35,945 bases of DNA from an uncultured Thermomicrobiales bacterium (lineage in GTDB: Bacteria; Chloroflexota; Chloroflexia; Thermomicrobiales; UBA6265), in NCBI GenBank assembly GCA_902806325.1, contig CADCWE010000235.1:1-35945 (forward strand), in the 5' to 3' direction. Positions 1 through 35,945 of the stretch are shown piece after piece (position 1 is the first letter of the stretch; each line of letters starts with the position of its first letter). Under the pieces are notes generated by a model. The model did not search any database and was not told the DNA's origin. It saw nothing but the letters and a program-made list of their open reading frames with translations. A program made the translations under genes and the position numbers.

Positions 1-675
1 GCGCGGGTCGTCCTCGGGGATCCCGGCCTCGACCTTGCCCACCAGGTCGGCGCCGACGTCGGCGGCCTTGGTGTAGATCCCGCCGCCGAGCTGGGCGAAC
101 AAGGCCACGAACGACGCGCCAAAGGCGAAACCGACGATCCAGAACGGGGTCTCGGCGACCCGCCCGAACTCGCCGGTATCGGCCAGCCCGTAGACCACCC
201 AGAAGACGCCGAACACCCCAAGCATGCCCAGTGCGACGACCAGGAAGCCGGAGACCGCGCCGCCGCGCAGGGCGACCACCAGGGCTTCGCCGACGCTGCG
301 CTGGGCCGCGGCGGCGGTGCGCACGTTGGAGCGCACCGCGACGTACATGCCGATGAAACCGGAAACGCCCGAGAGGGCGGCGCCAAACAGGAACGCAACG
401 GCGGTGATGCTGCCCCGAGCGATCTCGTGCTCGTTCTCAAAGATGGCGACCAGGATCCCGATCACGACCGCGACGATCACCGACAGCGCCGCGATGGTGC
501 GGTATTGCCGGTTCATGTAGGCGATAGCGCCCGAGAATATCCGTCCGGCGATGTCCTGCATCCCGGCGGTGCCCTGATCCCGATTCAGGACGTCGCGCGC
601 CAACCAGCCGGAAAAGGCGATCGAGATCAGCCCAAATACGATCACCGGCAACGCGTAGAGTGCCCGCTCGTCCAA
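1..675 (-). CDS. hppA: Membrane-bound proton-translocating pyrophosphatase, N-terminal part
   Basis: The enzyme hydrolyses cytoplasmic pyrophosphate and uses the energy to pump H+ (or Na+) across the membrane. The frame is cut by the left window edge, so about 225 residues are visible. It opens with a hydrophobic helix (ALYALPVIVFGLISIAFSGW), continues with several membrane segments, and near the edge carries the family signature GGGIYTKAADVGADLVGKVE followed by AGIPEDDPR, which lies by the pyrophosphate/Mg site. I chose the TTG at 675 because GAGGAGG sits about six bases upstream and the first membrane helix follows at once; the frame upstream is open only back to a TGA at 772-774. The residues that decide K+ dependence lie outside the window. 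The identification is very secure; the exact start is likely but not proven. Confidence 0.93.
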   Translation of the reverse strand, partial: MDERALYALPVIVFGLISIAFSGWLARDVLNRDQGTAGMQDIAGRIFSGAIAYMNRQYRTIAALSVIVAVVIGILVAIFENEHEIARGSITAVAFLFGAALSGVSGFIGMYVAVRSNVRTAAAAQRSVGEALVVALRGGAVSGFLVVALGMLGVFGVFWVVYGLADTGEFGRVAETPFWIVGFAFGASFVALFAQLGGGIYTKAADVGADLVGKVEAGIPEDDPR

Positions 676-1000
676 TTCCCCCTCCTCGAACCCGCTGATC
701 CCGGGCGACCCGGAATCTCCGCCGCGCGGCCAACCCCGTTGGTCGGCCACCACCCGGCGGCCCCCCGCCGTTCAAACGCACCTGTTTGGGTAATTTGCAC
801 AGAAAGACGCGCGGCCAGGCGTCGGCCTCGACCACGCGCGGGTAAGAAGTGTACACCACGTCGGCGGGCTGGGGGCTGGGGGCTAGGGTCGGCAATCGCC
901 CCAACTGAGGTTTCGGGATTCGCATTGTCATGCCGCGGCGAGGGCGCAGGGCCGTGGGCCCCTGCCACCGCCCCGTCACCGAGCCCCCAGACCCGGCGCG
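676..1000. other. Intergenic region between secF and hppA with repeat-like sequence
   Basis: No gene is supported in these 325 bases. The part next to secF holds an imperfect hairpin at 946-965 (arms GCAGGGCC and GGCCCCTGC around GTG). It lies downstream of the secF stop in the direction of transcription but has no T-run, so it is only a possible terminator. At about 868-886 there is a short tandem GGGCTGGGGGCTAGGG-type repeat of the kind often found scattered between genes. The hppA promoter should lie here, but I could not pick convincing -35/-10 boxes. Confidence 0.4.
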
Positions 1001-1954
1001 TCAGCGCGACGGCGCCACCGCCGGACCCGCGCCGCGCCCGCCGCGGAGGCGGCCAAAGAAGCGCTGGATCTCGCCGTTTTCCCACGCCACAAGGAGTTGG
1101 CTGGCGTTAAAGATGGACGAGTAGGTGCCGGAGACGACGCCGATCAGGAGGGCGAGGACGAACTCGCGGGTGGTGGAACCGCCGAACAGATAGAGGGCGA
1201 GCAGGGTGAGGACCACCGTGACCGACGTGTTGAGGGAGCGGACGATGGTTTGGGCGAGGCTGTAGTTGACCACGCCCTCGAAGGTCGGCGCGGCGCGGCG
1301 GGCGAGGTTCTCCCGCACCCGGTCGAAGACGACGATGGTGTCGTGGACGGAGAAGCCGATCACGGTTAAGAGCGCGGTGACGAAGAGGGCGTCGACCTCG
1401 ACATCGGCGACCTCCCCCAGGATCGAGAATACGCCGAGCACCACCAGGACGTCGTGCAGCATGGCGATGATGGCGCAGATGCCGTAGAGGATCGGGTTCT
1501 GAGTGTTGCGGAAGGCGTAGGCGATGTAGAGCAGGATCCCGACCGAGGCGACGGCCACCGCCAGGATGGCGCGGTTGCGGATCTCGGCCCCGACGGCGGC
1601 GCCGACGCTGGAGAGTTGATTCTCGGTGTACGGTCCGAACCGCTCGGCGATCGCCGCCCCGAGGGCGTCTTTCTCGGGCGATCCTTGCTGCAGCTCGCGG
1701 GTCCGGATCTGGACGATGTGCTCGTCCTCGTCGCCGGTCGGCTGGGCGCGGGCGTTCGCGTAGCCGTTCTCGTCGAGCAGCGCGACGATCGCTTCGGTGT
1801 CCACTTCGCGCTCGAACTTGACCTCCCAGAGCGTGCCGCCGGTGAAGTCGATCCCCGGCTTGAGACCGAACAAGACCAACGAGACGACACCCGGGATGAT
1901 CACGATCAAGGAGATGGTGAACCAGAGATAGCGGCGGCCGGTGAGTGCGTCCAT
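1001..1954 (-). CDS. secF: Protein translocase subunit SecF
   Basis: SecF works with SecD and YajC beside the SecYEG channel and uses the proton motive force to help exported proteins leave the channel on the outer side. The 317-residue product has the usual layout: one N-terminal helix (residues about 9-30), a periplasmic domain opened by GIDFTGGTLWEV, and five C-terminal helices holding the family motifs GFSVHDTIVVFDRVREN and RSLNTSVTVVLTLLALY. The ATG at 1954 gives the normal SecF N-terminus, with a GGAGG about 12 bases upstream. A further start at 2020 would only add a non-conserved arginine-rich leader. secD lies 213 bases upstream on the same strand, separated by a hairpin repeat, and both are probably read from the promoter near 3741-3770. 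Confidence 0.96.
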   Translation of the reverse strand: MDALTGRRYLWFTISLIVIIPGVVSLVLFGLKPGIDFTGGTLWEVKFEREVDTEAIVALLDENGYANARAQPTGDEDEHIVQIRTRELQQGSPEKDALGAAIAERFGPYTENQLSSVGAAVGAEIRNRAILAVAVASVGILLYIAYAFRNTQNPILYGICAIIAMLHDVLVVLGVFSILGEVADVEVDALFVTALLTVIGFSVHDTIVVFDRVRENLARRAAPTFEGVVNYSLAQTIVRSLNTSVTVVLTLLALYLFGGSTTREFVLALLIGVVSGTYSSIFNASQLLVAWENGEIQRFFGRLRGGRGAGPAVAPSR

Positions 1955-2033
1955 GTCGGTAAGTGTCCTCCGGCCCACGGTTGGGTCGCTTGAAAGCCCG
2001 TCGGTTGTCGACCGTCGCACCGGTTTGGGGGAT

Positions 2034-2124
2034 CATTCCGAGCGAAGCGAAGAATCTCGTTCGTCGCCGTTTAGCAACGAGAACGCTGCCGGCGGGCAGG
2101 AGATGCTTCGCTGCGCTCGGCATG
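2034..2124. repeat. Intergenic hairpin repeat between secD and secF
   Basis: The left arm at 2034-2058 (CATTCCGAGCGAAGCGAAGA then ATCTC) is complementary, with three mismatches in 25, to the right arm at 2100-2124 (GAGATGCTTCGCTGCGCTCG then GCATG). The loop is about 41 bases. Sequences of this GAGCGAAGCGA / TCGCTGCGCTC type are known as dispersed intergenic repeats in many environmental bacteria. It lies inside the secD-secF transcription unit, so its RNA form would be a strong stem-loop between two genes of one operon. There is no T-run after the stem in the direction of transcription. Confidence 0.75.
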
Positions 2125-2167
2125 GCGGGATGGGGACCGGTCCGTCTCGGTCCTCAGTCCTCAGCCC

Positions 2168-3631
2168 TCAATCGGCCGCCCCCAGCGCCGCCGCCTCGTC
2201 GCGTTCAACGCCGAACCACCACGAGGAGCGGCCGATCCCGGCGTCGATCAGGAGGCGCAGGAACGTGCGGGTGACGGTGATGGCGGTGAACATGCTGACC
2301 GCGACGCCAACAAACAGCGTCAGGGCGAAGCCGGTGATGATGCTGGCGCCGGTGTAATTGCCGAACCAGTAGAGGATCGCCGAGGTGATCATGGTCGAGA
2401 TGTTGGAGTCGCGGATCGAGGGCCAGGCGTGGTCGAACCCGGCCTCAATCGAACCCGAAAGGGAGCGGCCGGTGCGCAACTCTTCCCGCAGGCGGGCAAA
2501 AATCAGCACGTTGGCATCGACCGCCATCCCGATCGAGAGGATAAAGCCGGCGATGCCGGCCAGGGTCAGGGTGACCGGGATCAGTTTGAACAGGGCGAAG
2601 GTGATCGCGGTGTAGATGACCAGCGCAACCACGGACAGGATCCCCGGCAGGCGGTAGTAGAGGATCATGAACAGGGCGACGACGCTGAGGCCGATGATCC
2701 CGGCAATGATCGAGCGATCGATCGAGTCCTGACCCAGGCTGGGGCCGACGGTGCGGGAGGAGACAACCGTCAGCGGCACCGCCAAGGAACCGGCCTTGAG
2801 CTGGATCGCGAGCTGTTCCACCTCGGCGCCAGTGAGACCGGTGATTTGGCCCTGGCCACCGGTGATCGGCTGGTTGATCACCGGCGAGGAGATCACTGTC
2901 TTGTCGAGCAGGATCGACATCGGGCGGCCAACGTTGGCGGTGGTGAAGTCGCCGAACCGCTCCGCCGCGCCGCCGCTCAACTCGAAGGCGACGACCAGGG
3001 CGCCGGTCAGCGGATCGGACTGGGGAAAGGCGTCGCTCAGTTCGTCGCCCTGGATGATGGTCTGGTAGATCGGACCGGTTGGCGTCGGGGTCGCCGTCGG
3101 CGCCTCGGGGGCGGCCACCGGCGAGGCGCCCGGCGACGCGACGGGTGACCCCCCCGGCGAGGCAACTGGGGTGGCCAGCGGGTCGTCGGTCGCGTTCTCG
3201 GCCGACCCGAGCGAGGTGTTGACGATGGTGCCCGGTGCCAGGACTTGGCCCTGCGAGTCGATGATCTCCAGCAGGGCGGTGGCGCGGACGATGTCGACCG
3301 CTTCCTCCGGGTTATCGATGCCGGGCAGCTCGACGATGATCTGATCATTGCCGCGGGTCTGGATCAGCGGCTCGGAGACGCCGAGGCCGTTGACCCGGCG
3401 CTCGATGGTGTCGCGGGTGCCGTTGAGGGCGTCCTCGTTCAGTTCGACGCCCGGCGGCGGGTCGGCCTCCAGCAGCACCTGCAGCCCGCCCTGAAGGTCA
3501 AGGCCCTGGTGGACGGTGACGTCGTCCTTGATCCCGCCGACATCCAGCGTGTCACCGGGAAGATCAATCCAACCGGCGACGAGGCTGAGCACGACGATGA
3601 AGGCCAGCATGTGCCAAGGACGAAGCCGCAC
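2168..3631 (-). CDS. secD: Protein translocase subunit SecD
   Basis: SecD is the larger partner of SecF in proton-driven completion of Sec export. The 487-residue product has an N-terminal helix (residues about 7-24), a large periplasmic region with DLQGGLQVLLE and RRVNGLGVSEP, the motif VVSSRTVGPSLGQDSI, and five C-terminal helices with GMAVDANVLIFARLREEL and the DSNISTMITSAILYWFG segment. I chose the GTG at 3631 because AGGAG lies eight bases upstream and the first helix follows directly; the longer frame from 3682 has no such site. Odd feature: residues about 147-187 are a low-complexity Ala-Ser-Pro/Thr-Pro stretch (for example ASPGGSPVASPGASPV) inside the first periplasmic domain, not part of the common SecD fold. 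secF follows 213 bases downstream. Confidence 0.97.
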   Translation of the reverse strand: MRLRPWHMLAFIVVLSLVAGWIDLPGDTLDVGGIKDDVTVHQGLDLQGGLQVLLEADPPPGVELNEDALNGTRDTIERRVNGLGVSEPLIQTRGNDQIIVELPGIDNPEEAVDIVRATALLEIIDSQGQVLAPGTIVNTSLGSAENATDDPLATPVASPGGSPVASPGASPVAAPEAPTATPTPTGPIYQTIIQGDELSDAFPQSDPLTGALVVAFELSGGAAERFGDFTTANVGRPMSILLDKTVISSPVINQPITGGQGQITGLTGAEVEQLAIQLKAGSLAVPLTVVSSRTVGPSLGQDSIDRSIIAGIIGLSVVALFMILYYRLPGILSVVALVIYTAITFALFKLIPVTLTLAGIAGFILSIGMAVDANVLIFARLREELRTGRSLSGSIEAGFDHAWPSIRDSNISTMITSAILYWFGNYTGASIITGFALTLFVGVAVSMFTAITVTRTFLRLLIDAGIGRSSWWFGVERDEAAALGAAD

Positions 3632-3740
3632 CGGGTTTGCTCCTAGGTGGATCGGATCTGAGGCGGGCGCAAGAGCGAACAACCGACGCGCCCGCGGGCG
3701 CCACAGCCCCGAGAGTCGGGCCTTCCAAACGGATGGCCCG

Positions 3741-3770
3741 AGTATAGGGGGCGGCGCGAACGGGGGTCAA
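3741..3770 (-). promoter_or_regulatory. Sigma-70-type promoter of secD-secF
   Basis: On the minus strand TTGACC (3770-3765) is followed after 18 bases by TATACT (3746-3741), five of six matches to each consensus box. The expected start of transcription near 3734 leaves a leader of about 100 bases before the secD GTG at 3631. It lies between the nadD end and secD on the same strand, so secDF probably has its own transcript. Confidence 0.7.
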
Positions 3771-3827
3771 ACCGCAGCGGCCAAGCAGGGTTCCGGTTGG
3801 GGCCATCGGACTCGATGCGGTAACGCC

Positions 3828-4943
3828 CTACGGGCCGATTGCCGCTTGGCGGTGGACCGGGTCGGGCGGATTCCAGCCGTCTTCGTCGAACGGTTGCTTC
3901 CCAAGTAGGTGGTGCTCGATGGCGCGGCGAACGAACGGGATGGTCGTGTCCGGAAGCCGGTCGATGGGAAACCAGCGTACGTCGTCGCAGTCGGCGACGG
4001 GGCGGGGTTCGCCGGTCCAGCGCCCGCAGGCGAAGAAGAAATCGACGCCTTCGCCATCGGACGATCGCCAGTGGGCGACACCGAGGAACCGGAAATCGGT
4101 CGGTTGGATGGTGACCCCGATTTCCTCGCGGCACTCGCGGGCGGCGGCGACGGTGACCGGTTCGTCGCCGTCGAGGTGGCCGCCGACCGGGCCGTAGCGG
4201 CCGTCCTGGAAGCCGGTGCCGTGGCGGCGCGCCAGAAGGACCGCCCCCGGCCGGAGGAGGAAGACGTGGGCGGCGACCGGCATTTGGAACCGGGGCGCCA
4301 CGACCCGGGGAACACCCGCGCCGACTGGATCGCGGCCGGGGCGGTACAGCCCGTGGTCCCGGATGTACCGCTCGACCGCCGCCGGGAGGAGATGGGCGAT
4401 CGGCGCGCCGGTTGCTACCCGTCGGCGCACGTCCCGCGACGAGACGCCGATCGGCGGGATCGGCACCAACCGGATCCGGCCGCGGCTCTCGGGGACGGCG
4501 GCTTCGACGGCGGCGAGGTCGGCACGGACGCCGGGGCGGTGGGCGACGGCGATCTCGGCCAGGCGGGTAATCCGGCCGGGGTCGTGCCAGGTCGGGAAGT
4601 CGCGCAGCGAATCTTCCCCCATCACGAACACAAGGCGGGCCGGGGACAGGCGGCGGGTCAGACTATCCAGGGTGTCGGCGGTGTAGGAGGGACCGGGGCG
4701 GTCCAGTTCCAGGGTGTCGATGGCGAACCGCGCATCTCCGGCGACGGCCAGGCGGAGCATGGCGAGGCGGTGGTGATCCTCGGTCGTCCCCTGGTTCGTT
4801 TTGTGGGGAGAGCGGGAAGGAACGAAGAGGAGGCGGTCGAGGGACAGCGCGTGACAGACCTCAGAGGCGACGATCAGATGGCCGAGGTGGACCGGGTCGA
4901 AGGTGCCGCCGAAGACGCCGATACGCGGGGGCTGGTCGGTCAC
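3828..4943 (-). CDS. nadD: Nicotinate-nucleotide adenylyltransferase fused to a Nudix hydrolase
   Basis: Residues about 8-195 are NadD, which joins nicotinate mononucleotide to AMP in NAD synthesis. Visible motifs are GVFGGTFDPVHLGHL (nucleotide-binding GGTFDPxHxGH) and GVSSRDVRRRV (the ISSTxIR-type element), with FVPSRSPHK between. Residues about 215-345 are a Nudix domain with a complete Nudix box, GHLDGDEPVTVAAAREC then REEIGV, fitting GX5EX7REUXEEXGU without a gap. Nudix enzymes hydrolyse nucleoside diphosphates linked to another group; the substrate cannot be told from sequence. The protein (371 residues) is nearly twice the length of normal NadD, and one frame runs through both domains. 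The start is a GTG three bases after the mscS stop, suggesting translational coupling. A Nudix partner might clean up or recycle dinucleotides, but that is inference. Confidence 0.93.
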   Translation of the reverse strand: MTDQPPRIGVFGGTFDPVHLGHLIVASEVCHALSLDRLLFVPSRSPHKTNQGTTEDHHRLAMLRLAVAGDARFAIDTLELDRPGPSYTADTLDSLTRRLSPARLVFVMGEDSLRDFPTWHDPGRITRLAEIAVAHRPGVRADLAAVEAAVPESRGRIRLVPIPPIGVSSRDVRRRVATGAPIAHLLPAAVERYIRDHGLYRPGRDPVGAGVPRVVAPRFQMPVAAHVFLLRPGAVLLARRHGTGFQDGRYGPVGGHLDGDEPVTVAAARECREEIGVTIQPTDFRFLGVAHWRSSDGEGVDFFFACGRWTGEPRPVADCDDVRWFPIDRLPDTTIPFVRRAIEHHLLGKQPFDEDGWNPPDPVHRQAAIGP

Positions 4944-4946
4944 GGG

Positions 4947-5747
4947 TCAGTCCCCGTCCGTTGCGATGGTGGCGTCGGGGAACGCGTCGCGGAGGCGGGT
5001 CATCGCGGCGCCGGTGACGCCGGTCTCCTCGGCGGCGGCGTGCCAGAGAAAGACGGCAACGGTGGCACCGTCCGCGCCGAGTTTGCGAACGCGGACCTCG
5101 GGCGGCGGGTTGTGCAGGCCGGGCAGACCGTCGAGCGCGGCATGGACGGCGGCTTCGATCTCGGCCGGAGGGGATTGGACGCCTTCGAGGGTGAGCGTGG
5201 TGCGACCGGAGCGGTGGGCGGAACGGTTGGTCAGGATCTCGGCGAACATGGTCGCGTTGGGGACGATGACGCGCTCCTCCTGGCGGTTGCGGATGACCGT
5301 GGTCCGGATGTCGATCCCTTCGATCTCGCCTTCCACGTCGCGCACCTTGACCCGGTCGCCGATGGTGAACGGGCGCTCGAGCAGGATGTAGACGCCGGAA
5401 ACGAAGTTTTTCAGCACGTCTTGGATCGCCAGGCTGATGGCGAGGGTCCCGACGCTGAGGAAGGCCAGGACGGCCGTCCACTCCGCCCCCAGCACGCCGA
5501 GGACGAAGCCGGCGGCCAAGACGTAGACGGCGATCGAGACGCCGTTGGCGATCAGCGCGGCCACGTTGCGTTCGACGCTGCCCTTGGCCAGCACGCGGAC
5601 GGTCCGGCGGCGCAGCCAGCGCGCGACCACGGTCGCCACGATCAAGACGACCAAGGCCTGAACGGCCCCGATCAGGAAACCGATCAGCTCGCGATAGGTG
5701 TCGCCGAGTTCGGTCTGGGTGTCGTCCCACAGCGACGAGAGATCCAC
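4947..5747 (-). CDS. MscS-family small-conductance mechanosensitive channel
   Basis: The 266-residue product is a compact MscS-type channel that would open under membrane tension to release solutes on osmotic downshock. It has about three membrane helices: residues about 16-40, then ISIAVYVLAAGFVLG-like and AVLAFLSVGTLAISLAIQDV segments. The last leads into the conserved pore-helix continuation LKNFVSGVYILLERPFTIGD and then the beta domain with VEGEIEGIDIRTTVIRN and VIVPNATMF. The GTG at 5747 is preferred because GGGAGGA lies six bases upstream; the frame upstream to 5819 lacks family features. It ends three bases before the nadD-Nudix GTG, so the two are probably co-transcribed although their functions are not obviously linked. 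Confidence 0.9.
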   Translation of the reverse strand: MDLSSLWDDTQTELGDTYRELIGFLIGAVQALVVLIVATVVARWLRRRTVRVLAKGSVERNVAALIANGVSIAVYVLAAGFVLGVLGAEWTAVLAFLSVGTLAISLAIQDVLKNFVSGVYILLERPFTIGDRVKVRDVEGEIEGIDIRTTVIRNRQEERVIVPNATMFAEILTNRSAHRSGRTTLTLEGVQSPPAEIEAAVHAALDGLPGLHNPPPEVRVRKLGADGATVAVFLWHAAAEETGVTGAAMTRLRDAFPDATIATDGD

Positions 5748-5906
5748 GCCGTTTCCTCCCGGTCGCGGATAGTAGCAGGCGGAACTGCGGGCCGATGGCG
5801 CACGGGTTGACGGCGGCACAGCCCGCGTCCGACCGGTTTCGGGTCACCCGGTTCCGATTCGGATCTCCGCTGCGCCGATTCCCGTCGCTCGTCGTCCGAT
5901 GGCCGG

Positions 5907-7832
5907 TTACGGTGGCCCTGGCACGTCGTGTCGCCGCAGCAGATAGAGATAGACCGGCTCCTGTTGCAACCAGGCCGAGTATTCGAGGTAGGCAATCGCA
6001 TCGTAGCCGTCCACCGGGCCGCCGGCAACGGCGTAGCTGGAATCGGTGGCGGGGGCGTAGACGTCGGTCCACCAGGTGCCGGTGTAGGACTTGGTCGGGA
6101 TGTTGTTGGCCTGGGAGTACTCCCAGAGATGGTAGGCGTCCCAGGGGTAGCCCGCGTCGAGGCGGGTATTGTCGACTCCTTGCTCGTTGGCGTAGCGGGC
6201 GAAGGCCCAGACCCGGTCCTGGAACACCAGCGCGTCGCGGGTGCCGGCAATCGCGAAGGCGGCGATCAGGGTCGCGGTCGCCCAGCCGAGCGGCAGGGAA
6301 AGCCGGATGTCGCGCAGCGCCCACAAACCGAGGCAGACCGCGAACGGCAGCAGCGGCAGCAGGTAGCGGTCGAGCGAGATGATCCAGTTGCGGAAGAGGA
6401 GCGACTGCGGTACGACCCCGGCCAACATCACCAGGCCGATCGTCGCGGTCAATCCGGCCGCGGGGCGCGTCCGATCCGGGGAACCTGGCACCGTCTCGAC
6501 GCCGTTGGCCCAGCGCGGCCCGACGCGCAGGCGACGCGCGAAGCCGAGCGCGAGGATCAACGACGCGGCGGCGCAAACCACCGTCAACGCGTCCCACGCC
6601 CACGCGCCGGCAAGGTGGGGGCGGGCGGCGCGCAGATCGCCAGAGCCGGGGCCGGAGCGGCCGAGGAAGTGCGGGATCAAGGGCATGCGGCGCCCTTGGG
6701 CCCAGAACGCGCCGAGTCCGACCAACAACAGCCCCTGCCACCCGGCGAAGAAGAGCCAGCCGCGAACGGAGACGCCCCGGACCATGTCCCCCAGCCGGGG
6801 CACGGCGGCGACGGCGATCGGGAGGACGAACAACCCGAGGTACATCGCGGCGATAATGGCGAGGCGGCGGACCAGGAGCGATCCCTCATTCCAGCCGGCG
6901 GCGCGGGCTTCGCCGAGGAACAGCCCCTGCTGGCTGGGCAGCGAGCCGGAATCCAGGGCGTACCACCCGTAGTAGGCCGCGGCGACGACAACCGGGACGG
7001 CCGCCACCCGGAGGGCCAGCGACACGCCCGACCGGTCCGGCCGCAGCCGGCCGGACAGGACCAGATAGCCGCCGACGGCCAGCGGAATCAAGGCACCGTG
7101 GGGCCGGACCAAGAACGCCAACCCGGCGAAGGCGGAACCGGCCACCACGGCGCCGGGGCGGGGGGCATGGGGCTGCAGGCCGCGCACGTACCAGAACACG
7201 GCGATCGCCAGCAGGGCGGCGAAGTGCGGATCACTCATAAAGCTGAAGGCGATGGCGTAGCCGAGCGGGTTGAAGAGGTAGGTCGCGGCGCCGAAGGCGG
7301 CGCGGGCGCGAGATTGGCCGAGTTCGCGGCACAAGCCGTAGATCGCGAGGCCGGAAATGCCGTGCAGGACCACGGTCGAGACCCGCATCGCGCCGAACGA
7401 CAACCCCAGCACGGCGGCGAAGGCGCCGCCCCAGAACGCCTGGAAGACGACCGTCGCCGCCGCGACCGGGAGCACCTCCAGCCGATTCTCGAGAATTAGG
7501 ATCTCGACCGAGCGGGCGTAGGTCCAGTCGTCGCTGATCGCGACCGGGACCATGATCGGGACGATTGCGACCGCCGCCGCGACATAGACGGCCAGCGTGG
7601 CCAGCAGCGGCCAATACGACAGTCCCAGCGCGAGGATCGCGGGCCACGACTGGGGGCGGGACAGGGAGCGCCCCGGAACTGGCGCCGCGACAACGCCGGT
7701 CGGAGAGATGGCAACGGGCCGACGGGTCGCCCGGATCGCCGGGCGTGGACCGGGGCGGGAGCGAGCGGCGAAGCGCCGCGGTCGTCGTGAAGGGGCGATC
7801 TGGTGCTCGCCCACGGTCTCGGTCCCGTTCAT
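5907..7832 (-). CDS. Polytopic membrane glycosyltransferase, GT-C fold (PMT_2/ArnT-like)
   Basis: The 641-residue product has a basic, disordered N-terminus of about 65 residues and then about ten or more membrane helices. In the first extracytoplasmic loop is SDDWTYARSVEIL, which matches the acidic DD/DE motif that GT-C enzymes place at the catalytic site. The C-terminal 130 residues (from about GTRDALVFQDRVWAFARYAN) form a soluble domain. Such enzymes move a sugar from a polyprenyl-phosphate carrier onto a lipid or protein outside the membrane. The donor and acceptor cannot be told from sequence. It is divergent from the methyltransferase gene at 8164, whose relatives often act in surface-glycan loci. 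The start at 7832 has no clear ribosome site and an internal GTG a few codons downstream is possible. Confidence 0.75.
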   Translation of the reverse strand: MNGTETVGEHQIAPSRRPRRFAARSRPGPRPAIRATRRPVAISPTGVVAAPVPGRSLSRPQSWPAILALGLSYWPLLATLAVYVAAAVAIVPIMVPVAISDDWTYARSVEILILENRLEVLPVAAATVVFQAFWGGAFAAVLGLSFGAMRVSTVVLHGISGLAIYGLCRELGQSRARAAFGAATYLFNPLGYAIAFSFMSDPHFAALLAIAVFWYVRGLQPHAPRPGAVVAGSAFAGLAFLVRPHGALIPLAVGGYLVLSGRLRPDRSGVSLALRVAAVPVVVAAAYYGWYALDSGSLPSQQGLFLGEARAAGWNEGSLLVRRLAIIAAMYLGLFVLPIAVAAVPRLGDMVRGVSVRGWLFFAGWQGLLLVGLGAFWAQGRRMPLIPHFLGRSGPGSGDLRAARPHLAGAWAWDALTVVCAAASLILALGFARRLRVGPRWANGVETVPGSPDRTRPAAGLTATIGLVMLAGVVPQSLLFRNWIISLDRYLLPLLPFAVCLGLWALRDIRLSLPLGWATATLIAAFAIAGTRDALVFQDRVWAFARYANEQGVDNTRLDAGYPWDAYHLWEYSQANNIPTKSYTGTWWTDVYAPATDSSYAVAGGPVDGYDAIAYLEYSAWLQQEPVYLYLLRRHDVPGPP

Positions 7833-8163
7833 TCGGTTCGGATCTATCCTGGTCCGGTTGGCGAACGGGCCACAGCGATGCCGCGCGGACTATCACACAT
7901 CGATCCGCGGCTGCGCCAGCGGGCGACGAACGCCGGACGCCAGAGGGATTGTCGCGGTCCTTGGTCCTCGATCCCCTCCCGTGCGCCGTCTCGTTCCTGT
8001 CGAAACGGCGGCGGCGTGGTACGGTAAGTGCAGCATCTTGCCACGGGAATCGTCGCGGGCGCGTCCGGGTGGGGCCGGGGTGTGCCTCAGCGGAGCGGCG
8101 GCGGAAGGTGGCGCGACGGGCCACCCCGTGCGCTCGGACGAGGAAGAGGGACGACCCGCCGCG
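7833..8163. other. Divergent intergenic region, no clear signal
   Basis: These 331 bases separate the divergent glycosyltransferase and methyltransferase genes, so both promoters should lie here. Several frames are open, as expected at this GC content, but none has a ribosome site or recognisable protein. I found no convincing -35/-10 pair; TACGGT at about 8020-8025 is a weak candidate -10 for the plus strand. Confidence 0.35.
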
Positions 8164-9039
8164 ATGGAACCGACGTTCTACGCCGACTACTACCGCCACG
8201 AGAACACCCACTGGTGGTTCCGCTGGCGGTTCGACCTGATCACCGGCATCGTCCGGGCGTTGCGCGACGACGCGGCCGGAGAGTTACAGATCCTTGACGC
8301 CGGCTGCGGCACCGGGCAGATGCTCCAGCATCTCGAGCGCTACGGCCGTGCGATCGGAATCGATACCGCCAAGGAAGCGATCCACTACGCAGCCACGCGG
8401 GGCGTGGATCGGCTGGTGCTCGCCTCGGTCGATTGCCTCCCGTTCGCGGACGCGACGTTCGACTGCGTGCTCTCGTTGGACGTGATCGAGCACGTCGCCG
8501 ACGACGCGGCGATGGTCCGTAGCCTCTACGATGCGGTCAAACCCGGCGGTCACCTGATCGTGACGGTGCCGGCGTTCAAGTCTTTGTGGTCCAGTCACGA
8601 CGAGGTGAACTGGCACAAGCGGCGCTACACCGCGTCGGAGTTGCGCCGGTTGGTGGCGGAGACCGGGCTGGAGATCGAGCGCCTGACCTACTGCAACACG
8701 GCGCTCTTCGCGCCGATCTTTGTCGCCCGCAAGATCAAGAACCTGCGCGAACGGCTCTCCCGCAGGCACGCGATGGCCAGGCCCGAGATCTCCGACCTCA
8801 GCGAGTTGCCCCGGCCCGTCAACGAGGCGCTCTATCGCCTCCTCCAGGCCGAAACGCGGCTGATGCGGCGGACGAATCTTCCCGTTGGGGTCTCGCTGCT
8901 GGCCGTGGCGCGGAAACCGCTGCCGGCCGTCGTGGTGGCCGCGGCGCGGACGGACGTGGCCGAACCCTCCGTCGTGGCGCTGGAGCCGATTCCGGTCGCC
9001 CTCCGAGAGCCGGTCGTTGAGGAAGTCGCGGTCGGGTGA
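8164..9039 (+). CDS. Class I SAM-dependent methyltransferase
   Basis: The 291-residue product begins with YRHENTHWWFRWRFDLI, the HWWF.xR leader typical of methyltransferases in glycan and lipid gene sets. SAM motif I follows (ILDAGCGTGQM, residues about 43-53), then an acidic residue after the second strand (IGID), LPFADATFDCVLSLDVIEHV and the post-motif VKPGGHLIVTVPAF, as in Methyltransf_11 proteins. The SHDEVNWHKRRYT segment is shared with that subgroup. The last 40 residues are a low-complexity Val/Pro/Ala tail. The frame is open upstream to 7597 but that part overlaps the glycosyltransferase on the other strand, so I start at the ATG at 8164, where the conserved region begins, with GAGGAAGAGGGA upstream. 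The substrate is unknown. It converges with the TPM gene, leaving ten bases between stops. Confidence 0.88.
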   Translation: MEPTFYADYYRHENTHWWFRWRFDLITGIVRALRDDAAGELQILDAGCGTGQMLQHLERYGRAIGIDTAKEAIHYAATRGVDRLVLASVDCLPFADATFDCVLSLDVIEHVADDAAMVRSLYDAVKPGGHLIVTVPAFKSLWSSHDEVNWHKRRYTASELRRLVAETGLEIERLTYCNTALFAPIFVARKIKNLRERLSRRHAMARPEISDLSELPRPVNEALYRLLQAETRLMRRTNLPVGVSLLAVARKPLPAVVVAAARTDVAEPSVVALEPIPVALREPVVEEVAVG

Positions 9040-9049
9040 GCGCCGGCGG

Positions 9050-10618
9050 TCAATCCCCCGCCGGCGCGGGCATCGGTCGCGGGGATCCCGCGGGCACGGC
9101 GGGGTCCGGGATCCCGAGCGCGGCGGCGTACGCCGAGTCGCGTCCGGTCCACGCGGTACCGCGACCGCGACCCGCCTCGCGCAGCCGGTCCCGGTAGCGG
9201 TGCCAGGGTTGGGCGGCGACCATGCCGTCGACCGACAACACCGGGCGATTGGTTCCCAGTGCGATGGCGACCGCCCCGGATACCGTCAGCGCCCCTGTAG
9301 CGAGGAACCCCCAGGTTTCCCGACCAAGCACCCCGATGACGACCGCGGCGGCGGCGCCGACCAGGGCGCCGGCGCCGAATCGGGTGAGCCGTCGTCGCTC
9401 CCGCTCCGCGCGAAGGTCGAGCCAGCCGTTCGCCGTCGCTTCGTCGCGTAGCGCGGCAATCAGTCCGGGCCAGAAGCGGTCTCGCCGGAGCCGGGCCAGC
9501 GCGGGGGCCGGGACGGTGCGTGCCGCGTCGCCGATCGCGACGGCGTCGAGGGCCGACCAAACGGCTCGCTCGTGCGGCGCGGACGCGGCGTCCGGCTGGC
9601 GCAGCACGATCCGCTCGCCATCGGATTCCGGCTCGAGGTCGAGCGCGGCCCGCGACGCCAGCGCGCGCAACGTCCCTTCGGCGAAGGCACCGGCGTGCCG
9701 GGGGATCGGCCGGTGGACCAGCGTGGCGGCGAGGGCGGGGGCGAGGTCGCCCGGGGTACCGCCTGCCGTCAGCGCCGGGTCCGCCGCGGTCGACCGGGGC
9801 CTTCGCCGCCAAACCACGACGCACCAGGCGATCAGGGCAACAGCGACGATTCCCGCGGTGACGTTCAGCGGCCACCGCGCCGTGGTCGCGGCGGCGCGTT
9901 CGAAGTCACCGGGCGGGTCGTGCGGGAGGGGATTGACCATCACTTCAAGCGTGATGGAATCCAAGCCGGAGTTCAGCCCCTGGGCGACCCGGCCGCGACG
10001 CAGCAGCGGCGCCATCTCCCGGGTATAGATCCCGGCCAAGACCGCGGTCGGCAGCGTCCCGGCCCCGTCCAGCCGGTCTCCGGCGACCAGGGCGACGGAG
10101 CCGTAGCGTTTGTCGCGCGGTCGGGCGTTGAAAAAGATCACCAGGCCGTCGCGGGCCCCAGGTTTTGACTCCACGCCCCAGCGCGCCATCAGGTCGCGGG
10201 CGTCGGCCTCGGTCTCGGCGTAGTTCGCCTGGCGGCTGCGAATAAACACCACCGTCGGGATCCCGAGATCGACGATCCGCCGGGCGCGCTCCTCGATATC
10301 CAGGCGCTGAGACCAAGAGATCGTCGCCGAGCGGTCGTAGACGATCCGGTTGGCGAGCGGTTGGCCGAAGTTATCCGGGAGGGCGGGATCAACACTCGGT
10401 GGCACCGCCGGCGTCGGAGCGGGTCCAAAGCCGCGCCGAGGAGGGCCATTGAACGCGTTTCTGGTCGGCGCGGGTCCGCGTGGATCGATCGGCCCCTCGT
10501 CGTCGACCTCGCCTCGGGCGAGCGACGGCGGCGCCGCCCCGGCCCATGCCGGGATCGCCGCCAGCAGCGCGGTCAGCGCGATCAGGGCAATCGGGAGGGG
10601 GACACGCGAAGCGACCAT
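9050..10618 (-). CDS. Exported TPM-domain membrane protein
   Basis: The 522-residue product has a signal peptide (cleavage plausible after AWA at residue 26), a proline-rich spacer, and a TPM domain at about residues 88-225. Typical pieces are ISWSQRLDIEERARRIVDLG, TVVFIRSRQ and DGLVIFFNARPRDKRYGSVA. A membrane helix (about 250-270) follows, then a cytoplasmic region and a closely spaced helix pair (about 412-455). This layout matches the TPM plus DUF2207-like membrane proteins of Gram-positive bacteria and Chloroflexi. TPM proteins have been linked to photosystem repair in plants and to acid phosphatase activity, but the bacterial role is unsettled. The ATG at 10618 has AAGGGA eight bases upstream and begins the signal peptide. 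It is divergent from the XRE gene. Confidence 0.8.
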   Translation of the reverse strand: MVASRVPLPIALIALTALLAAIPAWAGAAPPSLARGEVDDEGPIDPRGPAPTRNAFNGPPRRGFGPAPTPAVPPSVDPALPDNFGQPLANRIVYDRSATISWSQRLDIEERARRIVDLGIPTVVFIRSRQANYAETEADARDLMARWGVESKPGARDGLVIFFNARPRDKRYGSVALVAGDRLDGAGTLPTAVLAGIYTREMAPLLRRGRVAQGLNSGLDSITLEVMVNPLPHDPPGDFERAAATTARWPLNVTAGIVAVALIAWCVVVWRRRPRSTAADPALTAGGTPGDLAPALAATLVHRPIPRHAGAFAEGTLRALASRAALDLEPESDGERIVLRQPDAASAPHERAVWSALDAVAIGDAARTVPAPALARLRRDRFWPGLIAALRDEATANGWLDLRAERERRRLTRFGAGALVGAAAAVVIGVLGRETWGFLATGALTVSGAVAIALGTNRPVLSVDGMVAAQPWHRYRDRLREAGRGRGTAWTGRDSAYAAALGIPDPAVPAGSPRPMPAPAGD

Positions 10619-10811
10619 GCGGGCGATCCCTTGCCGGTGGCGGCGCGATGAATGGCCGGTCCGGCGACTATAGGCGACGAGCGGCGCTCCGGTCCACGCT
10701 CCGCCGGCGACCGGCCCCGCCTGGGATCGCCAGGCGGTTCCGTTTCGGGTACCGTGCGCGGCAGCACGGCGATGCGGTCGTCACCATCGGTTGGGGCGCG
10801 GGGAACGGGGA

Positions 10812-11177
10812 ATGGGCGCGTTCGGCGAACTTCTGGCGGAACTGCGGCAGGCGGCCAACCTGGGCCAGGGCGCACTCGCCCGCCGCGCCGGGGTCGATCC
10901 GAGCTCGATCTCGCGGTTCGAGGCCGGAACCCGCAATCCCGACCGGGAGATGGTCGAGCGGTTGGCGGAAGCGCTGGGGGTGGACGCGGCGACGCGGGAT
11001 CGGCTCCTCGCCGCCGCCGGCCACCGGCCGCACGACGCGCTGTCGTTGACCGAGGACAAGGTCGTCCGCGATCTGGCGCTGTTCCTGAACGATCAAGCGG
11101 TGCCCGGCGAGGTGCGGGAGCGGCTCCGCGGACTGGTGCGGGCCGCGTTGTCGTTGGCCGACGGGACGCCGCGTTGA
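10812..11177 (+). CDS. XRE-family transcriptional regulator
   Basis: The 121-residue product has an N-terminal Cro/CI-type helix-turn-helix: LLAELRQAANLGQGALARRA, then GVDPSSISRFEAGTRNPDRE with the recognition helix PSSISRFEAG, then a dimer-like VERLAEALGVDAATRDRLL. A helical C-terminus of about 50 residues (EDKVVRDLALFLND...) has no fold that I recognise. I start at the second ATG (10812), directly preceded by GGGGA, rather than the ATG at 10791 that would add seven residues. The gene ends 47 bases before the biotin carboxylase start on the same strand, so the two may be one transcript and the regulator may control fatty-acid or acyl-CoA carboxylation. That link rests only on position. Confidence 0.85.
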   Translation: MGAFGELLAELRQAANLGQGALARRAGVDPSSISRFEAGTRNPDREMVERLAEALGVDAATRDRLLAAAGHRPHDALSLTEDKVVRDLALFLNDQAVPGEVRERLRGLVRAALSLADGTPR

Positions 11178-11224
11178 CCAGACGGGAAGCCGGATCGACG
11201 GGGAGTCGGGGAGGCGGGACGCCG

Positions 11225-13012
11225 GTGGATGGGTTGCCGAAGCGGGTTTTGATCGCCAACCGGGGGGAGATCGCGGTCCGGGTGGCGCGGGCGTGCCGCG
11301 AACTAGGGATCGCCAGCGTGGCGGTCTACGGCGACGGGGAGGAGAGCGCGGTCCACGTCCGCGCCGCCGACGACGCGCACCGGATCGTGCCCACCCCCGA
11401 CGGACCGGCGCTGCCGTACCTGGACGTGGCGGCGCTGGTGGCGGTCGCGGGGCGGGCGGGGGCGGACGCGGTCCACCCCGGCTACGGATTCCTGGCCGAG
11501 CACGCCGGCTTCGCGGAGGCGTGCGCGGCGGCCGGGTTGGTCTTCGTCGGTCCGCCGGCGGCGGCGATCCGGGCGATGGGCGACAAAGTCGCGGCCCGGC
11601 GGATCGCGCTTGGGGCCGGGGTGCCGACGGTGCCGGGTTCGGACGGTCCGGTGGCCTCGGTCGAGGAGGCGGCGGCGTGGGCGGCGCGGCACGGCTATCC
11701 GGTGGCGGTCAAGGCGGCGGGCGGCGGCGGCGGGCGGGGATTCCGGGTCGCGCGGCGCGAAGACGAACTGGCGGACGCGTTTGCCGGCAGCGCCGGAGAA
11801 GCGCGGCGGTCGTTCGCCAACCCGGCGGTCTACTTGGAGCGGTACCTCGACCGGCCACGCCACGTCGAGATCCAGCTCTTCGCCGACGCCCACGGCGCGG
11901 CGGTCTCGCTCGGGGAGCGCGACTGCTCTGTGCAGCGGCGGCACCAAAAGCTGATCGAAGAAGCGCCGTCGCCGGCCGTGGACGCCGAAACCCGGACCGC
12001 CCTGGGAGAGGCGGCGGTCGCGCTGGCGCGGACCGTCGGCTACCGGGGGGCGGGCACGGTCGAGTTTCTCCTCGACGACGACGGCGCGTTCTATTTCCTG
12101 GAGATGAACACACGGATCCAGGTCGAGCACACGGTCACGGAACTGGTGACCGGTTTCGATCTGGTCAAGGAGCAGCTCTTGGTTGCGGCCGGTCGCCCGC
12201 TCTCGTTTCGCGCCGGAGCGATCGCGCCGCGCGGCCACGCCATCGAGTGCCGGATCAACGCCGAGGACCCGGGGCGGGACTTTGCCCCGGCGCCGGGGAC
12301 GGTGACGGGGTACCGCGAACCGGCGGGGTTCGGGGTTCGGATCGACGCGGCGATGGAGGCGGGGGCGGCGATCCTGCCGGCCTACGACTCCTTGATCGCC
12401 AAACTCGTCGTCTGGGGGCGGGACCGGGCGGAGGCGATCGCCCGCGCGGATCGGGCACTGGCCGAGTTCCGCGTCGAGGGGGTGCCGACCACGATCCCGT
12501 TTCACCGCGCGGTGTTGGCGCACCCGGTTTTTCGGGCGGGCGATGCGACGACCGCGTTCCTGACCGACCACCCGGAGGTGATCCCGCCGCCAACCGACGT
12601 CCTCGCCGCCGGCGCCGAAGCGGGTGACGAAGCGGCGCGTGAGCTGGTGGTCGAGGTCGGAGGGCGGCGCCTGGCGGTGCGGGTCTTCGGCGATCCCGCG
12701 GCGGCGAACGGGCGACGACCGCTGGAGCGGACCCCGGCGCGGATTCCGCGGGCGGCGCGAAAACCGGGCGGGGCCGCCAACGGCCGCGGCGACGCCCTGA
12801 TCAGCCCGATCCAGGGCACGGTGGTGCGGGTCAACGTCGCGGTCGGGGACGCGGTCGCCACCGGTCACCTCGTCTGCGTGGTCGAGGCGATGAAGATGGA
12901 GAACGAACTCGTCGCCCACCGGGACGGGGTGGTGCGGGCGTTGGGCGTGACCGAAGGGGCGACGGTCGGGATCGGGGAAACCGTGGCCAACATCGAGGCG
13001 GCGGACGGGTAG
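11225..13012 (+). CDS. Biotin carboxylase-biotin carboxyl carrier fusion (acyl-CoA carboxylase alpha subunit)
   Basis: This subunit carboxylates its own biotin with ATP and bicarbonate; a separate carboxyltransferase then moves the carboxyl to acetyl-, propionyl- or another acyl-CoA. Residues 1-450 are a biotin carboxylase: RVLIANRGEIAVRVARACRE at the start, GYGFLAEHAGFAEAC, the ATP-grasp glycine loop AAGGGGGRGFR, and FLEMNTRIQVEHTVTE with the catalytic Glu/Asn/Arg set. Residues about 520-595 are a biotinyl domain with EAMKMENE; Lys557 carries biotin. At 595 residues it fits AccA3-type alpha subunits. The GTG at 11225 follows GGGGAGG by ten bases. No carboxyltransferase beta gene is nearby, so the acyl substrate cannot be inferred. 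The XRE gene lies just upstream. Confidence 0.95.
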   Translation: MDGLPKRVLIANRGEIAVRVARACRELGIASVAVYGDGEESAVHVRAADDAHRIVPTPDGPALPYLDVAALVAVAGRAGADAVHPGYGFLAEHAGFAEACAAAGLVFVGPPAAAIRAMGDKVAARRIALGAGVPTVPGSDGPVASVEEAAAWAARHGYPVAVKAAGGGGGRGFRVARREDELADAFAGSAGEARRSFANPAVYLERYLDRPRHVEIQLFADAHGAAVSLGERDCSVQRRHQKLIEEAPSPAVDAETRTALGEAAVALARTVGYRGAGTVEFLLDDDGAFYFLEMNTRIQVEHTVTELVTGFDLVKEQLLVAAGRPLSFRAGAIAPRGHAIECRINAEDPGRDFAPAPGTVTGYREPAGFGVRIDAAMEAGAAILPAYDSLIAKLVVWGRDRAEAIARADRALAEFRVEGVPTTIPFHRAVLAHPVFRAGDATTAFLTDHPEVIPPPTDVLAAGAEAGDEAARELVVEVGGRRLAVRVFGDPAAANGRRPLERTPARIPRAARKPGGAANGRGDALISPIQGTVVRVNVAVGDAVATGHLVCVVEAMKMENELVAHRDGVVRALGVTEGATVGIGETVANIEAADG

Positions 13013-13030
13013 TTGGGCGCGGCGGCCGAC

Positions 13031-13343
13031 CTAGTGCCCGCCCCCGGCCAATCGCAATCCGACCACGCCGGCCACGTTCAAGGCCAACGCGACCAGCTTC
13101 AGCGGCGCCTGGGTTTAGCATCCCGACGGCGGCGGTCCCGGCGACGCCGATCCCAGTCCAGATCTCGTGGGCGGTGCCGATCGGGAGGGTTTGGATCGCG
13201 CGGCTCAGCAGAACGAAACCGCCCACCGCGCCGACGGCGAAACCCGAGCGCGGCAAGGGCCGGGCGACGCCGTGACCCTCGTTCGAGCCCGGCGCGAACG
13301 GCACCTCCGATCAACCCGCCAGCACCCGGTACAGCCGAGGCAT
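13031..13343 (-). pseudogene. Broken SMR-family multidrug/guanidinium efflux gene
   Basis: Read on the minus strand, an ATG at 13343 with GGAG seven bases upstream gives MPRLYRVLAG and then an in-frame TGA. The same frame later gives GFAVGAVGGFVLLSRAIQTL followed by PIGTAHEIWTGIGVAGTAAVGM, which is unmistakably helices 2-3 of the small multidrug resistance family (EmrE/SugE/Gdx). After that the frame must shift to give PLKLVALALNVAGVVGLRLA, the last helix, then GGGH and a TAG at 13031. The total of 313 bases is near the normal 315-320. The helix-1 stretch that should hold the essential Glu is scrambled. I see at least two lesions: the helix-1 stop/frameshift and the shift before helix 4. It lies 105 bases downstream of a TetR gene, the usual regulator-transporter pairing. 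Sequencing errors are an alternative explanation. Confidence 0.8.
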
Positions 13344-13387
13344 CGGATCGCTCCTCGCCGAACCGCGCCGAGGTGCCCCGACCACTG

Positions 13388-13403
13388 TGCCGTCCGAACG
13401 GCA
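13388..13403. promoter_or_regulatory. Palindrome upstream of the SMR remnant
   Basis: TGCCGT-CCGA-ACGGCA is a perfect six-base inverted repeat with a four-base spacer. It lies in the 105-base gap between the TetR gene and the broken SMR gene, about 45 bases ahead of the SMR start. It could be a TetR operator, but no promoter boxes around it are clear. Confidence 0.35.
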
Positions 13404-13448
13404 ACGGAACACGAGCGGCTCCCGATTGGGCGGTGGTCGTGGGCCCGT

Positions 13449-14030
13449 CTAGCGCGAGGCCGATTCGGGGGCGGTCAAGCGCAGGAGCGCGGCCAGCAGG
13501 CGGTCGCGGGTCTCGGGGGCGGGCGGAGCGAGGCCGAACGCCTCGGCCAACATCAGCCCGTCGGCGGCCAGGCGGACGACGGCGGCGAGGTCGGGGTCGA
13601 TCCCGTCGTCCTCCAACCGCGCCTGCCAGTCGGCGTAGCGCGCCCGCAGCGGATCGAGCAGGGCCGGGTTGGTGCCGAGGGCGGCGAGGAGGGCGGCGCC
13701 GACGGCAACGGGATCGGCGGGTTGACTGGTCGGCGCGAACGTGGCGCGGACGAAGGCGCGGGTGCGGCGCCCGATGCGGCGGGGATCGGCGGCGGCCTCG
13801 GCGTCCTGCTCGAGGGCGACGGCGTCGGCCAGGCGCTCGACCAGACCGGCGACGAGGGCGTCTTTGCTCGCGAAGTGGTAGAGAACGCCGCCCTTGCTCA
13901 ACCCGGTCTCGCGGGCCACCGCGTCGAGGGTCAGCCGGGCGGCGCCGTCCCTCGCCACGATCCGCTCGGCGGCGGCGAGCAGCCGATCGCGGGTGGCGGC
14001 GCTGGGGCGAGGCTGGGCGGGGTGGGCCAT
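13449..14030 (-). CDS. TetR-family transcriptional repressor
   Basis: The 193-residue product has the N-terminal TetR helix-turn-helix: TRDRLLAAAERIVARDGAAR, then LTLDAVARETGLSKGGVLYH and FASKDALVAGL. The GLSKGGVLYHFASK recognition region is close to that of TetR proteins of the TetR_C-type group that control small efflux pumps. The C-terminal ligand domain is helical and variable, and its inducer cannot be predicted. A promoter at 14037-14065 places the likely transcript start at or next to the ATG, so translation may be leaderless. Downstream on the same strand lies the frame-broken SMR gene, which this repressor probably once controlled; the repressor frame itself is intact. Confidence 0.9.
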   Translation of the reverse strand: MAHPAQPRPSAATRDRLLAAAERIVARDGAARLTLDAVARETGLSKGGVLYHFASKDALVAGLVERLADAVALEQDAEAAADPRRIGRRTRAFVRATFAPTSQPADPVAVGAALLAALGTNPALLDPLRARYADWQARLEDDGIDPDLAAVVRLAADGLMLAEAFGLAPPAPETRDRLLAALLRLTAPESASR

Positions 14031-14036
14031 CGGCGG

Positions 14037-14065
14037 AGCTTACCGCCGGGACGGTCGGTGATCAA
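14037..14065 (-). promoter_or_regulatory. Candidate tetR promoter with palindrome in the spacer
   Basis: On the minus strand TTGATC (14065-14060) is followed after 17 bases by TAAGCT (14042-14037), with only six bases from there to the ATG at 14030. The spacer begins ACCGACCG and, with the next base, ends CCGGCGGT, an imperfect inverted repeat (six of eight pairs) of the size that TetR dimers bind. The -10 match is modest, so this is a candidate only. Confidence 0.4.
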
Positions 14066-14127
14066 CCGGGGATGCCGGACCGCGACCGTACCGCGTCGCC
14101 GCCGGCGCGTCCGCACGCCGTCGCCGG

Positions 14128-14379
14128 TTAGGCCGCTTCCGCCATCGCCGCCGGCAGCTCGTCCACGCCGACGTAGAAGGTGTGGCGGGGGATAAAGGCG
14201 ACGCCGCGGACGGGGAGGGCGGGCGCCTTGGGATCGTTGCCGAGGTCCTCGGCGTCGGCGTTGGAGGTTAGGCAGGCGGCGGGGGGGCGGCCGAACTTCT
14301 CTTGGTAGCGCTCGCTGGCTTCGGCGAGTTTGGCGCGGGCGGGCTTCTTCTTGTCGGGGTCGTACCAGCCGAGAAACAT
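14128..14379 (-). CDS. Uncharacterised 83-residue protein behind an SOS-like promoter
   Basis: The product starts MFLGWYDPDKKKPARAKLAE and continues with a helical ERYQEKFGRPPAACLTSNAD segment, then a beta-like end containing VRGVAFIPRHTFYVGVDEL. Small proteins opening MFLGW(F/Y)D..KK and holding a 'KFG.RP....' motif occur in Chloroflexi; I know of no assigned function. There is no signal peptide or membrane helix, so it should be cytoplasmic. I chose the ATG at 14379 because GGAGGG lies seven bases upstream. A start at 14427 is ruled out in practice because it would overlap the -10 box. The promoter 50-75 bases upstream carries a perfect GAAC-N4-GTTC palindrome between its boxes, so control by LexA is the main clue to its role. 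Confidence 0.8.
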   Translation of the reverse strand: MFLGWYDPDKKKPARAKLAEASERYQEKFGRPPAACLTSNADAEDLGNDPKAPALPVRGVAFIPRHTFYVGVDELPAAMAEAA

Positions 14380-14425
14380 CGTGCTACCCTCCCTCGGTGC
14401 GCGCCGCTCGGTGTGCCACGCCGTC

Positions 14426-14454
14426 ATTATACTAGAACACTAGTTCTAATACAA
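14426..14454 (-). promoter_or_regulatory. Promoter with LexA-type (SOS) box in its spacer
   Basis: On the minus strand TTGTAT (14454-14449) is followed after exactly 17 bases by a perfect TATAAT (14431-14426). The spacer contains the 16-base palindrome TAGAAC-ACTA-GTTCTA (14433-14448 on the plus strand), whose core GAAC-N4-GTTC is the LexA/DinR box of Gram-positive bacteria and Actinobacteria. A repressor bound there would cover the whole promoter. The expected transcript start near 14419 leaves about 40 bases to the ATG at 14379. The boxes and palindrome are plain in the sequence; assignment to LexA is inference from the motif. Confidence 0.72.
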
Positions 14455-14493
14455 GCGGTCCGCACCCGCGGCGGCGCCGCGGGTGCGGACCGC
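14455..14493. repeat. Perfect 18-bp hairpin between divergent genes
   Basis: GCGGTCCGCACCCGCGGC (14455-14472) is exactly complementary to GCCGCGGGTGCGGACCGC (14476-14493) around a three-base GGC loop. It directly abuts the -35 box of the SOS-like promoter and lies upstream of rsmH. There is no T-run on either side, so it is not an ordinary intrinsic terminator; it could insulate the two divergent units, extrude as a cruciform, or be a repeat element. Confidence 0.75.
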
Positions 14494-14569
14494 AACGGTG
14501 CCTAGGAGGCGGCGGCACGGGGGCGTATGCTTCGCGCGACGGAACGGGTCGAGGGAAGGTGGACCAGGC

Positions 14570-15583
14570 ATGGCCGCGGTGCTGACGGCGCCGGTGCCGA
14601 CCGAACGCGAGCGCGGGACTGGCGTGGGGCACCGCCCGGTGTTGTTGGCGGAGGCCTTAGCCGCGCTTGCCGTGCGTCCGGGCGGGCGCTATCTCGACGG
14701 CACCTTCGGCGGCGGCGGGCACACGCGGGCGATCCTGGACGCCAGCGCGCCGGACGGTCGGGTGCTCGCGCTCGACGCGGACCCGGCGGCGGTGGCCCGT
14801 GCCCTGGCGATGGCGCGGGAAGACGGGGATCGCCTCCGCGTCCGGCACGCCAACTTCGCGGCGTTGGCGGCGGTGTGCCAGGAGGAGGGGTTCGCCACCG
14901 TGGACGGGGTGTTCCTCGATCTCGGGTTGTCGTCGTTCCAGCTCGACGAAGCGGAACGCGGCTTCGCCTTCCGCTTCGACGGGCCGCTGGACATGCGGTT
15001 CGACCCCAGCCGGGGCGAACCGGCCGCCGCGCTGGTCAACGGGTTGGCGCCCGAGGCGCTGGCCGATCTGCTGTTCCGCTACGGCGAGGAACCCCGCTCG
15101 CGCCGGATCGCCGCCGCGATCGCCCGCGAGCGGACGACGGCGCCCTTCGCCTCGACCGCCCGCCTCGCCGCCGTCGTCGAGACCGCCCTGGGCGGGCGGC
15201 GTGGGCGCGACACCCACCCCGCGACCCGGACCTTTCAGGCCCTGCGGATCGCGGTCAACGCGGAGCTGGACGTGCTCCCGGTGGCCCTGCGCGGCGCGGT
15301 CGAGGTCTTGCGCCCGGGGGGGCGATTGGCGGTGATCGCGTTCCACTCGCTCGAGGATCGGATCGTCAAGCAGTTCATCGCCGCCGAGAGCGCGGCCTGC
15401 GTCTGCCCGCCGCGCCAGCCGGTCTGTACCTGCGCCCAGGTGCCGCGCCTGCGCAAGCTGCCCGGCAAGGCGATCCGGGCGTCCGCCGAAGAAACGTCGG
15501 CCAACCCGCGGAGCCGGAGCGCGGTGCTGCGCGCGGCGGAACGCCTCCCACGTCCCGACGAGCGCCCGGAGACCGCCCGATGA
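14570..15583 (+). CDS. rsmH: 16S rRNA (cytosine1402-N4)-methyltransferase RsmH (MraW)
   Basis: RsmH methylates N4 of C1402 in the ribosomal decoding centre and is normally the first or second gene of the division/cell-wall cluster. The 337-residue product has the family start GHRPVLLAEALAALAV, the SAM-binding YLDGTFGGGGHTRAILD, VFLDLGLSSFQLDEAERGFA with FRFDGPLDMRFD, and the C-terminal IAFHSLEDRIVKQFI motif. It also has the Cys cluster CVCPPRQPVCTC near residue 285, seen in many RsmH proteins. The ATG at 14570 has AAGGTGG upstream; in-frame starts further upstream add a non-conserved segment. Its stop overlaps the murF start (ATGA). No mraZ precedes it. Confidence 0.96.
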   Translation: MAAVLTAPVPTERERGTGVGHRPVLLAEALAALAVRPGGRYLDGTFGGGGHTRAILDASAPDGRVLALDADPAAVARALAMAREDGDRLRVRHANFAALAAVCQEEGFATVDGVFLDLGLSSFQLDEAERGFAFRFDGPLDMRFDPSRGEPAAALVNGLAPEALADLLFRYGEEPRSRRIAAAIARERTTAPFASTARLAAVVETALGGRRGRDTHPATRTFQALRIAVNAELDVLPVALRGAVEVLRPGGRLAVIAFHSLEDRIVKQFIAAESAACVCPPRQPVCTCAQVPRLRKLPGKAIRASAEETSANPRSRSAVLRAAERLPRPDERPETAR

Positions 15584-17031
15584 CGATGCTCGAGCTGCCG
15601 GAGGTGTTGCGCGACGCGGGCGGCACCCTGATCGGCGCGCTGCCGATGCGGACCGCCTTTCCCCGGATCGAGCGGGACTCCCGCGCGGTCCGTCCGGGCG
15701 ACCTGTTCGTGGCGATCCGGGGGGAACGCCTGGACGGGCACGCCTTCGTCGCCGAAGCGGCGGCGAAGGGGGCGATCGCCGCCCTGGTGGCCCGGGATTG
15801 GGCGGTCGGGCGGGAGCCGCCGCTGCCCGTGATCGCCGTCGACGACCCTGTGGCGGCGTTGCAGCGGATGGCGGCGGCGCGGCGCCTCCGTCTGGGGACG
15901 ATCGTGGTCGGCGTCACCGGCAGCGTCGGCAAAACCAGCGCCAAAGAGGTGATCGCTTCCGTGCTCGGGGCGCGCTACCGGACGTATCGGAGCCCGGGCA
16001 ACCTCAACAACGAGATCGGATTGCCGCTCTCCCTGCTGGAGATGGACACGGGGACCGAGGTCGCGGTGTTGGAGATGGGCGGCGCTTACGCGGCGGGCGA
16101 GCTGACCTTGCTGTCCCAGATCGCAAAACCGGCGGTCGCGGTCGTGACCAACGTCCATCCCGTCCACCTCGAACGGATGGGCACGATCGAGGCGATCGCC
16201 AATACCAAAGCCGAACTGGTCGAGTCGCTGCCCGCCGACGGCGTCGCGGTCCTCAACGGCGACGATCCGCGGGTGCGGGCAATGGCCGGTCGCTGCCGGG
16301 GCCGGGTCTTGTTCTACGGCTTGGGCGCCGACTGCGACGTCCGCGGCAGCCGGGTCGAAAGCGAGGCGTTGGAAGGGACGTCCTTCCTGCTCCACCTCGA
16401 CGGCGAGGAAGCCCACCTCAAGGTCCCCCTGGTCGGCGGCCACGCGGTCGAGCTGGCGCTGGCCGGGATCGCGGTCGGACACGCCCTGGGGATGGTGGTG
16501 CCGGAGATGCTGGTCGGGTTCCGCGATCCGGGGATCCAGGTCCGGCTGCTGGTCGTGCCGGGGCCAAACGGGGCGCGCATGATCGACGACACCTACAACG
16601 CCAGCACCCCCTCGGTGCTCTCCGCGCTGGGGCTGATCGAGGCGCTGCGACCGGCCCGCGCGGTGGCGGTGCTGGGGGACATGCGGGAACTGGGAGAGGT
16701 CGCGGAGGCGGAGCACCGGGTCGTCGGGCGCCGCGCCGCCGAGGTGGTCGACCTGCTGGTGACCTACGGCGAGCTGGCCCGGATCATCGCCGCCGAGGCG
16801 GCGGCGGCGGCCCGCCACGTCGACGGGCGGCGGGTCCGCGTGCAATCATTCGCGCTCGACGAGCGGGCGGAGCTGATCGGATTCCTCCGCGACGAGTTGG
16901 GCGAGGGCGACACCGTCCTCCTGAAGGGATCGCGCGGGCTGGCGATGGAAGAGATGGTCGCCGCGCTGCGCACCGACGCGGGCGGCGCGGGCGAGGCCCG
17001 CGACCCGGCGCCGGCTGGCCGGGACGGATGA
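15580..17031 (+). CDS. murF: UDP-MurNAc-tripeptide-D-Ala-D-Ala ligase MurF
   Basis: MurF uses ATP to add the D-Ala-D-Ala dipeptide to the UDP-MurNAc tripeptide, the last cytoplasmic step before lipid attachment. The 483-residue product has the N-terminal Mur domain with DSRAVRPGDLFVAIRGERLDG, the ATP loop VGVTGSVGKTSAKEVI (Lys118), the RSPGNLNNEIGLPLSLL segment that separates MurF from MurE, TNVHPVHLERMGT, and the C-terminal DDTYNASTPSVLSAL with AVLGDMRELGE. All these are MurF hallmarks. It overlaps rsmH by four bases (ATGA), implying coupled translation, and mraY follows about 107 bases downstream. Confidence 0.97.
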   Translation: MTMLELPEVLRDAGGTLIGALPMRTAFPRIERDSRAVRPGDLFVAIRGERLDGHAFVAEAAAKGAIAALVARDWAVGREPPLPVIAVDDPVAALQRMAAARRLRLGTIVVGVTGSVGKTSAKEVIASVLGARYRTYRSPGNLNNEIGLPLSLLEMDTGTEVAVLEMGGAYAAGELTLLSQIAKPAVAVVTNVHPVHLERMGTIEAIANTKAELVESLPADGVAVLNGDDPRVRAMAGRCRGRVLFYGLGADCDVRGSRVESEALEGTSFLLHLDGEEAHLKVPLVGGHAVELALAGIAVGHALGMVVPEMLVGFRDPGIQVRLLVVPGPNGARMIDDTYNASTPSVLSALGLIEALRPARAVAVLGDMRELGEVAEAEHRVVGRRAAEVVDLLVTYGELARIIAAEAAAAARHVDGRRVRVQSFALDERAELIGFLRDELGEGDTVLLKGSRGLAMEEMVAALRTDAGGAGEARDPAPAGRDG

Positions 17032-17138
17032 TCGGCGTCGGCGACGGATGGTCGGATCCGGATGGATCGTGGTCCAGCCGGCTGGCGGGGTTGCCGTTGC
17101 TAATCGGCAGCGTAATGCCCGCCGACAAAGAGGAGAAC

Positions 17139-18122
17139 ATGGCCGTCTCGCTGGCCCTGGCCGGGTTGGCGTTCGTGGTCACACTGATACTCGGTCGACC
17201 GATCATCACGCTCTTGCGCCAGAAAAAGGTGGGCAAACGGATTCGGGTCGACGGTCCGGAAACCCACCTGATCAAGAGCGGCACCCCGACGATGGGCGGG
17301 CTGATGATCGGCCTCTCGGTGGTGCTGTTGACGCTGGTGTTCAACCTCCTGGGCCGGCTCTCCATGCTATTGCCGGTTGGAGTCCTGATCGCGGCCGGGT
17401 TTCTCGGTGCCGTGGACGATCGGATGAGCTTGGTTGGCGGCGACAAGTCGGGAATGACCGCCCGGTTCAAATTCGCCTGGCTGAGCGTGTTTGGGTTGGT
17501 TGCCGCCGCGCTGTTGCACCTGCCGGAACCGGTCGGGTTGGCGCTGCACCACATCTACGTGCCGTTTTTCGGCCGCTACGACATCGGGTTCGTCTACTTC
17601 CCGATCGCCGCCTTCGCCATCATCGGGATGGCGAACGGGGTCAACCTGGCCGACGGCCTGGACACCCTGGCCGGCGGCACGGCGGCGATCGCGTTCGTCG
17701 CCTACGGGATCATCGCCTACCGCCAGGGACAGGTCGGGGTGGTCACGTTCTGCTTTACGATGGTCGGCGCCTTGATGGGTTTCCTCTGGTTCAACGCCCA
17801 CCCGGCCCAAGTCTTTATGGGGGACACCGGGTCGCTGGCGATCGGGGCGGCGTTGGCGACGGCGGCGTTCATGACCGGGCAGTGGCTGCTCCTGCCCGTG
17901 GTCGGTTTGGTCTTCGTCGCCGAGACCGCCTCGGTGATGCTCCAGGTCGGCTACTTCAAGCTCACCAAGCGGCGCTACGGCGAAGGGCGGCGCTTGTTCA
18001 AGATCACGCCGCTGCACCACCACTTCGAGTTGCACGGTTGGTCGGAAACCCAGGTCACGATGCGGTTCTGGATGGTGGCGATGATGGCGGGGCTGATGGG
18101 GGTGGCGCTGGCGTTGTTGTAG
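17139..18122 (+). CDS. mraY: Phospho-MurNAc-pentapeptide transferase MraY
   Basis: MraY moves phospho-MurNAc-pentapeptide from UDP onto undecaprenyl phosphate, making lipid I at the inner face of the membrane. The 327-residue product is a ten-helix membrane protein with IKSGTPTMGGLMIG, the aspartate pair in GAVDDRMSL, the substrate loop GMANGVNLADGLDTLAGG, FNAHPAQVFMGDTGSLAIG, and the ITPLHHHFELHGWSE histidine loop. I prefer the ATG at 17139, which has AAAGAGGAG just ahead and begins the first helix. The ATG at 17028 overlapping the murF stop (ATGA) would add 37 unconserved residues but remains possible. The catalytic residues all appear present. Confidence 0.95.
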   Translation: MAVSLALAGLAFVVTLILGRPIITLLRQKKVGKRIRVDGPETHLIKSGTPTMGGLMIGLSVVLLTLVFNLLGRLSMLLPVGVLIAAGFLGAVDDRMSLVGGDKSGMTARFKFAWLSVFGLVAAALLHLPEPVGLALHHIYVPFFGRYDIGFVYFPIAAFAIIGMANGVNLADGLDTLAGGTAAIAFVAYGIIAYRQGQVGVVTFCFTMVGALMGFLWFNAHPAQVFMGDTGSLAIGAALATAAFMTGQWLLLPVVGLVFVAETASVMLQVGYFKLTKRRYGEGRRLFKITPLHHHFELHGWSETQVTMRFWMVAMMAGLMGVALALL

Positions 18123-18208
18123 CCGTCAGCGGACAGCTATCGGCCGTCAGCCGGACGAGCTGGAGGGGTCGGTCGGGATGTTGAGGATCGCGAAGAAGCC
18201 GAAGGCTC
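18123..18208. other. mraY-murD spacer with repeat-like sequence
   Basis: The 86 bases contain a short degenerate repeat (GTCAGCGGACAGC, then GGCCGTCAGCC) resembling the TCAGC-type tandem debris seen between genes of many environmental bacteria, similar in style to the TCCTCAGTCCTCAGCCCTCA beside the secD stop (about 2150-2170). GAAGG just before the ATG at 18209 is the likely murD ribosome site. Confidence 0.4.
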
Positions 18209-19630
18209 ATGGCTGAGAGCTTCGCCAACCGTCGCGCGACGGTGATGGGCCTCGGCACGCGCGGCGGCGGGGTCGGGGTGGCGCGGTACCTGGCCGAGCG
18301 GGGGGCGGTCGTGACGGTCACCGACCGGCGACCGGAGGCGGATCTGCGCCCGGCGCTGGCCGAGCTCGACGGGTTGCCGATCCGGTACGTGTTGGGGCGC
18401 CACGAGGAGCGGGATTTCACGCCCGAGGGGGCGGATCTGGTGGTTCGGAACCCGGGGGTGCCGCGGCGGGCGCCGCTGCTGGAGTTGGCTCGGTCGCGCG
18501 GCGTGCCGGTCGAGATGGAGATGAGCCTGTTCCTCCGGGCGTGCCCGGCGCCGACCGTCGGCATCACCGGCACCAAGGGCAAAACCACCACCGCCACGCT
18601 CTGCGCGGCGATGCTCTCCGCGTGGGACTCGCGGACGGTGCTGGCCGGGAACATGGGCGTCTCGGCGCTGGGGCAACTGGACCGGATGGACGCGGAGACA
18701 CCGGTGGTGTTGGAGCTGTCCAGTTGGCAGGTGGAGTCGCTGATCGAGCACCGGTTGGCGCCAACGATCGCCGTCCTGACCAACGTCTCCGAGGACCACC
18801 TGGACCACTACGACGGCTTCGCCGACTACGCGGCGACCAAACGCGGCATCGCCCGGCACCAAACCGCCTCCGACGCGCTGGTCCTGAACCGGGAGGACCC
18901 GGAAGCGTGGCGGGCGGCGTCCGCAACGGCGGCGACCGTGGTCCCGTTCGGTCTGCTGGACGAGGGCGCCGACGGGGCGTGGCTCGACGGCGACGCGCTG
19001 ACCTGGCGCCGGCGGGGCGAAACGGCGCGCTGGGAGCGACCCCGGAGCATCCCCTTCGCCGGACCGCACGGCGCGGCCGACGCGCTGGCGGCGCTGGCGG
19101 CGGCGGCGCTGCGCGGGGCGACGCCGGAGGCGATCCAGACGGGCCTATCCGGGTTCGCCGGGGTGCGGGACCGGATGGAGACGGTGGCCCACCGGGCGGG
19201 TGTTCGCTTCGTCAACGACACCACCGCCACCGCGCCCGCCGCGACCGCCGCCGCGCTGCGGGCGTTGGCCGGGCAGCCGGTCTTCCTGATTGCCGGGGGG
19301 GCCGACAAGATGACCGACCTCACCCCGCTGGCGCGGGCCGCTTCGAGCGCCGAGCGGGTCTATCTGCTCGACGGGAGCGCGACACCGACCCTGGCGGCGC
19401 TCCTCGCGGACCGGGGGGTGAGTTACCTGGGGCCGTTCGGCGCGATGGACGATGCGGTCGACGCCGCGGCCGCCGAGGCGACCGCCGGCTCGGTGGTGCT
19501 GCTTTCGCCGGGTTGCGCGAGCTTCGGGTTGTTCCGCGACGAGTTCGACCGGGGCGAACGATTTCGGCAGGCGGTGGCCCGGTTGCTCGAGACCACCCCG
19601 GCCCCCGGTCAGGAAGCGACGACGGTATGA
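18209..19630 (+). CDS. murD: UDP-MurNAc-L-alanine:D-glutamate ligase MurD
   Basis: MurD adds D-glutamate to UDP-MurNAc-L-Ala with ATP. The 473-residue product has an N-terminal Rossmann start (VMGLGTRGGGVGVARYLAER), the ATP loop GITGTKGKTTTATLC (residues 121-127 for GTKGKTT), LELSSWQVESL, TNVSEDHLDHYDGFADYAAT with the Lys that is normally carbamylated (KRGIARHQ), and a C-terminal FLIAGGADKMTDL plus LLSPGCASFGLFRDEFDRGE, both MurD-specific. Odd point: the usual NDSKATN substrate-binding element reads NDTTATAP (residues 336-343), so the Lys that contacts the substrate in E. coli MurD is replaced by Thr339. It overlaps murCB by four bases (ATGA). Confidence 0.95.
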   Translation: MAESFANRRATVMGLGTRGGGVGVARYLAERGAVVTVTDRRPEADLRPALAELDGLPIRYVLGRHEERDFTPEGADLVVRNPGVPRRAPLLELARSRGVPVEMEMSLFLRACPAPTVGITGTKGKTTTATLCAAMLSAWDSRTVLAGNMGVSALGQLDRMDAETPVVLELSSWQVESLIEHRLAPTIAVLTNVSEDHLDHYDGFADYAATKRGIARHQTASDALVLNREDPEAWRAASATAATVVPFGLLDEGADGAWLDGDALTWRRRGETARWERPRSIPFAGPHGAADALAALAAAALRGATPEAIQTGLSGFAGVRDRMETVAHRAGVRFVNDTTATAPAATAAALRALAGQPVFLIAGGADKMTDLTPLARAASSAERVYLLDGSATPTLAALLADRGVSYLGPFGAMDDAVDAAAAEATAGSVVLLSPGCASFGLFRDEFDRGERFRQAVARLLETTPAPGQEATTV

Positions 19631-21984
19631 CGATCGAACGGTTCCGCGAGACCGCGTTTGTCCTGCCGGAACCCCCGGCCGGGGTCCATTTCATTGGCGT
19701 CGGCGGGATCGGGATGAGCGGGTTGGCCCGCATCCTCCACGCCCGTGGGTTTCGCGTTTCCGGATCCGACGTAGCGGCGTCCGACCAGACCGCGGGCCTG
19801 GCGGCGGAGGGGATCCCGGTCACGATCGGGCACGGGGACGGGACCGCCGCCGCGGCGGCCGACCTGGTCGTGATCACGGCGGCCGTGCGGGGGGAGAACC
19901 CCGAAGTCGCGGCGGCGGTCGCGGCCGGGGTGCCGGTGGTCAAGCGGGCGGCCTTGCTCGGCGCGCTGGCCGCGAGCCGGCGCAGCGTCTGCGTCGCCGG
20001 GAGCCACGGCAAGAGCACCACCAGCGGGATGCTGGTTGCGGCCCTGCGGGACCTTGGCGCCGATCCGACCTACGCCATCGGGGCGGTGCTGGCGGCAACC
20101 GGCACCAACGCCGCGCCGGGGGCGGGCGCCGAGTTCGTGGTCGAGGCCGACGAGTACGACTACTCCTTCTGGCAACTGACCCCCGACATCGCGATCGTCA
20201 CCAACGTCGACTACGACCACCCGGACCTGTTTCCGGACCAAGCCGCCTACGACGCCGCCTTCGCCGGGTTCGTCGCCCGCATCAAGCCGGGCGGCGCCGT
20301 GATCCTGTCCCGCGACGACGCCGGAGCGCGGCGGCTCATGGATCGGTTCGCGTCCTCCTTCGACGGCGACCCGATCACCTTCGGCACGTCCGGCGACTCG
20401 GACTGGCTGCTCGGTGGCGAGCCGGGCGCCTGGCGGGTGCGGGCGCCGGGAGGGCCATGGCTCGACTTCCCGCTAGCGGTGCCCGGCGAACACAACGCGC
20501 GCAACGCGACGGCGGCGCTGGCGGCGCTGGCGCGGCTCGGTCACGACCCGGTGGCGGCGGCTCGGGCGCTGGCCGGTTACGCCGGAATCGGGCGCCGGTT
20601 CGAACCGAAGGGCGAGACCGGCGGGGTGACGGTGATCGACGACTACGCCCACCACCCGACCGAGGTCGCGGCAACGCTGGCGGCGGCGCGGGACCGCTTT
20701 CCGGGGCGCCGGTTGTGGGCGGTCTTCCAGCCCCATACGTTTACGCGCACCAAGGCCCTGCTGCCGGAATTCGCAGCGGCGTTGGCCCCGGCCGACGAAC
20801 TGATGGTGCTCGACATCTACGCCGCCCGGGAAACCGACTCGCTCGCCGTCTCGTCCAACGATCTGCTCGGCCTGCTGCCGGATCGGGCGATCGGGGGCGG
20901 CGGACCGGCCGATGCGGCGGCCCGATTGGCGACCGAGGTCCGCGCCGGCGATGTGGTGCTGACGATGGGCGCCGGGGACGTGACCGCCGTCGGTCCGCGA
21001 TTGCTGGAGGCCCTGAAACCGAGCCCCGTCAGGGCACCAGGGAAGGCGCGCGCCGCGACGGCAACGATCCCGGACGCGCCGCACCTCAAGCTGCTGACCG
21101 ATTCGCCGATGTCGCTCCACACCACCTGGCGCGTCGGCGGGATGGCGGATTTCTTGGTCCGGGCACCGACGCCGCCGGACCTGGCCGCCGCGTTGGCGTG
21201 GGCCACCGGGCAGGGATTACCGGTGACGGTGATCGGCGGCGGCAGCAACCTCCTCGTTGGGGACGGCGGTATCCGGGGGGCGGTGATCCTGGTCCGGACG
21301 CCGGGCGAGCGAGCGGATGGCCTTGTGGAGGCGACCGATCTTGGCGACGCGGTCGCGTTGCGCGTCGGCGCGGCGGCGCCGTTGTCGTGGGTGGGGCGGT
21401 ACGCGGCGGAGCGGGGCTGGGCGGGGATGGATTGGGGCGTTGGGCTGCCGGGCACGATCGGCGGCGCGACCGCCAACAACGCCGGTGCGCACGGCATCGA
21501 ACTCAAAGACTATCTCGATAGCGTGGTCATGATCGACAACGGCGGAGCGATGGCCGAGTACCCGGCGGCGTGGCTGGATGCCAGCTACCGCCATACCCGG
21601 ATCAAGCACGGTCCGCGCCCGCGCTCGGGGCACATCGTCGCCGCGATGTTCCGGTTGCCGAAGGGGGATCCGGTAGAACTCGTCCGCCTCGCCGACGACC
21701 ACGCGGCCTTCCGCAAGCGGACCCAGCCGACCGGCGCCTGCGCCGGGTCGGTGTTTGCCAACCCGCCCGACGACCACGCCGGGCGGCTGTTGGAGGCGGC
21801 CGGGTTGAAGGGGTTCGCGATCGGCGCGGCGCGGTTCTCGCCCAAGCACGCCAACTGGATCGTCAACGAGGGCGGCGCGACCGCTGCCCAGGTGCGCGAG
21901 CTGATCGCGCACGCTCGACAAACGGTGTCCGAGCGGTTCGGGGTTGCGTTGTCCACCGAGGTCGAGGAACTAGGAGAGCGGTAA
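19627..21984 (+). CDS. murC: MurC-MurB fusion: UDP-MurNAc-L-alanine ligase and UDP-MurNAc dehydrogenase
   Basis: One 785-residue frame carries two consecutive enzymes. Residues about 18-465 are MurC, which adds L-Ala to UDP-MurNAc: FIGVGGIGMSGLARILHARG, ATP loop AGSHGKSTTSGML (125-131), VVEADEYDYSF, TNVDYDHPDLF, and DDYAHHPTEVAATL with FQPHTFTRT. After a short linker, residues about 485-785 are MurB, the FAD enzyme that reduces UDP-GlcNAc-enolpyruvate to UDP-MurNAc: TTWRVGGMADFLV, IGGGSNLLVGDGGI, GLPGTIGGATANNAGAHGIE, and GSVFANPPDDHAGRL with Ser708 as the likely proton donor, ending in the STEVEELG glutamate. GSHGKST replaces the commoner GTHGKTT. The fusion joins successive steps in one chain. 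It overlaps murD by four bases; ddl follows 41 bases downstream. Confidence 0.95.
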   Translation: MTIERFRETAFVLPEPPAGVHFIGVGGIGMSGLARILHARGFRVSGSDVAASDQTAGLAAEGIPVTIGHGDGTAAAAADLVVITAAVRGENPEVAAAVAAGVPVVKRAALLGALAASRRSVCVAGSHGKSTTSGMLVAALRDLGADPTYAIGAVLAATGTNAAPGAGAEFVVEADEYDYSFWQLTPDIAIVTNVDYDHPDLFPDQAAYDAAFAGFVARIKPGGAVILSRDDAGARRLMDRFASSFDGDPITFGTSGDSDWLLGGEPGAWRVRAPGGPWLDFPLAVPGEHNARNATAALAALARLGHDPVAAARALAGYAGIGRRFEPKGETGGVTVIDDYAHHPTEVAATLAAARDRFPGRRLWAVFQPHTFTRTKALLPEFAAALAPADELMVLDIYAARETDSLAVSSNDLLGLLPDRAIGGGGPADAAARLATEVRAGDVVLTMGAGDVTAVGPRLLEALKPSPVRAPGKARAATATIPDAPHLKLLTDSPMSLHTTWRVGGMADFLVRAPTPPDLAAALAWATGQGLPVTVIGGGSNLLVGDGGIRGAVILVRTPGERADGLVEATDLGDAVALRVGAAAPLSWVGRYAAERGWAGMDWGVGLPGTIGGATANNAGAHGIELKDYLDSVVMIDNGGAMAEYPAAWLDASYRHTRIKHGPRPRSGHIVAAMFRLPKGDPVELVRLADDHAAFRKRTQPTGACAGSVFANPPDDHAGRLLEAAGLKGFAIGAARFSPKHANWIVNEGGATAAQVRELIAHARQTVSERFGVALSTEVEELGER

Positions 21985-22025
21985 CGGCCGGCCCGGTGCC
22001 GACCGCCGAGGGGGAGAACGATCCG

Positions 22026-23141
22026 ATGGCCGACGAGCAGGGGCGTGATCCGGGACGACGGGACGGCCGGGTGCGGGTGGCGGTGCTGTTCGGCGGGCAG
22101 TCGGACGAGCACGACGTTTCGCTGCGGTCGGCGCAGACCGTGATCGGCGCGCTGGACCCGCGGCGTTACGACGTGCGGATGGTCGGGATCACCCGCGACG
22201 GCCGGTGGTTGTCCGGCGGCGACCCGATGGCCCACCTGGTCGCGGAGTCGCCAATGTTCGCCCTCGGATCGGGGGCAGAGCGGGCGGCGAGCGGCGGGAA
22301 GGTCGAGGCGACCGCTCCCGGCGTGCTCCCGGCGGCGATGACCGGCGACGTCGACGTCGTGTTTCCGGTGCTGCACGGGCCGCGGGGCGAGGACGGCACC
22401 GTCCAGGGGATGCTGGAGTTGGCCGGGGTGCCGTACGTCGGGGCCGGGGTGCTGGGTTCGGCGGTGGCGATGGACAAGCCGATGGCGAAGACAATCCTGG
22501 CCCAGGCCGGGCTGCCGCAGGCGCCCTGGCTGCTGGTGACGCGCAAGGATTGGGACCGCGAGCCGGACACGGTCGCGGCGGCGATCGCGCAGCGGCTCGG
22601 GTTCCCCTGCTTCGTCAAACCGGGCAACATGGGGTCTAGCGTCGGCATCTCCAAGGTCCACGACGCGGCCGAGCTCGGCCCGGCGATGGCGGAGGCGGCA
22701 CACTTCGACCGCCGGATTCTGGTCGAGCGGGGGGTCAACGCCCGGGAGCTCGAAATCGCGGTGCTGGGCAACGACGAGCCGATCGCCTCGGTGGTCGGGG
22801 AAGTGGTGCCGAGCAACGAGTTCTACGACTACGCCGCGAAGTACGTCGACGACCGCTCGGAGCTGATCATTCCGGCCAAGTTAGATGGTACGACCCTGAT
22901 CCACCTCCAAGGGCTCGCGATCGACGCCTTCCGGGCACTGGATCTGGCCGGCATGGCGCGGGTGGACTTTTTCCTCGACAAAGACACCGATCACGTCTTC
23001 GTCAACGAGGTCAACACCCTGCCGGGATTCACCTCGATCAGCATGTACCCGCGGCTCTGGGAGGCGACCGGGATTCCGCTCCCGGAACTGGTCGATCGCC
23101 TGATCGGCCTGGCGATGGAACGTCACCAGAGCGGGAGGTAG
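22026..23141 (+). CDS. ddl: D-alanine--D-alanine ligase
   Basis: Ddl makes the D-Ala-D-Ala dipeptide used by MurF. The 371-residue product begins with RVAVLFGGQSDEHDVSLRSA, the family N-motif with the catalytic Glu/Ser region, followed by VFPVLHGPRGEDGTVQGMLE, GVPYVGAGVLGSAVAMDKPM, the ATP-grasp CFVKPGNMGSSVGISKV, NEFYDYAAKYVDD (the omega-loop of D-Ala-D-Ala rather than D-Ala-D-Lac enzymes, with Tyr), and the Mg-binding VFVNEVNTLPGFTSISMYP. The ATG at 22026 has GAGGGGGAG about ten bases upstream. It is the last gene of the cell-wall operon; lon has its own promoter downstream. Confidence 0.96.
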   Translation: MADEQGRDPGRRDGRVRVAVLFGGQSDEHDVSLRSAQTVIGALDPRRYDVRMVGITRDGRWLSGGDPMAHLVAESPMFALGSGAERAASGGKVEATAPGVLPAAMTGDVDVVFPVLHGPRGEDGTVQGMLELAGVPYVGAGVLGSAVAMDKPMAKTILAQAGLPQAPWLLVTRKDWDREPDTVAAAIAQRLGFPCFVKPGNMGSSVGISKVHDAAELGPAMAEAAHFDRRILVERGVNARELEIAVLGNDEPIASVVGEVVPSNEFYDYAAKYVDDRSELIIPAKLDGTTLIHLQGLAIDAFRALDLAGMARVDFFLDKDTDHVFVNEVNTLPGFTSISMYPRLWEATGIPLPELVDRLIGLAMERHQSGR

Positions 23142-23558
23142 ACGCCTCTACCGTGGTGATGGACCCACGTTCGCCTCGCCCGTGCTCGGCCGCCTCGCCG
23201 GTCGTCGGGACCAATGCCCTACGCGGTTGGGTGGCGGCCGGGCCCGGATCGCTGCGTGCTGGGTGCGAACCCGGCGGTGGCACGACGCGTTCGCCCGCCG
23301 GTCGATCCGATCCCTCCCGCGGCGGGATTCGACCGCCGTTCCCTTCCCGCCGGGATCGCGTCGGGTGACCGGACGCGCCCCCAACCGCCCCGGTGTTCGC
23401 TGGTCACACCCGCCCCCCTGGGGTATGATGGGCACCACCGAAACGAACAGGGGCTCCCGCTCCTCCCCGCCGGATCGCCCGCCTCGGTCCGCCCGTGGCG
23501 ATGCCATCCCCGGCTCTGGGGAGTGTTGTCGTATGCGACCACGCAGAGGTGTCGAGCG
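23142..23558. other. Intergenic region upstream of lon
   Basis: The 417 bases hold no supported gene. The distal part contains a credible promoter for lon (23401-23429). Between it and the lon ATG lies a leader of about 125 bases of unknown use. I looked for heat-shock operators and saw no CIRCE (TTAGCACTC-N9-GAGTGCTAA) and no HspR-type CTTGAGT/ACTCAAG repeat. The first 250 bases show nothing recognisable. Confidence 0.45.
23401..23429 (+). promoter_or_regulatory. Candidate lon promoter
   Basis: TGGTCA (23401-23406) and TATGAT (23424-23429) are separated by 17 bases, with four and five matches to the sigma-70 consensus boxes. The start of transcription would be near 23436, giving a leader of about 123 bases before the lon ATG at 23559. 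Confidence 0.5.
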
Positions 23559-26033
<2,475 letters not shown>

Positions 26034-26042
26034 GGGTACGCG

Positions 26043-26188
26043 CCCTCACCCCCGGCCCCTCGCCCGCGCGGGCGGGGGGAGCACGGTGCTTCCCAGGAGC
26101 CCCACCTTCGAACCAGCGCACTCGATTCGGACGCGCCGTTCCCGGTTCAAGCCCGCCTTGCCCGCGCGGGCATGGGGCCGGGGTGATG
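26043..26188. repeat. Long inverted repeat downstream of lon
   Basis: The left arm (26043-26073, CCCTCACCCCCGGCCCCTCG then CCCGCGCGGGC) pairs with the right arm (26160-26188, GCCCGCGCGGGCATGGGGCC then GGGGTGATG) over about 28 bases with one bulge and about three mismatches. The 85-base interior contains a weaker nested pairing (CCTTCGAACC near 26104-26113, GGTTCAAG near 26144-26151). The CCCTCACCCCC...GGCCCCTC type is a common dispersed intergenic element. It could end the lon transcript but has no T-run. Confidence 0.6.
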
Positions 26189-26241
26189 CCGGCTCTCCGC
26201 ACTGCGCCGTATCTTTTGGATCTGGATACGGAGTAGAAGGC

Positions 26242-26648
26242 ATGCGGCCAACCCTTGTCGTCCACGCCGACTGGAAAACCAAGCCCGCTAAGCGGTGGTC
26301 GGCCCTTGCCCTGCTGAAGGACGGCGCCTCCCGTGCCCAGAGTCCGGCACCGGTCGGATCGAGGGAGGGTTTGTTGCTGCGGCTTCACCGGAACGCCGGG
26401 CGCGGCGGGTCGGTCCTGGTTGGGTTCGACCTCTCGATCGGACTGCCTGCCGCGTACGCCGAACGGGCGGGAATCGCGGCAATCCTGGGTGTCCTCGACG
26501 TCCTCGGGGCGTTTGGCGGCCCGAAATGGAAAAACGTCAACAACGTGGCCGAGCACCCGAACGAAGTCGGCCTCCGGCGGCCGTTTTATCCCCAACGTCC
26601 AGACGGCACGTCGCACGAACACCTGTGGGCAGGGTCGCCGGTGTCCCG
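26242..26648 (+). pseudogene. 3'-truncated gene of unknown function (DUF429-like resemblance)
   Basis: An ATG at 26242, with GGAG eight bases upstream, opens a frame that reads like a genuine protein: MRPTLVVHADWKTKPAKRWS at the start, then SVLVGFDLSIGLPAAYAERA and later RRPFYPQRPDGTSHEHL. The 'GFD.PIGLP..YA' and 'RPFYP.RPGGT' pieces recall uncharacterised DUF429-like proteins (RNase H-like fold predicted), which are much longer. Here the recognisable part stops near 26640, exactly where the convergent P1 peptidase gene ends. The frame remains open to 26892 but that part is antisense to the peptidase and is surely not native. I read it as a gene that lost its 3' half. The family assignment is weak; the truncation is the firmer point. 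Confidence 0.5.
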
Positions 26649-27812
26649 TTACCCGGCGCTGCCGAGCCGGCCGTATCGCCCCATAACCTCCGCGAGCCGA
26701 TCGGCCGGCAGCGCACGCGCCGTGATCCCGTCCCGACCGGTCATTGTGTCGGCGGCGAGGAGGGCGTTGAGGACCGCCTCGGCGGTGGCCTCGATCACGG
26801 CCTGGAAGACGATGTTCAGTTCGCGGTCGTGGAGGCGGACCGACGTCAGGATTGGGGCGCGGTTGGCGACTTCGACCCGGTTGGCGAGGTGATTGGAGAA
26901 GGCGAGCAGGAGGTCGCCGGAGTAGTTGCGTCCGGTGGCGCCGGTGCGGCCGAGGCCGAGCATGCCCCGGCGGCAGAGGCGACCAAGCTGGCGGTCGGAG
27001 AGCGGCAGGTCGGTGCCGATGACGACGATCACGGAGCCGTCGCCGGTCGTGTCGCCCTCCGCCCGGCGTCCGCGCCGGATCGTGTCGAGATCGGAGGCGT
27101 CCGCGGTCAGCTCCCGACCGACCGGCACGCCCTCGACCAAGAGGTCATTGGCGTCGCCGAAATTGCCTTGGATCAAGACGCCGACGGTCGAGGTCACACC
27201 GCCAACGGTGACCAGGCGCGACGCGGTGCCGATGCCGCCCTTGAAACCGAACAGGATCATGCCGGTGCCGCCGCCGACGTTGCCTTCGGCGACCGGTCCG
27301 CCGGTGGCCCCTTCCAGCGCGGCGACGGCGTGTTGCCGACGGACGTGCTGACCGGCGATGTCGTTGAGGGTGCCGTCGAAGGTCTCGGCGACGACGGGGA
27401 TGACGAAGGAATGGGTGCCCAGCCCCGGTTCCCGCGCGCTCAACCACTCGACGCAGCCGCGATGCACTTCGCCGACCGAGAACGTGTTGGTCAGCAGGAT
27501 CGGGCTTTCCAACACGCCCATCTCGTCGACCTGGGAGCGGCCGGTAATCTCGCCGGCGCCGTTGAGGACGCCGATCGCGGCCGGGACGGCGGCGGCGAAG
27601 GCGGACCCCTCGTGGGGATGGATGGCCGTCACACCGGTCCGGACCGGCCCGTCGCCGACGATCAGCGGACCGTCGCCGCGGACGATCGTCTGGTGGCCGA
27701 CGCGGACACCCGGTACGTCGGTGATCGCGTTCAGGGAGCCGGTCGGGAGCGTGCCGACCGCGATCCCAAGGTCGCGCAGTCGTGGACGGGTCGGGGGGCT
27801 CGTGGCAGGCAC
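26649..27812 (-). CDS. P1-family (S58) self-processing aminopeptidase, DmpA-like
   Basis: DmpA enzymes are Ntn-hydrolases made as one chain that cleaves itself before a serine, which then serves as the nucleophile; they release N-terminal D- or L-amino acids or beta-amino acids from short peptides. The 387-residue product has the typical start LRDLGIAVGTLPTGSLNAIT, DVPGVRVGHQT, RTGVTAIHP, NVGGGTGMILFGFKGGIGTA, and the processing site TTGDGSVIVVIGTDLPL with cleavage expected between Gly and Ser. GRTGATGRNYSGDLLLAFS is also conserved. The GTG at 27812 follows AGGAG by seven bases. It lies 32 bases after recJ on the same strand, so it is probably co-transcribed. The natural substrate is unknown. 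No signal peptide is seen. Confidence 0.93.
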   Translation of the reverse strand: MPATSPPTRPRLRDLGIAVGTLPTGSLNAITDVPGVRVGHQTIVRGDGPLIVGDGPVRTGVTAIHPHEGSAFAAAVPAAIGVLNGAGEITGRSQVDEMGVLESPILLTNTFSVGEVHRGCVEWLSAREPGLGTHSFVIPVVAETFDGTLNDIAGQHVRRQHAVAALEGATGGPVAEGNVGGGTGMILFGFKGGIGTASRLVTVGGVTSTVGVLIQGNFGDANDLLVEGVPVGRELTADASDLDTIRRGRRAEGDTTGDGSVIVVIGTDLPLSDRQLGRLCRRGMLGLGRTGATGRNYSGDLLLAFSNHLANRVEVANRAPILTSVRLHDRELNIVFQAVIEATAEAVLNALLAADTMTGRDGITARALPADRLAEVMGRYGRLGSAG

Positions 27813-27844
27813 GGCAATGCTCCTGGGTGACCGGGCGAGGGCCG

Positions 27845-29566
27845 CTACTCGGCCGGCCGAAAGTCCTTGACTTCGACTTGGAGCCGTGGCTTGCCACCCC
27901 AGTGGTCGACCGACAGGCAGCAGACGAAATCGATCGTGCGCGAGGCCATCAGCTCCCGCGAACGATCGGCGGCGCCCCAGGCAAGGGCCGTCGCGCCGCG
28001 CGGCGAGTCGAGGTGCAGTTTGAGGTGGGAGCGGTCGGCGCCGATGGTGTCGTAACGGCCAACCCGCGCGCCGCGCACCCGCAACAACGGCGCCTCGTTG
28101 CCGTGGCCGAAGGGTGCCAACAGGTCCAACTGCTCGGCGGTCCGCAGGGTCAGGCGGTCGAGGGGCAGATCGGCGTCGATCCGCAGCGACGGCGGGAGCG
28201 GCGCCAGGTCGACAGCGTCGACCGCCGCCTCCAGGCCCGCTTCGAGTTCCGGCAGGCGGTCGGTTCGGATCGTCAGACCGGCCGCCTGGCCGTGCCCGCC
28301 GTGGTGTTCCAACAGGTGGCGGCAGGAGGTCAGGGCGCCGGTGATGTCGAAGCCGGGGACCGAGCGGGCGGAGCCGCGGCTGTACTCGCCGCCGTCGTTG
28401 AGGACCAGCACGGGGCGACCGTACTTCTCGGCCAGCCGTCCGGCGACGATCCCCAGCACGCCACCGTTCCAGCCCGCCTTCGCCAGCACCACCAGGCGGC
28501 GGGTGGCCAGATCCGGATGGGCACGGAGCAGCGCCTCGGCCTCGGCGACGACGCGGCTGGATTCCGACCGGCGCTGTTTGTTGAGGGCTTCGACGGCGTG
28601 GGCGAGTTTCGCCGACTCCCCGTGGTCGTCGCAGAGCAGCAACTGCAGTGCCAGTTCCGGGTTCCCCATCCGACCGGCCGCGTTCAAACGCGGCGCCAGC
28701 TTGAAGCCGATTTCGGTCGCCCCGACGTGCTCGGGTTCCAATCCGGCGGCGCGGCAGAGGGCGCGGATGCCGGGGCGCGGGCGGCGACGAAGGCGGACCA
28801 GCCCGTCCCGCACCAGCGCCCGGTTCATCCCGCCGAGCGGCATCACATCGGCGACGGTCCCCAAGGCGACATAATCGAGCAGATCGGTTTCCGGTTCACC
28901 CCCGTCGCCGTCGATCGGACAGCCTTCGGCGGCGAGCCCGGCGACCAAAAGGTAGGCGACGCCGACGGCCGAAAGGTCGCGGTAGCGTCCCGGGACGGCC
29001 CGCGGATCGTCGTCGGCCAGGCGCTGCGCGGAGACAACAACCGCGCCGTCGGGTCCGTCGCCGGCCATTTGGTGGTGATCGAGCACGACCACGTCGAGGC
29101 CACGAGACCGGGCGTGGTCGATGCCCGTAGGGTCGGCGCTGCCGCAGTCGACGGCGACGAGGAGGGTGGCCCCGGTCGCCGCCAGTTCGGAGATCGCCCC
29201 GGCACTCAGGCCGTACCCTTCGGCGCGGGTCGGGAGGCGGTGGACGACGCACGCCGGGTCGCCGGCGGCGGCGCGCAGGGCGCGCACGAGGAGGGCGGTG
29301 GAGGTCACGCCGTCGGCGTCGTAGTCGCCGAAAACGGCGATCCGCTCGCCGTTGTCTAACGCTTGGCGAACCCGCGCCACCGCGTCGACCATCCCCGGCA
29401 GACCGAACGGGTCGGGCGCGGGTCGCCGCCGGGCGAGCAAAAACTCCTTGACCGCCGCCTCGGTTCGCAGCCCGCGGCCGTGGAGTACGGCCGCCAGGAG
29501 CGGATCTTCGTGCAGCGCAAGGTCGGACGGCGGAACAGGGGGATCGATCCAGTTCGGTCGAGTCAC
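27845..29566 (-). CDS. recJ: Single-stranded-DNA-specific exonuclease RecJ
   Basis: RecJ degrades single-stranded DNA 5' to 3' in recombination, mismatch and base-excision repair. The 573-residue product has the DHH-family metal motifs: IAVFGDYDADGVTSTALLV, LLVAVDCGS, VVVLDHHQM and DYVALGTVADVMPLGG. These are followed by KLAPRLNAAGRMG and the C-terminal DHHA1 domain with RSVPGFDITGAL and LEHHGGHGQAAGLTI, then an OB-like end. It is at the normal length for RecJ. The GTG at 29566 has CGGAG six bases upstream. It is divergent from the L,D-transpeptidase gene, with 272 bases between starts, and precedes the P1 peptidase, which has no obvious functional link. Confidence 0.96.
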   Translation of the reverse strand: MTRPNWIDPPVPPSDLALHEDPLLAAVLHGRGLRTEAAVKEFLLARRRPAPDPFGLPGMVDAVARVRQALDNGERIAVFGDYDADGVTSTALLVRALRAAAGDPACVVHRLPTRAEGYGLSAGAISELAATGATLLVAVDCGSADPTGIDHARSRGLDVVVLDHHQMAGDGPDGAVVVSAQRLADDDPRAVPGRYRDLSAVGVAYLLVAGLAAEGCPIDGDGGEPETDLLDYVALGTVADVMPLGGMNRALVRDGLVRLRRRPRPGIRALCRAAGLEPEHVGATEIGFKLAPRLNAAGRMGNPELALQLLLCDDHGESAKLAHAVEALNKQRRSESSRVVAEAEALLRAHPDLATRRLVVLAKAGWNGGVLGIVAGRLAEKYGRPVLVLNDGGEYSRGSARSVPGFDITGALTSCRHLLEHHGGHGQAAGLTIRTDRLPELEAGLEAAVDAVDLAPLPPSLRIDADLPLDRLTLRTAEQLDLLAPFGHGNEAPLLRVRGARVGRYDTIGADRSHLKLHLDSPRGATALAWGAADRSRELMASRTIDFVCCLSVDHWGGKPRLQVEVKDFRPAE

Positions 29567-29838
29567 GGGGTACTCCGCTTGGCGGCCTCGAAGTCAACAG
29601 GGGCACGCCCGCTACGGCGTGGTGAACGTACGCGCCAGGGGCATGGTAGCACCGCGCCCCGGTCCCCGCGAGGCCGTCCCGCGCCCGCGTTCCCGGTACC
29701 CACCTTGTTGCATGCGTGGTAGCATCGCGGGAAGGAGTGGAGTCTAGGCCGGATAGGTCACGGAGAACCGGGCGATCCGGGTGCCCTTGGGCGATGGTCG
29801 CGCTCGGCGCGGGGGGGACGGCGTTGGAACGACGGACG

Positions 29839-31089
29839 ATGGGCCACCGGGGCGCGGCTGGGCGCCCGGCGGTGGAGCGGATCGGGCTGTTGATGGTGGC
29901 GATCGCGTTCCTGCTCGGTGGGGGCATGAGCCAGACGTTGGCCCAGGACGCGCCGGGGACGGGTGGTGCGCCGACCACCGTCTTCGTCGCGGAAAGCGGC
30001 CATACCGTCGACGGCGTGTTCCTGGAGTTGTGGCGTGAGGAGCAAGACCTGCTGGGCGATCCCGTCACGGAAGAGGTCCGGCAGGCCGTCGAGCCGGTCG
30101 GCGCGTCCGACGGCACCGGCGGTCCGGGCGAGGATCGGGTGGTCCAGTACTTCGACCACGCGGCGCTGGTCTACGTCGAGGACGAGGACTCGGATTCCCC
30201 GGTCGAACTCTTGCCCTTGGGGAGGATGGCGGCCGAGCGGCGGCTGGCCCGTGATCCGGCCTGGAAGCCCGGCTCGGCGACCGATTGCGGCGACCTCTCG
30301 GAGCGCCGCTGCCTCGCCTTTTCCGAGACGGGACACACCGTCCGGTTCGGCTTCAAATACTTCTGGGACGAGACGGAGTGGGTCGAGCGACTCGGTGCGC
30401 CGGTCTCGGAATCGTTTCCGGCCGGGGACGGCGTCCGCCTCCAGTACTTCGAGTACGGGGCGCTGGTTTGGGCACCGGGCGAAGGCATCCGGCCGCACGC
30501 CCTCGGCGCGGAGATCGCCCGCACCTTGTTGCTGCCGACCGAGGCGATCGCCCGCCCGGAGGAGGTGCCGGTCTTCGACGAGGCGCTGTTCGCGCCGGTT
30601 CCCGATCCAGAGCCGGTGATCGAGGTGCTGCCGGAACCGGAACCGGTCGTCGAGGACGTGGTTCCGGTGGCGCCGGTGATCGGGGTCGAAGGACCGGGGC
30701 AGCAGCAGGGCGGCTACAAGGAGATCGTCGTCTCGATCTCGGCCCAGACGGTGTGGGCCTACGAGAACGGCCAGTTGCTTCAGGTCAGCCTGGTCAGCAC
30801 CGGCACCGGCGAGGTCCCAGAGACGGTGACCCCGATCGGCTACCACCAGATCCTGACCAAGTACGACGTACAGACCATGGAAGGCACGATCAGCAACGAG
30901 TACTACCGGGTGCCGGACGTGCCGAACGTGATGTACTTCGATAACCTCGGCAACGCCCTCCACGGCGCCTACTGGCACAACAACTTCGGCGCCCCGATGA
31001 GTCACGGCTGCATCAACCTCCCGCTGGACGTGGCGGCCTGGATGTACGCCTGGGCGGAGATCGGGACCGGGGTGACGGTGATCGCCTAG
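29839..31089 (+). CDS. Exported L,D-transpeptidase (YkuD) with two N-terminal Chloroflexi-type modules
   Basis: The 416-residue product has a signal peptide (RIGLLMVAIAFLLGGGMSQT, cleavage plausible after LAQ). Two related modules follow: residues about 48-113 (ESGHTVDGVFLELW ... GDPV ... VVQYFDHAALVY) and about 158-211 (ETGHTVRFGFKYFW ... GAPV ... LQYFEYGALVW), each with a GHTV start and QYF end. A proline-rich linker (about 245-290) leads to a YkuD domain (about 298-416) with HGAYWHNNFGAPMSHGCINL; His389 and Cys391 are the catalytic pair. YkuD enzymes make 3-3 or protein links in peptidoglycan through a Cys acyl-enzyme. The modules are common in exported Chloroflexi proteins and may bind the cell surface. 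The ATG at 29839 begins the signal peptide; a TTG at 29824 behind a G-run is possible. Confidence 0.88.
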   Translation: MGHRGAAGRPAVERIGLLMVAIAFLLGGGMSQTLAQDAPGTGGAPTTVFVAESGHTVDGVFLELWREEQDLLGDPVTEEVRQAVEPVGASDGTGGPGEDRVVQYFDHAALVYVEDEDSDSPVELLPLGRMAAERRLARDPAWKPGSATDCGDLSERRCLAFSETGHTVRFGFKYFWDETEWVERLGAPVSESFPAGDGVRLQYFEYGALVWAPGEGIRPHALGAEIARTLLLPTEAIARPEEVPVFDEALFAPVPDPEPVIEVLPEPEPVVEDVVPVAPVIGVEGPGQQQGGYKEIVVSISAQTVWAYENGQLLQVSLVSTGTGEVPETVTPIGYHQILTKYDVQTMEGTISNEYYRVPDVPNVMYFDNLGNALHGAYWHNNFGAPMSHGCINLPLDVAAWMYAWAEIGTGVTVIA

Positions 31090-31373
31090 CCGGTTCGTTC
31101 GGCCGGGTCGGGTCCGTTCGGACGCGGCGGTTGGGGAGGGGCGACCATCCGGGATCGCCCCAATCGGGCTGCCGGGGCGGGTCCGGAACCCGCGTCAATG
31201 CACCGAACTGACGGCGCTCGCCCGGGCGCTGCTTCATGGTCGCCCCGCCGCGACACTCGACCTGGCGCCTGTCCCAACCCCGATCCGCGGCGCGCGGCGC
31301 CGCTTGCACCCGTACCCGGAACTTGGCACCATGCCCCCGTCATCGTTCAGCCCGACCGCCAACGGGGGTGCCC
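31090..31373. other. Intergenic region between ldt and the flavoprotein gene
   Basis: The 284 bases contain no supported gene. Only a partial -35-like TTGGCA near 31324 is seen, without a fitting -10 box. No terminator hairpin with a T-run follows the L,D-transpeptidase stop. Confidence 0.3.
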
Positions 31374-32993
31374 GTGACCGCAACCGAACCCGATGCTCCC
31401 CCCGTCAACGCTCCGTCCGGGACCCGCTACGACGCGATCGTCGTCGGCTCCGGCCACAACGGGCTGATCGCGGCCGGGTATCTCGCCAGGGCCGGGAAGC
31501 GGGTCCTGGTGTTGGAGCGGCGGGGCGTGATCGGCGGCGCGACGGTGACCGAGGAGGCGTTTCCGGGGTATCACCTCTCGACCTGCTCCTACGTCTGCAA
31601 CCTGCTCCTGCCGGAGGTGGTGCGGGATCTGGAGATGGTCCGCCACGGGTACGACGTGCGCCCGTTCGACCCCCAGTATTTTTGTCCGTACCCCGACGGG
31701 CGCTACCTCATGACCCACCTCGACGGAGCGAAGACGCGGGCCAACATCGCCACGTTCTCGGTCAACGATGCCAACGCCTACGACGCCTATTGGGCGATGT
31801 GGGGTCGCATCCTGGCCCGGATGCAGCCGCTCCTACGCGGTCCGGCGCCGGGATGGGCCGAGATCGAGCGCGCCTTTGCTGGACCCGAGGGAATGGAGGA
31901 CTGGCGGACGCTGACGATGTCCAGCGTCGCCGAATTGCTGGACCGCTTCTTCGAGTCCGAGGAGGTCAAGGGACCGTACGCGACCGGCGGCGTGATCGGC
32001 GTCAACGCCGGCCCGCGGACGCCGGGCACCGCCTACGTCAAGTACCACCACCTGATCGGCAGCGTCGGCGGCCACCAGGGCGCCTGGGGCTACGTCCGCG
32101 GCGGGATGGGCAGCATCGTCAAGGCCCTGGCGGCCTTCGGGCGGGACCACGGCGCCGAGATCGTCACCGGCGCCGAGGTGGCGGAGATCGACCTCCACGA
32201 CGGCACCGCGACCGGCGTCCGGTTGCGCGACGGGCGGCGGTTCGAGGCGGACGTGATCCTCTCCAACGCCGACCCGCACCGGACCTTTCTCGGCATGGTC
32301 GGGGAGCGGCATTTGCCGGCGGACCTGGTCGATGGCGTGCGCCGATTGAAGGTCAAGGGATCGGTGGTCAAGGTGTTGCTGGGGTTGGGCGAGTTGCCAA
32401 ACTTTACCGCCCGTCCCGGCACGGAGGTCGGTCCGCAGCACACCGGCGGGATCGTGATCAACCCCTCGATCGCCTACCTCGAAGACGCCTGGGACGATTG
32501 CAAGCGCGGTCATCCTTCCCGCCGCCCGTTCATCGACGCCTACATCCAGACCGCGACCGAGGACGGCCTGGCCCCGCTCGGCAAGCACACCCTGAGCATG
32601 TTCGTCCAGTACGCGCCCTACGACCTGGCCGAGGGCACCTGGGACGAGCGCCGGGACGAGATCGGCCAGAACATCGTCGAGACATTCGCCGAGTACGCGC
32701 CGAACCTGCCGGGGGCGATCGAGCACATGCAGGTGCTGGGACCGCCGGACATCGAGGCCGTGATCGGCATCACCGGCGGCAACATCTTCCACGGCGAGAT
32801 CCTGCCGGACCAGATGTTCGGCTTCCGCCCGGTGCCCGGCTACGCCGGCTACCGGACCCCGGTCGATCGCCTCTACCTCTGCGGCGCGGGGGCCTGGCCG
32901 GGCGGCGCCGTGTTTGGCGCGCCGGGTCGCAATTGCGCGCTGACCGTGCTGGACGACCTGGATGCGGGCGTTCCGCGGGCCGTCGCGGGCTAA
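31374..32993 (+). CDS. FAD-dependent oxidoreductase, PYROXD2/phytoene-desaturase-like
   Basis: The 539-residue product has an N-terminal FAD-binding Rossmann motif, DAIVVGSGHNGLIAAGYLAR, then VLVLERRGVIGGATVTEEAF, both as in the COG1233 group (phytoene desaturase-like amine-oxidase fold). Further typical pieces are WGYVRGGMGSIVKALAAFG, ILSNADPHRTFLGMVG, and the C-terminal LYLCGAGAWPGGAVFGAPGR with NCA, which closes the FAD site. The overall pattern is closest to PYROXD2-type proteins rather than carotenoid desaturases, and no crtB or other carotenoid gene is near. Substrate unknown. The GTG at 31374 has a G-run five bases ahead and starts 20 residues before the Rossmann strand. A small gene follows 20 bases downstream and is likely co-transcribed. 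Confidence 0.88.
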   Translation: MTATEPDAPPVNAPSGTRYDAIVVGSGHNGLIAAGYLARAGKRVLVLERRGVIGGATVTEEAFPGYHLSTCSYVCNLLLPEVVRDLEMVRHGYDVRPFDPQYFCPYPDGRYLMTHLDGAKTRANIATFSVNDANAYDAYWAMWGRILARMQPLLRGPAPGWAEIERAFAGPEGMEDWRTLTMSSVAELLDRFFESEEVKGPYATGGVIGVNAGPRTPGTAYVKYHHLIGSVGGHQGAWGYVRGGMGSIVKALAAFGRDHGAEIVTGAEVAEIDLHDGTATGVRLRDGRRFEADVILSNADPHRTFLGMVGERHLPADLVDGVRRLKVKGSVVKVLLGLGELPNFTARPGTEVGPQHTGGIVINPSIAYLEDAWDDCKRGHPSRRPFIDAYIQTATEDGLAPLGKHTLSMFVQYAPYDLAEGTWDERRDEIGQNIVETFAEYAPNLPGAIEHMQVLGPPDIEAVIGITGGNIFHGEILPDQMFGFRPVPGYAGYRTPVDRLYLCGAGAWPGGAVFGAPGRNCALTVLDDLDAGVPRAVAG

Positions 32994-33013
32994 CCCGGCC
33001 ACGAGAGGACCCC

Positions 33014-33571
33014 ATGAGCAACAAGAAAAAACCGTCGCAGACGTTCAAGATGCGCGCGGACCACACCTGGCGCTGCAAACCGGGCTACACCATCTTTGTC
33101 GCCGATCGCGGCGCGGTGCGGTTCGACTTCCCGAAGGACTGGATCATCGAGCACGGGCCGGACGCGATCAAGATCGTCGACATGCCGCCGCCGGACCACA
33201 CCTGCTCCCTATCGCTGTCGGTGTTCTACCTGCCGGTTGGAGTCGATTGGTCCGAACTGCCGGTGGACCAATTGCTGCGCGACGCCACCTCGGCCGACAC
33301 CGAGCACGTCCTGACCCGCGGCGACGTCCACTACGAGCAGCGCCCAGACCTCGAACTCGCCTGGCGCGAAAGCCGGTTCATGGACCCGGAGGAGCAGCGC
33401 CCGTCCTACTCCCGCAGCTGCACCGCCCGCGCCCGCAACGTCCAACCGCTGATCACCCTCGACTACTGGCCCGAAGACCGCGACCGCTTGATCCCGGTCT
33501 GGGACGAGGTGTTGCGGACCCTGCGCGTCGGCGAGTACATCAAGGATCCGACGCGGGGACCGGGGTATTAG
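33014..33571 (+). CDS. Uncharacterised 185-residue protein downstream of the flavoprotein
   Basis: The product starts MSNKKKPSQTFKMRADHTWR and contains GAVRFDFPKDWIIEHGPDAI followed by acidic and hydrophobic strands and a C-terminal RNVQPLITLDYWPEDRDRLI. The 'F.FPKDW' opening and the WDEVLRTLRVGEYI end are reminiscent of small alpha/beta proteins of the PsbP/DUF1795 type, but I cannot assign a family. It has no signal peptide or membrane helix. The ATG at 33014 has GAGAGGA a few bases upstream, and the gene lies only 20 bases after the PYROXD2-like flavoprotein, so a shared function is plausible. It ends before a pair of hairpins that separates it from the convergent guanylyltransferase gene. 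Confidence 0.8.
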   Translation: MSNKKKPSQTFKMRADHTWRCKPGYTIFVADRGAVRFDFPKDWIIEHGPDAIKIVDMPPPDHTCSLSLSVFYLPVGVDWSELPVDQLLRDATSADTEHVLTRGDVHYEQRPDLELAWRESRFMDPEEQRPSYSRSCTARARNVQPLITLDYWPEDRDRLIPVWDEVLRTLRVGEYIKDPTRGPGY

Positions 33572-33601
33572 CAAGCCGATCGTCGTGCGTCGGTTTCCCC
33601 G

Positions 33602-33639
33602 CCGTGGCCTGCGGGCCACGGGCGCGGCAAGCAGCGCCC
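33602..33639. repeat. Two tandem hairpins between convergent genes
   Basis: CCGTGGCC-TGCG-GGCCACGG (33602-33621) is a perfect eight-base stem with a four-base loop. Overlapping its end is GGGCGC-N8-GCGCCC (33620-33639). The GGGCGCGGCAAGCAGCGCCC segment resembles a widespread intergenic repeat. It lies between the stops of two convergent genes and may act as a two-way terminator, though there is no T-run. Confidence 0.55.
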
Positions 33640-33758
33640 CTACGACGCGCCTCGCAACTGCGGTGTGCCATCCGTCGGGCTCAGCCTCAGCGAGGCTTCG
33701 TCGGCGTAGCACAGCCCCTTAAGGCCGGGACCGCGCCCGTCCGTGGAGGTCACGCGCG

Positions 33759-34874
33759 TCAGGTCAACTCCGACCGGCCTTTCGCCTTCAGCGCCGCCAC
33801 GATGTGCCGCACGTCCTGGGCACGGGCGCGGTCGGCGACCAGCAGCGCGTCCGGGGTGTCGACCACGATCAGGTCGCGGACGCCGACCAGGGCGACCGGT
33901 CGGGCGCCGTCCGACCAGACCACGCAGCCGGTCGCGTCCCGCGCCACCCGGTCGGCCGCGGCGTTGGCGCTGGTGCCGTCGGCGTCGGCGGGCAGCAGCT
34001 CGCCGAGGCCGTGCCAGTCGCCAACATCGGACCAGCCCATCGCCGCCGGGACGACGGCGACGCGCTCGGCGTGCTCCATCACGCCCTGATCGATGGTGCT
34101 TTCGGCGAGGGTGGACCAGGTTTTGCCCATCACCGTCTCCTGGTCCGGAGTGCCCCAGGCCGACGCGATCCCCATCACCGCGGCGTGGAGGCCAGGCTGG
34201 AGCCGCCGCAACTCGGCCAGGAAGGCGTCCACGCGCCAGATAAACATGCTCGCGTTCCAGAGGTGACGGCCGGAGGCGACGTACTCCTCGGCGCGGATGC
34301 GGTCGGGTTTTTCGACGAAGCGGGCGGAGCGGTAGACCGCGTCGCCGCCGGTTCCCGCAACGACCTCCCCGGTCCGTTCGATGTAGCCGTAGCCGGTTTC
34401 GGGGCGGGTCGGCGCAAGACCGATCGTGGTCAGCCAGCCGGACCCGGCGGCGCGGACCGCGTTGCCCACCGCGCGATGGAAGGCGGCTTCGTCGCGGACA
34501 TCGTGGTCGGCGGCGAAGCTGCCCATCACCGCGCCGGGGTCGCGGCGGGCGATGATCGCGGCGGCCAGCCCGATCGCTGGGCCGGAGCCGCGCGGCGCCG
34601 GTTCGACCACCAGGTTGGCGACGGGGACCGCCGGCAACTGCCGCGCCACCGCGGCGGCGTGGGCGGTGCCGCAGACCACCAGCGTTCGGTCCGGGCCGGC
34701 CAGCGGGGCCAACCGGTCGCCGGTTTGTTGCAACAGCGAGCGATCCCCGAGGAGCGGCAAGAGAAACTTCGGCCGACCGGCTCGGCTGAGCGGCCAAAGC
34801 CGCGTCCCGGCGCCGCCAGCCGGGATCACCGCCCAGAACCGGGGTTGTCGTGCGATGTTTTGGGGCTGCGGCAT
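33759..34874 (-). CDS. Mannose-1-phosphate guanylyltransferase
   Basis: The enzyme makes GDP-mannose from GTP and mannose-1-phosphate, the donor for mannosylated glycans and precursor of GDP-fucose and GDP-rhamnose. The 371-residue product has the nucleotidyltransferase signature WAVIPAGGAGTRLWPLSRAG with RPKFLLPLLG, then SFAADHDV (metal-binding Asp), TRPETGYGYIE, ARFVEKPD, and WNASMFIWRVDAFLAEL. It lacks the C-terminal isomerase domain of bifunctional ManC proteins. The ATG at 34874 starts just before the conserved region; the frame is open upstream to 34979 but that stretch is arginine-rich and unconserved. It is divergent from the receiver protein gene. GDP-mannose could feed the membrane glycosyltransferase class seen at 5907-7832, but there is no direct link. 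Confidence 0.93.
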   Translation of the reverse strand: MPQPQNIARQPRFWAVIPAGGAGTRLWPLSRAGRPKFLLPLLGDRSLLQQTGDRLAPLAGPDRTLVVCGTAHAAAVARQLPAVPVANLVVEPAPRGSGPAIGLAAAIIARRDPGAVMGSFAADHDVRDEAAFHRAVGNAVRAAGSGWLTTIGLAPTRPETGYGYIERTGEVVAGTGGDAVYRSARFVEKPDRIRAEEYVASGRHLWNASMFIWRVDAFLAELRRLQPGLHAAVMGIASAWGTPDQETVMGKTWSTLAESTIDQGVMEHAERVAVVPAAMGWSDVGDWHGLGELLPADADGTSANAAADRVARDATGCVVWSDGARPVALVGVRDLIVVDTPDALLVADRARAQDVRHIVAALKAKGRSELT

Positions 34875-35070
34875 GGCGGTGATGGCCTTTCGGGGGCGAT
34901 GACGCGACGAGCGACTGGGACCGGACCTTCGGCGGGTGTTGCGGAGACGACGCAGAATGAACAGAATCTCATCTGCCAACGGTACTCATCGTCGTCCGGC
35001 GCCCGCAATATGATCGGACGGGTCGGCGGCGCGGCCGTTCATGCGTCCAGCAATGGTGGGGGAGACGGCG

Positions 35071-35637
35071 ATGCTGAGTCTGCGCATGGCGAGGCAGCAG
35101 CGGAAGTTGACGATCTCGGAGCTGGCCGCGAAGGCCGGCGTGGGGGATTCCACCATCTACCGGATCGAACACGGCAAAGTGCACGCCCGTCCGGCGGCGG
35201 CGCGCCGCCTCTGTGCGGCCCTGGGGGTCGAGCCGCACCAGATTATCGAGTTTCGCACGAAACCGCGCCCGCAGTCCGGGCACCGGATCGGCGGTGGGCC
35301 GCCGACGGTGCTGGTGGTGGACGACGAGCCACCGATCCGCGCATTGATCGGGGAATTGCTGGCCGAGGAGGGCTACGCCGTCCGTTACGCCGGCAACGGG
35401 TTGGAAGCGCTTGCGGCGTTCGCCGGGGCAACCCCGCCGGATCTGGTGGTGTCCGACATCTGGATGCCCGGGCTGGACGGAGAGGCGATGGTCGCGCGGT
35501 TGCGCCAAGACGGCCACGCGACCCCCGTAATCCTGCTCACCGCCGCCAGCGATCGGCCCCTGGACCCCACCGTCTTGCTCGTCGGCAAGCCGTTCGACGC
35601 CGCCGCGTTGATGGCCGCCATCGACGCCCGGATCTGA
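35071..35637 (+). CDS. XRE helix-turn-helix protein with a C-terminal receiver domain
   Basis: The 188-residue product joins an N-terminal Cro/CI-type DNA-binding domain (residues about 3-62: KLTISELAAKAGVGDSTIYR then IEHGKV) to a C-terminal response-regulator receiver (about 77-188). The receiver keeps every phosphorylation residue: the acidic pair in VLVVDDEPPIR, the phosphoacceptor Asp in VVSDIWMPGLDG, Thr in ILLTAAS and Lys in VGKPFD. Most response regulators have the receiver first, so this order is reversed and the DNA-binding family is unusual. No histidine kinase gene lies in the window, so it is an orphan here. The ATG at 35071 has GGGGGAG six bases upstream; starts at 35041 and 35053 add unconserved residues. 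A lone TATGAT (35009-35014) may be its -10 box. Confidence 0.9.
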   Translation: MLSLRMARQQRKLTISELAAKAGVGDSTIYRIEHGKVHARPAAARRLCAALGVEPHQIIEFRTKPRPQSGHRIGGGPPTVLVVDDEPPIRALIGELLAEEGYAVRYAGNGLEALAAFAGATPPDLVVSDIWMPGLDGEAMVARLRQDGHATPVILLTAASDRPLDPTVLLVGKPFDAAALMAAIDARI

Positions 35638-35638
35638 G

Positions 35639-35922
35639 GGGTGGTCGTTGTCGAGGCTCAACCGCGCGCCTCCCGACCGCGCAGGCGCGATTTTGGCGAC
35701 GGCGTGCCGCGCCACCACCGAGCCGGTGGATTCCCGAACCAGCACCATCGTGCCCCCGTTCTGACCGTTCGGGCGCCGGTGGACAGCGTACGGGACCAGC
35801 CCGGCGTGGTGGGTGAAGCAGCGCTCGATCCGGCCGAGCAGCGTGATCTCCCCGCTCTTCCGGTGTTCGACCTGGTACGACCCACCGTGCACCGGGTCGG
35901 GAACCGCCTCCGCGACCGCCAT
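35639..35922 (-). CDS. Uncharacterised gene start, 3' end unresolved
   Basis: An ATG at 35922, with GGGGG five bases upstream, opens a minus-strand frame with strong coding character (third positions nearly all G/C). It reads GGSYQVEHRKSGEITLLGRI, then CFTHHAGLVPYAVHRRPNG and GGTMVLVRESTGSVVARHAV, a pattern suggesting a small beta-rich protein. I do not recognise the family. The frame has no stop where one is expected: it runs on into sequence antisense to the receiver protein and ends only at 34969, so the coordinates given stop at the neighbouring gene. Either the true gene is truncated here, a frameshift near 35650-35700 hides the real stop, or the two genes truly overlap. The window ends 23 bases upstream. 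Confidence 0.45.
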
Positions 35923-35945
35923 GCTGCCCCCATTGCGACGGGTCC

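Follow-up and report, generated by a model that had tools for sequence, protein, structure and literature searches.

Results

Organization of the C0 locus

The window, that is, the whole stretch of 35,945 nucleotides analysed from an uncultured Thermomicrobiales bacterium, carries on its minus strand a small gene (14128..14379), here named C0, whose 83-residue product consists of a predicted beta-alpha-beta-alpha-beta-beta domain and a disordered tail ending in AEAA, and is predicted to be an SOS protein. A Shine-Dalgarno-like sequence, AGGGAGGG (14387..14394, minus strand), lies 7 nt before the ATG at 14379. The minus-strand promoter reads directly as TTGTAT-TAGAACTAGTGTTCTAG-TATAAT, with the -35 box at 14449..14454 (ATACAA on the plus strand) and the -10 box at 14426..14431 (ATTATA on the plus strand), the latter keeping an equivalent position in relatives. 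The 17-bp spacer between the boxes (14432-14448, plus-strand numbering) is filled by the palindrome TAGAAC-ACTA-GTTCTA (14433..14448; TAGAACACTAGTTCTA on the plus strand), a putative LexA-type operator that is also present upstream of C0 homologs. The arrangement of the two boxes around the palindrome and the 83-residue open reading frame, both described in an earlier note on this DNA, were found to be exact. The full 16-mer has a single exact match within the window, and the bare core GAAC-N4-GTTC, seen twice against 0.62 expected, is not rare. The second core, TGGAACCGACGTTCTA at 8165-8180, is probably a chance occurrence.

Directly upstream of the C0 promoter lies a perfect 19-bp inverted repeat with a 1-nt loop (14455..14493), which has a folding z-score of -6.4, indicating a strong hairpin, and is possibly a terminator or insulator between divergent units. 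Beyond it runs the divergent rsmH gene, also known as mraW (14570..15583, plus strand), with which the dcw cluster begins at this locus and which is a conserved neighbour of C0. On the other side, 97 bp downstream of C0, a TetR regulator is encoded (13449..14030, minus strand); it is not conserved with C0 and is probably not part of the same unit.

The LexA motif of the genome and the order

One clear lexA gene was present in the genome, and its TTGACA/TATACT promoter contains GAACATTCGTTC (CGAACATTCGTTCG); GAAC-N4-GTTC was likewise observed no more than 130 bp upstream in each of the 30 lexA loci retrieved from the order. In the genome-wide regulon scan, which consisted of pattern searches, the exact TAGAAC-N4-GTTCTA motif was recovered at 3 sites in 4.17 Mb, as compared with 0.008 expected by chance according to our own estimate from base composition (about 73% G+C). 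These sites are the C0 promoter, a position on contig C169 preceding an open reading frame with an IMS domain (Y-family polymerase), and one locus of unknown genes. A degenerate site, TAGAAC-AAGT-ATTCTC (TAGAACAAGTATTCTC), whose core departs by one base, lies about 100 bp upstream of recA. The expectation that recA, lexA and a polymerase gene would share the site thus held for the core at lexA and for the exact site at the Y-family polymerase gene, with recA carrying only the degenerate form. On the strength of the lexA promoter, the 30 lexA loci, the recA site and the IMS-domain frame, the motif is best read as that of the LexA of this lineage. Matches with one or two mismatches showed no enrichment (33 vs 51 for the reversed control), and therefore only exact sites count as evidence by themselves.

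The same scan disclosed further sites. Two LexA-like boxes lie 27 bp apart on contig C165 (L020:4827-4869) ahead of a 213-aa protein, and exact or one-mismatch sites precede proteins of 119 aa (L018:7090-7105, contig C265) and 131 aa (L022:2710-2725, contig C47), which are additional SOS candidates; none of the three proteins has a Pfam match.

Distribution of the site and of C0 homologs in Chloroflexota

C0 homologs were detected in 84 of the 158 genomes of the class and in 86 of 400 genomes sampled across the phylum, with named matches within the class in Thermomicrobiales, Thermobaculum, Chloroflexales and Herpetosiphonaceae. About half of the class genomes, including the whole sampled family f5, had no detectable homolog, from which it follows that the protein is dispensable.

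Conservation upstream of homologs was the decisive test. In the class, 20 host loci have the exact core no more than 150 bp upstream of C0, where local density predicts 0.008 per locus (the raw count, 21 of 46 loci, includes one weak match in a phage contig). In 15 more class loci it stands ahead of the gene preceding C0, which in nearly all of them is a DUF6504-like frame, the assignment having been made by Pfam in one tested member. Taken as directly before C0 or before its operon, the core accompanies about 35 of 42 host loci in the class and 31 of the 40 loci read outside it. Of those 31, 7 have it immediately before C0 and 24 at a greater distance upstream, where it nearly always stands at the start of an operon containing an ATPase gene followed by C0. 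Since the loci share ancestry, the counts are not independent trials, though many families are spanned. The window's arrangement, with the core inside a 17-bp spacer between the promoter boxes, was observed at ten loci in all, mostly from Thermomicrobiales, and in the Thermobaculum group the core overlaps the end of the -10 box. As regards membership of the SOS regulon, both a motif match at the genome's own lexA and conservation upstream of orthologs were found, which supports the earlier reading of the palindrome as a LexA/DinR-type site.

The mraZ promoter served as a negative control, and the core was found within 200 bp of it in none of 15 Thermomicrobiales-type loci. Some Chloroflexales-type loci (L081, L082, L083, L084, L088, L089 and L092) have a core 30-47 bp ahead of mraZ; altogether 7 of the 30 mraZ genes seen have an upstream core, none of them in Thermomicrobiales-type loci, and this suggests LexA control of the dcw cluster in those Chloroflexales-type loci. 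When genomes lacking C0 were inspected for a LexA-box gene beside mraZ, 4 of 17 loci showed a core, but none had a small SOS gene that was convincing.

In 11 of 14 Thermomicrobiales-type loci (L057, L059-L065 and L067-L069; 0.02 expected per locus) a second palindrome, centred on CGTACG (often GCGTACGTACGC), was noticed to precede the LexA box, about 60-135 bp upstream of C0; in L069 it lies inside a LexA box. It is absent from the window, and is a candidate site for an undescribed regulator or a candidate element of another kind.

Characteristics of the C0 protein

An alignment of 38 C0 homologs displays invariant W5, D7, K17 and G71. AlphaFold2 modelled the beta-alpha-beta-alpha-beta-beta domain with confidence (mean pLDDT 87.9) and predicted a disordered end, the tail scoring below 50. 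Searches of Pfam, NCBIfam, PHROGs and PADLOC returned no family for the protein, and sequence and fold searches of the PDB gave no confident match and no close solved structure; resemblances to the HK97 capsid and to small phage proteins were weak and were not taken as evidence. The earlier description of a protein of no known function therefore holds in the family libraries, with the addition that the protein represents a conserved, phylum-wide family.

The tail is the variable part. Of 19 Thermomicrobiales-type homologs, 17 end in Ala-Ala, as compared with 0 of the 73 conserved genes in their neighbourhood; the ending is missing from most homologs in Chloroflexales and beyond the class. We take this ending to resemble ssrA-type ClpXP signals, and clpX is present in the genome. 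In Escherichia coli, the SOS protein RecN is cleared by ClpXP via C-terminal signals (PMC10714372). By analogy, the Thermomicrobiales tail would be a ClpXP-degron-like signal, from which we infer degradation of C0. Other lineages exhibit basic tails, with RRKxK endings or long K/R-rich stretches. Five long tails of distant homologs contain QATLW, QVSLW, QTSLW or QPLSLW, which resemble the mycobacterial ImuB clamp-binding motif QLPLWG (PMC10421592); QxSLW-like motifs occurred in 0.1 to 0.6 percent of shuffled tails. These clamp-motif-like elements sit in the long, K/R-rich, disordered-looking tails of loci L210, L216, L217, L219 and L221. The window's own C0 protein has a short, acidic tail with neither a clamp-like motif nor a basic stretch.

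Operon partners and phage copies

Among the operon ATPases tested, those at L190 and L193 are clear FtsK_SpoIIIE members, and the others are weaker P-loop relatives. At L190, which represents one distant family, lexA stands just before the FtsK-like gene and C0 belongs to the same cluster. The DUF6504 partner is presumably of the stand-alone ImuB-C kind. The stand-alone ImuB-C domain proteins encoded in SOS mutasome operons are roughly 80 aa long and SOS-linked (PMC3765255). C0 shares this size and, by prediction, this linkage, but the Pfam searches matched it neither to DUF6504 nor to any other family. The genome from which the window comes yielded no DUF6504, and its single FtsK gene showed no box in the stretch fetched, so these partners do not explain the C0 copy in the window. 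Three viral contigs (L099, L100 and L101) also carry C0 relatives, directly behind DnaB in two of them and near a VapE-like gene in the third.

Discussion

C0 as a candidate SOS effector

This study indicates that C0 very probably represents a conserved LexA-controlled family of SOS effectors, as judged from the pairing of operator and gene. The earlier suggestion of an uncharacterised DNA-damage-response protein is thereby strengthened, since the pairing recurs in many Chloroflexota families. The predicted operator shares with the LexA/DinR operator of Gram-positives and Actinobacteria its core, its palindromy, its position inside a promoter and its presence at lexA and a Y-family polymerase gene, whereas here it is predicted from sequence and occurs in Chloroflexota. 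It is thus of the known GAAC-N4-GTTC class, and the protein is, by sequence, not a SulA, YneA/SosA or DUF6504 protein. Like RecN of E. coli, C0 would be LexA-controlled and, by inference, cleared by ClpXP through C-terminal residues; RecN, however, is an SMC-like ATPase and C0 a small domain without a catalytic signature.

Release of LexA repression by RecA-driven cleavage is the established mechanism of the SOS response. Read from the operator, the regulation of C0 would follow the same course. With the operator in the spacer of a sigma-70-type promoter, LexA bound there would block RNA polymerase in the absence of damage; upon DNA damage, RecA filaments would provoke self-cleavage of LexA and C0 would be transcribed. 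Its product, a small soluble domain, would then have an accessory role at DNA, the likeliest place of action being the replication fork or a chromosome under repair or segregation. In some lineages it would be co-expressed with DUF6504 or a short FtsK-like ATPase, and in Thermomicrobiales the C-terminal Ala-Ala could let ClpXP clear it after recovery. An accessory role at DNA or the replisome is the function that we favour, tentatively and at somewhat less than even chances, on account of the operon partners, the phage copies beside DnaB, and the basic and QxSLW tails.

Alternative interpretations

The main rival to this accessory role is a division checkpoint, in which C0 would likewise be under LexA but would function analogously to SulA, YneA or SosA, inhibiting cell division by blocking the divisome until ClpXP clears C0. 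C0 and the mraZ-rsmH-pbp-mur dcw cluster run divergently at about 30 of 46 loci, an arrangement that favours such a role, but the dcw neighbourhood was not generally seen in the sampled outgroups. Division inhibitors of Gram-positives are encoded in clusters with lexA (PMC6851548), as C0 is at L190, and the small size and degron-like C-terminus of C0 would suit a checkpoint protein. In these respects (a small protein under predicted LexA control, with a degron-like tail and a gene near division or lexA genes) C0 resembles SulA, YneA and SosA, yet it is a soluble beta-alpha-beta-alpha-beta-beta domain with no sequence similarity to them. An inhibitor of the YneA/SosA/DivS type would be expected to have a single transmembrane segment and often LysM, and C0 is soluble, with no transmembrane segment, LysM or Pfam domain; nor is a relationship to SulA detectable, no match to that family having been obtained in Pfam, NCBIfam or the PDB. 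The phage copies in replication modules, and the basic and clamp-motif tails of some lineages, which point to DNA, also speak against it. We regard the checkpoint role as possible but doubtful.

It is improbable that C0 is a phage-derived factor for replication or counter-defence, domesticated under SOS and acting on phages rather than in repair. The relatives beside DnaB or near VapE-like genes in three viral contigs, and a weak fold resemblance to uncharacterised phage proteins of roughly 80 aa, are in its favour, but the family looks vertically inherited, its chromosomal synteny is conserved, and neither PADLOC nor the GenBank phages gave a match. Less probable still is that the TetR encoded at 13449-14030, a binder that the earlier note had allowed for, has its operator in the palindrome. 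The tetR gene does lie close by on the same strand, but no tetR was found in any other homolog locus that keeps the box, the site matches the core of the lexA self-operator, and no site of this kind precedes tetR itself, so that this option was set aside. A chance palindrome in an ordinary promoter is hardly credible, for although the window's pair of cores carries no significance alone and near matches in the genome stand at background, the exact 16-mer exceeds its expectation by far and the site is conserved upstream of homologs in many families.

Significance for Chloroflexota

The favoured accessory role at DNA could be part of something wider, although we put this forward only as a speculative extension: C0 might be the shared member of an SOS module specific to Chloroflexota that acts at damaged forks, clamp- or helicase-associated, together with a short FtsK-like translocase or DUF6504, and links fork repair or clearance of the chromosome to the division cluster next to it. 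As regards chromosomes, a passage of PMC3323433 names Sphaerobacteraceae among the groups with several of them. Our literature search found no description of the C0 family or of a Chloroflexota LexA regulon, and one elsewhere is possible; little appears to have been written, in the literature searched, on the SOS response of this phylum. As predicted from its sequence context, C0 would constitute an undescribed effector family within that response, and, if the reading of a fork-acting module is true, a new kind of SOS effector. It bears on whether Chloroflexota use a new checkpoint or a new fork-protection protein, and, as a phylum-wide putative effector whose operator is defined, whose partners recur and whose tail is degron-like, it may offer a testable entry to damage handling in a deep-branching phylum.
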